Shown piece after piece: positions 1 through 64,000 of a stretch of DNA of 64,000 nt. The stretch is from Vicingaceae bacterium (GTDB taxonomy: Bacteria > Bacteroidota > Bacteroidia > Flavobacteriales_E > Vicingaceae). The notes beneath the pieces were generated by a model, which saw only the letters and a program-made list of their open reading frames with translations, did no database searches and was not told the origin of the DNA. Location of the stretch: the NCBI GenBank assembly GCA_018402765.1, contig JAGYIE010000001.1, positions 186,001-250,000 of the forward strand, written 5' to 3'. Positions within the stretch are counted from its first letter, which is position 1; each line of letters begins with the position of its first letter. Made by a program: the position numbers and the translations under genes.

Positions 1-534
1 TGAAGAGTTGCCTATTTCTATTTAGCAAACTCCTTCGCTTAAAAATATCAATCGTACAACTTCTGCTAAACATACTCTACTACGGTATATAACTCAACTT
101 CAACAAAGCTTTGAACCTTTGAAGAAGTTAAACCTCTATACCCTACCCAACAAATCCAACGCCTTCACAATGGGTTTACATTTTTGAAAACCAAACTTAG
201 TCGTTTGTTGTCGTTCCTCCATTGGCTGACACATTAAAAACGGCTAAGAAAGTAGTTGTAATTAATTAAAATTACAGTTAAGAGTAAACTATTAAGGGAG
301 TGGGGGTTAGGTAATGTCGAAGATAGGTAAAAAATCGAATAAAAATAGTGGAAGTGCTAAAAATTAATGTGTTGAAGTAAGTACATACGGATGGGCAAAA
401 GTCACGGACTGCAAGTTTTCGCGAGTGGGGTTTATATCGTGAATACGACTCTTTTTTAATCAATTGTCGTTATCAGATTGGAAAAATTCGAGATTGAGTA
501 TTAGTGTATAGTTAAAGTATTTTTTTAATCTATT
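1..534. other. Intergenic left edge, no gene recognised
   Basis: No reading frame here looks like a protein. Short frames on both strands are broken by stops and have no recognisable motif. A 17-codon frame from 314 to 367 on the plus strand is Lys/Ser-rich, but too short to support. No tRNA-like fold, clear terminator or direct repeat was seen. The stretch lies downstream of the minus-strand operon ending at 535, so it may hold its 3' end and the end of an unseen gene to the left. Confidence 0.5.
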
Positions 535-1392
535 TCACTCTTCTGTACTTACTAATTCGTCATTTTTCCAGGTGCCTTTCATTTTTTCTTTGTTATTGCT
601 GTCATACAACACCCCAAAACCATTTCTTTTGTCATTAAACCATTGTCCTACATAGCGGTCACCACTTGCCCAAAAATAGGTTCCATATCCCTCTCTTCTA
701 TCTAATGAATAATCTCCTTCGTATCTGTCACCATTTAAGAAATAATAAATCCCCGATTCGCCATCTTTCAAGTTGTTATTCCAAGTACCAATGTAAACAT
801 TCCCACTTCGATAATAGCCCATTCCTTCCCCATTTGCTTTGTTATTCACTACTTCTCCAAAATAGGTCGTTTTTGTTCCATGTATACTATAAAATGAAAG
901 CTCTTTAAGACTAGGTTTTACAGCTAAGGCACTTTTTAGCACCTGGATCTTATTTTTATACGTAGTAATTAGTGAGTCATTTGTGGATTTTTGTATGGTC
1001 TTTAATGACTCAATTTGTGAAGCCAGTAATTTATTTGTTGAACTATCTACTCTTACAACAACAAGATCTTCGTTTGCCTTCTGTTTTAGTTTATTATATT
1101 TTTTAGAATAGTTTTCTCTTTTTTGCAGAATAGAAGAGCCCGTATCTTTTCTATCCAATAAGCTATACAGTTTAAAAGCCGCTGTGTATTCAGCTTCGAG
1201 AAACAGTTCGTCTGCATCAGACTTAATTATAAGTTGTTTATTTTCTTTAAGTAAACTATCGTTTTCTTGTTTAGTTGAATGGTTTTGATTTTCAATAACT
1301 TTAATATCGAAATGCAATTTTACTGAATAGAATGCACTTGATAGCAGTAGTAGCAATGCAATGGTTAAAAATAGACGAATTTGTTTGTTCAT
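535..1392 (-). CDS. MORN-repeat protein with N-terminal membrane anchor
   Basis: A 285-residue protein with a hydrophobic segment at about residues 5-25 (signal anchor or uncleaved signal), then a polar, probably coiled-coil part to about residue 150. The C-terminal 110 residues hold four MORN repeats, each of the Y-x-G-x-W/Y...G-x-G type, for example YIGTW and YVGQW, plus a partial fifth. MORN repeats form extended beta-hairpin sheets, often at membranes, and do not by themselves tell a function. The start used is the ATG at 1392; an in-frame TTG at 1410 would add six residues. It is the last of three minus-strand genes, starting about 20 bases after the DUF2490 stop, so it is probably co-transcribed with 1413-2231 and 2224-4179. 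Identity of the repeats is clear; the role is unknown. Confidence 0.75.
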   Translation of the reverse strand: MNKQIRLFLTIALLLLLSSAFYSVKLHFDIKVIENQNHSTKQENDSLLKENKQLIIKSDADELFLEAEYTAAFKLYSLLDRKDTGSSILQKRENYSKKYNKLKQKANEDLVVVRVDSSTNKLLASQIESLKTIQKSTNDSLITTYKNKIQVLKSALAVKPSLKELSFYSIHGTKTTYFGEVVNNKANGEGMGYYRSGNVYIGTWNNNLKDGESGIYYFLNGDRYEGDYSLDRREGYGTYFWASGDRYVGQWFNDKRNGFGVLYDSNNKEKMKGTWKNDELVSTEE

Positions 1393-1412
1393 TTTAATGA
1401 TTGGTTTCAACC

Positions 1413-2231
1413 TTAGTCTGTAAAATTAATTGTTGGCAGTTGCTTTGATTTTTTTCTAAAATCCAAAGAAACGTAGGCATTAAACCTTATTCCCCAGCGT
1501 TGCCTATAAATGCTACCATCGTTAAGCTGTTGCCCTGTAGTGTACATTAGACCGGCAGAATAGCTAACTCTTGGGTTTGCGATATAAGCTATAGATCCGT
1601 ATAATCTCAAATCGTCAATGGGACTGTTTGTTACTTCCTTACCACTTTGCAAGATAATTTCAATATCGGGCTTGGCGTAAAAGCTACCGGGAACTAATTT
1701 CTTCCCATTGAGTGGAATTTTCATGCTAAATTGATAACGATACCTATTTCTATAAATATACTCCGAACCTTTACGAGCACTGCGGCTCCACCGATGCTCT
1801 AATCTAATCCGGTGATAAATCTGATATCTAGGTGAAGGCATGACGAATAAATATTCGTGCCAAATTCGTGGCTCATATACAAGTGGTTCAAACAAATCGT
1901 TACCAGGTTGAGGAGAATAATCTAATCTCAGAACTCCACCTAAAGAAACACTTATATTTGAAGAAACCATGTAGCTAATTGCATGTCTATTGTACAATTG
2001 TGCCATTCGCCCAATAAAATCTAATCCTTCATATTCTGTTCTTCTATAGTGTAATTGAGCCACCCAAAATACTTTATCACTAATTCTAAAATTATTATAG
2101 GAGCTTAGCCATAAAAAGGTTTCTGGAGTTTCGAAAGATTTCTCATTCGCAACAACTTGGTCTTGTCCCACAGTGTTACTTATAAAATAGCACGACAAAA
2201 GAATAAATAGTTGTAATTGAATCCTATTCAT
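1413..2231 (-). CDS. DUF2490-type outer-membrane beta-barrel protein
   Basis: A 272-residue protein with a signal peptide (about residues 1-22, ending near VGQ). The mature part is rich in alternating aromatic and polar residues, as in small outer-membrane barrels. The N-terminal SYNNFRISDKVFWVAQLHYR region and later HRIRLEHRW pattern match the DUF2490 family, which is common in Bacteroidota and has no assigned function. Its start overlaps the stop of the upstream gene by 8 bases, a sign of translational coupling. It sits between a MORN protein and a MORN-like protein. The family call is good; transport or structural roles are not resolved. Confidence 0.75.
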   Translation of the reverse strand: MNRIQLQLFILLSCYFISNTVGQDQVVANEKSFETPETFLWLSSYNNFRISDKVFWVAQLHYRRTEYEGLDFIGRMAQLYNRHAISYMVSSNISVSLGGVLRLDYSPQPGNDLFEPLVYEPRIWHEYLFVMPSPRYQIYHRIRLEHRWSRSARKGSEYIYRNRYRYQFSMKIPLNGKKLVPGSFYAKPDIEIILQSGKEVTNSPIDDLRLYGSIAYIANPRVSYSAGLMYTTGQQLNDGSIYRQRWGIRFNAYVSLDFRKKSKQLPTINFTD

Positions 2232-4179
2232 TACTAAAGACTAAAGGTAAATTAATGAATTGGGCAGCTTCATTGGGATTTTTAATACGCTTTATCTTTC
2301 GCTCCTTTTTTTGCGTATCCTTTTGTAAAAGTGCTATCATCCCGTTGAAAGCGATACTAAAGTTATTCTTATATAATTCTACTTTATCACAAGAGAGCTG
2401 ATTCAAATTATTAAATAAAGCAGGCAGAATAACCTTATTAAAAGATTTGAACAAATTTGGTTTACTTACCTCCTCCATATTGGTAAAAGTATAGGGGTTA
2501 AAGACTTCATTCGTATAGGCATCTTTTACAGTGAAATATAGGCTTGGAACTCTTTCTAGATAGTAAATCAGTTGCTCAACTTCTTCTAAGCAATCAAATA
2601 AAAAGGGTATTTTAGTTGCTTTTTCTTCTGCGTCAATAATACGAGCATAATGCATAAGTTGCGAGGAAATAAAATGGTTTATGCTTTCAGTAAGATTAAA
2701 TCCAGCCAATTCGTTTTGAAAAGCACCTACTAAAGAATCATTCAAGCGTTTTAAGCGGTTGCTGCGTTCTAGAAGAATGGCTTCTTGCTCTAATAAATTC
2801 TGTTCTTTCTTACTTTCAAAAAGGTAGTAGTTTAAACTATCATTGATTAATTGAACTTCATAAAGTAAGTAATCAAGATAGTTGCTTAAAAGTAAATATG
2901 GATTGGTTGCCGATTTTTTAAAGGTGTTGGTAAATTGATAAGCATATTTTTTTCCCGTTTCGTTTTTAGAGGGCATTTGCACAGAAGAAGAAAAAGCAAT
3001 ATTTTGTAAAATATATTTATCTCTATTCACGAAGCGCAAATATCCTTTAGCATGCAGCAATAATAACGTATCAATAGTGCTTCCTATTTGGTTTTGTATG
3101 GCATCAAGTAGGATTAAATTGTTGTTAACTTTTGGACTTGATAAATCAACAAGGTCAATTTTTGGACTTTTTTTAAAAAGCAGAATTAAACTATCTTTTT
3201 TTCTAAGTTGAATAGATAAATTTTTAAAAAAGTAGTCTTCTTCTTCCCGATAGGGTAGGCTTTCTATTTTGGTTTTTATTATCGGACTAAGCGTCACATT
3301 ACTTTCTTTTGAAACAATTGAGTCTACTGAATTAAGTTCAGTTATGCTCTGCAGAAACAGTGTGTAAAGTTCGATAGGCTTTTTTATAACTGAAGGGTAA
3401 TAATTAATAGAAGTCGACTCAAGTAGTTGAATAATATCAAAGTACTCACGAGATAATTCAATGTCTACAAGTATCAACTTAGCGGAATCAACAAACTGAT
3501 TTGCTAATGAAATTTTGGTATTTTTTGTATGATTTATTTTTTCAGTTATTCTTTTCGAAGCGAAGATCCATTCTTCAATTAATTTTTTTTCTCCTGTTGG
3601 AGTCAATAAGTAATGCAACCAACTGCCATCTGTATAGCCATAAGATGTGGTTTGCCCTTCTAGTAAGTGATTGCCTTTTATGATAGTAAGCTTACCACTC
3701 ACTTGGTTGTCTTTATAGGGAACTTCCGCATAAAGAAGGGTATCTTTGCTTGAATAGTTGTCGTATTTCCAATTTAGAAGTGTCCAATCGCCTTGTTTTT
3801 CTCCTTTTACAATAGATCCACTGTAGAACAGCTCTTGACCATCTAAAGGTTTTGAAAGGTGGTAGTTATTAAAAAAGCCTGTTCTACTTGCAGTTGCGCT
3901 CCCTTTCTGCAAGCTCCAAACTCCATTAGCTCGGTTGTTCGTATACGCGCCACTTAAGTACAAATAGTTAAATGGCTTATTCAATATTTCTTTTTGTAAA
4001 ATTTTGTAAAATAAGAATTTACCCTCAAGTATTGTGTCCGTATTCTGTAGCGTAATTTGATATTGCTTTTGATATATTTTACCATTATCATGAACAAACA
4101 GTCTGCTAATATCGCGTACTTGGCTGCGCAATATGAGAGTGGTTAAGGTTAAGAAGAGAAATAAAAGCAGTCGACTCAT
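2224..4179 (-). CDS. Secreted protein with MORN-like N-terminal half, unknown function
   Basis: A 651-residue protein with a signal peptide (about residues 1-19, hydrophobic LLLFLFLTLTTLIL). Residues about 70-200 contain repeats such as YTNNRANGVW and GEKQGDW that resemble degenerate MORN_2-type repeats. The rest is Leu/Ser/Lys-rich and probably helical, with no motif I recognise. It is the first gene of the three-gene minus-strand operon. The last 8 bases overlap the start of the DUF2490 gene. I infer an exported or outer-membrane-associated protein that works with its two neighbours; no activity can be proposed. Confidence 0.6.
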   Translation of the reverse strand: MSRLLLFLFLTLTTLILRSQVRDISRLFVHDNGKIYQKQYQITLQNTDTILEGKFLFYKILQKEILNKPFNYLYLSGAYTNNRANGVWSLQKGSATASRTGFFNNYHLSKPLDGQELFYSGSIVKGEKQGDWTLLNWKYDNYSSKDTLLYAEVPYKDNQVSGKLTIIKGNHLLEGQTTSYGYTDGSWLHYLLTPTGEKKLIEEWIFASKRITEKINHTKNTKISLANQFVDSAKLILVDIELSREYFDIIQLLESTSINYYPSVIKKPIELYTLFLQSITELNSVDSIVSKESNVTLSPIIKTKIESLPYREEEDYFFKNLSIQLRKKDSLILLFKKSPKIDLVDLSSPKVNNNLILLDAIQNQIGSTIDTLLLLHAKGYLRFVNRDKYILQNIAFSSSVQMPSKNETGKKYAYQFTNTFKKSATNPYLLLSNYLDYLLYEVQLINDSLNYYLFESKKEQNLLEQEAILLERSNRLKRLNDSLVGAFQNELAGFNLTESINHFISSQLMHYARIIDAEEKATKIPFLFDCLEEVEQLIYYLERVPSLYFTVKDAYTNEVFNPYTFTNMEEVSKPNLFKSFNKVILPALFNNLNQLSCDKVELYKNNFSIAFNGMIALLQKDTQKKERKIKRIKNPNEAAQFINLPLVFSNE

Positions 4180-4575
4180 TACTATTAATTATTAAGCAAT
4201 TACTTAATTTGTTTTTTTGGTAAAAAATTGATCTGCAAAAGAGAGAAAATTTTACTGCGTATTAGTTTATTTATGAGGGTATAAATTGAGCAATTTAGTT
4301 GCAAAACTATAAAATATTCACGTCAATCTTTTGCTTGAAGTGTTATTTTATTTTAAAATTATCATCTTCTACTTTTATTCTAAACCTTTAGTTTAGTGCT
4401 GAAGAACTCATTTAAATAGTGTAATGGAATGCGATAAAAATTGGACTTACTTTTTTTATAATTTAGAATATTCATTTTTTTACCGTAAAATAATCGAAAC
4501 CGAAGGTTTATGAACAGCCAATGTAATAACTAGAAGAGAGGTAATTCAAAAGAGTAAATGGGATGACGGTTTAAC
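4180..4575. other. Intergenic region upstream of MORN/DUF2490 operon
   Basis: Very AT-rich stretch between the operon start at 4179 and the small Cys-rich gene at 4576. It should contain the promoter of the 4179 operon on the minus strand, but no convincing TAnnTTTG box was found. No open frame of note and no strong hairpin were seen. Confidence 0.4.
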
Positions 4576-4722
4576 TTATGCGATAATATCTTCGCGTAAC
4601 AAATAGATAAAAGGGCAACGCCCGCAAGCCTTGCCCTTTTTATATTTATCGCAGCACTTGGTTTTCAAGTTGAGTTTCTTGAGTTCCTTTTTATACGCTT
4701 TTATTAATTTTTTCTTTTTCAC
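4576..4722 (-). CDS. Small Cys-rich basic protein (CC-x8-C-x2-CP type)
   Basis: A 48-residue frame starting at GTG 4722 (a second GTG at 4725 is possible) and ending in TAA at 4576-4578. It begins with a Lys-rich amphipathic stretch and carries the pattern K-C-C-D-K-Y-K-K-G-K-A-C-G-R-C-P. I recall very similar small proteins with a CCxKYxKGKxCxRCP core in many Bacteroidota, so this is probably real despite the lack of an ATG. Four closely spaced cysteines suggest metal (zinc or iron) binding, which is inference. It lies downstream of ferritin on the same strand with a 70-base gap. A perfect 10-base inverted repeat lies inside the coding sequence. Confidence 0.6.
   Translation of the reverse strand: MKKKKLIKAYKKELKKLNLKTKCCDKYKKGKACGRCPFIYLLREDIIA
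4609..4640. other. Perfect 10-bp inverted repeat within small ORF
   Basis: The arms AAAAGGGCAA (4609-4618) and TTGCCCTTTT (4631-4640) are exact reverse complements separated by 12 bases. They look like a rho-independent terminator for ferritin readthrough on the minus strand, but they lie inside the frame of the Cys-rich protein and encode its Cys-Pro and Lys-Gly-Lys parts. Hairpin and codons therefore overlap. Confidence 0.55.
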
Positions 4723-4793
4723 CACCTTAAATTGATGGATCAAAATTACTTATTTAAAATGATTCTAAATAAGGAGTAGGTGTTAAAAAAATG

Positions 4794-5300
4794 TTATACT
4801 CCGGCAGGGGCAACGGTTAAGGTTTTTACATCTCTGTCAAAAAGATACAATCCGCCTTTATCATCGCCGATTAAGTTGATTTTATCCAACACTGTTCTGG
4901 CTAATGCTTCTTCTTCAATTTGCTCAGCTACGTACCATTGCAAGAAATTGTGTGTAGAGTAGTCTTTTTCTTCTAATGTAATGGCCACCAAATCATTAAT
5001 GCTTTGAGAAACCATTACTTCATGTTTGAATAACAATTCAAACATTTCTTTAGGCGAACCATAAGCGGTTTTTGGTGCGGCTAAATCTGAAATGGTCGCA
5101 TGTCCGCCTCGCTCGTTAATGTATTTTACCAGTTTCAACATATGCATGCGCTCCTCATCTGAATGCATGTACATGAATGCTGCAACTCCTTCTAATCCTT
5201 TTACTTCAGCCCATGAAGCCATGGCTAAATATACTTGTGAAGACTCTGCTTCAATTTTTACTTGTTTGTTTAATGCTTGCTCTAATCGTTCTGTCAACAT
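4794..5300 (-). CDS. ftnA: Ferritin (bacterial non-haem type)
   Basis: A 168-residue ferritin that oxidises Fe(II) and stores it as a mineral in a 24-subunit cytoplasmic shell. The ferroxidase residues are in the expected places: E17, E50 and H53 (in the SDEERMH motif), E94, Q127 and E130. Its length is normal for FtnA, and there is no haem-ligand or Dps pattern. It is transcribed away from pyrR, with about 100 bases between the two starts. The small Cys-rich protein follows on the same strand. Family call is secure; the exact symbol is by analogy. Confidence 0.93.
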   Translation of the reverse strand: MLTERLEQALNKQVKIEAESSQVYLAMASWAEVKGLEGVAAFMYMHSDEERMHMLKLVKYINERGGHATISDLAAPKTAYGSPKEMFELLFKHEVMVSQSINDLVAITLEEKDYSTHNFLQWYVAEQIEEEALARTVLDKINLIGDDKGGLYLFDRDVKTLTVAPAGV

Positions 5301-5384
5301 AGTTCTCTGTATTTGAAAGCTTAAAATTAAGGGATTATTTTAAATAATTACGGGAGTTATGCGACTAACCTCGGTATAGATTTT

Positions 5385-5392
5385 TATATTTG
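5385..5392 (+). promoter_or_regulatory. Putative -7 box of the pyrR operon
   Basis: TATATTTG fits the Bacteroidota -7 consensus TAnnTTTG. It ends only 8 bases before the pyrR ATG at 5401, so transcription would start at or next to the start codon and give a leaderless mRNA. No good -33 TTTG is seen at 19 bases spacing. Confidence 0.5.
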
Positions 5393-5400
5393 CGCTCAAT

Positions 5401-5943
5401 ATGGTTAATGAACGCCTCATAATCGATAGCAATAAACTACAATTGACTATCAAACGACTTTGTTATCAACTGATTGAAAATCATCATGACTTTTCAGATT
5501 CAGTTATTTTAGGGTTACAGCCACGAGGAATATATATGGCTGACCGCATTCATAAAGAGTTAGAGCAAATCCTGAACAAAAAGGTTCTATTAGGCCGATT
5601 GGATGTTACCTTTTTTCGAGACGATTTTAGGAGACGAGAGAGCCCATTAATTCCAAATGCCACCCAAATCGATTTTACCATAGAGAACAAAAAGGTGATT
5701 TTAATCGATGATGTATTGTATACCGGACGAACCATACGCTCAGGATTAGATGCGATGCTAGCTTACGGTAGACCTCAAAATGTAGAGCTAATGGTTTTGG
5801 TGGACAGAAGATACAGTCGCCACTTGCCAGTGGAAGCCAATTATATCGGTACACAAGTAGACTCAATAGCTGAGGAACGAGTAAAGGTAGAGTGGAAGGA
5901 AACAGACGGAAAAGACCAAATTATACTATATACCCCAGAATAG
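5401..5943 (+). CDS. pyrR: PyrR bifunctional regulator / uracil phosphoribosyltransferase family
   Basis: A 180-residue type I phosphoribosyltransferase of the PyrR family. The PRPP-binding motif VILIDDVLYTGRT lies at about residues 99-111, preceded by the LGLQPRG loop near residue 40. PyrR binds pyr mRNA to attenuate transcription in Firmicutes and has UPRTase activity; in Bacteroidota the RNA role is not established, and no leader attenuator is visible here because the promoter is nearly on the start codon. Its stop is 4 bases from the pyrB start, so the two are co-translated. Family is secure; whether it regulates here is open. Confidence 0.93.
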   Translation: MVNERLIIDSNKLQLTIKRLCYQLIENHHDFSDSVILGLQPRGIYMADRIHKELEQILNKKVLLGRLDVTFFRDDFRRRESPLIPNATQIDFTIENKKVILIDDVLYTGRTIRSGLDAMLAYGRPQNVELMVLVDRRYSRHLPVEANYIGTQVDSIAEERVKVEWKETDGKDQIILYTPE

Positions 5944-5947
5944 CACA

Positions 5948-6898
5948 ATGGAAAAATTATCGACCCGCCACTTATTAGGAATTAAGCACTTAACAAGACA
6001 GGACATTGAATTGATTTTCAATACGGCAGATAATTTTAAAGAAGTAATTAATCGGCCGATTAAAAAAGTTCCTTCTTTACGGGATACCACTATTGCCAAC
6101 TTATTTTTTGAAAATTCTACTCGTACTAAACTGTCATTTGAACTAGCAGAAAAACGACTTTCTGCCGATGTGGTCAATTTTTCGGCCAGTGGATCTTCGG
6201 TTTCTAAAGGAGAGACATTAATTGATACAGTCAGTAACATTCTGGCGATGAAAGTTGATGTAGTAGTAATGCGTCATCCAAATCCAGGTGCAGCAGTATT
6301 CTTATCGAGAAATATTTCAGCAAGTATTATCAATGCAGGAGATGGTACGCACGAGCATCCAACTCAAGCGCTTTTAGATGCTTTCTCAATGCGAGAAAAA
6401 TATGGAGATTTGACCAATAAGAAAGTCGTAATTGTTGGAGATATTGCACATTCTAGGGTAGCTATTTCTAATATTTACTGTCTACAAAAGATGGGAGTAA
6501 AGGTTAAAGTGTGTGGGCCACCAACTCTGATTCCTAAATATATACACGCTTTGGGTGTAGAAGTAGAGTACAATCTAGACGAGGCAATAGCTTGGTGTGA
6601 TGTGGCAATGATGTTGCGTATACAATTGGAGCGACAAGGTGCTGATTACGAAGGTAATCAAGTAAAGTATTTCCCTTCAATTCGGGAGTATGCAAATTTA
6701 TATGGTTTAACACTTGAGCGGTTACATAAATTAAATAAACGCATAACCATTATGCACCCAGGACCAATTAATAGAGGCGTAGAGGTTAGCTCTGATGTAG
6801 CAGATTCTGAACATTCTATCATTCTTAATCAAGTAGAAAATGGAGTAGCGGTAAGAATGGCTGTGCTTTACCTTCTTAGCGGAAGAAATTTAGAATAG
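5948..6898 (+). CDS. pyrB: Aspartate carbamoyltransferase catalytic chain
   Basis: A 316-residue ATCase that joins carbamoyl phosphate and aspartate, the first committed step of pyrimidine synthesis. The carbamoyl-phosphate loop STRT is at residues 57-60, HPTQ at 137-140, and the aspartate-side HPGPINRGVE motif is near the C-terminus. Length matches catalytic chains without an N-terminal extension. No pyrI regulatory gene is next to it. It follows pyrR by 4 bases. A catalytically dead dihydroorotase homologue lies about 3 kb away on the opposite strand; in some bacteria such proteins are structural partners of ATCase. Confidence 0.95.
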   Translation: MEKLSTRHLLGIKHLTRQDIELIFNTADNFKEVINRPIKKVPSLRDTTIANLFFENSTRTKLSFELAEKRLSADVVNFSASGSSVSKGETLIDTVSNILAMKVDVVVMRHPNPGAAVFLSRNISASIINAGDGTHEHPTQALLDAFSMREKYGDLTNKKVVIVGDIAHSRVAISNIYCLQKMGVKVKVCGPPTLIPKYIHALGVEVEYNLDEAIAWCDVAMMLRIQLERQGADYEGNQVKYFPSIREYANLYGLTLERLHKLNKRITIMHPGPINRGVEVSSDVADSEHSIILNQVENGVAVRMAVLYLLSGRNLE

Positions 6899-6938
6899 TC
6901 AATAATTTAGTTAAATTTAGCGCAAAAGAATATAAATT

Positions 6939-7313
6939 ATGGATTACGAAATAGTACGGGAAGAAAAGTTTGCAAGTTTTAAGTTTAAAGAAAGTAGACT
7001 TAACTCTGTGATTGCTCCGTTGGTTAAGTCTGATCTAGTAGTTTTAAATGATGAAGGATTTTCTAATTTTATAGTGGATTTATCTGCTGTAAAGTATTGT
7101 GATTCCTCGGGTTTAAGTGCCATCTTGGTTGCCAATAGAATTGCTAAAGAGCATCAAGGTATTTTGGTTCTTTGCGGTTTGCAGCCATCGGTTCAAAAAT
7201 TAATTGAAATATCTCAGTTAGATCATATCTTAAATATAGTTCCAACTTACAATGAAGCAATGGATTATATTTTTATGGACAACTTAGAGAAGGAACTAGA
7301 CGGTCTTGTTTAA
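6939..7313 (+). CDS. STAS-domain anti-sigma factor antagonist
   Basis: A 124-residue single STAS domain. The loop DSSG at residues 55-58 within YCDSSGLSAI is the usual phospho-serine site of anti-anti-sigma factors such as SpoIIAA, where an anti-sigma kinase phosphorylates it. No kinase or phosphatase partner is seen nearby. The last base of its stop codon overlaps the ATG of the ribonuclease Z gene (TAATG), so the two are coupled, and it follows pyrB by 40 bases. The pairing with rnz is known in other Bacteroidota, but its meaning is not. Confidence 0.85.
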   Translation: MDYEIVREEKFASFKFKESRLNSVIAPLVKSDLVVLNDEGFSNFIVDLSAVKYCDSSGLSAILVANRIAKEHQGILVLCGLQPSVQKLIEISQLDHILNIVPTYNEAMDYIFMDNLEKELDGLV

Positions 7314-8236
7314 TGGCATTATCTGTTCTTATTCTTGGCAGTGCTGCTGCAGCTCCTACACTTAACAGAAACCAAACCGCACAGTTAGTATCTACTGAGA
7401 AGAATCTCTTTTTGGTTGACTGCGGAGAGGCCACTCAAATTCAACTTAGACGCTATAAAGTGCGTTTTCAACAAATCGATCACATATTCATCTCTCACCT
7501 TCATGGCGATCATTTTTTTGGTCTAGTCGGTTTGCTTTCTACTATGCACATGCTGGGGAGAAAGGCAGCTGTTCACATTTATGGTCCAAAGGAATTGCAA
7601 GAAGTGATACAGGTTCAGTTTAAGTATGCAGGTAGTAGTTTAAGTTTTCAGCAGGTATATCATACTGTAGAAGGCAGTTCAGCCCCTATTTATCAAGATA
7701 ACGAGATAGAAGTAACCGCTTTTGAAGTCAACCATCGGATAAAATGTTTCGGTTATAAATTTCAAGAACGTCCTAAACCACGCAGAATTAATGGTAAACG
7801 CGTTGAATTTTATAAAGTACCTAATTACTTTCGTCCTAAACTTAAAGAAGGAGCAGATTTTACTAAAGAGGATGGAGAGGTAATTGCCAATAGTGTGCTG
7901 ACTGATGCCCCTTTTCCCTCTCATGCTTATGCCTATTGCGCAGACAGTGCAGCCCATGAGAAGTATTTAAAGCATATTCAGGGGGTGGACTTACTGTATC
8001 ATGAAGCAACTTTTATGCATGACCAAAAGGCACGTGCTAAAAAAACATATCACTCAACAGCAAAGCAAACCGGTGAGCTCGCTGCAAAAGCAGGCGTAGG
8101 CCAATTGTTGATTGGTCACTTTTCTAATCGATATACCGACTTAAAGCCGTTATTGAATGAAGCAAAGAATGGCTTTAAAACAACTTCATTAGCAGTAGAA
8201 GGAAAGACCTACACAACAGATATAAGCAAGCGTTAA
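7313..8236 (+). CDS. rnz: Ribonuclease Z (tRNA 3'-processing)
   Basis: A 307-residue metallo-beta-lactamase-fold nuclease that removes tRNA 3' trailers. The zinc-binding HLHGDH motif is at residues 62-67, with later ligands in FEVNHRI, YCADS and the C-terminal LIGHFSNRY stretch, which is the RNase Z signature region. It has the short (bacterial, RNase ZS) length. It is coupled by one base to the STAS gene. The N-terminus MALSVLILGS is standard, so the start is well fixed. Confidence 0.93.
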   Translation: MALSVLILGSAAAAPTLNRNQTAQLVSTEKNLFLVDCGEATQIQLRRYKVRFQQIDHIFISHLHGDHFFGLVGLLSTMHMLGRKAAVHIYGPKELQEVIQVQFKYAGSSLSFQQVYHTVEGSSAPIYQDNEIEVTAFEVNHRIKCFGYKFQERPKPRRINGKRVEFYKVPNYFRPKLKEGADFTKEDGEVIANSVLTDAPFPSHAYAYCADSAAHEKYLKHIQGVDLLYHEATFMHDQKARAKKTYHSTAKQTGELAAKAGVGQLLIGHFSNRYTDLKPLLNEAKNGFKTTSLAVEGKTYTTDISKR

Positions 8237-8418
8237 TGCTTAAATGAATGCTTTAGGCAGGTCGATTTAAGGCTTTACTTTGTTACTATTCCTTTAGTCA
8301 AAATTCATTTAAACCGCTAAGTTTAAATTTTTATCTCAAAGCGTCAATAATTAATCACTAGTGAATTTTCAATTCAACTTTTAACCTAATTTCGCTCTGC
8401 CAAATTTTAAGGATAAAA

Positions 8419-9093
8419 ATGCGATTTAACTTTGAGTTAGTACACGATGAACAGTCTGATCTTACTGAATTAGCCTTACTAGAACATGTTGCAGATAGCT
8501 TAGCAATAAATTCTTACGCAATTATTGATAATTTTTTAAGTAAAGATGAGGCTTTAGCATGTTTAGCTGTTCTTAAAGAAAATAAAGATGAAGGTAACTT
8601 TAAAAAGGCAGGAATTGGCACATTGGGGATGCATCAAGTGGATCTTTCAATTCGTGGTGATGAAATAAAATGGTTAGATTCAGCTAATTTGTCTCCTGCT
8701 TCTCAGCTATATATGAATCAAGTAGAGGCCATGATGCGGTATTTTAACCGCACGTTGTTTTTAAGTTTAAAAGACGTTGAATGCCATTTTGCTCATTATC
8801 CATCTGGTACATTTTACAAACGTCATTTAGATTTATTGAAACTATCAGATCATCGCAAGCTTAGCTTTGTGTTTTACTTAAACCAAGATTGGAAAGTAGG
8901 AGATGGTGGTGAATTGTTGCTCTACCTGCAAGAGGATGGTCAAGAAAAGACTTTAACTGTCAATCCAATTTTAGGAAGGTTAGTCGTATTTCGGAGCGAG
9001 GTATTGGAGCATGAAGTAGCCCTGGCCAATAAAAGTAGATACAGCATCACAGGTTGGATGCTCGATCAATATAAAGGAACTACTTTCCTATAA
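8419..9093 (+). CDS. 2-oxoglutarate/Fe(II) oxygenase (prolyl 4-hydroxylase-like)
   Basis: A 224-residue oxygenase of the SM-20/prolyl 4-hydroxylase-like group. The iron triad is H136-x-D138 (in KRHLD) and H198 (in LEHEV), with R207 in RYSITGW as the 2-oxoglutarate-binding arginine. The substrate is unknown; related bacterial enzymes hydroxylate prolines on proteins such as EF-Tu. It stands alone on the plus strand and its stop codon directly abuts the stop of the convergent gene at 9094 with no gap. Confidence 0.87.
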   Translation: MRFNFELVHDEQSDLTELALLEHVADSLAINSYAIIDNFLSKDEALACLAVLKENKDEGNFKKAGIGTLGMHQVDLSIRGDEIKWLDSANLSPASQLYMNQVEAMMRYFNRTLFLSLKDVECHFAHYPSGTFYKRHLDLLKLSDHRKLSFVFYLNQDWKVGDGGELLLYLQEDGQEKTLTVNPILGRLVVFRSEVLEHEVALANKSRYSITGWMLDQYKGTTFL

Positions 9094-9756
9094 TTAATTG
9101 GTCTTTATTTTAAGCTCACTTGCTATTTTACCTGTTTCAGCATCAAATTGTAACCGTATAATTTGATAACTGCACGTCTTACAAATTCCATCAAAATAAT
9201 AATGCGTCAAGAAATCACCTACTTTGTATCCTGTATGTGTATAATGTGTTATTTTCCCGCGTTTTAATGTAATGCTTTTCCAAATAGCACCTGGATATTC
9301 CGCATTTACTTTAGCTGTTGCTACTTCATAACTCGTTAATTCCTGATTGGCTAGCTGAACTGCATAGTTTAACGTGGCCAATCCACTATCTAAAACTAAA
9401 AATTCGGAATTTAGATAAAAGGTAATTTCATCTACTTTTTGATCACTGGAAATGAGGTGATAGTTGAGTTTATAGCCTAGAATCTGTTCTTTTGTTAGAC
9501 TACTGTCTGCCGGCCAAAGGGAGTCATGATAGTGAATGCTGTCTGTTATTCTTTGAATTTCTTGTAGCTGAAAAGTAGGTTCAAAGCTGGCATTACGTCC
9601 TAAAAATTCCTTTACGTAGTTGAAAACCGAAGTAGTTGCTAGCGAATCGGTATTGATAACTACTTCCTTAGTGGTATCGGCCTCAGAAGTGGTATTTTGA
9701 GAAAATCCTGAGATAGCTAATGAGATAAACAAAAAAAACAAAGATAGCTTTTTCAT
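9094..9756 (-). CDS. Secreted protein of unknown function
   Basis: A 220-residue protein with a signal peptide (about residues 1-19, ending SGFSQ). No family was recognised. The mature part is mixed alpha/beta by eye, with a CKTC pair near residue 195 that could form a disulfide or bind metal. Its ATG overlaps the stop of the dihydroorotase-like gene by one base (TAATG), so it is the last gene of the BatA-like/dihydroorotase-like operon. It faces the 2OG oxygenase gene, stop against stop. Confidence 0.7.
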   Translation of the reverse strand: MKKLSLFFLFISLAISGFSQNTTSEADTTKEVVINTDSLATTSVFNYVKEFLGRNASFEPTFQLQEIQRITDSIHYHDSLWPADSSLTKEQILGYKLNYHLISSDQKVDEITFYLNSEFLVLDSGLATLNYAVQLANQELTSYEVATAKVNAEYPGAIWKSITLKRGKITHYTHTGYKVGDFLTHYYFDGICKTCSYQIIRLQFDAETGKIASELKIKTN

Positions 9757-11030
9757 TATTCTTTAGGTAAAGTAGACTGATTTTTGTTGATGATTCCCAA
9801 CGGTTTGCCAATTAATTTCTTTCCAAATAATGGACTATTTTTAGATTTCGAAATAACCGTATTTTTTTCTAAACTCCATTCCATTGTGGGATTAAATAAT
9901 GTTAGGTTAGCTACTTCACCAACTTGAATGGCTATTTCAGGTAGATTTAAAATTTTTCTAGGATTAGTAGTGAATTTTTCAATTAAATCAGTTAATTCAA
10001 GTTGATTTTTAAGTGCTGTATTGGCAACTGCAAATGCCGTTTGTAAATTGATACTTCCAAAAGCAGCATACTCAAATTCACGTTTTTTTAATTCAATATC
10101 TTCGGGCAGGTGATCTGAACAGATAGCATCTATGGTATTATTTTTCAACCCTTCAATTAATGCTGAAATATGTTTGTTGTCGCGTAAAGGAGGTAATAAT
10201 TTATATCTAGTATCAAATTCTTCTAATACTGTATCGTCTAGTAATAAATTGAGCGCGCATACGTCAGCAGTAATCTGAAGGTTCTTTTTCTTTGCTTCTT
10301 TGATTAGATTTACACTACCGCTTGTGCTTATGGTTGAGAAATGCAGCTTACCATTTGTGTAATCAGTTAAATAGATATCTCTATTAACCATTATTTCTTC
10401 TGCTAATGCTGGAATTCCTTTTAATCCTAAATGCGTGCTTTCCTCTCCTTCATGCATCATTCCTTTGTAGCTTAGGTCAAATTGATTCGGAAATTGAATT
10501 ACTAATCCATCAAATGACTTGCAATACAAAAGTGCTGTTTTTAGGAGGTTGGGATTTTGTACCGATTTTTTATCATCTGTAAAAGCAATTGCTCCTGACG
10601 AGCTCATATCGTGAAGTTCTGCAAGTTCTTTTCCTTCCATATTTTTAGAAACGGTACCCATTGGGTAAACAGAAACTGCACTGCCTTTTGATTGGTTTTT
10701 TATGTATTCTACTAATGATTTAGAATCAACAACTGGCAAGGTTGCAGGAGATAACGAAACTCCGGTAAATCCGCCTGCTGCTGCTGCTTTAATTCCGGAA
10801 GCTATCGTTTCCTTATGTTCATATCCAGGATCTGAAAAGTGCGCTCTTAAGTCATGCCATCCTGCAGATATATGCAAATTTTCAGCCTCAAAAATAGGTG
10901 TGTTAGCAGGTGGAGTTAATGCGATTCCTAGTTGCTCAATTCTCCCACTAACTACATTTAGATCTACTACCTGATTGTGAAAAGGAGATGAGCGGTCGAT
11001 TAATTTTGCAGCACGAATAAACAGCTTCAT
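9756..11030 (-). CDS. Dihydroorotase-like amidohydrolase, probably catalytically inactive
   Basis: A 424-residue protein that aligns along its length with class I dihydroorotase (PyrC). The residues that hold the two metals are mostly gone. The usual DxHxH reads D60-L-R62-A-H64, so the first His is Arg. The His of the QH-containing strand is F180. The HVST His is T233 (STIST). The SDHAPH motif reads SDHLPE, keeping D306. The GYEHKET and FTDD stretches are kept. I infer a pseudoenzyme, as with the PyrC'-type partners of some ATCases, rather than a working dihydroorotase. It lies 11 bases after the BatA-like gene and overlaps the next gene by one base. A working pyrC should be elsewhere in the genome. 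Confidence 0.85.
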   Translation of the reverse strand: MKLFIRAAKLIDRSSPFHNQVVDLNVVSGRIEQLGIALTPPANTPIFEAENLHISAGWHDLRAHFSDPGYEHKETIASGIKAAAAGGFTGVSLSPATLPVVDSKSLVEYIKNQSKGSAVSVYPMGTVSKNMEGKELAELHDMSSSGAIAFTDDKKSVQNPNLLKTALLYCKSFDGLVIQFPNQFDLSYKGMMHEGEESTHLGLKGIPALAEEIMVNRDIYLTDYTNGKLHFSTISTSGSVNLIKEAKKKNLQITADVCALNLLLDDTVLEEFDTRYKLLPPLRDNKHISALIEGLKNNTIDAICSDHLPEDIELKKREFEYAAFGSINLQTAFAVANTALKNQLELTDLIEKFTTNPRKILNLPEIAIQVGEVANLTLFNPTMEWSLEKNTVISKSKNSPLFGKKLIGKPLGIINKNQSTLPKE

Positions 11031-11041
11031 AAGGTGTTTTT

Positions 11042-13057
11042 TTAATGATAAAAACGTAAAAGTAAAATTTCACATCCTAGAAATAGCAAACATAATAAGA
11101 TTGCGTATTTCCACAAAGTTATTCCGCTATTGCTGTTCGCAATTTCATTGGTTAATAACTCATTGGTAGAGGTGAAAAGTGTATAATTTTTTAGCTCACT
11201 TTTTATAAGTAAATCAGTTAATTCTTCTGTACTATAAGTGGCTAATTGTGATTCGTTTCTATTGTAATTGAATGCTAATCCTTCAACTGCGTTCGCTCCA
11301 TTTTCTAAGGAGTAATTGCCAGCTACTGTTATCTGTCCGTGAACAAAAAGCGCTAATTCTTGATTCATTTTGCGTTGCTCTGGAATAAAATCAATTGATT
11401 CTCCAACAATTCGCATAGGTCTGTCACCACTTTTTAGCATTGCTGTTGTCAGTTGATTATTTTCATTTATAGTATGAAACAGCGTATTAGATTGCAAACT
11501 ATTTAGTGCAATATTATAAACCGTAGGCACAAATATGGCATGTTCAGTAAAGCTACTTTCTTCATTTGATAGACTTGTTGCTGCAAGGTAAACTCTTCCT
11601 TTGCTCATTGATTTTGTAATCAAATATGGTTTGCGATTTTGAAAACGCATTATGACTTCTCCAGAGTTAGGCAACTGATAATAATTGTTGACAGTAGGTA
11701 AGGTTAAATTTTTTGGTAATTCATCAAATACATTTCTATAAATCGGCGATTGCTCATTTATGTAATCGATTTTTATTGGTGTAGTCATTCTAGTATTTAA
11801 TCGCCATCCAAAAGGAGAAAGTAATGCGTTTTGGTTTTCTAAATTACTCTTGTCAGGAAAAATCAATAGATGCCCACCGTTTTCAACATACTTGTTGAGT
11901 TCTTTAATTAACCCACTCGAATAAGTAATTAATTCATTGAGTATTATTAACCGATGTTTACCGAATTCTTGATAGTTTAATTGATTAATATCTAGCTTGG
12001 TTAAGGTAATAAATGGGTCATTTTGAAATAAAGCTGAAATTGCTTCACTTTTTGATGTCGTTTGGAGCGAAGCAATGTTTAACTGACTTTCTACTTTGTA
12101 AGAAAAGTAAAAGTGGTCATCAAAGGTAATGGGGTAATCTTTAATACTAATTTCACCTGCTTGAATTCCGCTCGTTCCATTTGAATAATTTAATGTATCA
12201 TAAGTCGTTTCGAAAGGCCCGATATTAAAACTTCCCGGGGATTTAATCTGTCCATTTATAGTCAGCCGAATAGGAATATTTTCATAATTCTTATCCGATA
12301 AATTCACTATTTTCACCACCAGTTGTTCCTTTCCGTTGTACTGACGAAAAGGACTGTAAAACCAGCAGCTATCAATATACAAGTTGCTAGCTAATTCTGA
12401 AATGATGGGAACAAATTGCAAATCGATTAAGCTATCGTTTTGCAATTCTTCAATTTTAGCACTGCTTTTTTGAAAATCGGAAATTAGAAAAATTGATTTA
12501 TTTGGAGCAGCATGATCAATGATTATATCCTTTAATCTGGCTGTAACTTCAGGTATTGATTTTGTATTTGGTGAGAGTTGAATACCTTGCAGTTCTTCCA
12601 GAAACTGTTCTTTATTAACTGGTCGCTGATGTTTGGTTTCAAAATCATTGGTAAGAATTAAAAACTGATCATCAGGTTTATAGGCATCCAAAATATTGAT
12701 GACTCTATTTTTAGCCACATCAAGTGATTGTCCATCTGCTGTTTCAGCTTGCATGCTGAAAGAGTTATCTATATATATTCCAATGAGGGATTTTCCTACT
12801 TTTTGTTCTTGGTCGGAAGTAGGTAATATAGGTTGAGCAAATGCTATAATTAAAAAAGCTAAAGCCAGTAATCGACTAAGCAATACCAATAAATGCTTTA
12901 ATTTATTAGTTGATTGTGTTTCTTCTTGTACACTTTTTAGAAAACGTACGTTGGTGAAATAGACGGTTTTGTATCTCCTAAAGTTAAATAAGTGAATAAC
13001 AATAGGTATCGCTAAAGCGAATAAGGCATACAGAAACTCAGGGTAGACAAATTTCAT
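11042..13057 (-). CDS. BatA-domain membrane protein (VWA-like)
   Basis: A 671-residue protein starting with the typical BatA N-terminus: a membrane segment from about residue 8 (ALFALAIPIVIHLF), then RRYKTVYFTNVRFLKS, and a second membrane segment near 60-80. A von Willebrand A-like fold follows, with IGIYIDNSFSM giving a D-x-S-x-S-like metal site. The long periplasmic middle ends in a C-terminal membrane helix (about 648-668). Such proteins in Bacteroidota are linked to aerotolerance (Bat) operons, but no other bat gene is here. It is the first gene of the operon with the dihydroorotase-like and secreted proteins. Confidence 0.82.
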   Translation of the reverse strand: MKFVYPEFLYALFALAIPIVIHLFNFRRYKTVYFTNVRFLKSVQEETQSTNKLKHLLVLLSRLLALAFLIIAFAQPILPTSDQEQKVGKSLIGIYIDNSFSMQAETADGQSLDVAKNRVINILDAYKPDDQFLILTNDFETKHQRPVNKEQFLEELQGIQLSPNTKSIPEVTARLKDIIIDHAAPNKSIFLISDFQKSSAKIEELQNDSLIDLQFVPIISELASNLYIDSCWFYSPFRQYNGKEQLVVKIVNLSDKNYENIPIRLTINGQIKSPGSFNIGPFETTYDTLNYSNGTSGIQAGEISIKDYPITFDDHFYFSYKVESQLNIASLQTTSKSEAISALFQNDPFITLTKLDINQLNYQEFGKHRLIILNELITYSSGLIKELNKYVENGGHLLIFPDKSNLENQNALLSPFGWRLNTRMTTPIKIDYINEQSPIYRNVFDELPKNLTLPTVNNYYQLPNSGEVIMRFQNRKPYLITKSMSKGRVYLAATSLSNEESSFTEHAIFVPTVYNIALNSLQSNTLFHTINENNQLTTAMLKSGDRPMRIVGESIDFIPEQRKMNQELALFVHGQITVAGNYSLENGANAVEGLAFNYNRNESQLATYSTEELTDLLIKSELKNYTLFTSTNELLTNEIANSNSGITLWKYAILLCLLFLGCEILLLRFYH

Positions 13058-13100
13058 TAAAGGTCGAAATTACACATTACCTTGCAGATGAAACCACATT

Positions 13101-13622
13101 TTATACATGAATTTGTAGCCATTGTTGAGCAATTATCGTTTTAGCATCTTCAAAGATTGCAGAAAGGAAGCTATTCTTATTCATTTTGATGACTTCTATA
13201 TTTTCGTATTCGTCGGCTACACCTCCTCCTAAGGCAGTTTGTCTGCTTACTTTTGCAAAGAAAAGCGTCATTTTTTCCGTAACTGGACCAGGAGTAGTGT
13301 AGAAGCATGCAATTTGAGCCAACTCGTCGGTTTCATACCCAATTTCTTCTTTAAGTTCTCTTATTATTGTTTCTGCTGCTAATTCTCCATTAACATCGCG
13401 CTTACCTGCAGGTATCTCTATTACTTCTTTTTCTGCTCCAACTCTAAATTGTTTAACTAAAATTATCTCATTGGTAATGGTATCTAAAACAAGAGCAGCA
13501 ACAGAATCAAATAAATTAAATTGCTCTCTATAAATTGTTCTTTTGGTTGTTTCGTCAGTAACTTTTACTGCAGTAACTTCATAAAAGCCCTTAAAAACGG
13601 TCTTTTTATCGCTTATTTTCAT
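13101..13622 (-). CDS. Nudix hydrolase, ADP-ribose pyrophosphatase-like
   Basis: A 173-residue Nudix protein. The Nudix helix is present as E-x7-RELKEEIG (in ELAAETIIRELKEEIG), with the leading Gly loop one residue longer than the G-x5-E consensus. The ALGGGVADEYENIEV stretch resembles the NudF/NudK group, which hydrolyses ADP-ribose or GDP-mannose. It lies 43 bases upstream of the BatA-like gene on the same strand. Its start is divergent from the acyltransferase at 13704. Substrate cannot be told from sequence alone. Confidence 0.87.
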   Translation of the reverse strand: MKISDKKTVFKGFYEVTAVKVTDETTKRTIYREQFNLFDSVAALVLDTITNEIILVKQFRVGAEKEVIEIPAGKRDVNGELAAETIIRELKEEIGYETDELAQIACFYTTPGPVTEKMTLFFAKVSRQTALGGGVADEYENIEVIKMNKNSFLSAIFEDAKTIIAQQWLQIHV

Positions 13623-13656
13623 TCCTATTGGTATCTTTATCCTTTTTTTAAGAAAA

Positions 13657-13664
13657 CAAAACTA
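13657..13664 (-). promoter_or_regulatory. Putative -7 box of the Nudix gene
   Basis: On the minus strand the bases read TAGTTTTG, matching TAnnTTTG. The box ends 34 bases before the ATG at 13622. No clear -33 element was found. Confidence 0.35.
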
Positions 13665-13703
13665 AGCTATTTATTGGCATTTAATTGAAGCTAAACAGAA
13701 TTG

Positions 13704-14849
13704 ATGATGGACGATGATCAAATAGAGTTTGAGGATATAAGACCGCTCTATGATAATGAAGTGAAAGATGGGATTAGTCGTTTACTTAATGTAAATGAGT
13801 TTAGAGGTATGGTGGAATATGCGTTTCAGGGAAAAGTTTCTTTTGAGCAAATAGAGCAACAATTGAAGCAAATAGAAACGGTTAAGCAATTCCAAAGTGG
13901 ATTAATAACAAAGATGTTGGGTTTCGTAATTACTAAAACCTCTGAATCTTTTACTTTTTCAGGATTAGAGAATATACAAAAGGGGAAAGCCAATTTATTT
14001 TTATCCACACACCGAGACATTGTCTTGGATTCAGCACTAATGAACTTAGTGTTAAATGACAATGATTATGAGACCGCTAGAATTGCGATTGGTGACAATT
14101 TAGTAAAGGAGTCTTGGATTAATGACTTGGTTCGATTAAACAAAAGTTTTATCGTAAAAAGAGGAAAACAAGGAAAAGATAAAGTGATGGCTTCTCTTCA
14201 ATTGTCCAAATACATAGCACATTCGATAGTAATTGATAACGAAAGTGTATGGATTGCGCAGCGAGAGGGTAGAACAAAAGATGGTATTGATAAGACGCAA
14301 CCAGGATTAATTAAAATGTTATCCATTGCAGGAAGAAAAGATCCTGTTGAGCATTTACGTAAACTTAATATTGTTCCTGTTACTATTTCCTATGAATACA
14401 ATCCTTGTGATGCCATGCTTTTACCTGAATTGCTGGCAAAAAGTGAAGAGCGTGAATATGTGAAAGGTCCTATGGAAGACCTTTTAAGTATGATGAAAGG
14501 AATAGAAGGGAAGAAGGGAAAGATTCATTTACATTTTGGTAAACCTCTAAATGAAATTAGTAACAACCTTGAGGAAGTTACAGAAGAAAAATTTGTAAGT
14601 CAGGTAGTTGATATAGTTGATAGTGAAATTTATCACACCTTTAAATTATTCCCTACTAACTTTATTGCTTGTGATTTATTGAATAACGATCAAAAGTGGA
14701 TAGATAAGTATACACTTGAGGAAAAATCTACCTTTGAGAAGGTAATGAGTAGTAGACTTGACAAAGTAGAAGGAGACCCAGAAAAACTTAAACACATTTA
14801 TCTAAAAATGTACGCCAACCCGGTAATCAAACGGATGGAAGATAAATAA
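13704..14849 (+). CDS. PlsC-like glycerolipid acyltransferase family protein
   Basis: A 381-residue protein with the acyltransferase blocks in order: STHRDIVLD in place of the H-x4-D motif, FIVKRGKQGKDK as block II, IAQREGRTKDG as block III (the usual FPEGTR position), and IVPVTISYEYNP as block IV. The Asp after the His is at +2 and +6, not +5, a variant also seen in related Bacteroidota proteins. It has no obvious membrane helix. I expect acyl transfer to a glycerophosphate or similar lipid head, but the exact acceptor is not certain. Start is the ATG at 13704 (another at 13707); a terminator follows the stop directly. Confidence 0.8.
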   Translation: MMDDDQIEFEDIRPLYDNEVKDGISRLLNVNEFRGMVEYAFQGKVSFEQIEQQLKQIETVKQFQSGLITKMLGFVITKTSESFTFSGLENIQKGKANLFLSTHRDIVLDSALMNLVLNDNDYETARIAIGDNLVKESWINDLVRLNKSFIVKRGKQGKDKVMASLQLSKYIAHSIVIDNESVWIAQREGRTKDGIDKTQPGLIKMLSIAGRKDPVEHLRKLNIVPVTISYEYNPCDAMLLPELLAKSEEREYVKGPMEDLLSMMKGIEGKKGKIHLHFGKPLNEISNNLEEVTEEKFVSQVVDIVDSEIYHTFKLFPTNFIACDLLNNDQKWIDKYTLEEKSTFEKVMSSRLDKVEGDPEKLKHIYLKMYANPVIKRMEDK

Positions 14850-14850
14850 A

Positions 14851-14874
14851 AAAGGGAAGCATTTGCTTCCCTTT
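14851..14874. terminator. Bidirectional rho-independent terminator
   Basis: Arms AAAGGGAAGC and GCTTCCCTTT pair perfectly around an ATTT loop. On the minus strand the stem is followed by a T-rich tail (CCCTTTTTTATTT), so it should end the PLP-enzyme transcript; the plus side has a weaker tail after the acyltransferase. Confidence 0.8.
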
Positions 14875-14923
14875 CTTGGTCTAACTATTTTTTTTTGAAT
14901 TGATAAATGGATTGTTTAACAGA

Positions 14924-16174
14924 TTATTTGATTGCGTCAAAAGCCTGTGCAATATCATTAATAAGGTCTTCGCTATTTTCTACACCTATTGAAACACGCA
15001 CTAGACTTTCAGTAATTCCCATTTTTATTTTTTCTTCAGGTGCTATTCCAGCATGTGTCATAGATGCAGGATGTTGAATTAAACTTTCTGTACTTCCTAA
15101 ACTAACTGCTAGTTTGATCAAATGCAATTGATTAAGAAACTTAAATGCTGCTTTTTCTCCACCTTTTACTTCAAATGAAATCATAGCACCTGGTGAAGAG
15201 TACTGCTTTTTATAAATTTTATAAGCAGCTGATTTTTCATCTAAATTACCAAGATAAACCACTTTATCTACTTGATTATGGGTCATTAGAAAGTTGGCTA
15301 CATCTTGTGCTCCTTTAGCTTGTTGCTCCATCCTAACTTTTAGTGTCTCTAAACTTCTGGTTAATAACCAACAAGTATGCGGGCTAGCCATATTTCCTAA
15401 AAAGGTTCTAAGTGTTTTTACTCGAATCATATCTTGGGTATTCCCTAAAACTGCTCCTGCTATTAAATCACTATGTCCACCGATATATTTTGTTGCGGAA
15501 TACATTACTAAATCAGCTCCATGTGCGAGTGGGTGACACCAAACAGGTCCCATATAGGTATTGTCTACTGCTAGTTTAACCTGTTGCTCTTCATGAGATA
15601 ATTCATCAGCAATAGTTTTGCACATCGCAATATCAATAAGTGCATTTGTAGGATTTGATGGAGTTTCTATAAATATTAAACCTACTTTATCCGCTTTTCC
15701 TGTGGCTTTTACTTTTGCTAAAATAGCTTCTTTGCTATCTTGAGCATTGATGCTTACACTGCTTACGCCAATTCGTTTAAGGAAATCATTAATAAAGTGG
15801 TCTGTGCCGCCATAAGTAGGCGAGCTATATACCAGTAATTCACCTGGCTTTAAGAATTCCATTAATACGGTACTTATTGCAGACATACCGCTTTCAAATA
15901 CAGCGCAATCGTCTGCTTTATCCCATAAGCATAGACGGTTTTCTAAAATTTCTAGGTTAGGATTGTTTATTCTACTGTAGATTAATCCCAATTGTTCATC
16001 TTGACCTTTTTCTCTCAAGCCATAAGCAACCTCAAAAAACGCTTTCCCTTCTTCTGCTGTCTTGAAAACAAAGGTAGATGTCTGAAAAATAGGTGGTTTT
16101 ACTGCTCCTTCAGATAGTTCGGGTTGATATCCATGCGTCATCATTAAACTTTCTGGATGTAGTGGTTTTTTCAT
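14924..16174 (-). CDS. PLP-dependent Cys/Met metabolism enzyme
   Basis: A 416-residue member of the Cys/Met metabolism PLP family (cystathionine gamma-synthase, gamma-lyase, methionine gamma-lyase). The Schiff-base lysine is K229 in SATKYIGGHSD; the PLP motifs ESGMSA and DNTYMGP are present. The YGGT motif has Gly where methionine gamma-lyases carry the activity-linked Cys, so a methionine gamma-lyase call is not supported by that residue. It has an insert before YSRINNPN compared with the E. coli MetB length. Start is the ATG at 16174 (MKKPLHPESL); an in-frame TTG at 16207 would add 11 residues. It is divergent from the Lrp/AsnC gene, which probably regulates it. Confidence 0.85.
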   Translation of the reverse strand: MKKPLHPESLMMTHGYQPELSEGAVKPPIFQTSTFVFKTAEEGKAFFEVAYGLREKGQDEQLGLIYSRINNPNLEILENRLCLWDKADDCAVFESGMSAISTVLMEFLKPGELLVYSSPTYGGTDHFINDFLKRIGVSSVSINAQDSKEAILAKVKATGKADKVGLIFIETPSNPTNALIDIAMCKTIADELSHEEQQVKLAVDNTYMGPVWCHPLAHGADLVMYSATKYIGGHSDLIAGAVLGNTQDMIRVKTLRTFLGNMASPHTCWLLTRSLETLKVRMEQQAKGAQDVANFLMTHNQVDKVVYLGNLDEKSAAYKIYKKQYSSPGAMISFEVKGGEKAAFKFLNQLHLIKLAVSLGSTESLIQHPASMTHAGIAPEEKIKMGITESLVRVSIGVENSEDLINDIAQAFDAIK

Positions 16175-16335
16175 GGTAGTCTTGAATTTATTTGGGTTAT
16201 TCTGCAAAACTATTCAAATAAGGAACTGTAAACGTTTAATAGGTATAATGAAGTAATTATTCCTATAATAATTTATAATTTAGGAACAAGGTTGTATTTT
16301 TAACGGTAATTTTACATCTAAAAGGAAATATTCCC

Positions 16336-16803
16336 ATGTTGCGATTAGACGATATAGATCGAAAATTACTTGAACAGTTACAGAATGATTCTAAAGTAAA
16401 TATAAAAATACTTGCTGAACAGCTGAATATAACAAAAACACCTATTTATGAGCGAATTAAGCGATATGAAAAGGATGGGATTATAGAGAAGTATGTTGCT
16501 GTACTTAACAGACAACTTGTTAGTAGTGCAATGATTGTTTTTTGTTCGGTATCATTAGATAGTCAAAAACTTGACGAAATCCACGCATTTAGTGATGCTA
16601 TTCTCAAAATTCCTGAAGTAATGGAATGTTATCTTATGGGCGGGGTCAATGACTTTTTATTAAAAGTAGCAGTAAAAGATTTAGATGCTTATCATCATTT
16701 TTCATCAGGAAAATTGGCTGCACTACCCAATGTCGCTCAAATAAAAAGCACTTTTGTACTTAATGAAATTAAAAGATCAATGGTTTTGCCTTTAATAGAT
16801 TAG
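16336..16803 (+). CDS. Lrp/AsnC-family transcriptional regulator
   Basis: A 155-residue regulator with an N-terminal winged helix-turn-helix (about residues 3-60, LDDIDRKLLEQLQND then LNITKTPIYERIKRYEKDGII) and a C-terminal RAM ligand-binding domain. Such proteins sense amino acids and often control a divergently placed gene, here the PLP enzyme that starts 161 bases away on the other strand. That makes a sulfur amino acid a plausible effector, by inference. The stop overlaps the convergent VOC gene by 4 bases. Confidence 0.92.
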   Translation: MLRLDDIDRKLLEQLQNDSKVNIKILAEQLNITKTPIYERIKRYEKDGIIEKYVAVLNRQLVSSAMIVFCSVSLDSQKLDEIHAFSDAILKIPEVMECYLMGGVNDFLLKVAVKDLDAYHHFSSGKLAALPNVAQIKSTFVLNEIKRSMVLPLID

Positions 16804-17195
16804 TTGGATTTGTATTCAATTAAATCCCATAAATTTCCATACAAATCAGCAAATACTAATGCGATACCAAAGTTAGCTTCTGTTGGTGGTCTGACTATAG
16901 TTACGTTGTTTTTCTGAAGTAGCGCATAGTCTCTAGCGATATTATCTGTGTTTAAAAATAGAAAAACACGATTCCCTGTTTGGTTTCCAACGTGAGCCAA
17001 TTGCGCTTCATTTTTAGCTTTAGCCAATAGTAAAGTCACTTCACCTTCACCTTTAGGTTTAATTCTAACCCATCTCTTTTCAGGTGAGTGTTGCGTATCT
17101 TCTGTTAATTCGAATCCTAATTTTTGAGTGTAGAATTTGATTGCTTCATCATAATCTTTTACAAGTAAACTAATCTGGCTAATAAATTGATTCAT
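16800..17195 (-). CDS. VOC-family (glyoxalase/bleomycin resistance fold) protein
   Basis: A 131-residue protein with the betaalphabetabetabeta modules of the vicinal oxygen chelate fold. The start ISLLVKDYDEAIKFYTQKLGFEL is typical, and the C-terminal FADLYGNLWDLIEY carries the metal-binding Glu. The usual N-terminal His is replaced (ISLLV), so metal binding may differ. No substrate can be named. It lies 3 bases after the Dus gene stop on the same strand. Confidence 0.85.
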   Translation of the reverse strand: MNQFISQISLLVKDYDEAIKFYTQKLGFELTEDTQHSPEKRWVRIKPKGEGEVTLLLAKAKNEAQLAHVGNQTGNRVFLFLNTDNIARDYALLQKNNVTIVRPPTEANFGIALVFADLYGNLWDLIEYKSN

Positions 17196-17198
17196 AAT

Positions 17199-18155
17199 TT
17201 AATTAAGTTCATATTCAGTTTCTAATATCTCGCGAACAGCCTGATCATAGGCTGCTATGGTATTTGCTTTTTTAATCTTTTTTACAATCTTATTCGTATT
17301 TGAAAATGCTGTTGCAAAATATTCCCAATAATGAAGCATTTTTAGTGTAATGTGCTTTGCGCCTGATAGCGATTGTTCAAATTCCGAAAATAGGGTATCA
17401 TGAAATTTGCTAAATACTTCAATTCTATTTTTAGGATAAACAGTTGTATTAGACTTTATCATTTGCGGCAAAAAAGGGTCGGCGATCAGTCCACGTCCAA
17501 TCATCCAATGATCAATAGAAGGGAAGCGCTCTTGAAGAGACTTAAAAGAAGCAACTGTGGTAATGTCACCATTGTAATAGAGTTTATGCGGACAGGCAGC
17601 TAAACAACATTCAAACCCATCCAAATCTACTCCACCTTTATAAAGCTGTTTGCCAATTCGCGCATGAATCGCCACGTTTTTTAAAGGATATTTTTCTAAA
17701 ACAGGAAAAACGGATAGTATTTCTTCATTGTGGTCGTATCCCATCCTCATTTTCATTGATACGATAATATCCGACTCCTCATGCACTCGATGCAAAATAG
17801 CATCTATTCGCTTAGCATCACTAATTAACCCAGATCCCATGCATCTATTAACCACCATTGGATATGGACATCCTAAATTCCAATTTAATTCATTATAGCC
17901 CAAACTTTGAACATAATTGGCAACAAAAAGGAACTCATCTGCATCATTGGTCATGATTTGTGGAATAACCGTCAGTGTGTCGTTGTTCTTCTGTAAAATG
18001 TCTTTTTCGTATGCAGGCTTTATCTCCATTTTACCGTTTAAACGGATGTAAGGCGAATAAAATGTATCTATCCCGCCAAAATATTTTTGAAAGGCATTCC
18101 TAAATCGGAAATCTGTAAAGCCTTGTAATGGAGAAGATAGTAGGGTAGTAGACAT
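17199..18155 (-). CDS. tRNA-dihydrouridine synthase
   Basis: A 318-residue flavoenzyme of the Dus family that reduces uridines in tRNA. It has the N-terminal SPLQGFTDFRFR substrate loop, the NLGCPYPMVV motif with the catalytic Cys, KMRMGYD and IHARIGKQLYKG for FMN and tRNA contacts, and IGRGLIADPF near the end. The length fits Dus proteins of the DusC/DusB group, but the subgroup is not fixed. It is followed 3 bases later by the VOC gene. Confidence 0.92.
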   Translation of the reverse strand: MSTTLLSSPLQGFTDFRFRNAFQKYFGGIDTFYSPYIRLNGKMEIKPAYEKDILQKNNDTLTVIPQIMTNDADEFLFVANYVQSLGYNELNWNLGCPYPMVVNRCMGSGLISDAKRIDAILHRVHEESDIIVSMKMRMGYDHNEEILSVFPVLEKYPLKNVAIHARIGKQLYKGGVDLDGFECCLAACPHKLYYNGDITTVASFKSLQERFPSIDHWMIGRGLIADPFLPQMIKSNTTVYPKNRIEVFSKFHDTLFSEFEQSLSGAKHITLKMLHYWEYFATAFSNTNKIVKKIKKANTIAAYDQAVREILETEYELN

Positions 18156-18228
18156 GTTGTGTTCTAACTGAAAATTTATGTTTTAGTAATATAATTTTTG
18201 ACAATGAAGTAAACAAAAAGTTGGTCAA

Positions 18229-18990
18229 TTAAAAATGGTCGATAGCTCCCAATCCAAATAACGCAAAGTCATATTTTATAGGATCTTTAGGATCAAACTT
18301 TCGTAACTGATCACTTATTTCAACCACCGCTTTCCAATCGTTTTGTTTACGCTCTAAAAGTAAGAGTTTACGGCTTACATTGCCTGTATGTACGTCTAAT
18401 GGAAGCATTAAATTTGATGTGGATAATTTTTTCCAAATACCAAAATCAACACCTCGTTGATCATTTCTTACCATCCATCGCAGATACATATTGATTCGTT
18501 TAGCTGATGAACCTTTTGAGGGATTAGAAACATGCTTAAAGGTTCTTAAACTTTCTGCATTCTCAAAGAAGACTTCTTTAAAATGTGCTATGTTCGCAGC
18601 GACATCAGGGCTTTTACACAATACCTCTTCTAATCCACCATGAACTTTATATAGTTGCTGCAGGGATTGAAAAAATTGTGATAAATCTTGAGCATTGAAC
18701 GTTCTATGCACAAATCCTTCTGTTCGTTTGAGATCTTTTTTAGTGTGGTTGATAATGAAATCATAAGGTTCGTTATCCATTAGTTGGATAATTTTTCTTG
18801 CATTATTTATGATGCTTTTTCGTTGCCCCCATGCTATAGTAGCTGCTAAGAATCCTGCTATTTCAATGTCTTCTTTCTTTGAAAATTGGTGTGGAATACC
18901 CACGGGGTCATCATCGTTAAAGTTAGGACGATTAAATTCCTCATATTTTTGTTCAAGAAGCGTATGGACATCAGAGAATGAAAGAGACAT
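18229..18990 (-). CDS. TIGR02757 / DUF2400 family protein
   Basis: A 253-residue protein matching the TIGR02757 family through AATIAWGQRKSIINNARKI, FVHRTFN and the RWMVRND ... PLDVHTGNVSRKL stretch. The last resembles the helix-hairpin-helix region of base-excision glycosylases, but function is not known. It stands about 70 bases upstream of the Dus gene on the same strand and is divergent from the small gene at 19026. Confidence 0.85.
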   Translation of the reverse strand: MSLSFSDVHTLLEQKYEEFNRPNFNDDDPVGIPHQFSKKEDIEIAGFLAATIAWGQRKSIINNARKIIQLMDNEPYDFIINHTKKDLKRTEGFVHRTFNAQDLSQFFQSLQQLYKVHGGLEEVLCKSPDVAANIAHFKEVFFENAESLRTFKHVSNPSKGSSAKRINMYLRWMVRNDQRGVDFGIWKKLSTSNLMLPLDVHTGNVSRKLLLLERKQNDWKAVVEISDQLRKFDPKDPIKYDFALFGLGAIDHF

Positions 18991-19025
18991 GAAACAATTT
19001 TAGTTAGATAATAGTTAAATCAACA

Positions 19026-19262
19026 ATGGAAAAAATAGCACCTGATGTATTTAAAAAACTCTCCATTCAGGATAAGTATAAACTGCTTGAATTAAGAGGA
19101 AATTTTATTGCTTCTCGTTTTCATGGCGGTCATAATTGTCATTTGTTTGCTTTAGATGGCTTCTATGTAGAAGTTTTTAAAGTACTTGGGTTAAATAAAG
19201 TACAATGGATTGAGCTTGTAGGAAATGAACGCACATTGGATAGCTATCTGGATAATATCTAG
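19026..19262 (+). CDS. Small conserved-looking protein of unknown function
   Basis: A 78-residue protein, not recognised. The stretch GNFIASRFHGGHNCHLFALDGFYVEVF has a cluster of His, Gly and Cys, and resembles a short structured domain, not a random frame. It is divergent from the TIGR02757 gene with a 35-base gap between starts, and its stop overlaps the SUI1 gene stop by 4 bases (CTAG). Position between two real genes with correct spacing supports it as a gene. Confidence 0.65.
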   Translation: MEKIAPDVFKKLSIQDKYKLLELRGNFIASRFHGGHNCHLFALDGFYVEVFKVLGLNKVQWIELVGNERTLDSYLDNI

Positions 19263-19597
19263 CCTCCTACGCGTTTAGCCTTGTAATTTGCATCCTGCAA
19301 TAGTTTCAATACTTTTTCTCTATGGTCGCCTTGAATTAGTATTTCTCCATCCTTAACTGATCCACCTACGCCGCACTTTGATTTAAGCATTTTACCCAAT
19401 GCATTTAAATCGTCTTCTGACCCAACAAAGTTATAGACCAGTGTAACAGCTTTGCCTGCTCGCTGTTTTTTATCGAGTGTGACCTTTAAATCTTGTTGCT
19501 GCGGAGGAAGTGTATTCTGCTCTTCTTGCTCTTCAAAATCATAATTAAAATCTGGATTGGTGCTGTACACCACATTTTTCTTTTGTTTCTTCGCCAT
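19259..19597 (-). CDS. SUI1/eIF1-like translation factor (YciH family)
   Basis: A 112-residue protein with a variable charged N-terminus (residues 1-35) and a C-terminal SUI1 domain. The domain shows KQRAGKAVTLVYNF, the LGKMLKSKCGVGGSV core and EILIQGDHREKV. eIF1 homologues in bacteria (YciH) favour correct start codon choice with the initiator tRNA. It overlaps the convergent gene by 4 bases, and is 4 bases after the zinc-ribbon protein. Confidence 0.9.
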   Translation of the reverse strand: MAKKQKKNVVYSTNPDFNYDFEEQEEQNTLPPQQQDLKVTLDKKQRAGKAVTLVYNFVGSEDDLNALGKMLKSKCGVGGSVKDGEILIQGDHREKVLKLLQDANYKAKRVGG

Positions 19598-19601
19598 AAT
19601 A

Positions 19602-20183
19602 CTAAATTAATATGGGTGGTCTATTGGTTGGAAATAGTTCTTTTAAAGTTGGATCAGGTGAAATAATTTGATCTTTAAAACCATTCATTTCTTCTAAAGA
19701 TTTAGCGGATAGTAATCCAATCATCTCGTCGAGTATTTGTCCACTTATTGCATAAGGGAATGCGCCATAAACCAACCGATTGCCTTTAAACTGTCCATAA
19801 ATTTGAAATTCTTGCAGCTCATCAGTAGGCTTTTTGGTAATTAAACAATGATTTATCCATTTATCGGTATTGAATTGATTTTCTTCGAATTGTTGAGAGA
19901 ATCGGGATGAAATATCAACTTTAGATTCAAAATATTTCGTAATATTTTCTTGAGATTCCTTGCTCATTCTGCCTTGCATAGTTGGCACACACTCTAGACA
20001 AATAGCATATTCAAATAAGGTATGGACTACACCGCTATTGACTCTTTTGAAAGATTTTTCGACTAAGTAATCCGTAAACTCTTCAAATTCACAATTACAA
20101 AGTACACAATTCGTCATTGGTGCACCTGTAAGGTCAGCATGAAATGATTTAGGTACCTCATCGTTAGGATCAAGAATAAACAT
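19602..20183 (-). CDS. Protein with N-terminal zinc-ribbon-like Cys cluster
   Basis: A 193-residue protein, not recognised as a named family. Cysteines at 26, 29, 31, 62 and 65 (CVLCNC and CLEC) suggest a treble-clef or ribbon metal site in the first 70 residues. The remainder is mixed and ends in a short Pro-rich tail (NRPPILI). It is followed 4 bases later by the SUI1 gene, so they share a transcript. A run of nine C lies 32-40 bases upstream of its start. Confidence 0.65.
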   Translation of the reverse strand: MFILDPNDEVPKSFHADLTGAPMTNCVLCNCEFEEFTDYLVEKSFKRVNSGVVHTLFEYAICLECVPTMQGRMSKESQENITKYFESKVDISSRFSQQFEENQFNTDKWINHCLITKKPTDELQEFQIYGQFKGNRLVYGAFPYAISGQILDEMIGLLSAKSLEEMNGFKDQIISPDPTLKELFPTNRPPILI

Positions 20184-20214
20184 ACGTCAAATTTACTAAT
20201 TGTTAGGAAAGTTA

Positions 20215-20223
20215 CCCCCCCCC
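20215..20223. repeat. Nine-base poly-C tract upstream of 20183 gene
   Basis: A run of nine C residues in a very AT-rich region. It sits 32-40 bases upstream of the ATG at 20183 on the minus strand (read as poly-G), so it overlaps where the promoter or 5' leader of the zinc-ribbon gene should be. Homopolymer length could vary by slippage, or be an assembly artefact. Confidence 0.6.
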
Positions 20224-20271
20224 AGAAAATTATTTAATGCGTGAAGCTATTGAACAAATAAATAAGTTGAA

Positions 20272-20628
20272 CTATTCAAACATACCACTAAGCAACTTTT
20301 GGCAAGGACTAACATAAAAATACAAGCCCGAGATCTGCTGATCATTCTCGCTTAATTTTAAGTAATCATAGTGTTCAATCAGTGATTGTTGTCCTCCAAA
20401 ATCGAAACCCAAAATAGTTATTAATTCATACTCGTGAGCTATGGAAATCACATAGTAAGCAGTTTTTTTACTAAGCCCATCTCCTGAATTTTCTAAGGTG
20501 TTAATAATCATACTCATTTGAACCCTTCTTTTGGTGAATTCAGCCATCATTTTTAAATCTTCCTACGCAGATAGCTGCTTATTCATTGCACGTAAATCAA
20601 ATGGATTATCTTGTTGTAATAAAAGCAC
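20272..20628 (-). pseudogene. Decayed DUF4919-family gene (in-frame stop, 5' half missing)
   Basis: The 92-residue frame 20272-20550 matches the C-terminal part of DUF4919 proteins: SGDGLSKKTAYYVIS, HEYELITILGFDFGGQQSL and GLYFYVSP. The same frame continues upstream past a single TAG at 20563-20565 and still encodes LQQDNPFDLRAMN, which fits the next part of the family, until a stop just beyond 20628. The family normally carries about 100 more N-terminal residues, which I do not see in the next 120 bases. So this is a relic that has lost its 5' end and gained a nonsense codon. It remains possible that a shorter protein is made from the ATG at 20550. Confidence 0.7.
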
Positions 20629-20746
20629 GATTTATTAAAAAGGAAGATTCTAATTAATAAACAATAAATAGGGACTATATCAAAATTAACATTTGGTTTT
20701 AATTTGAAATTTTAATCGAACGAGAATGATTTATTACTTAAAGCTG

Positions 20747-23056
20747 CTAAAAAGGATAACCAATTGCAATGTTAAGTACCATATTATCTCTGCGCCATGT
20801 TTTACTACCTATGTTAATATCACTAAATGTCCATCTTTCATCGATAGGAAGATATGGCTTACGAAGCGGAAAGGCTAAATCAAAACGAAGAATAAAAAAG
20901 GATGCGTCAATTCGCAACCCAGCACCTGTCCCCACCGCTAACTCTTGAATAAATTGACTAGTTTCAAACTTTCCTCCAGATTTTAATGCATCTTCACTTA
21001 TCAACCAAACATTACCTGCATCAATAAAAACGGCTCCTTTTAGTATCCTAATTAAGTCAAATCGATATTCTAAATTAGCTTCTAATTTTAAATCACCTGA
21101 CTGATCTAAAAATAAGGAATTTCGTTGTTTGTCTTCAGGTAATTGGTATGTTCCAGGCCCCAAAGTTCGTGCTTGAAATGCACGAATACTATTGGATCCA
21201 CCAATAAAAAACTGTTTAATGTAGGGTAGGGTGCTAGAGTTGCCAAATGGAAGTCCTGCTCCGGAAATAATGCGGCCAACTATTTGATTGTGTTCATCAA
21301 TAGTATATTGATACTTAAATTCTAGTTCGGAGCGGATATATTGACTAAACGGCAAGCCCAATACCTCATATGTTTGATTGGCGTCAGTTTTGGGATTAAT
21401 TAGTTGTGCACCAAGTTGAAAAGAATTTCCTGCAGCTTCAGCATTAAGACTGATGTAATAGTTATGCTTTTTCACTTTCTTTAATCGGCTATCATACACA
21501 ATACGGTATGTTGTACCTAAAATGAATTGCTCTTCGAAGCTTCTTCTCAGTGTTGGGTTTACAGTTAAAATTTCTTGAAATTGATCAGTACTGTTTGCAA
21601 GTCTAGCATAGGTAAAATTTAATGGAAATAACTGGTGAGCTAATGTTGTGTTTTGTTTCCATCGATACCCAATTGAAGCATTAATAGAATTCATTTGATA
21701 AAACTGTACTCTATTTAAAATCCGATATCCTGCTTTAATTACTGTTTTTGGTAAGAACTGTTGATTGCTGAAATTAATGTTGAAGGGAGCGATAAAACGA
21801 GGAATACTTAATTCAAAATCAGTTCCTATGTCGAAGGAATTTAGATCTTTAGCAGCCTCAATTAACTGGGTCTCAAATCCAAAATTTATGTTTGCTTGAA
21901 ACAGTTCTGCACCTCTTAAAAAGTTTCTGTTGGTGTAGCTCGCCTCAATTGATGAACCAACAAAATTGTTTGATTTAGAGGTAGCTGAAAGTTCACCTCT
22001 AAGCGATTTTTTAGGTAATGGTGTTAGATTGATAGATGCATCAAGGTGATTAGGTAATGAACGATTCTCCTTAAAATCTATATTGACAAATTTAAAAGGG
22101 CCTAAAGCAGAAAAGCGCTCCAAGGTTTGCTCGTGAAGATAACGGTTATAAAAGGTTCCTTTTTTTAGCGTAACAATATCACCAATAATTTTAGGGCGGT
22201 ACAAACTGTCTTTTTCTAAATAAATTACATTTCCCAAGTCTATTGAATCTAGTTTGTTAAAATTAGTAGAGTCGCTCAAATCATAAACAGGATTGATCGA
22301 TATAGAGTTTAATGTATAAACAGCTAAAGCCTTTTTGCTTAAATTTTCTTTAAGAGTAAGATAAATATTGACTTTTCCATTAAGAGTTGAGTCGATTTCC
22401 CATAATAAAAAGTCTTCAGCAAAGTAAAAATACCCCGAGTCTTTAAGTATTGAATTTAGTCGGTTGCGTTCTTTTTTTAAGGTATTTAGATTATATCCAT
22501 CACCACTTCTTACATAGCTATTTTCTTTTTCTTGGTTGATTAGTTTTTCTAATCGATTTGTATCATTTGGGTAAGTTAATTCATTTATCGTGTATTGTTT
22601 ACCTTTTTCTACGGTGTAGTTAACTAGTGCTCTTTTCCCTTTTTCTTTTTGCTGTATTTCACCAATTACTTTTGGGGAGAAATAGCCATTGTTAACTAAA
22701 CGGTTATTGACTAAATCAACAGTTCTTTCAACATTAACTTTATTCATCAATACAGGGGCCTCTCCTAATTTGTATTTTAGGTTATACCTAAGTCCTTTCT
22801 TTTTTTTAGGCTCTTCAATTTGATTATAAATCCAGAGTTTAATTCTTAGCAACCCAAATGCAGTAGAATTTGGTTCAGGCTTTATTACTTCATTTATTTC
22901 ATTGGCAATAGACTCGTTTTTTTTTCCTTTTATTTCTATAGAGGCTCCTGTGTACAAAACTTCACCTTCTTTGAGGTATTTTGTATTGCTACAGCCAATC
23001 AATATAAAAGAAACAAATAGCAGTATTTGTATATAGGATATGTACTTATTGATCAT
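20747..23056 (-). CDS. tamL: TamL: lipidated BamA/TamA-family outer-membrane assembly protein
   Basis: A 769-residue Omp85-family protein. The N-terminus is a lipoprotein signal with a lipobox ending at C22 (ILIGC), unlike classical TamA. POTRA-like modules follow, for example VERTVDLVNNRLVNNGYF, then a 16-strand barrel in the C-terminal half ending in an aromatic residue (IAIGYPF). The lipidated form with TamB is known in Bacteroidota as TamL. It probably inserts outer-membrane proteins with the TamB partner encoded directly upstream; the two genes overlap by 11 bases, which supports one complex. Start is the ATG at 23056. Confidence 0.88.
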   Translation of the reverse strand: MINKYISYIQILLFVSFILIGCSNTKYLKEGEVLYTGASIEIKGKKNESIANEINEVIKPEPNSTAFGLLRIKLWIYNQIEEPKKKKGLRYNLKYKLGEAPVLMNKVNVERTVDLVNNRLVNNGYFSPKVIGEIQQKEKGKRALVNYTVEKGKQYTINELTYPNDTNRLEKLINQEKENSYVRSGDGYNLNTLKKERNRLNSILKDSGYFYFAEDFLLWEIDSTLNGKVNIYLTLKENLSKKALAVYTLNSISINPVYDLSDSTNFNKLDSIDLGNVIYLEKDSLYRPKIIGDIVTLKKGTFYNRYLHEQTLERFSALGPFKFVNIDFKENRSLPNHLDASINLTPLPKKSLRGELSATSKSNNFVGSSIEASYTNRNFLRGAELFQANINFGFETQLIEAAKDLNSFDIGTDFELSIPRFIAPFNINFSNQQFLPKTVIKAGYRILNRVQFYQMNSINASIGYRWKQNTTLAHQLFPLNFTYARLANSTDQFQEILTVNPTLRRSFEEQFILGTTYRIVYDSRLKKVKKHNYYISLNAEAAGNSFQLGAQLINPKTDANQTYEVLGLPFSQYIRSELEFKYQYTIDEHNQIVGRIISGAGLPFGNSSTLPYIKQFFIGGSNSIRAFQARTLGPGTYQLPEDKQRNSLFLDQSGDLKLEANLEYRFDLIRILKGAVFIDAGNVWLISEDALKSGGKFETSQFIQELAVGTGAGLRIDASFFILRFDLAFPLRKPYLPIDERWTFSDINIGSKTWRRDNMVLNIAIGYPF

Positions 23057-26000
23057 CCTTTTCCTCTTTTATTGGCTTCGGTTTTCTAAATAATTCTTCA
23101 GCAGAGTCATAATCTCTATTGTAAATAATTGATACACCTGTTTCTATAATATCACCTTCTAAAACGCCCTCAAATCGATTGTCGCGATACAATTTTGCTT
23201 TGTAACGGCCATCTTCTGTTATGGTATATTCAATACTTAAGTCACCTGCAAAATCGCTGATAGTATTTTGTTTGGCTCTTTTTCCCTCTAAATCTAAATC
23301 TCCGCCAACTTTAAATGCTACACGGTCGTTTAAAAAAGTCTTACTTACTGCTAAATTTAGTTCTGTTCTTCCTTCAAAACCGCCGGATTCTGCCTTATAT
23401 CCTTCATAACTGTCTAGGTTTAATTCTAAATTAACTCCTTTCACATACTTGTCTGAAAGTCTGTTTAACTGTTGGTTCATAATTTTACTAACAGAATTTC
23501 TAGCTGCATTGGCACCACCATTTTGGTTACTAAAGTTACCTGTACTAATAAATCGATTTAATAAAATCAACGTAAACACCTGCTTATTTAATTCACTTTC
23601 AGATTGATTCAGTTCTTGTAATTTCGCAAATACCAATCCATTCAATGCACCCTTTTTGTCTTCTTTTAAATCGATATCAAAAGAAATAGACGGACTCATG
23701 AGTTCATTTTCCAGATTTAATGAAACTAAGAATGGAAGTTTTTCTTGATAGGAATTTCGCTCTGAATCAGTTAACGATCCACTTTGCTTACTTAATAAGT
23801 CCATTGGCGCAGCTTTAACTTCATAAATGGCTGAAATATCCATTTCTGCATTCAATGGGTCTCCTGTCCAAGTAATACTACTTCCTTTTTCAATTAAGAA
23901 ATCACGCTTAACAAAATCATAAAGAGTAAGGTTGTACATTCCATCGTTTATAGTGTAGCGCCCTGTAAGGCTTACATTACCGCTTTGGTCGATTTGGCTG
24001 TTTAAAGTTCCACCTCCTTTTAAGGTTAGTTTATCACCTGCAATAGGATCGACAATAATATTGAAGTTGGTATTTTCATCAATATCAATCTGTGCAGTTA
24101 CATCCAATCCTACAATATCGGCTTTTACAGTATCTACTCCTTTTTTACGACTAAAAATGTCTGATAAGTTATGGTCTTTATCTACAAATACGATAACTCC
24201 TTCTTGGCTAATTTGCGATGGGTCAGATTCGGGCAATACAAATGTGAAATTTGTTCCTTTATTTAATTTCAATTTAGCATTTATAATGGGCTTTTGTTCA
24301 TCTCCCTTTATACTTAAGTCGCTACTTAAAAGAACCTTACCGTAAAATAAATCATTATTGCTCTCTTTTGTAGTGTTTAACGCTTGGAAGTTTTTACTTT
24401 TAATCGTTAGGTCGAATGCATAATTATCAAGGTCTTCATATTGAATGTCTCCATTGATTTTGAAATTGTTACCTATACTATCTATTACAGTAAATTGTTT
24501 AAACTGGATCGTTTCATTATCAATTGAAATACGTTCATCTAGTAGCGAATATTCACTATTTAAGTAAGGAGAACGGAATTTTATTTTATTAAAATTTAAC
24601 AAGCCGCTAATGTCAGGTTTTAAAGTAGAACCTTTAATTGAAAGACTACCTGAAAGATTACCTGTTGGATTACGTAATTGATCTTGAGAAAAAGCAGCTA
24701 TAGTTTCCATATTTAGCTGGTTAATATCAATATACAGATCGATTGAATTACTGTCGGTATATGTTCCCGTCAAGGAAATGTCATTTTTATTGCCTGACAT
24801 TACAGCTAAAAATTCATAATAATCTTGGACGTTGTTTGCATCTAATTGCATATTGCCAATCGCTTCTTCAAAAAGCTTTAGGTTGTCTAATTTTAAATTC
24901 GCAACAAAACCAAAGTCATCTTTTTTAAGAGATACTTTAGTATTTCCATTGAGCTTACCTGAAATAATTCGGATACTATCCGCTTCAGCTGATTTAACAA
25001 AGTTGATTAGATTTTGAACCTTAAATTCGTTGAAATTGAGCAGGATAAGTCCTTTATCTGAAGCATCATTTTTTAAGGTTAATCGTTCTTCATCATGCTT
25101 CATTTCTAGGTTAGTCGTCAATTGGTCGCCAAATTCGATAAAACTTTTTGGTGTAATAGTCCAGTAGTTTCTGTTGATTATTGTCGAGTCAGAATGAAAT
25201 TCAATTCGTACATTATCTTCCTTTTTAAATGAATTAAATTCAACGAGATAATTGATCGGTTTATCTATTTCTTTTTGGAAAAAACGAGTAGTTAAGGTGT
25301 CATTGTTTGTTTCTCCAAGTAAAGAAATAGAACGCATTAACAAGTCTCCTTGATTAATCTCTTCAACGTCTAACGCATAGGTAAGTTGTTTTCCATTTGC
25401 TCTAGCATTTAATCGAAGACGATCTATTTTAATATCGCTGTAAACTGTTCTTGGAAAAGATGCATCTAATGTGAAGAAGTTTTCTTTGGCATTAAATTCT
25501 CCATTAATATAACTGTCTTCAAACTCCGTTAAGTCAATCATCAATACCTCACTTAGTAGTGGATTGTCTTTTATCGTCAAATCAAAACTAAATTGCTGAT
25601 TTTCATTTTTTAGTTCAGTTTTTAGATAGTCATCATAATAGCCCTTAAAAAAGTTCTGAACAGAAGTTCCAATTGTCGACAGTTGAACATTTCCTTTGAA
25701 ATAACCATTTATGAAGTCTGATGATAACGCTAAATTACTGTTAATGCTATCTTTGAAGGAAAGGAATAAAAGAGAGTCCGCTTGATAAATTTCTTCATTT
25801 CGCAAAACTTGGAAGTTTCGAATTGCTAGGTTCCCAATAATATTGTCTATCGAATTTCCAGTTAAATCCGCAGTTAATGTTCCCTTTAATCGAGTGTCAT
25901 TTTTAATTAGATTCAATAATTGAAAATCTGCTCCAATTAAATTAAAGTCAACTTTGTAAGTAGATGAATCTTCTGCTAATTTAACTTCTCCATCTAAATC

Positions 26001-28031
26001 AAAAAGTAAATTGGTATCGCGCATAGCTGAGCTCCAAGAGAGCTGTTCACGCTCATATAACGCTTCCAAGGTAAATGGAGCATAGCTATAATTTTTATAC
26101 TCAAAGTCAGAAACTGTAGTGACTAAAGCAGCTGAGAGTTGCGAAGGATTTACACCTTTACCTGATAATTTGGTGCTTATCGTTACTTCGTTAAAGTTGG
26201 TATCGTTTAATATTTCGCCTACAAATAGCTGTTTTACTTTAAGTTTTATTTCATAAGTGAGACTATCAATATCTTTTCCACCGTTTTTTAAGGTCGCGTC
26301 AAAGTTTGCATTACCTAGAGTGGTATTTAGATCTATTTGGCTGTTTAGGTCGTTTAAACTACCATTTGCTTTTCCATTTATGGCTATTTTATTGGGTAGT
26401 GTTATTCCTTCGGGCAGTTCTCCTTTTGGTAAAAGCCGATGAATATTATCGCTTGTAGTACTTAATTCATTAATAACTAGATTCAGAGATATAAGTTCAG
26501 GATTTAATGTATTTTTAATTGAGCCATGTGCATGAAAGTTTGTTTTATCCAGAATAGAAATATTTAACTGTTTAATAGCTAAATTATTTACTGTTCCATT
26601 AGCATCTGCAGAAAATCTCAAAACTTGATTTTGCAAATGTTTAAAATAAGGGTTTGAAGCCAATTTAGGACTAAAATAAGTGATATCTTTTAGGTAAATT
26701 GCAGCGTTTAGTAAGTGTATAGATAGTCCTAATTCTTCTAGTTCAGTACTTATATTTTCTAATGAATTGTAAGATATTTCTAAATTATCGCTAAGTCTCG
26801 TTCCATTACTTGTTAATAAGCGCAATTGACTAACTTTTATAGTAGTATCTGACATTTTAAAGTCAAGATGAGTGTTATGTAAGTTAAAACCTGACTGTTC
26901 ATTAAGGTTTAAATTGTTAATTTTTAGAGCTATACTCTTTATTCCTTTATAGGTAAACTCATTTACTTCTAACTCTCTAATGTCTACTAATAAGTGACTA
27001 AAATCCATTCCCTTTTCCAATCGAACAGACGCATTGTCATCGTATTTAAATTGTGTAGAATCTATTTCTAGGCTTGCTAAAGATATGTTCCAGTCTGTGC
27101 TAGCTTCTTCGTCCGAAATTTCTGATTCTTTAATGGTATCACTTGATTTGCCATGGCTAAATCGCACTGCTGATTTGTGAAAATTTATAGATTGAATATC
27201 AATGTTCTGATTAGTTAAATCTAATTCATTTAAGACTAACTTTAAATCTCCAACATGTGCGGTTAGACTCAGCTGCCCAACTTCATCTACATAGTCAAAT
27301 TGATTGTTTTGTATAGATAAAGAATTGACAATTAAGTTAAATGGGGTAGATGAAGAACTACTAGTATCTTCTTTTGCATATGATTTCATTAGCCGAACGG
27401 CTGTATTCGAGTTAGCCAGCAATAGTTTGTCTATAATTACTTGATTATCATTTAAGTTTAATTTTTTTACATGTATAACTAGTTCATTAATTGATGTTTT
27501 TGAAGATACACCATTGTATAAATCGTTGTATGTGAAGTGTATATTCGATAAATTGATATCATCTATACCAATTGTCCAGTTAGATGCTGATGTGTCTTCT
27601 TCAGCTACAGGAGTTGAAGAGCTATCACTAAAAAATGCATCAATTAGAAATTGAAAATTGTAATCAGCCGATTCTTTTGAAGTATTTAGCTTGACTGTAG
27701 CGTTGGTTAACGTAACATTTGAAATGTTGATTTTTTTTCCCACCATAGAGAATACATCAAGACTTACTTCTAGTGAACCAACATAGGCTAATGTATCCTG
27801 TTTGATGTCTTCTAAATATAATCCTTCAACGATAACAGCGTTAAAGAATCCAATGTAAATACGGTCTAATTCAAGTTTTGAATTGGTTTTAGATTGAGCA
27901 TAATCAATCACTTTAGCTGTTACGTAATTTTGCACAGCAGGAAGCCGAATGGATAAAATACATGCAATTAATATGACCAATAGCGCTCCGAAAAATAGAA
28001 GAAAGTAGCGAAGTGCTTTTTTTGCGGTCAT
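23046..28031 (-). CDS. tamB: TamB translocation/assembly protein (DUF490)
   Basis: A 1661-residue protein with an N-terminal membrane anchor (about residues 7-27), a very long repetitive beta-rich periplasmic part and a C-terminal TamB/DUF490 domain (about the last 400 residues). TamB bridges the periplasm as an elongated groove from inner to outer membrane, for outer-membrane protein or lipid transport. Its stop overlaps the tamL start by 11 bases. The start used is the ATG at 28031 (MTAKKALRYF); a TTG one codon upstream is less likely. The length is in the range of Bacteroidota TamB. Confidence 0.9.
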   Translation of the reverse strand: MTAKKALRYFLLFFGALLVILIACILSIRLPAVQNYVTAKVIDYAQSKTNSKLELDRIYIGFFNAVIVEGLYLEDIKQDTLAYVGSLEVSLDVFSMVGKKINISNVTLTNATVKLNTSKESADYNFQFLIDAFFSDSSSTPVAEEDTSASNWTIGIDDINLSNIHFTYNDLYNGVSSKTSINELVIHVKKLNLNDNQVIIDKLLLANSNTAVRLMKSYAKEDTSSSSSTPFNLIVNSLSIQNNQFDYVDEVGQLSLTAHVGDLKLVLNELDLTNQNIDIQSINFHKSAVRFSHGKSSDTIKESEISDEEASTDWNISLASLEIDSTQFKYDDNASVRLEKGMDFSHLLVDIRELEVNEFTYKGIKSIALKINNLNLNEQSGFNLHNTHLDFKMSDTTIKVSQLRLLTSNGTRLSDNLEISYNSLENISTELEELGLSIHLLNAAIYLKDITYFSPKLASNPYFKHLQNQVLRFSADANGTVNNLAIKQLNISILDKTNFHAHGSIKNTLNPELISLNLVINELSTTSDNIHRLLPKGELPEGITLPNKIAINGKANGSLNDLNSQIDLNTTLGNANFDATLKNGGKDIDSLTYEIKLKVKQLFVGEILNDTNFNEVTISTKLSGKGVNPSQLSAALVTTVSDFEYKNYSYAPFTLEALYEREQLSWSSAMRDTNLLFDLDGEVKLAEDSSTYKVDFNLIGADFQLLNLIKNDTRLKGTLTADLTGNSIDNIIGNLAIRNFQVLRNEEIYQADSLLFLSFKDSINSNLALSSDFINGYFKGNVQLSTIGTSVQNFFKGYYDDYLKTELKNENQQFSFDLTIKDNPLLSEVLMIDLTEFEDSYINGEFNAKENFFTLDASFPRTVYSDIKIDRLRLNARANGKQLTYALDVEEINQGDLLMRSISLLGETNNDTLTTRFFQKEIDKPINYLVEFNSFKKEDNVRIEFHSDSTIINRNYWTITPKSFIEFGDQLTTNLEMKHDEERLTLKNDASDKGLILLNFNEFKVQNLINFVKSAEADSIRIISGKLNGNTKVSLKKDDFGFVANLKLDNLKLFEEAIGNMQLDANNVQDYYEFLAVMSGNKNDISLTGTYTDSNSIDLYIDINQLNMETIAAFSQDQLRNPTGNLSGSLSIKGSTLKPDISGLLNFNKIKFRSPYLNSEYSLLDERISIDNETIQFKQFTVIDSIGNNFKINGDIQYEDLDNYAFDLTIKSKNFQALNTTKESNNDLFYGKVLLSSDLSIKGDEQKPIINAKLKLNKGTNFTFVLPESDPSQISQEGVIVFVDKDHNLSDIFSRKKGVDTVKADIVGLDVTAQIDIDENTNFNIIVDPIAGDKLTLKGGGTLNSQIDQSGNVSLTGRYTINDGMYNLTLYDFVKRDFLIEKGSSITWTGDPLNAEMDISAIYEVKAAPMDLLSKQSGSLTDSERNSYQEKLPFLVSLNLENELMSPSISFDIDLKEDKKGALNGLVFAKLQELNQSESELNKQVFTLILLNRFISTGNFSNQNGGANAARNSVSKIMNQQLNRLSDKYVKGVNLELNLDSYEGYKAESGGFEGRTELNLAVSKTFLNDRVAFKVGGDLDLEGKRAKQNTISDFAGDLSIEYTITEDGRYKAKLYRDNRFEGVLEGDIIETGVSIIYNRDYDSAEELFRKPKPIKEEKDDQ

Positions 28032-28083
28032 CAATTAGCTTGAATTAATTAGTGTGTTACTTTTATAGATACAACAAAAATGC

Positions 28084-28974
28084 CTAAATCTCCACTTCAC
28101 TAGTGTTTACCTTAACGGCATAAAATCCGGGTTTAATCTCTTGATCAATAGCTTGAGCGTAAAGTTTAGTAAATACAGCTCCAAAATAAAAAATTAAAGA
28201 ACTGTAAAAAACAAATAATAACAATAATACAGCACTTCCTGATGCACCAAAAATAGAGTCGATGGAGCTGTTAATTAAAACGCGGCCCAAAATATATTTA
28301 CCTGCTGTAAATAATAAAGCGGTAAATATACCACCTACTACAACAGGCTTTATAGTGCTTTTCGCATTTGGCAAAATACGAAACAACAAGCTAAACCATA
28401 TTGAAATGCTGATTATTGAGAATAACGCATTAATTGTTTTAATTGATAAAATATTTAATTCTGGGTCATATTGAACCAAAAAAGAACTTAAAAATGTTAG
28501 AATTGAGTCTGATATTAGAGAAAGCAAGAAAATTATACCTGCCACGAATAATAAGAGTATTGACAAAAATCGCTCAAATAGTGCAGTAAGAAATGAATAG
28601 CTCGTTTTTGGACGAAATCCCCAAAGTAAGTTAATACTGTCTTTCACCATTTTCATTAATGTAGTGGCTACAAAAATGAAAAAAAACGTTGCAATAACTG
28701 ATGATGAATCGTCTGTGGCAAAGGATTGGAAGTTAGTAAATACATACTTGACTTGTGCAGCAGACTGCTCTCCAAAGTAATTAGTTACTTCAGAAAATAG
28801 TCGAGTGTTTACAATTTTAGGTGTTGTAATGGTACCTAAAAATTGACTGACAATAATCAAGATAGGAGGTAGAGCAAATAATGAAAAAAAAGCAGTAGAT
28901 GAAGCTAATGCAAGCGGATTATGCTTTTTGTATTCATGAATAGCACTGAATATACTCTGAAAAATAGTTCTCAA
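28084..28974 (-). CDS. YihY/BrkB-family membrane protein
   Basis: A 296-residue polytopic membrane protein of the YihY/virulence factor BrkB family. Six or so hydrophobic segments are seen, the first in LASSTAFFSLFALPPILIIV. The function is unknown; an old link to RNase BN was withdrawn. The start appears to be TTG at 28974: no ATG or GTG is in frame between the end of the upstream gene and the first membrane segment, and a -7-like box lies 24 bases before it. It lies 49 bases upstream of the TamB start on the same strand. Confidence 0.83.
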   Translation of the reverse strand: MRTIFQSIFSAIHEYKKHNPLALASSTAFFSLFALPPILIIVSQFLGTITTPKIVNTRLFSEVTNYFGEQSAAQVKYVFTNFQSFATDDSSSVIATFFFIFVATTLMKMVKDSINLLWGFRPKTSYSFLTALFERFLSILLLFVAGIIFLLSLISDSILTFLSSFLVQYDPELNILSIKTINALFSIISISIWFSLLFRILPNAKSTIKPVVVGGIFTALLFTAGKYILGRVLINSSIDSIFGASGSAVLLLLFVFYSSLIFYFGAVFTKLYAQAIDQEIKPGFYAVKVNTSEVEI

Positions 28975-28997
28975 TAGATGTCTAAGTTGGCAGTAGA

Positions 28998-29005
28998 CAA
29001 ATGTA
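28998..29005 (-). promoter_or_regulatory. Putative -7 box of the YihY-like gene
   Basis: Minus-strand TACATTTG fits TAnnTTTG and lies 23 bases before the TTG start at 28974, just after the yqgE stop. No -33 match at 19 bases. Confidence 0.35.
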
Positions 29006-29020
29006 ATAAATCCAAATAGA

Positions 29021-29617
29021 CTAGTTGAAATTTGGATCTTCTGGGAAATTAGCCATCATAGCGTATTGATTTCCCTTGTCTTTCAATATAGTTGACCATA
29101 AGTCATCTGCATCAACTTTTCCAAATAATAAATCATGTCTAGAATCAGTAATTAACCACGAGTCACCATTCAACTCTTGTTGAAGTTGTCCTTTGTCCCA
29201 TCCTGAATATCCAAGAAAAAACTTGATTTCATTGGGCTGTATAAGCTTTAACTCAATTGCATCTTTTAAAGAGTTGAAATCACCTGCCCAATAAATGCCA
29301 TTTCTAACTGGTAAACTATTACTAATTAAGTCACCTTTGGTATGAAAGTAAAATAAATGCTCTGATTGTACAGGTCCACCTAAGAACACTTCAGCATCAA
29401 ATTGCGGGAAATTACGAATGACCTCATTTAATTTTAATCCTACTGTCTTATTCAACACCAACCCAATGGTACTATTTTTATCGTGCTCACAAAGAAAGAT
29501 AACTGATCGCTTAAAATGGGCATCTTGCATGAAAGGTTCAGCAATTAATAAACGACCCTTTTCAGGCTTCAAATTATTGAGCTTTTTAATGTTGTAATCT
29601 AATGGGTTTAATGACAT
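29021..29617 (-). CDS. YqgE/AlgH family protein
   Basis: A 198-residue protein with the YqgE/AlgH signature: GRLLIAEPFMQDAHFKRSV, then HDKNSTIGLVLNK, VFLGGPVQSEHLF and FLGYSGWDKGQLQQEL. The family is widespread and of unknown molecular role; AlgH was linked to alginate regulation in Pseudomonas. It starts with its own promoter and is divergent from pdxH, 133 bases away. Confidence 0.92.
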   Translation of the reverse strand: MSLNPLDYNIKKLNNLKPEKGRLLIAEPFMQDAHFKRSVIFLCEHDKNSTIGLVLNKTVGLKLNEVIRNFPQFDAEVFLGGPVQSEHLFYFHTKGDLISNSLPVRNGIYWAGDFNSLKDAIELKLIQPNEIKFFLGYSGWDKGQLQQELNGDSWLITDSRHDLLFGKVDADDLWSTILKDKGNQYAMMANFPEDPNFN

Positions 29618-29633
29618 ACCTAACGCATTTTTT

Positions 29634-29641
29634 CAAATATA
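29634..29641 (-). promoter_or_regulatory. Putative -7 box of yqgE
   Basis: Minus-strand TATATTTG, an exact TAnnTTTG match, 16 bases before the ATG at 29617. This gives a 5' leader of about ten bases. Confidence 0.5.
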
Positions 29642-29750
29642 ATCAAACTGAATTTTATGTATTTTATTTTAACGTATTTTAAATTCTTCCGACCTTTATG
29701 GCAAACAAATTGATCGATTATACCTTTAATAAGGACAAAAGTATAAATCT

Positions 29751-30398
29751 ATGAATGAGATTAGAAAAAATGTAAAATCAGTGCGAAGAGAATTTAATTT
29801 CGGTAGCTTGGATCTAACAGATGTACCGCATAATCCAATTGAAATTATGCAACAATGGCTTGCTGATGCAATTGCCAAACAAGAAAAGGATCCGAATGCA
29901 TTTGTATTGTCAACCATTAACGATGGCATTCCTGATTCTAGAGTAGTTTTATTAAGAGATTACACTAAGAATGGATTAACATTTTACACCAATTACGCTT
30001 CAAAAAAGGGGAGTGATATTATTAATAACCAAATGGTTGCTGTTAATTTTTATTGGATTAATTTGGATCGTCAAGTTAGAATTCAAGGAAAAGTGTCTAA
30101 AGTGACTGATCAAGTAAGCGATAATTATTTTAATTCCCGTCCACGCTCAAGTCAAATCGGTGCATGGGCTAGTGACCAAAGTACAATTATCGAATCCAGA
30201 GGTACTATAGAAGAAAGAGTTGCTCATTTTGAAAAAAAGTTTAAAGGAATAGATGTGCCACGTCCTGAGCATTGGGGAGGATATTTAATAACTCCTATTC
30301 ATTATGAATTTTGGCAAGGAAGGGCAAGTAGATTACATGATAGGTTAGCTTTTCACGAAGAAAATGGGAACTGGATCGTTAACCGATTAGCGCCTTGA
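29751..30398 (+). CDS. pdxH: Pyridoxamine 5'-phosphate oxidase
   Basis: A 215-residue FMN enzyme that makes pyridoxal 5'-phosphate from pyridoxamine or pyridoxine phosphate, the last step of vitamin B6 synthesis and salvage. The signatures include SRVVLLRDY, FYTNYASKKG, the FMN/substrate loop RPRSSQIGAWAS and the C-terminal EFWQGRASRLHDR. The length is normal. Its stop overlaps the ATG of the glycosyltransferase by one base (TGATG), so the next gene is coupled. Confidence 0.95.
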   Translation: MNEIRKNVKSVRREFNFGSLDLTDVPHNPIEIMQQWLADAIAKQEKDPNAFVLSTINDGIPDSRVVLLRDYTKNGLTFYTNYASKKGSDIINNQMVAVNFYWINLDRQVRIQGKVSKVTDQVSDNYFNSRPRSSQIGAWASDQSTIIESRGTIEERVAHFEKKFKGIDVPRPEHWGGYLITPIHYEFWQGRASRLHDRLAFHEENGNWIVNRLAP

Positions 30399-31651
30399 TG
30401 AAAATGGTTTTTAAAAACTATTTAGGTAAGCATCAGTTTCAGTTGTCTGAAATCACCACTAAGCCCAAGTCAGACTTGGGCTTAGTAGTTGTTATGCCTG
30501 TTCATAACGAGCCAAACATACTATTTTCATTAAATGCCTTGGCTAAGTGTACACTACCAAGTTGCAGCGTAGAAGTAATTCTAATGATTAATGCTTCTGA
30601 GTTAGCTGATCAAGAGGTTTTAAAACAGAATGAACTCAGTCTCTTAACTTTTAAAAAGTTCAAGGAATCGTATACAGGAAAAATTGATTTTTTTGTATTG
30701 GTTAATAATGAATTGCCTAAAAAACATGCAGGAGTTGGATTAGCTCGTAAGATTGGAATGGATGAAGCGATTAATCGATTTTTATATGCAGAAAATACTG
30801 AAGGTGTAATTGCTTGTTTTGATGCTGATTGTTCTTGTGAACAGAATTATTTAGAGGAACTTTATCATTTTTTTATTGCCAATCCAAAGAAATCAGCTTG
30901 TAGTATCCATTTCGAACATTCCCTAATGGGACAGGAGTTTGATGCCAAAATTTATCACTATATAGCTGATTATGAGCTTCATCTTAGAGTATATAAAAAT
31001 GCTATGAAATGGTCAAAGTTGCCATTTGGAATACATACAGTTGGCAGTTCTATGGCAGTAAAAGCAGCTGATTATTGTAAGCAGGGAGGAATGAATCGTC
31101 GTAAAGCAGGAGAGGATTTCTACTTTCTTCAAAAGTTTATTCAATTGGGTAATGTAGGAGAGTTAACCACTACTACAATTTTTCCGTCTCCAAGAGTATC
31201 GAATCGAGTGCCTTTTGGCACGGGAAGAGCAATAGGGGAGCGTGTAGACTCCAATATTGAAGAGCTAAATACGTATTCTTTAGAATCCTTTAAGTTAATT
31301 CGTGCTGTTATTAATCTACTACCACGTATTTTTGAGCAAACTGAAGCTGTAAACACATTTCCTTCTTTATTTATCAATTATTATACATTAGATAAACTCA
31401 TCTTTATCATCGAATCTGCAAAAAATGAATCAACTAACTATGAGAATTTTAAAAAGCGTTTTTATCGATTTTTTGATGCTTTTCAAGTCTTAAAGCTTGT
31501 CCATTACTTAAGAGATAATACCTATAAAAATGAGCCTGTCAGTAAAGTAGCCAAGGAACTTTTAATTGAAGTGGGATACTCTTCTCTAGATTTACAGTCT
31601 TCAGTAGATCTTCTAATTATGTTTAGAAAAATAGATGCAAATCTGCTTTAG
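30398..31651 (+). CDS. GT2-family (GT-A fold) glycosyltransferase
   Basis: A 417-residue protein with a GT-A fold. The N-terminal GLVVVMPVHNEP is the nucleotide-sugar start, the DxD-type motif is in CFDADCSC (near residue 150), and the later GEDFYFLQKF has the usual ED base region. No membrane segment is clear, so it may act in the cytoplasm on a soluble or membrane-surface acceptor. Donor and acceptor cannot be told. The start used is the ATG at 30398 (MKMVFKNY) overlapping the pdxH stop by one base. Its stop overlaps the convergent DUF6495 gene by 4 bases. Confidence 0.83.
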   Translation: MKMVFKNYLGKHQFQLSEITTKPKSDLGLVVVMPVHNEPNILFSLNALAKCTLPSCSVEVILMINASELADQEVLKQNELSLLTFKKFKESYTGKIDFFVLVNNELPKKHAGVGLARKIGMDEAINRFLYAENTEGVIACFDADCSCEQNYLEELYHFFIANPKKSACSIHFEHSLMGQEFDAKIYHYIADYELHLRVYKNAMKWSKLPFGIHTVGSSMAVKAADYCKQGGMNRRKAGEDFYFLQKFIQLGNVGELTTTTIFPSPRVSNRVPFGTGRAIGERVDSNIEELNTYSLESFKLIRAVINLLPRIFEQTEAVNTFPSLFINYYTLDKLIFIIESAKNESTNYENFKKRFYRFFDAFQVLKLVHYLRDNTYKNEPVSKVAKELLIEVGYSSLDLQSSVDLLIMFRKIDANLL

Positions 31652-32130
31652 TTCTGATAAGCTTTGCGCAGATGGTTTAATGTATTGTAGAATTTTCCAT
31701 CAACTATATAGCAACCGGCATCCATCATTTTATAAATCTCTTCAGTTCTTGATTTTTGATAAGGTTTTTTTGTTTTGTAAGTTTTTATAGCATCGGTTCC
31801 TTCCGAAATTGCTAACTCAGCACTGTCAGCTATTGTAAAATCTAAATTACTTTCTTCATCTATGTCTAAGCCAATCAAAGTAATGGTATCCTCTTTACAA
31901 TGAAATATCTTCAGGCTTTTAGCAGTTCTATATTCTAGGTAGGCTATATTCTCTATTGCTTTTTCAATTACCACATCACTAAATAGCCCAACAATTTCTA
32001 AGGCCTTTTCTTTGCTTTCTGAATTGATTCTTACCCATTCATCATTATCGATTCCATTGGCAACTAAAAAATAAACAAAGTCTTTTTCTAATAATTGGAG
32101 TTCTTGATCAGTTAAGTATCTATATTTCAT
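31648..32130 (-). CDS. DUF6495-type protein of unknown function
   Basis: A 160-residue soluble protein. The N-terminal YRYLTDQELQLLEKDFVYFL and VANGIDNDEWVRI stretch and LFSDVVIEKAIENIAYLEY match what I recall as DUF6495, found in Bacteroidota. No catalytic motif is visible. The stop overlaps the glycosyltransferase stop by 4 bases (TTAG), on opposite strands. It lies 55 bases downstream of the thioesterase gene. Confidence 0.72.
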   Translation of the reverse strand: MKYRYLTDQELQLLEKDFVYFLVANGIDNDEWVRINSESKEKALEIVGLFSDVVIEKAIENIAYLEYRTAKSLKIFHCKEDTITLIGLDIDEESNLDFTIADSAELAISEGTDAIKTYKTKKPYQKSRTEEIYKMMDAGCYIVDGKFYNTLNHLRKAYQN

Positions 32131-32185
32131 TCTGTATTAATTAGCGGAATGACAAGGTAAAAAATAATTTCAATTTTAAAAAGTC

Positions 32186-32626
32186 TTATGCTTCTATTCC
32201 TTCAAATTGCATAATTGCAGCTTTAATCGTTGGATTTATTTCAATAGACTTACCTGTTTCAGGATTGAAACTTACTAATGTAACTATTGAGTGAGCAGCA
32301 GGTAACTCTTTTCCATTTCTTACACCGCATATAATACATTCAAAACTAAAGCTCTTGTTTCCTACTTTCGCTATTCGCGTATATACCTTTACATTACTGC
32401 CGAACTCAATTGGAGATAAATAGTCAATTTCAACTCGAGCTACTACCACTTTTAAATCTTCTATACTATGATAGGTGTTTAAAACATCTTTTGAATAATT
32501 GATTCGCGCTTCCTCCAAATAATTTAAATATCGTGCATTATTTACATGGTTTAAAGCATCTATATCCATAAAACGTACAGGAAATGAAATGCTATGTTTA
32601 AATTTATTTGGGTCGAACGTGGTCAT
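32186..32626 (-). CDS. Acyl-CoA thioesterase (4HBT hot-dog fold)
   Basis: A 146-residue hot-dog-fold protein with the FMDIDALNHVNNARYLNYLEEAR signature of 4-hydroxybenzoyl-CoA thioesterase-type enzymes (catalytic Asp in MDID). It would hydrolyse an acyl-CoA of unknown chain. It overlaps the upstream 32623 gene by 4 bases (ATGA-type), so they are one operon. Confidence 0.88.
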   Translation of the reverse strand: MTTFDPNKFKHSISFPVRFMDIDALNHVNNARYLNYLEEARINYSKDVLNTYHSIEDLKVVVARVEIDYLSPIEFGSNVKVYTRIAKVGNKSFSFECIICGVRNGKELPAAHSIVTLVSFNPETGKSIEINPTIKAAIMQFEGIEA

Positions 32627-33204
32627 ATTTTAGATAAAAAGGCAAGTAAGAAATCGCTTTTTTTTGCGATAGTTGATATTAAATCAGATGATTGATTAAA
32701 TGGAATTGAATAAGCAAATTTGATAAAATTGAGTGGCTTTTCCACTGTAAAATCTTCTAAATGTTTATAATTTTTTGATAAACAATCATGCTCCCATTCA
32801 TTTCCACCAGTAGAAATTAGAAATCCTTCATTATAAAAATGTTTCCTTTCTTCAATCACTTTTTTAGCGATTCTATCGAGTTGGTTATTTTTTAAATGAA
32901 GAAATAATGTAAATCCATTTCCCCACCAAAATAATAAACGAAAAGAGAAAATTTCAGTTTTAGAAAATTGTTTTGGAAAATCTAGCATGAGGAAGGGCAA
33001 GCCTTTGAGGTTTTCTCCTCTAGTTATTTTTGACGATGTGATGGAAGGTAAAAATGATATTTTAAAAGAATGATTAGCGTAGCTATTCTTAAGTTGTTCA
33101 CATATTTCTGAAAATTCAGACGATACATCTTGAAGTAAAATTCTTTTGTCCTCAAAAAAAGTAGTAGTTTTAATTAGTTTTAGTTGATTTTTGTTAAATT
33201 CCAA
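32623..33204 (-). CDS. Unknown protein with TTG start
   Basis: A 193-residue protein with no recognised family. Features are a LLFWWGNGFTLFLHLKNNQL hydrophobic core and a GGNEWEHDC stretch. The frame is open only from the TTG at 33204; upstream in-frame codons reach a stop with no ATG or GTG, and the next Met is far inside, so TTG is the best start. Its end overlaps the thioesterase start by 4 bases, which supports it as a real gene. Confidence 0.65.
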   Translation of the reverse strand: MEFNKNQLKLIKTTTFFEDKRILLQDVSSEFSEICEQLKNSYANHSFKISFLPSITSSKITRGENLKGLPFLMLDFPKQFSKTEIFSFRLLFWWGNGFTLFLHLKNNQLDRIAKKVIEERKHFYNEGFLISTGGNEWEHDCLSKNYKHLEDFTVEKPLNFIKFAYSIPFNQSSDLISTIAKKSDFLLAFLSKI

Positions 33205-33291
33205 TGGATTATAGTATTGCTATTTAATTTTTTAAATTATAAAAATGAATGGTTTTTCGGTTTAATTTAGTGAAATTAATAAAAAGAAACC

Positions 33292-33459
33292 ATGGCAAAT
33301 TTAACCTACAAAATTGTAAAGAAAGGGCTTTTTGAAAGTATAGAGAAGTTTGAAGGCAGAATTAACGAATTGGCAGATGACGGCTGGATTGCGGTTTCTA
33401 TCAGTAGCGAAAGCAATAGCTCAATAGTTATATTAATGAGAAAAGGAGGAAACTTTTAG
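33292..33459 (+). CDS. Small DUF4177-like protein
   Basis: A 55-residue protein. The pattern YKIVKKGLFESIEKFEGRI then NELADDGWIAVSISS and a final ILMRKGG resembles the DUF4177 layout (Y-K-V ... E..LN.L...GW..V ... R). It has its own ATG and its stop overlaps the convergent serine hydrolase stop by 4 bases (TTAG). Function is unknown. The gene is shorter than usual gene-finder cutoffs. Confidence 0.7.
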   Translation: MANLTYKIVKKGLFESIEKFEGRINELADDGWIAVSISSESNSSIVILMRKGGNF

Positions 33460-34559
33460 TAAGCTTTTGATAGGCTCTTAAATATATTGCTCCATTCTAT
33501 GTTTCCTGTTTTCTTTCCTAATCGAATCATTACTATATTCTTTTCTGGATTTACATAAATATACTGCCCTAAAATACCTTGCGCAACAAAGTCCCCTTCT
33601 GTTGATGGCAACCACCATTGGTACTGGTAGTAACTGGAACTGCCGTTTGAGGTATCCACCTTAGTTGATTGATCTATCCACTCTTCAGAAACTAGTTGTT
33701 GACCATTGTATTTTCCTTTGTTAAGCATTAACCGGCCTATTTTGGCATAATCTATAGCACGAGCATTTAAGCAACAAAATGTCTTTTCTAGTCCATCTTT
33801 TTTTCGATCAATACTCCAACTAGCATTATATTGCATATCTAAAGGCGTCCATAATTTTTCTTGCAAATAGGAAGTGACTGTTTGTTCCTTTAGGGCTCTT
33901 TCTAGTACCAAACCTAACAATTGCGTATTACCACTTAGATAATTAAACTTTTGACCAGGAGCTTCTTCAAGCTTCATTTTAGTAATCGCTTTTCGCAAAT
34001 TTTTGCCATAATAAAAGGTAGCAACATCTCCAAAGGGGTTGTAATATCCTTCATTATAATCTAAACCTGATGTCATTTGCAATAAGTGGTCAATTGAAAC
34101 ATCTTCTAGTCCATTTTTTTTTAATTCAGGAATATACTTTATGATAGGCTCATGCACAGACTCAATTAATCCCTCATCGATAGCTATTCCTATTAATAAA
34201 GACGTAATTGATTTAGCCATAGAAAAAGAAGGGACAATTGATGATTGCTCATAACCATCAAAGTATTTTTCATATTGAATAGAGTCATTTTGAATAATCA
34301 AGAACGCTACTGTATGGTATTCTTCTAAAAACCCATCTAGGGTATATTTAGTCTCATTAATTGTTATGCCTTTTGGACTTTTTGGAGCAATTGGTGTTAA
34401 AAATTCAAATGTTTTAGCACTGGCAGTTAATTCTCTATTGGGAAATTTTTTATGGTCATTTATGTCAGCAAAATTAAAAATGAAAAAACGACCGACTTTA
34501 CAAGAATTCATTGTAATCGTAAAAATTAATAAACAGCCAATTATAATTGATTTTCTCAT
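33456..34559 (-). CDS. Serine hydrolase / class C beta-lactamase-like lipoprotein
   Basis: A 367-residue lipoprotein: the signal ends in the lipobox TMNSC (C20). The beta-lactamase fold has S113-M-A-K116 as the S-x-x-K catalytic motif in PSFSMAKS, then the GLDYNEGYYNPF region, NYLSGNTQ as the Y-x-N site, and LGQYIYVNPEKN near the end. Such enzymes are often esterases or peptidases of the D-aminopeptidase group; activity on beta-lactams is not implied. It is monocistronic. Confidence 0.88.
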   Translation of the reverse strand: MRKSIIIGCLLIFTITMNSCKVGRFFIFNFADINDHKKFPNRELTASAKTFEFLTPIAPKSPKGITINETKYTLDGFLEEYHTVAFLIIQNDSIQYEKYFDGYEQSSIVPSFSMAKSITSLLIGIAIDEGLIESVHEPIIKYIPELKKNGLEDVSIDHLLQMTSGLDYNEGYYNPFGDVATFYYGKNLRKAITKMKLEEAPGQKFNYLSGNTQLLGLVLERALKEQTVTSYLQEKLWTPLDMQYNASWSIDRKKDGLEKTFCCLNARAIDYAKIGRLMLNKGKYNGQQLVSEEWIDQSTKVDTSNGSSSYYQYQWWLPSTEGDFVAQGILGQYIYVNPEKNIVMIRLGKKTGNIEWSNIFKSLSKAY

Positions 34560-34664
34560 TTTCTAATTTAGTTAAATATGGCACGTAAAGTAGGATATCT
34601 TTAAGAATGAATCAAGTATATTATTGTAATCAGTTAAAACTTGAATTCTTAGTAAAGAAAGATC

Positions 34665-34701
34665 AAAAAAAAAGCCGCTTTCCATATTGGGAAAGCGGCT
34701 T
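34665..34701 (-). terminator. Rho-independent terminator of the FKBP gene
   Basis: The arms AGCCGCTTTCC (34673-34683) and GGAAAGCGGCT (34690-34700) pair perfectly. On the minus strand the stem is followed by at least eight T. It ends the FKBP transcript 23 bases after its stop. Confidence 0.9.
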
Positions 34702-34723
34702 ACTAACTATTTAAACTATCGAA

Positions 34724-35152
34724 TTAACCGATAGAAACTACTTCGATATCAAATACTAAATCTTTACCTGCTAATGGGTGATTAGCATCCAATTTAATAT
34801 GATCGTCTGCTACTTCAATAACAGTTACCGGCATTTGAGTTCCATCAGGCTGTCCTGCTGATAACGTCATTCCAATCTCAGGCTTAATCTCAGCAGGTAG
34901 CTGATCTTTTGGCACTGACATAACCATATCTTCTCTAGGCTCACCATAAGCTTCAGCACATGGAATATTTGCTATTGTAGAATCACCCGCTTTTAAACCA
35001 ATTACTGCTTTATCAAAACCTTGGATTAATTGACCTGAACCTACTGTAAATTCTAATGGTTCACGATCTCTTGAGCTATCAAAAATTGTTTCGTCTGTTA
35101 ATTTTCCTGTGTAGTGAACTTTGATTGTATCACCGTTTTTTACTTCTGACAT
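34724..35152 (-). CDS. FKBP-type peptidyl-prolyl isomerase (SlyD-like)
   Basis: A 142-residue cytoplasmic prolyl isomerase of the SlyD-like FKBP group. It has VHYTGKLTDETIFDSS at the start, the insert-in-flap region EAYGEPREDMVMSVPKDQLP and ANHPLAGKDLVFDIEVV at the C-terminus. SlyD itself has a Cys/His-rich metal tail, which is absent here, so nickel binding is not expected. Monocistronic, with its own promoter and a strong terminator. Confidence 0.92.
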   Translation of the reverse strand: MSEVKNGDTIKVHYTGKLTDETIFDSSRDREPLEFTVGSGQLIQGFDKAVIGLKAGDSTIANIPCAEAYGEPREDMVMSVPKDQLPAEIKPEIGMTLSAGQPDGTQMPVTVIEVADDHIKLDANHPLAGKDLVFDIEVVSIG

Positions 35153-35187
35153 ATACTTTTTTTTACGCGTAATGCTTTATATTTATG

Positions 35188-35195
35188 CAAATTTA
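35188..35195 (-). promoter_or_regulatory. Putative -7 box of the FKBP gene
   Basis: Minus-strand TAAATTTG, an exact TAnnTTTG match, 35 bases before the ATG at 35152. No good -33 at 19 bases spacing. Confidence 0.4.
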
Positions 35196-35269
35196 ACGGT
35201 AATAATATGCTCTACCTAATTAAACAACGGTAACTTTCTTAAATTACATTAAAATACAATTTGCAAATC

Positions 35270-35779
35270 ATGAATTTCAACAGAATTATAAATGATGCCC
35301 AAAATTCATCTTTTGGACTATGGAAGTTTAACTTTCTTCTTCATCGAATGATACCATTTAATAAGCCTCATAATTTAAAAGTTAAAGAGATTACCGCCAA
35401 TAAAGTTGTTGTTGGAATTCCCTATCAAAAATCAAATTTAAATCACATTAAAGGTCTTCATGCATGTGTGCAAGCAACTGCAGCAGAATATGCCTCTGGG
35501 CTTCTATTATTATCTAGACTTGGGTTCAAGGATTACAGAATTATAATGGAAAGCATGGAGTTAAAGTACCTATATCAGGGTAAAGTTTCTGCAAATGCGA
35601 TATTTGAACTAAATGAAGAGACACTTGAAAATGAAATTAAACTACCATTAAAAAGGGGAGAAGTAATTTACTATAAAGCTCAAATTTCAGTTAAAGATGA
35701 AAAAGGGAACGAATTGTGTATAGCAAATACCAATTGGCAATTAAAGCCATGGAATAAAGTAAAAACCAAAACAGTTTAA
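35270..35779 (+). CDS. DUF4442 / hot-dog-fold thioesterase-like protein
   Basis: A 169-residue protein with a hot-dog fold resembling DUF4442 or YiiD-C-type thioesterases: IPFNKPHNLKVKEIT, NHIKGLHACVQATAAEYASGLL, and YLYQGKVSANA. The HACxQATAxE part sits where PaaI-like enzymes carry their active site. Start is the ATG at 35270 (MNFNRI), with a TTG 9 bases upstream as an unlikely alternative. It precedes the DUF2911 gene by 2 bases, so they form an operon. Confidence 0.78.
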   Translation: MNFNRIINDAQNSSFGLWKFNFLLHRMIPFNKPHNLKVKEITANKVVVGIPYQKSNLNHIKGLHACVQATAAEYASGLLLLSRLGFKDYRIIMESMELKYLYQGKVSANAIFELNEETLENEIKLPLKRGEVIYYKAQISVKDEKGNELCIANTNWQLKPWNKVKTKTV

Positions 35780-35781
35780 TT

Positions 35782-36354
35782 ATGAAAAAATCAATGAAAT
35801 TATTCGCTTTAATAGCGATGTCAGCATCAACATTATCAACGAATGCTCAAAATAAAAAAGCTTTAGCTTCTGTTGAAATGACTTCTAATTATACCAAAGC
35901 AGAAAATCAGGAAGGTAAAAAGAAAAGCCCTGAAATGGAGGCCACCCGAAAGATTGGAGAAAAAACAGTAATTGTAAAATATTCTGCACCTTCGGTAAGA
36001 GAGCGTGAAATATGGGGTGAGTTAGTTCCTTATGATAAAGTTTGGAGAACAGGAGCAAATAACGCTACTACAATTACTTTTTCAAATACGACTATGGTAG
36101 AAGGAAAAGAAGTAGCGGCGGGAACATATGCGTTGTTTACAATTCCGGGAGAGAAATCTTGGAAGTTAATTTTGAATACAGATGCAAAGCAATGGGGAGC
36201 ATATGATTATGATGCGAAAAAAGATGTATTAAATGTTGAAGTAATCCCAGTTATGGTAGAAAAGACACTTGAACAATTGAACTTTGCATTTGATGATGAA
36301 AATAATCTCATCCTTGCTTGGGAGAAACTAAGGTTGACTGTAAAGTTGAAATAA
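35782..36354 (+). CDS. DUF2911 secreted protein
   Basis: A 190-residue protein with a signal peptide (about residues 1-22). It carries the DUF2911 core: IWGELVPYDKVWRTGANNA, TFSNTTMVEGKEVAAGTYAL and KQWGAYDYDAKKDVL. The family is common in Bacteroidota and of unknown function, probably periplasmic. It is the last gene of the pair and is followed by a strong terminator. Confidence 0.92.
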   Translation: MKKSMKLFALIAMSASTLSTNAQNKKALASVEMTSNYTKAENQEGKKKSPEMEATRKIGEKTVIVKYSAPSVREREIWGELVPYDKVWRTGANNATTITFSNTTMVEGKEVAAGTYALFTIPGEKSWKLILNTDAKQWGAYDYDAKKDVLNVEVIPVMVEKTLEQLNFAFDDENNLILAWEKLRLTVKLK

Positions 36355-36370
36355 AGTATAAATACATGTA

Positions 36371-36412
36371 AAAAAAGAGCCTCATTTTTTATAAAAATGA
36401 GGCTCTTTTTTT
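36371..36412 (+). terminator. Rho-independent terminator after DUF2911 gene
   Basis: A long stem built from AAAAAGAGCCTCATTTTT and its near-perfect complement, with a TATA loop and a run of T. It ends the 35270-36354 transcript. Confidence 0.9.
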
Positions 36413-36566
36413 ATTAACAATTACATAGAAATTGAATAAATTTTATGTCAGATTCAAACCAACTGGAGGTGTAGTATTCCTATTTTTAATGTAAAATATT
36501 GTTTTTAAAAAAGTTAACGCATACATAAAGACCGTAGATATACCCTATTTATTCATTTTAATAACC

Positions 36567-36574
36567 TAAATTTG
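36567..36574 (+). promoter_or_regulatory. Putative -7 box of the DbpA-type helicase gene
   Basis: TAAATTTG, an exact TAnnTTTG match, 24 bases before the TTG start at 36598. No -33 match at 19 bases. Confidence 0.4.
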
Positions 36575-36597
36575 CAATTCAATAAAAATAATAACAT

Positions 36598-38340
36598 TTG
36601 AATAATTTTTCAACACTTGGGCTTTCAGATTTACTGACGAAATCCCTAAAAGAAATGGGCATTGAAACCCCATCTGAAATACAGGCAAAGGCAATTCCTG
36701 TATTAATTAAAAATCAAAATCACTTTATCGGATTAGCGCAAACAGGAACAGGTAAAACTGCTGCTTTTGGTTTACCTTTAATCGATTTAATCGACATTAA
36801 TGATCGTCACACGCAAGCTATCGTATTGGCACCTACACGGGAGTTAGGTCAACAAATAGCCGTACAATTTCAGAATTTTTCTAAATATCTACCTGAAATA
36901 AAAGTGCTTGCAGTTTATGGTGGAGCACCTATTTCTAATCAAATAAGAGCACTAAAAGATAAACCACAGATTATTATCGCCACTCCAGGCCGTATGATTG
37001 ATTTGCTTAATAGGAAAGCATTAAATATCAGTAAGATTCGCTATGTTGTATTGGATGAAGCTGATGAAATGCTTAATATGGGCTTTAAAGAAGACCTTGA
37101 TGAAATTTTAAAACATACACCAGAAGAAAAACTTACGTGGTTATTTTCTGCTACTATGCCGAAAGAAATTCGTCGAATTGTCAAAACGTATATGCATGAT
37201 CCTGTAGAAATTGCTGTTAATTCAGGAACCTCTACAAATAAAGACATTGAACATCAGTATGCAGTAGTTAAAATTTCAGATAAAACAGAAGCGATTAAAC
37301 GTATAATGGATGTAACTCCAAAAATGAAAGGAATCATTTTCTGTAGAACTAAAAGAGACACCACTGCTTTATCTGATGAGTTAAAAGCTGCCGGATATCA
37401 TGTAGACGCATTAAATGGTGATTTATCCCAAGCACAAAGAGACCGTGTTATGCGACAGTTCAAAGCACATGCTTTACAAATGATAGTAGCTACTGATGTT
37501 GCTGCTAGAGGTATTGATGTCGATAACTTAACACACGTTATTCATCATGCACTGCCTGATGATATTACCTATTACACACACCGAAGCGGACGTACAGGTA
37601 GAGCTGGAAATAAAGGAATTTCAATTGCTTTTATCTCTTCTAGAGATCAAAGAAGACTTAGAGATATAGAGAGAGCATTGGATGCTGCTTTTACTAAAAT
37701 TGAAATACCTTCTTCTAAGGATATTGCATCAAAGCGAATAGCTCAGTGGGCTGAAGTTTTGGCGAAAGCTGAAATTGACAAAAGTGTAAACCTTGATTTA
37801 TTGCAATCCGCTTTAGATACGTTAGAAAGTTTCTCAAAAGAGGAATTGATTTCTAAATTGGTTTCTAATGAAATTGCGAGCCTTAAACTTGATAAGTCTA
37901 ATCGTGACTTAAACGAAAAAGAAGGAAGTAGAGGCAAACGACGTGACGATGGCCCTGATCGAGGTGGAGATAGAAGAGGAAGTAGTCGAGATAGAAGAGA
38001 GCGAAGAGGAGAAGGAAAATCAGAATCTACAGGTCGCAGAGAACGCAGAAGCGATTCTACTGAGAAACCTGAAGGTAGAAGAGATTACAGCAGACCAAAA
38101 GAATGGATGATGCTTAATATTGGAAAGCAAGATGCTATTCGTAAAAAGGATTTAGTAGAGTTTATCGCAGGTGAAGCTAAAATAGACCGAAGAGACATCG
38201 GAGATATTGTTTTGAAAAACGATCGATCTTACTTTGAAATTGAAAAGCGTCAAATAGACAGAGTATCTAAAAGTTTGCGAAACTTCCCTTTAGATGACAG
38301 AAAATTAGAAGTTAGTCAAAGTACGCCGAGCGGAAAATAG
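36598..38340 (+). CDS. DEAD-box RNA helicase with DbpA-type RNA-binding domain
   Basis: A 580-residue DEAD-box helicase. The Q motif is near FSTLGLSDLL ... PSEIQ, then Walker A AQTGTGKT, DEAD, SAT, and HRSGRTGRAG. After a basic, Arg/Gly/Glu-rich linker (about residues 440-505) comes a DbpA_RBD domain (about 506-575). Such proteins unwind RNA in ribosome assembly and cold adaptation. The start is TTG at 36598: an in-frame TAA lies only 3 bases upstream of it, and the first ATG would delete the Q motif. It precedes a cold-shock gene. Confidence 0.9.
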   Translation: MNNFSTLGLSDLLTKSLKEMGIETPSEIQAKAIPVLIKNQNHFIGLAQTGTGKTAAFGLPLIDLIDINDRHTQAIVLAPTRELGQQIAVQFQNFSKYLPEIKVLAVYGGAPISNQIRALKDKPQIIIATPGRMIDLLNRKALNISKIRYVVLDEADEMLNMGFKEDLDEILKHTPEEKLTWLFSATMPKEIRRIVKTYMHDPVEIAVNSGTSTNKDIEHQYAVVKISDKTEAIKRIMDVTPKMKGIIFCRTKRDTTALSDELKAAGYHVDALNGDLSQAQRDRVMRQFKAHALQMIVATDVAARGIDVDNLTHVIHHALPDDITYYTHRSGRTGRAGNKGISIAFISSRDQRRLRDIERALDAAFTKIEIPSSKDIASKRIAQWAEVLAKAEIDKSVNLDLLQSALDTLESFSKEELISKLVSNEIASLKLDKSNRDLNEKEGSRGKRRDDGPDRGGDRRGSSRDRRERRGEGKSESTGRRERRSDSTEKPEGRRDYSRPKEWMMLNIGKQDAIRKKDLVEFIAGEAKIDRRDIGDIVLKNDRSYFEIEKRQIDRVSKSLRNFPLDDRKLEVSQSTPSGK

Positions 38341-38364
38341 ACTTTATTCTTGTTTAAGTTTAAG

Positions 38365-38403
38365 GCCATCGCTGATAAATTAAATATTATCGATGGCTTT
38401 TTT
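38365..38403 (+). terminator. Rho-independent terminator after helicase gene
   Basis: GCCATCG (38365-38371) pairs with CGATGGC (38391-38397), with extra GATAA/TTATC pairing inside, followed by six T. Confidence 0.8.
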
Positions 38404-38527
38404 ATATTTAACTATTTAGTATTTAAATATTTGAATAATAATTGAAGTCATAAATTATCTTTATATTATAAATTAAAAATATTTTGAAAATAAGTGACTT
38501 AAATAAGTTTTGGAACAATTAATACCT

Positions 38528-38535
38528 TAACTTTG
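38528..38535 (+). promoter_or_regulatory. Putative -7 box of the cold-shock gene
   Basis: TAACTTTG fits TAnnTTTG. A TTTTG lies 15 bases upstream, shorter than the usual 19. The box ends 22 bases before the ATG at 38558, so the leader is short (about 16 bases), unlike the long leaders of E. coli cspA. Confidence 0.45.
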
Positions 38536-38557
38536 AAGCTGAATTAAAATTATTATA

Positions 38558-38749
38558 ATGAAAGAAGGAAAAGTAAAATTCTTCAATGATACCAAAGGTT
38601 TTGGTTTTATTAAGGATGCAAACGATGACAAAGAATACTTTGTTCACGTAACAGGATTAATTGATGAAATTAGAGAAAATGATGATGTAACGTTTGAGTT
38701 GCAGGAAGGCAAGAAAGGCCTTAACGCTGTTAACGTAAAACTTGCTTAA
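38558..38749 (+). CDS. Cold-shock domain protein
   Basis: A 63-residue single cold-shock domain that binds single-stranded RNA or DNA. RNP1 is KGFGFI and RNP2 is YFVHV, both intact. The length is the usual bacterial CSP length, starting MKEGKVKFF. It has its own promoter and terminator and lies between two DEAD-box helicase genes, with which it probably acts in RNA unfolding at low temperature. Not necessarily cold-induced. Confidence 0.95.
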   Translation: MKEGKVKFFNDTKGFGFIKDANDDKEYFVHVTGLIDEIRENDDVTFELQEGKKGLNAVNVKLA

Positions 38750-38778
38750 TATTTATAGAATTTGAATCTTTAAGCCTA

Positions 38779-38809
38779 AGCCCCGCTTCTTTTGAAACGG
38801 GGCTTTTTC
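38779..38809 (+). terminator. Rho-independent terminator of the cold-shock gene
   Basis: AGCCCCG (38779-38785) pairs with CGGGGCT (38798-38804), followed by a T-rich tail (TTTTTCT). Confidence 0.9.
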
Positions 38810-38900
38810 TATATGTAAATTTTTGATTTATTTCGGTTCGAATAAAGTTGTTATAACGAATAGTTATGTCCGATTAAGTAGATCTAATTCTTTACAAAAC

Positions 38901-40037
38901 TTACAAGAAGCTCCAATTTTCGGTGTCCACCATATCAACCCAACGCTGCATTTTCTTTTGAATTACTTTGAAATGATGCTTATCGGCTTCAGTAACGAAA
39001 GTAATGGCCTCTCCTGGATTCTCAGCTCTACCTGTTCTACCAATTCGATGTATAAAATCCTTCGGTGAACGAGGTAATTCATAATTCACAACAAATGGTA
39101 AAAACTCAATATCTATTCCTCTGGATAAAAGATCTGTAGCAACCAACGTTTGTAGTTTTCCTTTTTTAAACAGATCTAAGCTTTCTTGTCGGTTTCCTTG
39201 TGTCTTTTTACTGTGAATTGCTCTAGAAGTAATTCCGTTTTTATGCAACTTATCAGAAACCTTATCTGCTTCTTTGGTGGAGGAGGTAAATATCAGTGCC
39301 TGTTGCATCTTATTGTCTTGTATTAATTTACGAAGTAAAGGGCCTTTATTTTCTTCGCCTACAAAATATCCTGTTTGTGTGATTAAATCTAAATTGGCTT
39401 CTTGCGCTTCAAATTTTATCGTTACAGGATTATTTAAAAGTACGCGCTCAATACTTAATATTTCAGGACTTAGGGTTGCAGAGAAAAGCAGATTTTGGCG
39501 AACAGAAGGTAAAAGATTAAAAATGCTGTTCATTTCTTCTTTAAAACCTAGGTTTAGCATTTTATCGGCTTCATCAAGTACTAAAGTTTCTACATTAGAT
39601 AAATAAAGTGCTTTATTCTCAATTAATTCTAGCAAACGTCCTGGAGTAGCAACTAAAATATTAACTCCATACAACCCTTTCATTTGTGGATTAATTGAAA
39701 CTCCCCCATACACAGCGGTAGTTTTTATAGAATAAGGAAGTGATTTTGCTAACGTATTAAATACATCACCGACTTGAATAGCCAATTCTCGAGTAGGTAC
39801 TATTACTAATGTGTTTACATCTCTATTTTTGGCATTTGTTTTTCCTTTAAGCTTCATTAATAAGGGTAAAACATAGCTGGCTGTTTTACCCGAACCTGTC
39901 TGAGCAATTCCCAAAACATCTTTTTGTTGAAGAATTGCAGGAATTGCCTTTTCTTGAATAGGGTAGGGTTGTGTTATTTTTTGGTTAGTTAATGCTTGAA
40001 CTAATTCAGGAAAAACACCGAGGCTAGAGAATGTCAT
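38901..40037 (-). CDS. rhlE: DEAD-box RNA helicase (RhlE-like)
   Basis: A 378-residue minimal DEAD-box helicase: Q motif in FSSLGVFPEL ... YPIQ, AQTGSGKT, VPTREL, VATPGR, DEAD, SAT and HRIGRTGRA. It has no C-terminal RNA-binding extension, unlike its neighbour at 36598. The gene symbol is by general RhlE-type similarity. Its end is convergent to the cold-shock gene, with the CSP terminator between them. Confidence 0.9.
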   Translation of the reverse strand: MTFSSLGVFPELVQALTNQKITQPYPIQEKAIPAILQQKDVLGIAQTGSGKTASYVLPLLMKLKGKTNAKNRDVNTLVIVPTRELAIQVGDVFNTLAKSLPYSIKTTAVYGGVSINPQMKGLYGVNILVATPGRLLELIENKALYLSNVETLVLDEADKMLNLGFKEEMNSIFNLLPSVRQNLLFSATLSPEILSIERVLLNNPVTIKFEAQEANLDLITQTGYFVGEENKGPLLRKLIQDNKMQQALIFTSSTKEADKVSDKLHKNGITSRAIHSKKTQGNRQESLDLFKKGKLQTLVATDLLSRGIDIEFLPFVVNYELPRSPKDFIHRIGRTGRAENPGEAITFVTEADKHHFKVIQKKMQRWVDMVDTENWSFL

Positions 40038-40143
40038 ACTTTTTTAATAAAATGAAACACAAAGATAAGGCCTATCTTTAAGTATTAAGCACAAAACATT
40101 CTACATCTTTGGCTGTTTAATTTAAGTACTTAAAATAGTTAAA

Positions 40144-40305
40144 ATGTTTGGATTATTTAAAAAGAAATCAGAAAAAGAAAAGTTACAGGAAGCGTATAAA
40201 AAGTTGATGGAGAAATCTTATCAATTGTCTACTTCAGATCGTAAGAAAAGTGATATGGTAAGAGCCGAGGCAGAAGAACTTATTAAGAAAATTGAGGAGA
40301 TGTAG
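40144..40305 (+). CDS. Small Lacal_2735-family protein
   Basis: A 53-residue, highly charged, probably helical protein. The start FGLFKKKSEKEKLQ and the ending EAEELIKKIEEM match a small family known as Lacal_2735 in Bacteroidota, of unknown function. It has a good ATG about 106 bases from the divergent helicase start and no overlap with other genes. It is below the usual length cutoff. Confidence 0.78.
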   Translation: MFGLFKKKSEKEKLQEAYKKLMEKSYQLSTSDRKKSDMVRAEAEELIKKIEEM

Positions 40306-40503
40306 TTAATGTTTGTCAATTTAATATAAATGACATTTCTAATTTAATTGATTTAGCTATTTTAATGTATCCTTTCAAATACGCTTATTAAAGCTATTTG
40401 AGTCTATGTGTTTGATTGTAATTTTCTTGATGGCATAGAAAATATATTTCTTTCATTTATGCGTTGAGCACATCATTGATGCTAATAAGGCGATTAACAT
40501 TTT

Positions 40504-40881
40504 TTATTCAGGCTTGCCGTTTTCTATCCAACAAGAAATCGTTTTGATTTGCGCATCACTCAGTTTGGCCCGTCCTTGTGGCATTGCTTTATATCCACTT
40601 AAATGTTGAATACTTCCTATAAATTCATTTGATGAAGAACCATTTTTTACAGCTGTATAGCTACTGTAATCTTTTCCATCAGCTCTTGAAGACGAGTTGT
40701 GGCATCCTGAACTTGCGCAGTTGTTATCCATAATTGGTTTTATATCTACTGTATATGTTGGGGTAGTAGATGTGCAATCGAAAGTTGCAGGTAAATCCGG
40801 ATTTGTATCTTCTTTTTTACAACTTGTAATGGTAGCTAAGGTTATAATGGAAGCGATAGAAAGTTTTTGAATTAAAATCAT
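40504..40881 (-). CDS. Lipoprotein with cytochrome c-like CxxxxCH motif
   Basis: A 125-residue lipoprotein with lipobox TITSC near residue 21. The mature part has NCASSGCH, a C-x4-C-H pattern, and a C-terminal LSDAQIKTISCWIENG typical of small c-type cytochrome-like domains in Bacteroidota. The spacing C-x4-CH is longer than the usual CXXCH, so haem attachment is uncertain. The partner is unknown. It is not linked to a neighbour. Confidence 0.75.
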   Translation of the reverse strand: MILIQKLSIASIITLATITSCKKEDTNPDLPATFDCTSTTPTYTVDIKPIMDNNCASSGCHNSSSRADGKDYSSYTAVKNGSSSNEFIGSIQHLSGYKAMPQGRAKLSDAQIKTISCWIENGKPE

Positions 40882-41195
40882 GTTTTATTTATTGTTGCTA
40901 ATGTCTTGTATTAAAGTTATGACTTTTTTAGCTTTTCGGCAAGAGTAATACTAATGGCCCTATCTACCTAAATCAAATTTTATTTATGTATTTATGAAGG
41001 CGAATCAAAATTTGCAGGTAAAATTGATCTTTGCTGCATATCGAACACTTGATAAACAAGATAGTATAAATGGCTAATATTTATTAAAAAATTTGTTCAT
41101 TCTCTGAAAATTTTATTGAGACCTTAGTTGAGGTTATTCTTCTTTTTAATTAATACCCTCTTGTTAAAAAGTTTAATCAGTTTTTAATGAAATCA

Positions 41196-41212
41196 TACAT
41201 CTCAAAGATGTA
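41196..41212. promoter_or_regulatory. Inverted repeat next to the ppa promoter
   Basis: TACATCT and AGATGTA are exact 7-base reverse complements separated by CAA. The repeat ends 8 bases before the -7 box at 41221, so it covers the place where a -33 element would be. It may be an operator for a dimeric regulator or chance. Confidence 0.4.
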
Positions 41213-41220
41213 TTTATGCG

Positions 41221-41228
41221 TAATTTTG
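41221..41228 (+). promoter_or_regulatory. Putative -7 box of ppa
   Basis: TAATTTTG matches TAnnTTTG and lies 31 bases before the ATG at 41260. No -33 TTTG at 19 bases; an inverted repeat occupies that area. Confidence 0.5.
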
Positions 41229-41259
41229 CACCCCTTAAAATGAATTTTAAAGAGAAAGT

Positions 41260-41796
41260 ATGAAGAATCCTTGGCATGATATAATTCCTGGAGACGATAT
41301 ACCAAGAGTAGTTAACGCTTGTATAGAAATTTCTAAAGGTAGTAAAGGAAAATTTGAGTTACACAAAGAAAGCGGACTGATAATGCTAGACAGAGTTTTG
41401 TTCTCTTCCGTGCATTATCCGGCAAATTATGGATTTATTCCACAGACCTATTGTGACGATAATGACCCGTTAGATATTATGGTAATCACCTCAATAGATG
41501 TACCGCCATTATGCTTGCTTAATGCAAAGGTAGTTGGTGTAATGCGCATGATTGATAATGGTGAGGCAGATGATAAGATAATAGCTGTTGCGGCGAATGA
41601 TATGAGCGTTAATCATATAAGTGATATTAGTGAGTTACCTCCACATACCCTAAAAGAGATTAAACGATTCTTTGAAGACTATAAAAAGTTAGAAAATAAA
41701 GAAGTAATTGTTGATGATTTCTTAGGACGGGAAGATGCATTTAAAATAATTCACGATAGTATCGATTTGTACAAAAAAACGTTTCCTAAAAATTAA
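41260..41796 (+). CDS. ppa: Inorganic pyrophosphatase (family I)
   Basis: A 178-residue soluble pyrophosphatase that splits PPi to drive biosynthesis. The signature includes [24 protein letters not shown], containing the D-x3-D-P-x-D metal site, and the C-terminal FFEDYKKLE. Length is normal for family I. Its stop overlaps the next ATG by one base (TAATG), so the 41796 gene is coupled. Confidence 0.95.
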
Positions 41797-42155
41797 TGAA
41801 ACTAATTTTCGTTTATAATGCTAAAAATGGCATTTTTAATTCTTCTTTAGACTTCTTTCATAAGATACTAAGTCCAAAAACCTACCCTTGCACTCTTTAT
41901 AAGCTTACCCACGGGAGTACAAAAGAACGGGACCAATGGACAAAGTTTATAAAAGAAACAAATCAAAAAATTGTCTTTAATAATATCGACGATTTTGAAG
42001 AACGCTATCGAACTTCGTATAATTATCCTGTTATAGTTAGAGAAGAGGAAGATCAAATGCGTGTAATTTTTAGTAAAGAACAAATAGAAAAATTTAAGAG
42101 TATTGAATCGCTTATTGAAGCGATTCGGTCTTTAAATGTAGTTGAGATCTATTAA
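41796..42155 (+). CDS. Small conserved protein of unknown function
   Basis: A 119-residue protein. The pattern KLIFVYNAKNGIFNSSLDFFHKILSPKTYPC then LTHGSTKERDQW is one I recall in small proteins of unknown function found in many bacteria. No catalytic motif is certain. It is coupled to ppa by a one-base overlap and its stop overlaps the convergent lipoprotein stop by 4 bases (TTAA). Confidence 0.72.
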   Translation: MKLIFVYNAKNGIFNSSLDFFHKILSPKTYPCTLYKLTHGSTKERDQWTKFIKETNQKIVFNNIDDFEERYRTSYNYPVIVREEEDQMRVIFSKEQIEKFKSIESLIEAIRSLNVVEIY

Positions 42156-42376
42156 TTTTCAACAACTTGGTCAAGCTGTGTGCTGTCTATATACTTAGTT
42201 TCATCTTCTCCTTTGCACTTGGCTAGCTCAGCACTTACATTGATTAACTGAGCTTCTGTTGCCGTAAGCTTCACTTCTAATTCTTTTATCGCCTCGTTAG
42301 TATCTGTTTCTTTTTTATCACAACTCATTAACATAAAGATTAGTAGAGCTGTAGAGATTAAAATTAGTTTTTTCAT
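42152..42376 (-). CDS. Small coiled-coil lipoprotein
   Basis: A 74-residue protein with lipobox LMSC near residue 19. The mature part (KKETDTNEAIKELEVKLTATEAQL and on) is helical and probably coiled coil. It lies 7 bases after the patatin stop on the same strand, so it is probably made from the same transcript. Function is unknown. Confidence 0.7.
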   Translation of the reverse strand: MKKLILISTALLIFMLMSCDKKETDTNEAIKELEVKLTATEAQLINVSAELAKCKGEDETKYIDSTQLDQVVEN

Positions 42377-42383
42377 AGTTAAT

Positions 42384-44621
42384 TTATTGGTTAATCAAAT
42401 CTAATACTTTCCGTGCAGCTTTTTGGTTTCCTTCTTCATATATTGAATGCATTACTTTCTTGCGTTCTCGCTGCGTTAGGTGCCAACTTAATGAGATCGG
42501 TTTTTCTTCTTCAGCATTTAGCACAAAGTCGATGAGTTCGATTTTCTTATTCATCCAACCATTTGCATAATTCATACTCGCATTGTTATTGTAGTCTTGT
42601 ATCGTAAATAAATTTCCATAAACACTTCCAAAGGGAGCTGTTATATTTTGTATAATGCTATTAGAGTTATCTTTAGCTTTTATTTGAGCTTGATGTTTCC
42701 CGTACCTCACTTGAATAAGTATAATACCTGATGTATTTTCATTAACCCATTCTCTGAATTGATACAAGTAACGTAAACTCGTTTTTAGTCCATAATTATC
42801 TCTCAATCCTGCATCAATTATCTCTAGAGTAGGAGAGGTTGGCAATTCTAAAGTAGGCATTATATATGGAAAGGTAGCACTCATTCTAAGAGCACTTATA
42901 AAACGGGTATTTAGGGGTTTTTTACCACTCAAAAGACGACTATATTCGACGTTTTCATTCCTATTTGTTCCATTACTTAAATCATCTTGACACATGAAGC
43001 TTAAAGGATGGTTAGCTGTTAACAATATCTTACCATCATTGATTATAGAAGGTGATAGAATCATCATTGGTAGTTGAGCATACATTTCCTTTTTTAAATA
43101 GGAGCCCATGGGTTTATCTAAATATCCTCTGGTATTTCTATTTAAACGCTGCTCAAAGGCATATCCTCTATCTTTCCAATATTGCTCACCCTCGTATTCA
43201 AATTTTTGAAAACGAATAAAATAGTCATTGATGGCCAAACTAAATACAATAGGATTTAATAAATCTTTGCCTAAATCGTATGTATACATTAACTTATTAA
43301 TATCAAATGAAGGAACCTCTTGTCTAAGGTTAATCAGTTCTCTGAAATAGGCAGCTCCTATCATTCCTCCTGATGAACCTGTAATCAAATGAATATGACT
43401 ACTACTCGTTCCATTACTAATGCTGTCAAGGTATTGCATTACCCTAAATGCCCACATACTAGCTCTTGATCCGCCACCACTTACGTTAAATAATATTAGT
43501 TTTGGTTTCTGCTGTTGTCTTTTATTTTTTGTTTTCCAATAGTTTAAAATGTTTACGTGATATAATGAGTCTGCTTTTAACGTATCTGCATTCAGCGTTT
43601 GCGGCTCATACTTAATAGGTGGAGAACGATGTTCTAACCCAAATACTTTATTCGAATAAGTGAATGTATTAATTTGAGATAATGCATTGACCACTAGAAA
43701 TAAGACTATGAATGCAGGAAAAGTCCAACCATAAAGCCATGATCTGATGGCTGATGTTAGCATTACTAAAATCGTAAATAGCAATAAAAGACTTGCTCCT
43801 GCAGGAATTACAAATCCATCAATTTCTCTAAATAAGCCTAATAAAAAAATGGAAATAATAGCGATAAATTCAAAAATAGATGCATTGAGATTGTTTTGTT
43901 TAAATACTTGGTTTAGTTGATCTTTGTTATAGTGAGAAAAATCTCTTGCGAGTTTTAGTTTAAATGGCTTTACTAGGTAAGACTCTACATGCCAAGCCTT
44001 ATTATTAAAAGTATCACTAAACCATTCTTTATGTTGTTTATGAGAAGTTAGGCGGACTAAAGTTTCTTCTTTTCCATCTTTTACTCCAAATAGTTTAAAG
44101 AAATCTTTATTGGTGTTGATAAAATAGCTCATTGCTAACAAGATAATTATTGCATAACCAACATAAAACCCAAGAAGATTATACACCACTTCAATAAAAC
44201 TTTCAGTTTCAAAAGCTAATTTGAAGTCAATAATTAGCCAACTATAATATCCAATAAAAAGTAGTGGTATAAATGAATTGTTGATACAATATTTTAGAAA
44301 TGGTCGTTCTTGTGTAGCTAAAAAAGGAAATCTAAAGCCATTATTAACGTAGCTTGAAATATTGAAAGCCATTACGAATCCTCCAAGTGCAAAACCGACA
44401 ATCAGATAACTTACAAAATTTACATTACCCAAGTATTCGGGGTCCAAGAATAAGTAAAGAATACCATACTTTTCGCCGAATTGTCCCGAAACAATTAGGA
44501 ATAATAGAATCCAAAAGACTAAAAGTTGTTGAGATTTTTTTAAATGAACAAATACCAGTTGAATCGGAAAGAAGTAAATCAGACGTGAAAGTGTTTTTCT
44601 AAAGGTCTTTTGGTGGTCCAT
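42384..44621 (-). CDS. Polytopic membrane protein with patatin-like phospholipase domain
   Basis: A 745-residue protein. The N-terminal ~315 residues hold several membrane segments (at about 32-45, 68-85, 118-135, 150-167, 250-262 and 275-315). A patatin-like hydrolase domain follows: oxyanion SGGGSRA at 381-387, nucleophile motif GSSGG with Ser417, and the catalytic Asp in DAGLRDNYG (D603). Patatins hydrolyse acyl ester bonds of lipids. The membrane half is unusual for the family and suggests a bound lipase. It lies after ftcD by 33 bases and before a small lipoprotein by 7 bases. Confidence 0.83.
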   Translation of the reverse strand: MDHQKTFRKTLSRLIYFFPIQLVFVHLKKSQQLLVFWILLFLIVSGQFGEKYGILYLFLDPEYLGNVNFVSYLIVGFALGGFVMAFNISSYVNNGFRFPFLATQERPFLKYCINNSFIPLLFIGYYSWLIIDFKLAFETESFIEVVYNLLGFYVGYAIIILLAMSYFINTNKDFFKLFGVKDGKEETLVRLTSHKQHKEWFSDTFNNKAWHVESYLVKPFKLKLARDFSHYNKDQLNQVFKQNNLNASIFEFIAIISIFLLGLFREIDGFVIPAGASLLLLFTILVMLTSAIRSWLYGWTFPAFIVLFLVVNALSQINTFTYSNKVFGLEHRSPPIKYEPQTLNADTLKADSLYHVNILNYWKTKNKRQQQKPKLILFNVSGGGSRASMWAFRVMQYLDSISNGTSSSHIHLITGSSGGMIGAAYFRELINLRQEVPSFDINKLMYTYDLGKDLLNPIVFSLAINDYFIRFQKFEYEGEQYWKDRGYAFEQRLNRNTRGYLDKPMGSYLKKEMYAQLPMMILSPSIINDGKILLTANHPLSFMCQDDLSNGTNRNENVEYSRLLSGKKPLNTRFISALRMSATFPYIMPTLELPTSPTLEIIDAGLRDNYGLKTSLRYLYQFREWVNENTSGIILIQVRYGKHQAQIKAKDNSNSIIQNITAPFGSVYGNLFTIQDYNNNASMNYANGWMNKKIELIDFVLNAEEEKPISLSWHLTQRERKKVMHSIYEEGNQKAARKVLDLINQ

Positions 44622-44654
44622 AAAAGGGATTTATACCCTAAAAATATCAATTAT

Positions 44655-45647
44655 TTACACCATATAATCGATAATCCTGCTTTTAGGCAAAAAATCATTT
44701 AAATCAGACAAACCTAAACGGTCGATAGCGATATCAATTAATTTTGTTTCATCTGTTTCTGTAGAATCAAAGTACATAGCTGCTGCTAGTAATGCTTCCT
44801 TGGGAATTAATCCAATTAGTTCGCTACCTGTCACTTTTACACCTTTTTGATGTGCTAATAATGTAATAGCTTCATAAACTTCATGAAGTTCAGTTTCTTT
44901 GTAATTAGAGAAATTGCAGGAGACCTGCGCAATTCCAAAATCTTTAATAAACCAGCCAATTGCTTTCAAATCTTTAAATAGACCAGGAACTTTTACGGAA
45001 TTTCCTGAAGCATCGGTCACATTTTTACCACTTTCTCTTATGCTTGAAGCTATCCATTTAGCGATTGAAACATCCGAGGTGTTTAGATTAAAGTTAAAAG
45101 CTATAAGGTAGTTACGCGCGCCAATAATTGTTGCCCCACTTTTTGCATTGAACTTATCACCATAATCAGGTTGCCAATTTGGCTGAGTCATTTTTTCTGC
45201 TAATCCCTCATATTCTCCTTTTCTAATGTTGGCTAAATGTTTTCTTTCTGTTACTTGCGCGCTTTCTTCATACAAATAAATGGGAATATTTAATGTAGAG
45301 TTGACCCGTTTTGCAAGTTGATAAGAAAGTATAACTGCCTCTTCCATACTGATGCCGCTTATTGGAATAAGTGGGCAAACGTCGCATGCTCCCATGCGCG
45401 GATGTTCTCCTATTTGAGTACGCATATCAATTAATTTGGAGGATAACTTAATTGATTGATATGCAGCTTCTATTACGCTTTCTGGTTTTCCTATAAAAGT
45501 GTAGACGGTTCTATTTGCGGCCATTCCACTATCAATATGCAATAATTCTACGCCTTTGATTTTACGAATTTCTTGTGCAATAGCTTTTATAGTTTCATTA
45601 TTTTGACCTTCACTAAAATTGGGTACACACTCCAGAAGTGGATTCAT
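44655..45647 (-). CDS. ftcD: Glutamate formimidoyltransferase
   Basis: A 330-residue formiminotransferase that moves the formimino group of formiminoglutamate to tetrahydrofolate. It has the N-terminal ECVPNFSEG, the GEHPRMGACDVCPLIPI active-site region, and the KAIGWFIKDFGIAQVSCNFSNY segment. Mammalian FtcD is fused to a cyclodeaminase; here the protein stops at the transferase part, so the cyclodeaminase must be separate. It is 2 bases from hutG, in the hut operon. hutG, which gives formamide instead, is the alternative exit, so both routes from formiminoglutamate may exist. Confidence 0.93.
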   Translation of the reverse strand: MNPLLECVPNFSEGQNNETIKAIAQEIRKIKGVELLHIDSGMAANRTVYTFIGKPESVIEAAYQSIKLSSKLIDMRTQIGEHPRMGACDVCPLIPISGISMEEAVILSYQLAKRVNSTLNIPIYLYEESAQVTERKHLANIRKGEYEGLAEKMTQPNWQPDYGDKFNAKSGATIIGARNYLIAFNFNLNTSDVSIAKWIASSIRESGKNVTDASGNSVKVPGLFKDLKAIGWFIKDFGIAQVSCNFSNYKETELHEVYEAITLLAHQKGVKVTGSELIGLIPKEALLAAAMYFDSTETDETKLIDIAIDRLGLSDLNDFLPKSRIIDYMV

Positions 45648-45649
45648 CT

Positions 45650-46639
45650 TTAATGCTCTTTTCTAGATTTAATAAAATCGCTAACTAAATATGCCAACAA
45701 TTTACCTACTTGATCGGGATGAGGAGATAGGCTAGGAGCGCCTTCACACAAATGGATATAGGCTGCATTTTCATGATCAGCAGCATGGTGAATAAATTGG
45801 CGTGTTTCACTTACTGAAACTCCTGAAGGAGTTTGAGCACTTGAAGCAATATTTTCAATTGCATCTAAGTCAATCTCAATTCCATATTTAGATTGATTAA
45901 TCTTATACAGTGCTTTTTCTGTTGCCGCTTTAAACGAAATTAAATTTCGAATAAAAATGTCTTCATAAGTTGTGTAGCTAATTTCTTTTTCGTCCAACTC
46001 CCTAAACATTTGCTCACTGTTGTAATTTTCATGAAGTCCAACAATAGCATATTTTTTTAAGTGACCTTCAGCAAAAGCGTAACTAAAACCATTTCCGCTA
46101 TGCCTTCCCTCTAAAGCTCTAAAATCTGCATGTGGATCTAAGTTAATACAATTCACATTAACTTCAGGATTGGCTTGCGCTAAAGCTTTAATATTGTTGT
46201 AACTATTGTTGTGACCTCCACCTATAATAATGGGAATTTTATTGGCAGAAAATAGGATTGAAAGTATTTTATTGACTATTTTATCTATTACTTTAGTTGC
46301 TTCTCTTAAATCATTGATATCTTTAGAGTAACAAAGATGATTCAATGATAGCTTACCAAGTAAAATACATTCATCACCTTTAAAAAAACGGTTGGATTGA
46401 ATATTGACAAATTTTGGCAAAAACGCATCCCATGCACTGCTAGTTCCAGCTCTACCAAAATTTGCTCTTGGTCCAATATCTTCCGAAATTCCTAATAAAA
46501 CAAATGAAGCACTTGAGGAAGATAATTCACTTTGGCTAAAGTTGGTTATTGTTTGAATACACTCACCTAGTTTTGTCTCTCCTTCGCGTTTACTTATCAA
46601 ATGGTCGATGGAGTTTCTATCTAATAATTCCAATTCCAT
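45650..46639 (-). CDS. hutG: Formimidoylglutamase (arginase family)
   Basis: A 329-residue arginase/agmatinase-fold hydrolase. The manganese ligands are in GGGHNNSY, NLDPHADFR and IDLDAI. It also has HSGNGFSYA and TPSGVS. In the hut context I assign it as formimidoylglutamase, which releases formamide and glutamate; the arginase fold alone does not fix the substrate. It sits 2 bases after hutI and 2 bases before ftcD. Confidence 0.85.
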   Translation of the reverse strand: MELELLDRNSIDHLISKREGETKLGECIQTITNFSQSELSSSSASFVLLGISEDIGPRANFGRAGTSSAWDAFLPKFVNIQSNRFFKGDECILLGKLSLNHLCYSKDINDLREATKVIDKIVNKILSILFSANKIPIIIGGGHNNSYNNIKALAQANPEVNVNCINLDPHADFRALEGRHSGNGFSYAFAEGHLKKYAIVGLHENYNSEQMFRELDEKEISYTTYEDIFIRNLISFKAATEKALYKINQSKYGIEIDLDAIENIASSAQTPSGVSVSETRQFIHHAADHENAAYIHLCEGAPSLSPHPDQVGKLLAYLVSDFIKSRKEH

Positions 46640-46641
46640 AG

Positions 46642-47883
46642 TTATTGAATTTTACCATTTAAAATTACCGTTTCAATCAGGTTAGATCCAAATGCATAAG
46701 GCATATAGGCATAACTTGGCATTGGCTTAGTAATAAAAAGATTTGCTTTTTTTCCTTTGGTTATAGATCCTAGCTCTTGATTTACCTCCATTGCATAGGA
46801 ACCATTTAATGTAGCTGCATTTATAGCTTCTTCTGGCGTCATACGCATATATATGCAAGCTAATGAAAGTACGAAAGGCATTTTGCCTGAAGGAGTAGAA
46901 CCTGGATTATAATCAGTAGCTAGAGCGACAGGAACCCCTGCAGCTATGATTTTCTTTGCCGGAGGATAGTTATCTCTTAAAAAAAATGGAGCAGACGGCA
47001 GTAAAGTAGCAATAGTTGAGGAGTGTTTAAGAATTTCGATTTCCTCGTCATTTAGTACTTCCAAATGGTCAACAGAAATGGCATTATGCTTAGTACTTAC
47101 CTCTATTCCTCCCATTGAGTTAAACTGATTCGTATGGATTTTTGCTTTTAAGCCATACTTTTTTCCTGCCGTTATTATTTGATCCGTTTCTTCGGGAGAA
47201 AATGCTACTTTTTCACAAAATACATCAATGTAATCTGCTAACTTTTCTTCTGCAATCACAGGAAGCATTTTATTGATTATTTCATCTATATACCCTTGAT
47301 GGTTGTTTTTATAAGCAATTGGAAATGTATGTGCACCTAAAAAAGTTGATTTAATGGTAAGCGGACTAGTTTCGCGTAACTTTTTGATAACTCTAAGAAT
47401 CTTTAGTTCTGCATCAACCGTTAAACCATAACCGCTTTTAATTTCTACAGCTCCTGTTCCCATTCGCATAATCTCTTCTAGTCGCTCATTTGCCTGCTGT
47501 AATAACTCTTCCGCTGTAGCATCTTGTAAACGTTTTGCAGAATTTAGAATTCCACCACCATTTGCGGCAATTTCTTCATAACCAAGACCATTTATTTTAT
47601 CTACAAATTCACTTTCTCTACTCCCTGCGAATACTAAATGCGTGTGTGAGTCACACCAAGATGGGAATACAAATTTTCCATCAGCATTTATTGTCGGAAT
47701 AGTTTTTCCTTTACTATCATATGGTAGATCCATAGAACCAAAATCCATTATTAGCTCATCTTCAATTAATAACCAAGCATTTTCCAAAGTGGATAGTTTA
47801 CCTTGTTTATCTCCGCTTTTGATCTTAGGAGAAGTGTCACTAACTTGAATTAAAGATTTAATATTCTTAATTAGTAGTTGCAT
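46642..47883 (-). CDS. hutI: Imidazolonepropionase
   Basis: A 413-residue amidohydrolase that opens imidazolonepropionate to formiminoglutamate. The HTH metal motif is at residues 80-82 in CDSHTHLVFAGSRESEF, with later KIHTNQF, SVDHLE and ATDYNPGSTP. Family call is secure. It is the first gene of the hutI-hutG-ftcD unit on the minus strand. Its start is divergent from aroC with about 113 bases between them. Confidence 0.95.
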   Translation of the reverse strand: MQLLIKNIKSLIQVSDTSPKIKSGDKQGKLSTLENAWLLIEDELIMDFGSMDLPYDSKGKTIPTINADGKFVFPSWCDSHTHLVFAGSRESEFVDKINGLGYEEIAANGGGILNSAKRLQDATAEELLQQANERLEEIMRMGTGAVEIKSGYGLTVDAELKILRVIKKLRETSPLTIKSTFLGAHTFPIAYKNNHQGYIDEIINKMLPVIAEEKLADYIDVFCEKVAFSPEETDQIITAGKKYGLKAKIHTNQFNSMGGIEVSTKHNAISVDHLEVLNDEEIEILKHSSTIATLLPSAPFFLRDNYPPAKKIIAAGVPVALATDYNPGSTPSGKMPFVLSLACIYMRMTPEEAINAATLNGSYAMEVNQELGSITKGKKANLFITKPMPSYAYMPYAFGSNLIETVILNGKIQ

Positions 47884-47983
47884 AAAAGTGGATTCTTTTT
47901 GTCAATTTTTACTGATTTAGACAAATATCCTGATTTTTCTTACGGATGTTGGCTTTTATGCAATATTCCACGAATAGAAATAT

Positions 47984-47991
47984 TATTTTTG
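47984..47991 (+). promoter_or_regulatory. Putative -7 box of aroC
   Basis: TATTTTTG matches TAnnTTTG and ends 5 bases before the ATG at 47997. Transcription would start on or next to the start codon, so the mRNA would be leaderless. No -33 at 19 bases. Confidence 0.5.
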
Positions 47992-47996
47992 TTGCT

Positions 47997-49079
47997 ATGC
48001 GTGGAAACTCATTTGGTCAAGTATTTAAATTACAAACTTTTGGCGAAAGTCATGGATCAGCCATTGGCGGAATAATCGATGGAATGCCAGCAGGAGTCCA
48101 ATTAAACCTTGAAGAAGTTCAACTCGAATTGGACAAAAGAAGGCCGGGACAGTCTTCAATCACCACTCAACGAAAAGAAAAAGATCAAGTACAGTTTCTT
48201 TCAGGCATTTTTGAAGGAAAAACGATGGGGACGCCTATTGGTTTTATCATTGCTAATGAAGATCAAAAATCAAAAGATTATAGTCACATTAAAGATGCCT
48301 ATAGACCTTCTCATGCAGACTACACCTATGATGCTAAATTTGGCGATCGTGATTATCGAGGTGGAGGTCGATCATCAGCAAGAGAAACCGCTTGCAGGGT
48401 TGTTGCGGGGGCATTAGCAAAACAAGTTCTGAAACCTCTAGGAATTGAGTTTAATACGTATGTATCTCAAGTGGAAAATATTCGGTTATTAACTCCTCCT
48501 GATAAGATAGATTTTAATCTAATAGAATCAAGCATTGTAAGATGTCCTGATGCTAGTGTAGCTAACCAGATGATTGAACGAGTTCATTCAGTAAGAAAAG
48601 CTGGAGATACTGTAGGTGGAGTTGTTTCAGCTTACATTACCGGAATTCCTTCAGGGCTTGGTGAACCTGTTTTTGATCGATTACATGCCGATATAGGAAA
48701 AGCAATGTTGAGTATAAATGCGGTTAAAGGTTTTGATTATGGTTCAGGATTTTTAGCAGCTACCATGAGGGGGTCTCAGCACAATGACGAGTTTGTGAAA
48801 AAAGAGGGTATTATTTCTACGAAAACGAATTACTCTGGTGGAATACAAGGAGGAATTTCAAATGGATTACCAATCTATTTTAGAGTAGCTTTTAAGCCTG
48901 TAGCAACAGTACTGCAAGACCAACAAACGATAGATAATAAAGGAAATACTGTAGATTTGAAGGGTAAAGGACGCCATGATCCTTGCGTAGTACCTAGAGC
49001 TGTTCCAATAGTGGAAGCTATGGCAGCAATGGTTATTTTAGATCATTATTTAAGAAATAAATCAGCAAAAATAGATTAA
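47997..49079 (+). CDS. aroC: Chorismate synthase
   Basis: A 360-residue FMN-dependent enzyme that makes chorismate, the last step of the shikimate pathway. The start [20 protein letters not shown] is standard, and [14 protein letters not shown]-type FMN site (GGRSSARET) and [16 protein letters not shown] follow. An ATG 51 bases upstream (47946) is in frame, but adds residues that do not fit the family and would lie across the promoter. It is followed 7 bases later by the symporter gene. Confidence 0.95.
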
Positions 49080-49086
49080 CTCAGGT

Positions 49087-50388
49087 ATGAAGAAATTAGC
49101 ACTGCATTGGCAGATTTTAATTGGAATGTTTTTAGGAATTATTTACGGTCTTTTGGCATCTAATGCAGGTCTGGCCTCATTTACTTCTGATTGGATCGCG
49201 CCATTTGGTACCATTTTTATCAATATGCTAAAAATGATTGCTGTGCCATTAGTGTTGATTTCACTGATTAATGGTGTGTCAGGATTAAAAGATATTTCAC
49301 AGTTATCTTCTATGGGTGGTAAAACAATTGGTATTTATTTGATTACAACCGTAATTGCTGTTACGATTGGTCTCGTTGCAGTGAATTTAATCAAGCCAGG
49401 TAAATCATTTTCACAAGAGACTCGGGACCAAATGGTGGTTGAAAATCAACAAAAAGCAAGTCAAGTTCAAGAGAGTGCAAATGCACAGAAAGAGAGCGGT
49501 CCGCTTAAGTTTTTGGTCGATATGGTGCCATCAAACATTTTTGATGCTTCAAGTGATAATGGCAATATGCTTCAAGTAATCTTTTTTGCTTTATTGTTTG
49601 GTATTGCATTAATTATGGCTCCTGATCCATCAAAGGTTGAAGGTATTAAAAACTTTTTTGATGGTGCTAATGAGGTTATTCTCAAAATGGTAGATATTAT
49701 TATGCTATATGCACCTATCGGTGTTTTTGCCCTTTTGGGAAACATAATGGTCGATTTGGCAGGAGATAATCCTGCTGCTGCTTTAGAAATTTTGAAAGGA
49801 CTGGCTGTATATTCTATTACGGTAATTATTGGGTTGGCGATAATGATTTTTGCAGTATATCCTTTGTTTTTAAAATTTTATGCTAAATTTTCATATCGGA
49901 AGTTCTTTCAAGGTTTAGCACCCGCCCAGTTGTTAGCTTTTTCTACAAGCTCTAGTGCAGCCACATTACCCTTAACTATGGAAAGGTGTGAAGAGAAGTT
50001 AGGTGTTTCAAATAAAGTAGCTTCTTTCGTTTTGCCTTTAGGAGCTACTATTAATATGGATGGAACTTCATGCTATCAAGCTATTGCAGCTGTTTTTATA
50101 GCTCAGGTTTATGGCATGGAATTGGGTTTGTCTGCTCAATTAACTATCGTGTTAACTGCAACATTGGCCTCTATCGGCTCTGCGGCAGTTCCCGGTGCAG
50201 GTATAATTATGTTAGCAATAGTGCTTGGAGCGGTAGGTGTACCTTTGGAAGGTATTAGCTTAATTTTTGCAGTTGACAGACCGTTAGATATGTGCAGAAC
50301 AGTAGTAAATGTAACCGGTGATGCTACCGTTGCAACGATAGTAGCTTATACAGAAGGCGAATTGAATCCCGATCCTGTTGAACGATAA
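49087..50388 (+). CDS. DAACS-family dicarboxylate/amino acid:cation symporter
   Basis: A 433-residue polytopic transporter of the glutamate/dicarboxylate family (GltP/DctA type). It has the STSSSAATLPLTM re-entrant loop, the GATINMDGTS motif that binds substrate and sodium, and PGAGIIMLAIVL. Eight or so membrane segments with two hairpins are expected. The substrate (glutamate, aspartate, succinate or other) is not fixed. It is coupled to aroC with 7 bases between stop and start. Confidence 0.92.
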   Translation: MKKLALHWQILIGMFLGIIYGLLASNAGLASFTSDWIAPFGTIFINMLKMIAVPLVLISLINGVSGLKDISQLSSMGGKTIGIYLITTVIAVTIGLVAVNLIKPGKSFSQETRDQMVVENQQKASQVQESANAQKESGPLKFLVDMVPSNIFDASSDNGNMLQVIFFALLFGIALIMAPDPSKVEGIKNFFDGANEVILKMVDIIMLYAPIGVFALLGNIMVDLAGDNPAAALEILKGLAVYSITVIIGLAIMIFAVYPLFLKFYAKFSYRKFFQGLAPAQLLAFSTSSSAATLPLTMERCEEKLGVSNKVASFVLPLGATINMDGTSCYQAIAAVFIAQVYGMELGLSAQLTIVLTATLASIGSAAVPGAGIIMLAIVLGAVGVPLEGISLIFAVDRPLDMCRTVVNVTGDATVATIVAYTEGELNPDPVER

Positions 50389-50407
50389 ATAAATTAAAAA
50401 CCTTGAT

Positions 50408-53092
50408 ATGAAAAAAGTAATTAAAGTAGTTATAGTATTGACTGTGCTAATCGTAGCCGCTATAATAAGTTTGCCTATTATCTATAAAGATGATATTGTA
50501 AAAATGGCTAAAGATGCTGCAAATGAAAACCTTAATGCTAAAGTTGATTTCGGTGATTTTGATTTAAGCTTAATTAAAAGTTTCCCTAACTTTTATTTTT
50601 CAATTCAAGACGTTAAAGTTTCCGGAATAGAAAAATTTGAAGGCATTGAATTGGCTAATATAGGAGAGCTTGCTTTAACAGTAGATGTAATGTCTATAAT
50701 AAACGGTGAGGAAATAGCGATTAAAAAGATAAAAATTGATGAGGCTAACTTAACCGCTAAGGTTTTAGCCGATGGAAGCGCTAATTGGGATATCATTAAA
50801 ATAGATTCTTCTGCTAATCATGAAGAAATAGTGGATACTAATTCTACAGACGATGGAGAATTTAAACTGGCTTTAAAAGAATTGTTGATTACAAAATCTA
50901 ATATTATTTACGATGATGCTACTTTTCCTATGGTTGCTAGTTTTTTAGGGATTAATTGGACATTATCGGGAGATTTGACTGCATCTACCACTACTATAAC
51001 TTTATCCGGATTAATTGATCAAATGACAATTGATTACGATGGTGTTAAGTACATAAAAGAAGCCACTCTTAAAACAGACTTAGCCATCGCTGCTGATTTA
51101 GAAAATGATAAATACTCAATCGATAAAGGATTAATAGCTTTAAATGCTTTAGAACTCAAAGCAGAGGGTTGGTTATCCTTACTTGAAGACGATAGTCAAG
51201 AAATGGATTTAAATTTTGCGCTAACGCAAACAGACATCCGAACGATCATATCATTAATCCCTGCTGAATTTGCTAAAGATATGGAGGGTATGAAAACCTC
51301 AGGTGAAGTAGGTTTAACAGCTTTTGTTAAAGGAAACTATTTAGGAGAATCTTATCCATCTTACGGATTAGATTTACAAATGAAGAATGGTCAATTTTCA
51401 TATACTGATCTTCCTAAATCCATTAATGATATTCAGTTAAATACTAAGATTACAAGTCCTGGAGGGGATTTAGATAATACAGTAATTGATGTAAAGCAAT
51501 TGCATTTTAAAATGGCAGAAAACCCTTTTGACTTGATGGCAAACATTAAAAACCCAATGACTGATCCATTTATAGTAGCAACTGCAAAAGGTAAAATTAT
51601 ACTTAATAATATCAAAGACATGATACCTCTTGAGGATGGTGAGAAAATGGCCGGTATTATTGATATGGATATTCGATTAAATGGAAGGTCTTCAACACTA
51701 GAAAAGGAGGATTACGAGAATTTTGACGCGCAAGGTTATGTTGATGTAACTGATTTTGTATACAATACTACAGCTACTGAATATCCTATTCAGATTAACT
51801 CAGGTAAATTAACGTTTAATCCTAAGTCGGCTGAACTTACAAATTTAAAAATGAAATTGGGAGTGTCTGATATTGCTATGGATGGTCAATTAAATAACTT
51901 CGTTGGCTATGCCTTGGCTGATAATCAAACCTTAAGAGGAACGTTAAATGTACAATCTAATAAGCTAGATATTAATGAACTAATGGGCTCCGAAGAAACT
52001 GACGCTAATTCAGAAGCAGAAGTTGTAGTAGATACCACAGAAATGGAAGTTGTTCAAGTTCCTAAATTTATTGATTTTGTTATGAATATGTCTGTAAATG
52101 AGATGTATTATGACAATATTGATATGAAAAATTTAAAAGGTAGTATGGCCGTTAAGGAACAAGTACTTTCGTTTGATAATGTATTTATTCACCTTCTTGA
52201 TGGAGCAGTCACTATGGATGGTTTTTACGAAACTACTGATTCATTAAAGCCAACATATGCTATGGATTTTGGAATGGATAAACTTGATTTGAATAAAACT
52301 GCAGTTATGTTTACTACAGTTGACAAGTTGATGCCAATCGCAAAGAAAACTGTAGGTAAATTTTCTTGTCAATTGGCCATTAAAGGCGATATGGATTCTA
52401 AAATGGAACCAATTCTAGAGTCGATTAATGGAAAAGGTAAACTTTCAACAGATGATATAGAAATTGAAAATGTTAAAGCGTTAGGTAAAGTTGCTGATGC
52501 TTTAAAGAATGAAAAACTACGAAAGCTAAAGCTAAAAGATGTAAATACTTCATTTACCATTATCAATGGAAAAGTTTACGTGGAGCCTTTTGATATCAAT
52601 GTGGATAAAAGTAAAGTAACTATTTCAGGAACAAATTCACTAGATCAAACTATCGATTATACATTAGCTTTTCAAATACCAAGAGAAGAACTAGGAGGAG
52701 AAGCAAATAAAGCAATAGATGGATTGCTAGCACAAGCTAATAAAAATGGATTAGGTGTGCGTATGGGTGATATGATTAATGTAGATGTAAAAGTTGTTGG
52801 CCCAATGGATGATCCAAAGATTACTACGGATTTTAAGAAAGCTGCAGGAAATGCAGTTAACGAGGCTAAACAGCAAATCAAAGATGAGATTAACAAAGAA
52901 ATAGATAAGCAGAAAGAAGAGTTAGAAAAGAAAGCTAAGGAAGAAGCTGAGCGATTGAAAAAGGAAGCTGAAGCCAAAGCAAAAGAAGAAGCTGATAAAT
53001 TGAAAAAGGAATTAGAAGCGAAAGGGAAAAAAGAATTAGACAAACTAAAGAAGGATGCTGAAGATAAATTAAAAGGTTTATTTAAGAAGTAA
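50408..53092 (+). CDS. AsmA-family envelope protein with charged C-terminal tail
   Basis: An 894-residue AsmA-family protein. An N-terminal membrane anchor (about 5-28) is followed by an AsmA/TamB-like groove domain and the AsmA-like C-terminal region. The last ~85 residues are a Lys/Glu/Ala-rich helix (for example KEEAERLKKEAEAK), probably a coiled coil. AsmA proteins act in lipid or outer-membrane protein transport between the membranes. It lies 19 bases after the symporter. The long charged tail is unusual compared with textbook AsmA. Confidence 0.83.
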   Translation: MKKVIKVVIVLTVLIVAAIISLPIIYKDDIVKMAKDAANENLNAKVDFGDFDLSLIKSFPNFYFSIQDVKVSGIEKFEGIELANIGELALTVDVMSIINGEEIAIKKIKIDEANLTAKVLADGSANWDIIKIDSSANHEEIVDTNSTDDGEFKLALKELLITKSNIIYDDATFPMVASFLGINWTLSGDLTASTTTITLSGLIDQMTIDYDGVKYIKEATLKTDLAIAADLENDKYSIDKGLIALNALELKAEGWLSLLEDDSQEMDLNFALTQTDIRTIISLIPAEFAKDMEGMKTSGEVGLTAFVKGNYLGESYPSYGLDLQMKNGQFSYTDLPKSINDIQLNTKITSPGGDLDNTVIDVKQLHFKMAENPFDLMANIKNPMTDPFIVATAKGKIILNNIKDMIPLEDGEKMAGIIDMDIRLNGRSSTLEKEDYENFDAQGYVDVTDFVYNTTATEYPIQINSGKLTFNPKSAELTNLKMKLGVSDIAMDGQLNNFVGYALADNQTLRGTLNVQSNKLDINELMGSEETDANSEAEVVVDTTEMEVVQVPKFIDFVMNMSVNEMYYDNIDMKNLKGSMAVKEQVLSFDNVFIHLLDGAVTMDGFYETTDSLKPTYAMDFGMDKLDLNKTAVMFTTVDKLMPIAKKTVGKFSCQLAIKGDMDSKMEPILESINGKGKLSTDDIEIENVKALGKVADALKNEKLRKLKLKDVNTSFTIINGKVYVEPFDINVDKSKVTISGTNSLDQTIDYTLAFQIPREELGGEANKAIDGLLAQANKNGLGVRMGDMINVDVKVVGPMDDPKITTDFKKAAGNAVNEAKQQIKDEINKEIDKQKEELEKKAKEEAERLKKEAEAKAKEEADKLKKELEAKGKKELDKLKKDAEDKLKGLFKK

Positions 53093-53136
53093 TAGTTGCG
53101 CCTAATAATTAATATAATACTAAGAAAATCCCTCTA

Positions 53137-55146
53137 ATGAAACGTTTTTATAAAACTGAAATAATTAAGTTATCACTGTTAATTTCTACCTTTTTATTTC
53201 AGTATTCTTTTACCGTAACTGCTCAAAATTCTAGTTGTGCTGAGCCTAATAAAAAGGCTCAAAAGCTTTTTGATAAATCTGCACAGGTTCGCTTTAAAGG
53301 AACAGAAGCATATGGCGACTTAGTAGAAGCAATAAAAATAGACCACAACTATGTGGATGCATTTTTTGTACTTGCCGATTTAAACATGCAGAAATATAAG
53401 AATGATCCTGTTCATTTTGAGGCCAATGGAAATCGAGCAATTGACTACTGGAAAAAAATCGTTGAAGCTTGCCCTTCATTTAGAAATTATGAAGTAGTGT
53501 TTTTATTAGCTGAGCATCAGTATAACAGAAAGCAATTTACAGATGCTCAACCATTGTTGGATTTATATGTAAAAAATGCTCACTCAGAAAAGAAAAATGA
53601 ACTACATACTGCACAGAATTGGTTAAATGGAATCAACGCTTATCAGGATTTAATCAAGAATCCTGTACCTTTTAAGCCCATAAAACTGAAAGGTCCTGCT
53701 ACTAGAGATGATGAGTATTTACCAATGTTATCGCCTGATAATCGGTATTTATTTTTTACGCGTAAATCAGAAATCAACGACCGCGATAATGCTTTCGGAC
53801 CAAAAGTAAGGGAATTACTTTCACAATCATCTCAAATGTCAATAGATTCCTTCAGTAGAGGTATTCCTATGCCTGAGCCTTTCAATCAGGGAGAATATCA
53901 AGGTGGAAACTGCATTTCAGTAGACAATAAAATGATGTTTGTTACCGTAGTTTCTATGGAGAATATACAAGGTAGTGGATTTGCGAATGCGGATATTTAC
54001 TTTACTGAATTGAAAGATGGAGCTTGGACTGACTTAAAAAGTATTGGTAGTAATATAAATGGTAGAACCACATGGGAAGGGCAGCCAAGTATTTCTTCAG
54101 ATAACAAGACATTATACTTTGCAAGCGCTAGAGGTGAAGACAACTTTGGAGGAATGGATCTTTATAAATCAGAACGCAAAGCTGATGGTAGTTGGTCTAA
54201 TCCTATCAACCTTGGTGATAAGATAAATACTAAAGGTAACGATAAATCTCCATTTGTGCATTCCGATTCATATACGTTATACTTTTCCTCTGATGGACAT
54301 ACCGGGGTAGGAGGTTATGATATCTATTATGCAAAAATAGGTGAAATAGGGATTTTCAAACAGCCAAAAAATATAGGATATCCAATTAATACAGAAAAAG
54401 ATGAGCACGGATTCATAGTAAGTACAGACGGAAAACACGGTTACTTTTCTTCTAATCTAGGAGGTACAGGTTTAGATATTTATTCATTTGAGTTATACAA
54501 GGAAGCTAGACCTGAAAAGGTCGTTTTTCTAAGAGGAAAGATTGAAAGTAAAGATCCAAATGCTGCTAAAGGTATGACGATTGAACTAAAAAATACATCG
54601 ACTAATGAGATAACTCAAGGAGTAGTAGACGAATCTAGTGGGGAGTATGTAGCTGTTATAAAAGCTTCAGAAAAAGAACCTGTTATGATGATGGCGAAAA
54701 AAGATGGTTATGCTTTTACATCTCAATATATAGATACTGAAAAAGATGTTGTTGGTAGACCATTAAAAGTTGCTCCATTGGAAGTAAATCCTATAGAAAC
54801 AGGACAGACTTATCGAATTAATGATATCACTTTTGAAACAGATTCCTATATCATCAGTACAAAAGTGATGACAATTTTAGATGAGTTTATCGAATTTTTA
54901 TCTGCAAATCCAACTGTGAAGGTTGCAATACAAGGGCATACGGATAGCAAAGGTGATCTAAATAGAAATTTATCATTATCTAAAGAACGGGCCAAAGCAG
55001 TAAATGATTACTTGATCTTAGAGGGAATAGATCCACTCCGATTAGAGTATTTTGGATTTGGATCGTCCAAACCTTTGGCTAGTAACGCTACTGAAGAGGG
55101 GAGATCTAAAAATAGAAGAACTGAATTTGTTATTAAATCTAAGTAA
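53137..55146 (+). CDS. OmpA-family protein with TPR and PD40 propeller (PorE-like)
   Basis: A 669-residue protein with a signal peptide (about residues 1-30). TPR-like helices occupy about 35-170, then a WD40-like PD40 beta-propeller at about 190-450 (repeats such as SSDNKTLYFASAR and HSDSYTLYFSSDG), a carboxypeptidase regulatory-like domain near 465-545 and an OmpA peptidoglycan-binding domain at about 560-669 (QGHTDSKG ... NRRTEFVI). This is the layout of PorE, a type IX secretion accessory, but many related proteins exist and the lipid anchor is absent here. A tether to peptidoglycan is likely. Confidence 0.85.
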   Translation: MKRFYKTEIIKLSLLISTFLFQYSFTVTAQNSSCAEPNKKAQKLFDKSAQVRFKGTEAYGDLVEAIKIDHNYVDAFFVLADLNMQKYKNDPVHFEANGNRAIDYWKKIVEACPSFRNYEVVFLLAEHQYNRKQFTDAQPLLDLYVKNAHSEKKNELHTAQNWLNGINAYQDLIKNPVPFKPIKLKGPATRDDEYLPMLSPDNRYLFFTRKSEINDRDNAFGPKVRELLSQSSQMSIDSFSRGIPMPEPFNQGEYQGGNCISVDNKMMFVTVVSMENIQGSGFANADIYFTELKDGAWTDLKSIGSNINGRTTWEGQPSISSDNKTLYFASARGEDNFGGMDLYKSERKADGSWSNPINLGDKINTKGNDKSPFVHSDSYTLYFSSDGHTGVGGYDIYYAKIGEIGIFKQPKNIGYPINTEKDEHGFIVSTDGKHGYFSSNLGGTGLDIYSFELYKEARPEKVVFLRGKIESKDPNAAKGMTIELKNTSTNEITQGVVDESSGEYVAVIKASEKEPVMMMAKKDGYAFTSQYIDTEKDVVGRPLKVAPLEVNPIETGQTYRINDITFETDSYIISTKVMTILDEFIEFLSANPTVKVAIQGHTDSKGDLNRNLSLSKERAKAVNDYLILEGIDPLRLEYFGFGSSKPLASNATEEGRSKNRRTEFVIKSK

Positions 55147-55155
55147 TCAAAATAC

Positions 55156-55163
55156 TATATTTG
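55156..55163 (+). promoter_or_regulatory. Putative -7 box of the DUF4920 gene
   Basis: TATATTTG, an exact match, 19 bases before the ATG at 55183. A TTTG lies 26 bases upstream inside the OmpA gene, longer than the usual 19. Confidence 0.45.
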
Positions 55164-55182
55164 CAAAAATAAATCAAACAAA

Positions 55183-55692
55183 ATGAAAAGAGTATACCTT
55201 GCAATGATTAGTGCTGCTGTTTTAATGGCATGTGCACAGCCACAAACAACTGAAGAATTTACAGAAACCGTTTCTGAAATAGTAGAAGATACTACAGCAA
55301 TCGAAACCAATATATTTGGTGAAGAAATTACAGCAGAAGGTGCTGTATCTGTTGAACAATTGTTAGTGATGATGGCTGAATCTGATTCAGTAAATGTAAA
55401 AGTTATGGCGACTGCAACTGATGTATGTGCCAAAAAAGGATGTTGGATGAAAGTGGCACTTCCTGATAGCAATGACATGAGAATTACTTTTAAGGATTAT
55501 GGATTCTTTGTTCCTAAGGATATAACAGGAAAACAAATTGTTTTTGAAGGTTATGCTAAAAGAGATATTACCTCAGTTGATGACCTTAGACACTTCGCTG
55601 AAGATGCAGGTAAGACTCCAGAAGAAATAGCAGAGATTACTGAAGCTGAAGAAGCTATAGTTTTTGAAGCAACAGGTGTTATGATTAATTAA
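55183..55692 (+). CDS. DUF4920 lipoprotein
   Basis: A 169-residue lipoprotein with lipobox LMAC (C17). The mature part has the DUF4920 motif VCAKKGCWMKVALPD and YGFFVPKDITGK, in a fold found often in Bacteroidota periplasmic proteins of unknown role. Two cysteines in CAKKGC may bind metal or form a disulfide. It has its own promoter and a terminator. Confidence 0.88.
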   Translation: MKRVYLAMISAAVLMACAQPQTTEEFTETVSEIVEDTTAIETNIFGEEITAEGAVSVEQLLVMMAESDSVNVKVMATATDVCAKKGCWMKVALPDSNDMRITFKDYGFFVPKDITGKQIVFEGYAKRDITSVDDLRHFAEDAGKTPEEIAEITEAEEAIVFEATGVMIN

Positions 55693-55710
55693 ACACACTT
55701 AATAGGTATA

Positions 55711-55746
55711 AAAAAACCGATTGAATTATTTCAATCGGTTTTTTTG
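55711..55746. terminator. Bidirectional terminator between DUF4920 and THX genes
   Basis: Arms AACCGATTGAA and TTCAATCGGTT pair around TTAT, with A runs before and T runs after, so both strands read a stem plus poly-T. It separates the two convergent genes. Confidence 0.9.
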
Positions 55747-55750
55747 TAAT

Positions 55751-56011
55751 TTATTTTTCTTTATCCTCAGAAGCCTTTTTTGTTGTAGATTTCTTCGCTG
55801 TTGTCTTCTTTTGAGCTGCCGTCTTTGTAGTTGCAGCTTTCTTTTTAGGAGCAACTTTTTTAACCGAAGTTACCTTTTCACTATCTGCACTTACTTTAGC
55901 TTTTTTCGGTTTACTAGAAATTTCTATGGATTTCTTTTTCTTCTTTCGGCTTACTCCTGCAGATCCATTTGAAATTTTTCCTTTTCTTGTTTTGATATCT
56001 CCCTTTCCCAT
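55751..56011 (-). CDS. Ribosomal protein THX with long basic tail
   Basis: An 86-residue very basic protein. The first 25 residues (MGKGDIKTRKGKISNGSAG) match 30S ribosomal protein THX, a small basic peptide of the ribosome. The other 60 residues are a Lys/Ala/Ser/Thr tail (AAQKKTTAKKST and similar) resembling histone H1-like tails, which other Bacteroidota THX genes also show to varying degrees. The tail may bind rRNA. Tail composition is very biased and was probably built by slippage. It shares a terminator with DUF4920. Confidence 0.8.
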   Translation of the reverse strand: MGKGDIKTRKGKISNGSAGVSRKKKKKSIEISSKPKKAKVSADSEKVTSVKKVAPKKKAATTKTAAQKKTTAKKSTTKKASEDKEK

Positions 56012-56223
56012 AAAAATACGTTTAAATTATTAATGCCTTTTGATCAAGAATTTGTTTGTCACCTCTTGCGGTTACACTGAATGCACAAATCTTAACTACT
56101 CAAGTAGAAATGCAAAAAAGAATGACCAAAACTTCAACTCAATATTAAGGCATTGAATTGATATTAATTACTTGAGAAACAAATATAAAAAAAAACATTA
56201 GTTTATAAAACATAAAAAAGTAC

Positions 56224-56258
56224 AATAAAAAAGCCCTTTAGCAATTTACTAAAGGGCT
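56224..56258 (-). terminator. Rho-independent terminator of the HU gene
   Basis: AGCCCTTTAG and CTAAAGGGCT pair exactly around a 7-base loop; on the minus strand a T run follows. It lies 21 bases after the HU stop. Confidence 0.9.
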
Positions 56259-56279
56259 CCTAATAAAAGAGGATATCTC

Positions 56280-56552
56280 TTATTGTACGTTTGAAGTCAA
56301 TTCACTTCCCGCTTTGAATTTAACAACATTTTTTGCAGCGATGTTAATTTCTTTTCCAGTTTGTGGGTTTCTTCCTTTTCTTGCAGCTCTCTCAGAAACT
56401 GAAAAAGTACCAAATCCTACTAAAGCAATCTTATCACTTTTTTTCAAAGCGCTTCCAGTTACATTAATAAATGCATCTAAAGCTCTTTTTGCATCTGCCT
56501 TTGATAAATTTGACTCTTCGGACATTGCTTCGATTAATTCTGATTTGTTCAT
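56280..56552 (-). CDS. hup: HU-family DNA-binding protein
   Basis: A 90-residue nucleoid protein of the HU/IHF family. It begins MNKSELIEAMSE, with VGFGTFSVSERAARKGRNPQTG as the DNA-binding arm region and standard length. It bends and compacts DNA as a dimer. Monocistronic with a good promoter and terminator. HU versus IHF cannot be separated by sequence alone, but HU is the usual call. Confidence 0.95.
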   Translation of the reverse strand: MNKSELIEAMSEESNLSKADAKRALDAFINVTGSALKKSDKIALVGFGTFSVSERAARKGRNPQTGKEINIAAKNVVKFKAGSELTSNVQ

Positions 56553-56599
56553 TTTAGTTTGTTTTAAGTTATTAATAGTTTTATTGCTTTGAACAGTTA

Positions 56600-56630
56600 C
56601 AAATATAGAGGAATTCTCAAGCGGAGCAAG
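56600..56630 (-). promoter_or_regulatory. Promoter of the HU gene
   Basis: On the minus strand, CTTG (-33) and TATATTTG (-7) are separated by exactly 19 bases, the Bacteroidota consensus spacing. It is the best promoter match in the window. The leader to the ATG at 56552 is about 40 bases. Confidence 0.7.
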
Positions 56631-56782
56631 CTTTTCAGCGAAAAATGAGTTTTTTTGTTAATAAAAATGGTTGATTGTTAATAATTGTTAGTCATATACT
56701 TGTGATTTTACTTTTAAATCTGCGCAAAGTGTCAAAGTTTTCAATTTTTACCAAACATATTTAGATGTTCTGATAATTCTGC

Positions 56783-56813
56783 TTTAATAACCACATTTGT
56801 ATGTGTATTTTTG
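56783..56813 (+). promoter_or_regulatory. Promoter of the M1 peptidase gene
   Basis: TTTA (-33) and TATTTTTG (-7) with 19 bases between them; the box ends 12 bases before the ATG at 56826. Confidence 0.55.
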
Positions 56814-56825
56814 AAGTTCTAAGAG

Positions 56826-58658
56826 ATGAAATATATGAAGAAGTTTTTTTTAGTTGCGGTTTTATTGGTAACAACTCAATTAATTGCACAGAGAGGATAT
56901 TGGCAACAAGAAATAGCGTATAAAATGTCTGTAGATATAGATGATGAAGGTCATCAATATAAAGGCACACAAACGGTAGTTTATACGAATAATTCACCTG
57001 ACACCTTAACTCACGTTTTTTACCATTTATACTTTAATGCTTTTCAGAAAGGAAGTATGATGGACGTTCGTTCTAGGACTATTGCTGATCCTGATCGGAG
57101 AGTAGGTGACCGTATTTCAAAATTATCTGAAGAAGAGGAAGGTTATTTACATGTAACATCATTAACTCAAAATTCCAAAAAGTTATCCTTTAAAGAGGAA
57201 GGAACTGTTCTTGAGGTAGCTTTAACAAAACCAGTTTTACCAGGAGAGCAAGCTACTTTCGATTTAGATTTTGAAGGACAAGTTCCACTTCAAATTCGTA
57301 GATCAGGTAGAGATAATAAAGAAGGAATTGCTTATTCAATGACTCAATGGTACCCAAAAATGGCCGAATATGATTATGAAGGATGGCACGCAAATCCTTA
57401 TATTGGTAGAGAATTTCATGGTGTGTGGGGAACTTTTGATATTACCATATTAATTGATTCTGCATATACATTAGCCGGCACAGGATACTTGCAAAATAAA
57501 GAAGAGGTTGGTAAAGGTTACAGTGCTTTAAAAGGCACAAATCAATCTAAAAAATTAGCTTGGCATTTTATATCTCCTAAGGTTCATGATTTTGCATGGG
57601 CAGCTGATAAAAACTATACCCATAAAACATATCAAGTACAGAATGGTCCTTTATTGCGTTTTCTATACGTTCAGGATGAAAAAACTCAATTGTGGGATAG
57701 TTTACCTCATTATGCAGGTTTAGTTTTTCAAAAAATGAATGAAAAGTTCGGTAAGTATCCTTATGATGAATATGCTGTAATTCAAGGTGGAGACGGTGGA
57801 ATGGAATATCCAATGGCAACTTTAATTACGGGGCATAGAAGCAAAGGCAGTTTAATTGGAGTTACCGCACATGAAGCAATTCATAGTTGGTATCAGCATT
57901 TATTAGCGACTAATGAATCGTTATATTCTTGGATGGATGAAGGGTTTACTTCATATGCAGAGGATGTTATTTTAGCTGAAATACTCCCAAATTTTACCCC
58001 TTTTTCAGGAAGTTACCGTTCGTATTTCGCTTTGGTAGAATCAGGTCTTCAAATGCCATTATCAACACATGCTGATTGGTATAAAACCAATAGAGCTTAT
58101 GGTGTGGCATCGTATTCTATGGGGTGTATTTTCTTGCATCAATTGAGTTATATTATTGGTCAAGAAAATTTGAATATTACCATGAAGCGTTATTTCAATG
58201 AATGGAAATTTAAGCATCCAACTCCGAATGATTTTAAGAGGATTGCCGAAAAAGTATCAGGAATGGAATTAGATTGGTATTTCGAGCAATGGGTAAATTC
58301 AACGAACACAATTGATTATGCAATTTCAGCTTCCTACGCTGGTACAAAGGAAACAAATGTTACCTTAGATAGAATTGGAGAATTTCCTATGCCTCTTGAC
58401 ATATCAGTTACACTGAATAACGGTACTCTGACAAAGTACTATATTCCTTTAAGTATTATGAGAGGCGAAAAGAATGAGGACAGTGCTACTATCTTAAAAG
58501 ATTGGCCTTGGACGTATCCATCTTATTCATTTACAGTTCCATTTAGTCAAGCTGAAATTAAAACTATTGAAATTGATCCAACCAGAAGAATGGCTGACAT
58601 CAATCAATTAAATAATAGTTTTCCGACCATAAAGGAACCCAATTTTAAAGGAAATTAA
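56826..58658 (+). CDS. M1-family metallopeptidase, secreted
   Basis: A 610-residue gluzincin of the M1 family with a signal peptide (about residues 1-21; M1 or M4 could start). Zinc ligands H349 and H353 in HEAIH with E372 in DEGF give HExxH-x18-E. The GGMEYP loop at 324-329 takes the place of GAMEN. It trims N-terminal residues from peptides, probably in the periplasm or at the surface. It has no obvious type IX sorting domain. The His-rich small gene follows 18 bases later. Confidence 0.93.
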   Translation: MKYMKKFFLVAVLLVTTQLIAQRGYWQQEIAYKMSVDIDDEGHQYKGTQTVVYTNNSPDTLTHVFYHLYFNAFQKGSMMDVRSRTIADPDRRVGDRISKLSEEEEGYLHVTSLTQNSKKLSFKEEGTVLEVALTKPVLPGEQATFDLDFEGQVPLQIRRSGRDNKEGIAYSMTQWYPKMAEYDYEGWHANPYIGREFHGVWGTFDITILIDSAYTLAGTGYLQNKEEVGKGYSALKGTNQSKKLAWHFISPKVHDFAWAADKNYTHKTYQVQNGPLLRFLYVQDEKTQLWDSLPHYAGLVFQKMNEKFGKYPYDEYAVIQGGDGGMEYPMATLITGHRSKGSLIGVTAHEAIHSWYQHLLATNESLYSWMDEGFTSYAEDVILAEILPNFTPFSGSYRSYFALVESGLQMPLSTHADWYKTNRAYGVASYSMGCIFLHQLSYIIGQENLNITMKRYFNEWKFKHPTPNDFKRIAEKVSGMELDWYFEQWVNSTNTIDYAISASYAGTKETNVTLDRIGEFPMPLDISVTLNNGTLTKYYIPLSIMRGEKNEDSATILKDWPWTYPSYSFTVPFSQAEIKTIEIDPTRRMADINQLNNSFPTIKEPNFKGN

Positions 58659-58676
58659 TGGTAGTTTTGTGAACAC

Positions 58677-59000
58677 GTGAAAAAGGTCAAAAGATATCTG
58701 TCAATTTTATTGGTGATGATGATTGCCGTGGTGGTAACGCCATGGAATCTTTTACATCATCACGAGAGTCATGTACATGATGCCCATTTTTTTGATGATT
58801 CAAATGGATTACTTTCCGATCACGTTTTTGATGAATGTGATTTTTGTGAGTTTGTTATGCCGCATTACTACAATTGTACTAATGAAGCTAACCTTTTAGC
58901 AGTTTGTATTGAATTTCCTTTATTACAAGTTAATGAGCGAAAAGCTATTTCTACTTTCACCACTATTTATCTTCTCAGGGGCCCACCCATTTTGGTTTAA
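58677..59000 (+). CDS. Small His-rich exported protein, GTG start
   Basis: A 107-residue protein from GTG 58677 with a hydrophobic N-terminus (about 7-25), then a HHHESHVHDAHFF cluster, a CDFCEF pair and an ending LLRGPPILV. I do not recognise a named family with certainty, though such small His-rich proteins with an RGPP end occur next to TonB receptors in Bacteroidota. The His cluster suggests zinc or copper binding, by inference. It lies 18 bases after the M1 peptidase and 38 bases before the TonB receptor. Confidence 0.65.
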   Translation: MKKVKRYLSILLVMMIAVVVTPWNLLHHHESHVHDAHFFDDSNGLLSDHVFDECDFCEFVMPHYYNCTNEANLLAVCIEFPLLQVNERKAISTFTTIYLLRGPPILV

Positions 59001-59038
59001 AATTTCGATTATTTAAAATCAAAAATCCAACTAATTAA

Positions 59039-61399
59039 ATGTTTCAAAAAGTTGTTAGTACACTTTTTGGAGTCTTGTTTATATTAAGTGGTGCGTTTAG
59101 TCAAAAGAACCTTGATGGCTGTAACCTATCTTTGTCAGGAAAAGTTACGGATACACATGATGGTTCGGATTTATCGTACTCCTCATTATTTATTTTAGAG
59201 CTCCAAAGAGGAGAGGTTGCTGACGAAAAAGGTAACTTCAAGTTTTCCAATTTGTGTGAAGGTGAATATACATTAATAGTAATGCATATCGGCTGTGAGC
59301 CTGATACTTCAGTTATTAATTTAACGGAATCCATTAAATTAAAAATGGATTTAGAACATCATGCTGAGGAGTTAGCGCAAACGAATATTATTGCATTTAA
59401 AGTCGCAAAGGATAATGGCATTACGAGTTCTGAAACGAGAATTAATAATCATTTGTCTTCCATGACGTCTATTGCAGCGCTTTCTTCTACAGTAAATGGA
59501 GTTTCTATGTTGCAGTCTGGAACAAATGTGGCAAAACCGGTTATTCATGGATTACATAGCAATCGAATTACGATGGTAAATAATGATGTAGCCTTAGAAG
59601 GACAAAATTGGGGCATAGAACATGCTCCTGAAATTGATCCCTTTGCTGCAGAACGCTTAACAGTAGTTAAAGGAGCTTCCGCTTTACGCTATGGAACTTC
59701 TGCCATTGGGGGTACGATAATCGTGCTGCCTGACGAGCCTATAATGTCTGATTATTTAATTGGACAAGTCTATTTAGGTGTAGCTTCTAACAATCGCAAA
59801 GGACTAGCAGCCTTTAAATTAAATGGCAGATTTGAGCATTTTGAAAAGTGGAATTTTGGTATTCAAGGTAGTCTTAAAAAAAGTGGAACTGTAAATACTC
59901 CTCGTTATTACTTACACAATACGGGTATGGAAGAGTTTAACTATTCGTGGACTGTTGGTTACCAAAATGGAGCATATACTAGTACTGTTCTTTATAGCCA
60001 GTTTAATGCTAATATAGGCGTTTTTTCAGGCGCCCATATTGGAAACTTAACTGATTTGGAGAATGCTTTAGCTAGCGATCAACCCAGACCTGAAGATAGA
60101 GGAGAATTTAGTTATGCTTTAAAACGACCTTATCAGCATGTAGAGCATGAAACCATTCAATGGAAGAATGTTTTAAACCGAAAGAAAGGGGATTGGCAGC
60201 TTGTTTTAGCTCGTCAGTTTAATTTGCGTGAAGAGTTTGATAAGCATTTACCTAGAGGGTCTAGTTCTAATGAAAGTGTGCCTGAATTTGCAATCAATTT
60301 AGAATCATATACAGGTTCTTTAATTTTTGAATCAAAGATGAATAAAGGCTTTCAGTATGAGGTAGGTTTAAATGGAATTACGCAAGTAAATAGACTGAAA
60401 GGAAGCAGAAGCTTTATTCCAGCCTATATTGCTAATGGAATGGGAGCTTACACGGCTGTTTCTTACAATAAGGGGTATTGGGAGAGTAGTTTTGGAGCTC
60501 GATTAGAGCAAAAGAATTACAACGCTGAAATGGTAGAGAAAAATCAAATCGTCAACAAAGAGAAACGATTTATTACTCCTGCACTAACTGCTGAAGTAAA
60601 GTATAATCGATTTAAATTGGTTGATATAGGGTTGAATTATACCTTCGCTCAGCGAGCTCCCGGAATCAATGAATTGTTTAGTGATGGCATACACCATGGA
60701 GTCGCTGCGATAGAGTATGGAGATGAACACCTTAATCCTGAATCTTCTCAAAAAGTTAGTGGATCATTAGCTTACATTTCTATGAATAAGAAATCAAAGA
60801 TAGATTTAACGCTTTACAGCAATTGGATTAGAGATTTTATCTATTTACAACCTAAAGAAGCTGCTTTAACTATTCGAGGTGCATTTCCTGTATATCAGCA
60901 GCAACAAACAAATGCTTTTTTTACCGGAGCAGATCTTAGTTGGAATCAAAATTTTACAGAACAGCTTGCTTTAGAAATGCGGGGAAGCTATTTATATGCG
61001 CAAAATGTAAACGAAGATAAGCCGCTTATTTTCATGCCTGCTAATCGGGTTTTTAGTGGTTTGAGTTATACATTTAACTCAACAGAGGCTCTTTACAGAC
61101 CCTTTGTTCAATTTGGAGTAAATCACATCTTTGAGCAAAAAAGAGTGCCCTTAGACGAGGATTTTGCAAATGCGCCAAGTGCATATAGTTTACTCTCACT
61201 TTCTGCAGGAGGTAGGCTTTCAATAAGCCAAAATTTTAACGTTTTTATAGCTATAACTATAGAAAATTTAACCAATAGGGTATATCGAGATTACATGAAT
61301 CGATTCCGCTATTATGCGGATGAAATGGGTAGAAATATTTCTTTAAATGTTCGAGTACCTTTTTTAATTAACACAAAAAAAAATAGAAACAATGAATAA
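59039..61399 (+). CDS. TonB-dependent outer-membrane receptor
   Basis: A 786-residue receptor. A signal peptide (1-21) is followed by a carboxypeptidase regulatory-like domain (about 29-110), a plug (about 130-230, including NRITMVNNDVALEGQNWGIE and RLTVVKGASALRYG) and a 22-strand barrel. The plug motifs resemble ZnuD/HmuR-type receptors for metals or haem. The His-rich upstream protein makes a metal the likely cargo, which is inference. Its end overlaps the lipoprotein start by 8 bases. A terminal aromatic is not at the very end; the last strand ends in VRVPFLI, then a polar tail. Confidence 0.87.
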   Translation: MFQKVVSTLFGVLFILSGAFSQKNLDGCNLSLSGKVTDTHDGSDLSYSSLFILELQRGEVADEKGNFKFSNLCEGEYTLIVMHIGCEPDTSVINLTESIKLKMDLEHHAEELAQTNIIAFKVAKDNGITSSETRINNHLSSMTSIAALSSTVNGVSMLQSGTNVAKPVIHGLHSNRITMVNNDVALEGQNWGIEHAPEIDPFAAERLTVVKGASALRYGTSAIGGTIIVLPDEPIMSDYLIGQVYLGVASNNRKGLAAFKLNGRFEHFEKWNFGIQGSLKKSGTVNTPRYYLHNTGMEEFNYSWTVGYQNGAYTSTVLYSQFNANIGVFSGAHIGNLTDLENALASDQPRPEDRGEFSYALKRPYQHVEHETIQWKNVLNRKKGDWQLVLARQFNLREEFDKHLPRGSSSNESVPEFAINLESYTGSLIFESKMNKGFQYEVGLNGITQVNRLKGSRSFIPAYIANGMGAYTAVSYNKGYWESSFGARLEQKNYNAEMVEKNQIVNKEKRFITPALTAEVKYNRFKLVDIGLNYTFAQRAPGINELFSDGIHHGVAAIEYGDEHLNPESSQKVSGSLAYISMNKKSKIDLTLYSNWIRDFIYLQPKEAALTIRGAFPVYQQQQTNAFFTGADLSWNQNFTEQLALEMRGSYLYAQNVNEDKPLIFMPANRVFSGLSYTFNSTEALYRPFVQFGVNHIFEQKRVPLDEDFANAPSAYSLLSLSAGGRLSISQNFNVFIAITIENLTNRVYRDYMNRFRYYADEMGRNISLNVRVPFLINTKKNRNNE

Positions 61400-61964
61400 T
61401 TATTTTAAAAATTTATCAATAATTATCGGATTAATTGCAACTACATTCACTGCTTGTAAAAAGGACGAAGCAGATGATTTTAACCCGATACAAAATGAAG
61501 AAGAATTAATAACTTCAGTAGTATTAACATTTGTTGATTCAGTAAATATCGCTGACACATCAACATTTGCATTTCGCGATCCCGATGGTGAAGGAGGGAA
61601 TGCTCCAACTGTTTTTGATACTATAAACTTATTAAAAGGAAAAACTTACTTTATGTCTATCGCATTTTTAGATGAAAGTAACCCAAATGATGTTGAGGAT
61701 ATTACGGTTGAAATAAAAGAAGAAGATGATGAACACATCGTTTGTTATGAATTATTAAATTTATCTAGTTTAAGTTATTCAATTACAGATTCGGATGGCC
61801 AATTTCCTGTTGGCTTAGAGGCTACATTTAGAACAGATATTACACAAGTAATTAATAATGGTTCTCTTAAAGTAACTTTAAAGCACCAACCTGGAGTAAA
61901 AGATGGTAGTTGCGCTCCTGGTGATACAGACGTTGAAATTAACTTTCCAACTTTGATAAATTAA
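61392..61964 (+). CDS. Lipoprotein next to TonB receptor (putative ligand-binding)
   Basis: A 190-residue lipoprotein with lipobox TTFTAC near residue 21. The core has FRDPDGEGGNAPTVFD, GKTYFMSIAFLDESN and DDEHIVCYELLN, matching a Bacteroidota lipoprotein family often labelled type 1 periplasmic binding fold superfamily and placed beside TonB receptors. It has many acidic residues that could bind metal. The start overlaps the receptor stop by 8 bases and a strong terminator follows. A role in metal capture is inference. Confidence 0.72.
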   Translation: MNNYFKNLSIIIGLIATTFTACKKDEADDFNPIQNEEELITSVVLTFVDSVNIADTSTFAFRDPDGEGGNAPTVFDTINLLKGKTYFMSIAFLDESNPNDVEDITVEIKEEDDEHIVCYELLNLSSLSYSITDSDGQFPVGLEATFRTDITQVINNGSLKVTLKHQPGVKDGSCAPGDTDVEINFPTLIN

Positions 61965-61994
61965 CTCTTTTGTTATGAATAGAATATAAAATTT

Positions 61995-62019
61995 AGGGGA
62001 CTTTAGTCCCCTTTTTTTT
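61995..62019 (+). terminator. Rho-independent terminator of the TonB receptor operon
   Basis: AGGGGACT and AGTCCCCT pair exactly with a short TT loop, followed by a run of T. It ends the 58677-61964 unit. Confidence 0.92.
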
Positions 62020-62083
62020 ACAATGAAAACAATTTTATGTTATCTTTCAAATATAAAAATAACCGTATTCATTACATAGAAAG

Positions 62084-62242
62084 ATGAAAATTTTTAGAAT
62101 TTTAGTTGTTGCATTATGCATTATATCGGGTCCAATGGTTTTAAACTCTTGCAAATCAGGAAAAAAGTCAAGTTATAAAGTTAAATCTAAAAGTGGAATG
62201 GGTAATCCAAAAGATAGAAATAATGGTGTTTGGGGTAAATAA
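62084..62242 (+). CDS. Mini-lipoprotein of unknown function
   Basis: A 52-residue protein with a signal and lipobox VLNSC (Cys23). The mature part is only about 30 residues, Lys/Ser/Gly-rich (GKKSSYKVKSKSGMGNPK). It lies after the TonB operon terminator and before the convergent protease. It is too short for most gene finders. The lipobox and correct signal make it credible. Confidence 0.65.
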   Translation: MKIFRILVVALCIISGPMVLNSCKSGKKSSYKVKSKSGMGNPKDRNNGVWGK

Positions 62243-62360
62243 ATCTAAACTAGCCATAGGTTTTGCTATACTTTAAATAAGTAGTGTATTAGTTTCGTTT
62301 ATGTAATCTAATGAAGGTTAAAAGATAAGGTTATCAAGTTAGATGTATGAAAGTAAATAA

Positions 62361-64000
62361 TTAGTACTTTATAATTTTCTTTACTGCTATACCTCTTGGT
62401 GTTTCAATGCGAAGCAAGTAAATACCTTTTTGTAATTCTTGAAGCTCTATTGTTTTAATTGTTTTATTGTATTGTCTTAATAGTTGCCCTCTAGCATCCA
62501 TTAACTGAATGGTATTAGGTAGATTGCGCCGATTGTAGCTAATATTGATAGTCCCTTTAGCCGGGTTTGGAAACACATTAATTTCGTTATCAATTAATAT
62601 CTCTGTTAAGCTAGTTGTGCTATCTGCTATGCAAAATGGTATTGCTATGTTTGACGAATTAAATGTATTGTCAAATAACAAAGTATCATTTCCTAGTTTA
62701 ATTAATGAGTATCCATTGCCAAAAGTGCAGCAGTAGCCATCATTTGCAAGGTCGTTTAATAGAAGAGTGTAGCATCCATCAGTCAAACAATAATTATAAT
62801 TAAATACTTGACCTCCTGTAACATCATCGTACCCACTATTTGAATAAAACACAGTGTTTCCTGAGGAATCCAATAGTTGGTAGCTTAATTCACTTCCATA
62901 ATTATCTGTTTTTAAGGTTAAAACGATATTTTTTGATGGAATAAAACCATTAATTAAGTTTTCTATGGTATCATTTAATGTATTTTGATCTGAACTGCTA
63001 TTGATTTGGTTTACAAATAAGGTTAGGTTGTTTAAGCCATTATTGATCAGTAAAGGCGGAAGCTGTAGTTCTTTTACCTGATTTCGTTTGATGGTGTCTG
63101 CGAATGAAACAACCACGGGAGGCGATGCATTTAATTGATACGCCAATTGAAAAGAAGTAATTAAGTCATTTCCTCTATTACTAACTAAAATGGATGGAGC
63201 ATTTTGATTTCCGCACTGAATCATATATGTTTTACTAAATCCAAAAAGTTCTAAGTCTCTATTAAATGCTGATGGATTTGGGTCAAAACCGTCAATTGTT
63301 GTCGTATTTGTGCTATCAGGATCGAGCCATTTTTGTAATTGTTGACTAGCTGGTGCGTCATGATTCCATGAATTTGAGAACTTACCATATAAATCGGGTA
63401 GATTATTATTGCATGCAGCTCTTCCTCCATGCAGCTGTCCAACAATTCTATGCTTTTCATTGTATAAAGGAGAGCCTGAGGATACCGGTTCAGTAGTGCC
63501 TCTGTCCCAATCAGACACTTCCCAGTGGCCATTTGGCAATGTGGCGCCGTTGTATTGATCTGATTTTAAGGTGTCAAAATCAAGAGAAATCTTTTTTACA
63601 TCTCCACGTGGATGATGAATACCTGTGCCCATCTGAGGTGTATTGCCTGTTGCATCCCAGCCAGAATAAAATACATTATACGAAGATGGTGGAGTGGTAA
63701 AAAGTTCAAAAAGTGAAAAATCAGACTTAAAGTTAGTTGCTCTTAGCGTTGACCCTACTACTGATTGATTCGTAAATCCATCAGCACTAGGAGAACAGGT
63801 TGCACTTTCATAATTAAATATATAAATGGATGATCCTGCATCTAATCCGCAATGATTAGCACTAAGTATGTATGGTGTAGAATCTTGTCTAACATTATTG
63901 ATTAGAGCTCCTGAGCAATGCCTTGAATTATTCGATTTTAGTATCATTACAATACTTCTTTTTTCATTTTGCCAGCTATTACCCTCAGGACAATTTGCAT
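62361..64000 (-). CDS. Secreted trypsin-like protease with type IX sorting domain, 5' truncated by window
   Basis: The frame is open from the stop at 62361 to the right edge, so the N-terminus lies beyond 64000. It has the chymotrypsin-fold catalytic residues: His in SANHCG, Asp in KSDFSLFEL and Ser in SSGSPLYNE, resembling lysyl endopeptidase-type enzymes (GWDATGNTPQMGTGIHHPRGD). A type IX secretion C-terminal domain (about the last 75 residues, from VFPNPAKG to AVKKIIKY) sends it to the surface or outside. A beta-sandwich middle part lies between. The first Met inside the window (63947) is not the real start. Confidence 0.85.
   Translation of the reverse strand, partial: ANCPEGNSWQNEKRSIVMILKSNNSRHCSGALINNVRQDSTPYILSANHCGLDAGSSIYIFNYESATCSPSADGFTNQSVVGSTLRATNFKSDFSLFELFTTPPSSYNVFYSGWDATGNTPQMGTGIHHPRGDVKKISLDFDTLKSDQYNGATLPNGHWEVSDWDRGTTEPVSSGSPLYNEKHRIVGQLHGGRAACNNNLPDLYGKFSNSWNHDAPASQQLQKWLDPDSTNTTTIDGFDPNPSAFNRDLELFGFSKTYMIQCGNQNAPSILVSNRGNDLITSFQLAYQLNASPPVVVSFADTIKRNQVKELQLPPLLINNGLNNLTLFVNQINSSSDQNTLNDTIENLINGFIPSKNIVLTLKTDNYGSELSYQLLDSSGNTVFYSNSGYDDVTGGQVFNYNYCLTDGCYTLLLNDLANDGYCCTFGNGYSLIKLGNDTLLFDNTFNSSNIAIPFCIADSTTSLTEILIDNEINVFPNPAKGTINISYNRRNLPNTIQLMDARGQLLRQYNKTIKTIELQELQKGIYLLRIETPRGIAVKKIIKY

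What the first reader, a model, noticed from the sequence alone, without database searches (positions are those of the whole stretch)
9756..11030. Dihydroorotase homologue that has lost its metal-binding histidines
The protein aligns with class I dihydroorotase, but R62 replaces the first His of the DxHxH motif, F180 replaces a metal His, T233 replaces the HVST His, and SDHAPH reads SDHLPE. Only some Asp residues and His64 remain. In Pseudomonas-type ATCases an inactive DHO-like partner (PyrC') holds the enzyme together. PyrB here has no extension, and pyrB is only 3 kb away. The protein may be such a structural partner, or a new-function pseudoenzyme coupled to a BatA-like membrane protein.
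Basis: partly seen in the sequence, partly recalled or inferred. Interest (0 to 1): 0.55.

Follow-up and report, generated by a model that had tools for sequence, protein, structure and literature searches.

The report
Dead dihydroorotase, probable ATCase scaffold
This gene, which standard annotation would call the pyrimidine enzyme dihydroorotase, almost certainly no longer works as one, and most likely survives as the structural partner of the enzyme of the previous step, a role known in Pseudomonas and rhizobia and apparently shared across much of this large bacterial class.

Summary
Window 9756-11030(-) encodes a 424-aa class I dihydroorotase (DHO) homologue with R62, F180, T233 and SDHLPE in place of conserved residues; 4 of 11 checked residues remain. 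It is under purifying selection, and the genome has an intact PyrC. It belongs to a dead-DHO clade: of 106 sequences read from the class and named kin, 104 lack the paired metal histidines; of 26 from other classes of the phylum, 22 are intact. In 295 class genomes the DHO-like protein follows the type of aspartate transcarbamoylase (ATCase): 253 of 266 with class A-type PyrB have it, 0 of 14 with class B- or C-type PyrB; none of 11 PyrI genomes has it. Its BatA-like neighbour is sometimes kept without it and sometimes lost beside it. Its most conserved stretch (192-213) lies in the region of a loop that in Aquifex is ordered only with ATCase bound. Best explanation (0.77): scaffold subunit of a class A2-like ATCase, as PyrC'/PyrX, but unlinked from pyrB and usually behind batA. 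Binding is untested. Exceptions: family f84, G430, three PyrB-less genomes. One class genome, G072, has an intact, probably acquired DHO with pyrB.

The parts
9756..11030 (-). pseudo-dihydroorotase (pDHO), 424 aa
   Evidence: TIGR00857 301.8 bits; PDB Aquifex DHO E about 1e-69; AF2 pLDDT 94.1, TM 0.93 to 3d6n_A
10839..10847 (-). R62-A63-H64 codons: remains of the HxH metal motif
10575..10577 (-). D152 codon (Aquifex D153, kept)
10491..10493 (-). F180 codon (Aquifex H180, lost)
10332..10334 (-). T233 codon (Aquifex H232, lost)
10101..10115 (-). D306-H-L-P-E310 codons (D305 kept, H309 lost)
10392..10457 (-). residues 192-213, the most conserved 22-residue window of the dead clade, in the region where the AF2 model is least sure (blocks 181-210)
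5948..6898 (+). PyrB, 316 aa, class A-type ATCase, the inferred partner
5401..5943 (+). PyrR-like regulator upstream of pyrB (the pair recurs in relatives)
   Evidence: the name PyrR is recalled, no family search was run on it
11042..13057 (-). BatA-like membrane protein directly upstream, 11 bases before the pDHO ATG
   Evidence: PF07584 77.8 bits; adjacent in 72 of 88 dead loci with enough flank
9094..9756 (-). downstream 220-aa protein without a family match, its start overlapping the pDHO stop (TAATG)
   Evidence: found beside pDHO in L066, L084 and L127

Best explanation
The protein is a catalytically dead DHO that serves as the scaffold subunit of ATCase. As dimers it would bridge two PyrB trimers into a 6+6 dodecamer and stabilise the trimer, whose active sites lie between subunits. 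Dihydroorotase activity is supplied by a separate intact PyrC. Its clade descends from active DHOs, some of which are still encoded behind pyrR-pyrB, and its gene now usually stands behind batA. Shown here: homology, loss of active-site residues, purifying selection, an intact PyrC, co-occurrence with class A-type PyrB, absence with class B/PyrI and class C-type PyrB, and retained conservation of 192-213. Inferred: physical binding, stoichiometry, and need for ATCase activity.
For: (1) Dead: of 11 residues the window keeps 4. The 22 intact rows keep 10 or 11; they were chosen by the six ligands, so the informative part is the other five, of which four are fixed in them. Of 16 columns nearly fixed in intact rows and variable in 91 dead rows, 13 lie in or next to ligand or substrate motifs (61, 62, 64, 66, 94, 96, 153, 154, 180, 182, 233, 308, 310); 260, 314 and 326 were not placed. 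(2) Intact PyrC in the genome: L003. (3) In one set of 295 class genomes PyrI is found in 11 (the control rings in 7 of 14 named genomes, a Bacteroides among them), and none of the 11 has the DHO-like protein: the best profile match in each is an intact lysine-type PyrC. By PyrB type: class A 253 of 266, classes B/C 0 of 14; Fisher p 1.3e-16, which ignores relatedness. (4) Apparently separate replacements or losses of class A PyrB, each without pDHO: families with class B PyrB and PyrI; f4, whose PyrB groups with B. subtilis/S. aureus (96*); G282 in genus g124 (class B-like PyrB; five of the seven sampled members of g124 keep both, G388 shows neither); and f74 (no ATCase; three genomes). (5) BatA is kept without pDHO in nine genomes that lack class A PyrB (G322, G349, G282, G442, G232, G267, G297, G166, G388), and pDHO with class A PyrB is kept in ten genomes with no or very weak BatA in the genome; a BatA profile confirmed that none lies beside pDHO in the loci read from three of these groups. 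(6) Pairing with pyrB in relatives: PyrR-PyrB-DHO in L030 and L045-L047; PyrB in the locus with dead DHO in four of four f12 genomes and in proteobacterial L213-L216. (7) Residues 192-213 are the most conserved 22-residue window in 85 dead rows; the mean entropy of 194-217 is unchanged between intact and dead rows (1.20, 1.17 bits) while that of active-site segments rose (83-99: 0.50 to 1.40). (8) S. meliloti smc01361 disruption gives pyrimidine auxotrophy (passage of PMC5929573).
Against: No direct evidence of binding. f84 (three genomes of 93-95% completeness, one of 82%) has PyrB in the class A clade but no pDHO even by profile. G430 (100% complete) has class A PyrB but neither pDHO nor BatA. 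G213 (100%) has a very divergent pDHO and no PyrB in three searches; G334 (95%) and G387 (91%) also have the protein without PyrB. BatA adjacency is old and common and the model does not explain it. BatA is weak or missing in 9 of 11 PyrI genomes and in f4, so in those cases loss of pDHO does not tell the two partners apart. In the PyrB tree Aquifex PyrB lies outside the class A-type fork on a long branch, and that fork has support 94, not starred. B. subtilis PyrB, about as close to the window PyrB as Aquifex PyrB, works as a bare trimer. PyrB columns specific to class A gave no signal. f12 shows that a dead DHO can stay beside pyrB, so the move behind batA is not required by the role.
Confidence: 0.77

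Rival explanations
1. The dead DHO has taken a new role with the BatA-like membrane protein (an envelope or stress function), and its link to ATCase is only historical.
For: BatA lies directly upstream in 72 of 88 dead loci with enough flank, in 21 coded families, and in 0 of 22 loci of intact DHO; 11 bases separate the genes here. BatA is weak or missing in 9 of 11 PyrI genomes, in f4 and in G430, which also lack pDHO.
Against: BatA persists without pDHO in nine genomes that lack class A PyrB, and pDHO persists in ten genomes with no or very weak BatA that keep class A PyrB.
Confidence: 0.1
2. It still catalyses something (dihydroorotase or a new hydrolase reaction) with an altered mononuclear site built from H64, D152 and D306.
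For: These three residues remain; the aspartates are kept in 84 and 66 of 91 dead rows. Aquifex DHO without H180 and H232 is still active (passages of PMC3880350), so only the first-site losses are decisive.
Against: H61 is kept in 5 and H63 in 7 of 91 rows, with 51 different six-ligand strings. The four f77 sequences read have lost all six ligands. No one replacement site is conserved, as a shared new activity would need.
Confidence: 0.06
3. It is chiefly an allosteric sensor of ATCase (a counterpart of PyrI) rather than a passive scaffold, with the vacated pocket binding a ligand.
For: It is not found with PyrI (0 of 11), and nine columns are conserved in dead but not intact rows (D23, D141, M142, Y224, L269, F272, D273, L291, E313).
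Against: Pocket residues vary greatly between families. In P. aeruginosa nucleotide inhibition was put down to complex instability, not allostery (discussion of PMC7053772 read).
Confidence: 0.05

Closest known systems
PyrC' / pDHO of Pseudomonas class A2 ATCase
   Same: DHO homologue without metal ligands, with a related PyrB; scaffold role shown there (abstract, introduction and discussion of PMC7053772 read)
   Different: Pseudomonas PyrC' itself was not fetched; a gammaproteobacterial relative, L216, falls with other proteobacterial rows, outside the class clade, on a long branch. Here the gene is not beside pyrB and usually follows batA; binding untested
PyrX (smc01361) of Sinorhizobium meliloti
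   Same: DHO-like gene needed for pyrimidine synthesis although an essential PyrC exists (passage of PMC5929573). The Sinorhizobium relative L213 has ligand string RFNEES and lies beside PyrB
   Different: Proteobacterial clade; adjacent to pyrB
Aquifex aeolicus DHO-ATC complex (3d6n, 4bjh)
   Same: Fold (TM 0.93, 34% identity); loop A ordered only in the complex (passages of PMC3880350)
   Different: Aquifex DHO is active with all ligands; its PyrB lies outside the class A-type fork of my tree
Dead DHO of family f12 (L056, L232, L234, L235)
   Same: Dead DHO of the same phylum with PyrB in the locus
   Different: A separate dead lineage in the fuller tree
pseudo-DHO domain of fungal Ura2
   Same: Dead DHO kept in an ATCase protein (introduction of PMC7053772)
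   Different: A fused domain; not compared here

Membership tests
Class A2 ATCase pseudo-DHO (PyrC'/PyrX) | Full-length class I DHO homologue | tested here: met
Class A2 ATCase pseudo-DHO (PyrC'/PyrX) | Metal and substrate residues lost | tested here: met
   4 of 11 kept
Class A2 ATCase pseudo-DHO (PyrC'/PyrX) | Active PyrC encoded elsewhere | tested here: met
   L003 intact by sequence; activity not measured
Class A2 ATCase pseudo-DHO (PyrC'/PyrX) | Partner PyrB of the DHO-coupled (class A) type | tested here: met
   Groups with PyrBs that lie beside DHO genes, apart from B. subtilis/S. aureus; support 94, not starred; Aquifex PyrB outside on a long branch
Class A2 ATCase pseudo-DHO (PyrC'/PyrX) | Gene beside pyrB | tested here: not met
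   No PyrB in the 88 dead loci examined, many of them only about 4 kb; 2.9 kb apart and on opposite strands in the window, not conserved. Usual, not essential to the definition
Class A2 ATCase pseudo-DHO (PyrC'/PyrX) | PyrB N-terminal extension | tested here: not met
   PyrB aligns from residue 7 with residue 2 of B. subtilis and Aquifex PyrB; the extension is dispensable in P. aeruginosa (abstract of PMC7053772)
Class A2 ATCase pseudo-DHO (PyrC'/PyrX) | Stoichiometric complex with PyrB, needed for ATCase activity | not testable with these tools
   Needs biochemistry
Dihydroorotase (EC 3.5.2.3) | Intact metal site and substrate residues | tested here: not met

The most novel reading that the evidence does not exclude
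A class-wide pseudoenzyme subunit, wired into a membrane-protein (batA) operon, couples ATCase assembly to the cell envelope: pDHO both scaffolds ATCase and receives an envelope signal or tether, while its vacated pocket is free to drift (to no ligands at all in the f77 sequences).
Probability: 0.1. Interest if true: 0.72.

Novelty: new variant of a known kind. Interest (0 to 1): 0.45.

Why it matters
TIGR00857 names this protein and the relatives L093, L056 and L213 dihydroorotase, and the Rufibacter relative is so annotated. Pathway reconstructions would therefore credit many genomes of this class with an enzyme that cannot work and overlook a subunit that ATCase may need. It is also a natural experiment on pseudoenzymes: a dead scaffold kept with its partner, and absent where the partner has been replaced by an ATCase of another type.

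Tried and rejected
Pseudogene or sequencing error: rejected (open frame, dN/dS 0.065 and 0.081). The only DHO in the genome: rejected (L003). Recent loss in this genome: rejected (class-wide clade). f77 as a counter-example: the plain protein search missed it; a profile gave a divergent pDHO in 9 of 9 genomes, four read residue by residue, two re-found in refetched stretches, three known from the hit table only. f4 as a counter-example: its PyrB is class C-type. f84 stays a counter-example. PyrB columns specific to class A as an interface footprint: uninformative (f84 keeps 0.58 of 12, f77 0.58-0.75).

(a) G072 against G166 as a loss of dead DHO within genus g15: G072's protein (L231) is intact, with PyrB in the locus, and falls outside the class clade. 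(b) L056 as sister of the class clade: with four f12 rows the group falls apart from it. G442 was also dropped as a separate event, since its family already lacks pDHO. For these, and because BatA is weak or missing in most PyrI genomes, confidence went from 0.80 to 0.77 and the BatA rival from 0.08 to 0.10.

Literature: searches listed no paper whose title or abstract start concerned a dead DHO or ATCase partner in Bacteroidetes; only listings were seen (one search listed 20 of 2,381, 20 of 44, 20 of 24), and most subscription papers are not held. Labedan et al. 2004 on ATCase classes was seen only in a reference list.

Counting notes. Presence was counted by hand at E<1e-30 (250 of 295), then nine f77 genomes were added. 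PyrB type is by E-value against the window PyrB (class B-like 1e-33 to 1e-41, 12 genomes; f4, 2; none or E>1e-10, 15; the remaining 266 taken as class A), checked on a tree for part of them. The 253 include G072 (intact), and the metal site was not read in all. The 13 class A genomes without the protein: f84 x4; G291, G317, G332, G399, G426, G453 (under 90% complete); G422 (BatA at a contig edge); G434 (191-aa fragment at a contig edge); G430. Set apart before the dead/intact comparison: three amidohydrolase rows (L166, L178, L187), 26 lysine-type rows, L056, L081, L218 and five proteobacterial rows; six very divergent rows were also left out. The 106 rows read are the 91 (75 coded class genomes, 16 named records) and 15; L242 and L246 lack the first-histidine columns and L247 repeats L240.

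Full report
What is there. The gene at 9756-11030(-) encodes 424 aa, a full-length class I DHO homologue, closest by sequence among solved structures to Aquifex aeolicus DHO. An AlphaFold2 model from an alignment of 35 family members has mean pLDDT 94.1 and pTM 0.93 and matches DHO structures at TM 0.93-0.94; the ATCase-bound Aquifex chain 3d6n_A ranks second after a Bacillus DHO. Of 11 residues checked (six metal ligands and five others, the roles of some recalled), the window keeps four; 91 dead rows keep 0 to 8, mostly 3 to 5; 22 intact rows, chosen by the six ligands, keep 10 or 11. The gene is under purifying selection. The genome has an intact PyrC of another type: L003 scores 725.4 bits against a cut-off of 535 for PRK09236, with His motifs and lysine in place.

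How widespread. In 295 genomes drawn from the class, 250 have a strong match (E<1e-30, counted by hand). I read the metal site in 106 sequences of the class and named kin (91, 15): 104 lack the H61/H63 pair. The two exceptions are L093, which keeps the first-site ligands but has lost both second-site histidines, and L231 (G072), which is fully intact. In a tree of 113 sequences the 75 dead class sequences, L093 with them, form one clade (100*), next to intact DHOs of other classes of the phylum; L231 falls outside, beside an actinobacterial sequence, so G072 probably acquired it (quick method, several long branches). Dead proteobacterial rows form another lineage (99*), and four f12 rows of another class of the phylum a third (100*). 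An earlier tree had put the single f12 row L056 next to the class clade; the fuller tree does not support that. In the class clade the lost residues differ from family to family (51 strings among 91 rows), as expected if the site is no longer under selection; L093 suggests that the histidines went several times over. The four f77 sequences read keep no ligand.

What it goes with. PyrI occurs in 11 of the 295 genomes; none has the DHO-like protein, their best profile matches being intact lysine-type PyrC. By PyrB type (tree): class A-type, 253 of 266 have the DHO-like protein (G072's intact one included); class B or C type, 0 of 14; no PyrB found, 6 of 15. Fisher p is 1.3e-16, but genomes are related, so separate events matter more. 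I see four: families with class B PyrB and PyrI; f4 with class C-type PyrB; G282 with class B-like PyrB in genus g124, five of whose seven sampled members keep both; and f74 without ATCase. All lack the dead DHO. No species tree was made, so their independence rests on family and genus codes. G282 is a draft in 410 contigs. Of the 13 class A genomes without the protein, six are under 90% complete and two are cut at contig edges; four f84 genomes and G430 are unexplained. Of the six with the protein but no PyrB, three are 61-76% complete; G213, G334 and G387 are not explained by completeness.

What about BatA. A BatA-like gene lies directly upstream in 72 of 88 dead loci with at least 800 bases of flank (L115 is a 73rd if its overlapping stop-to-stop frames are allowed), and in none of 22 loci of intact DHO. 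Nine genomes keep BatA but lack both the dead DHO and class A PyrB (G322, G349, G282, G442, G232, G267, G297, G166, G388); in G388 the next gene is dnaX-like (my reading). Ten genomes keep the dead DHO and class A PyrB with no BatA match (G002, G423, G111, G115, G126) or one weaker than 1e-6 (G076, G194, G033, G007, G091); these fall in three families. A BatA profile found none beside pDHO in the loci read from these families. Against this, BatA is weak or missing in 9 of 11 PyrI genomes, in f4 and in G430, where it cannot tell the partners apart. The tie to ATCase looks the stronger; why the gene sits behind batA is open.

Where it came from. Outside the class, PyrB lies directly before the DHO gene, with PyrR before it, in four of 22 intact loci (L030, L045, L046, L047), and PyrB is in the locus in four of four dead f12 loci. 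A plausible history is an active DHO coupled to ATCase, loss of activity, then a place behind batA; the order of the last two steps is not resolved.

How it probably works. In Pseudomonas the inactive DHO chain binds PyrB 1:1 in a dodecamer and is needed for an active trimer (abstract, introduction and discussion of PMC7053772). In S. meliloti, disruption of the equivalent gene gives pyrimidine auxotrophy (passage of PMC5929573). Conservation here fits the same job: active-site segments have relaxed (83-99: 0.50 to 1.40 bits; 53-75: 0.68 to 1.31), while 194-217 has not (1.20, 1.17), and the most conserved 22-residue window in 85 dead rows is 192-213 (the two sets differ in size and spread). 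The model is least sure at 181-210 (blocks 78, 50, 70) and at its last residues. In Aquifex, loop A, which holds Cys181, is mostly disordered in free DHO and ordered in the ATCase complex (passages of PMC3880350); that it reaches to about 213 is my inference.

Verdict. A real pseudoenzyme, most likely the scaffold subunit of a class A2-like ATCase, widespread in this class and misnamed dihydroorotase. The kind is known; the separate dead clade, the gene unlinked from pyrB, the batA neighbourhood and the depth of decay make it a new variant. Binding and function are not shown here.

Noticed in passing
L002 (G000:C1:39656-40990, outside the window): A second PRK09236-type DHO paralogue, 52% identical to L003 and over the curated cut-off, has the His motifs but lacks the lysine of GVKVFMG (reads GVSDDGLYF); possibly another altered DHO in the same genome.
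   Followed up: partly
L093 1480-2766: Inside the dead clade but keeps H61, H63, D153, D305 and R65; since Aquifex DHO without the second-site histidines is active, it could be a late survivor or still active.
   Followed up: partly
L231 (G072:C23:494500-495762): The one fully intact DHO of this type read in the class, with PyrB in the locus and outside the class clade: probably an acquired active pair.
   Followed up: partly
L173, L181, L190, L192 (family f77): Extremely eroded relatives with none of the six metal ligands; a profile finds such a protein in all nine sampled genomes of the genus, all with PyrB.
   Followed up: partly
L056, L232, L234, L235 (family f12): Dead DHO with PyrB in the locus in another class of the phylum, an apparently separate loss of activity.
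   Followed up: partly
G249:C1:3673933-3675185; G240:C88; G405:C153: The DHO-like gene lies in two frames in G249 and has one TGA inside the match in G240 and G405; sequencing error, recent decay or another code not examined.
   Followed up: no
L217 (Rufibacter tibetensis 12.5-kb record): A small circular record called a plasmid carries the batA-like and dead DHO genes with glycosyltransferases; may be a misassembled chromosomal piece.
   Followed up: no
window 9094-9756: 220-aa protein without a family match, its start overlapping the pDHO stop; found beside pDHO in L066, L084 and L127.
   Followed up: no
G430: Complete-looking genome with pyrR-pyrB but with both batA and the dead DHO missing, unlike its sampled congeners; gap or true loss.
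   Followed up: no
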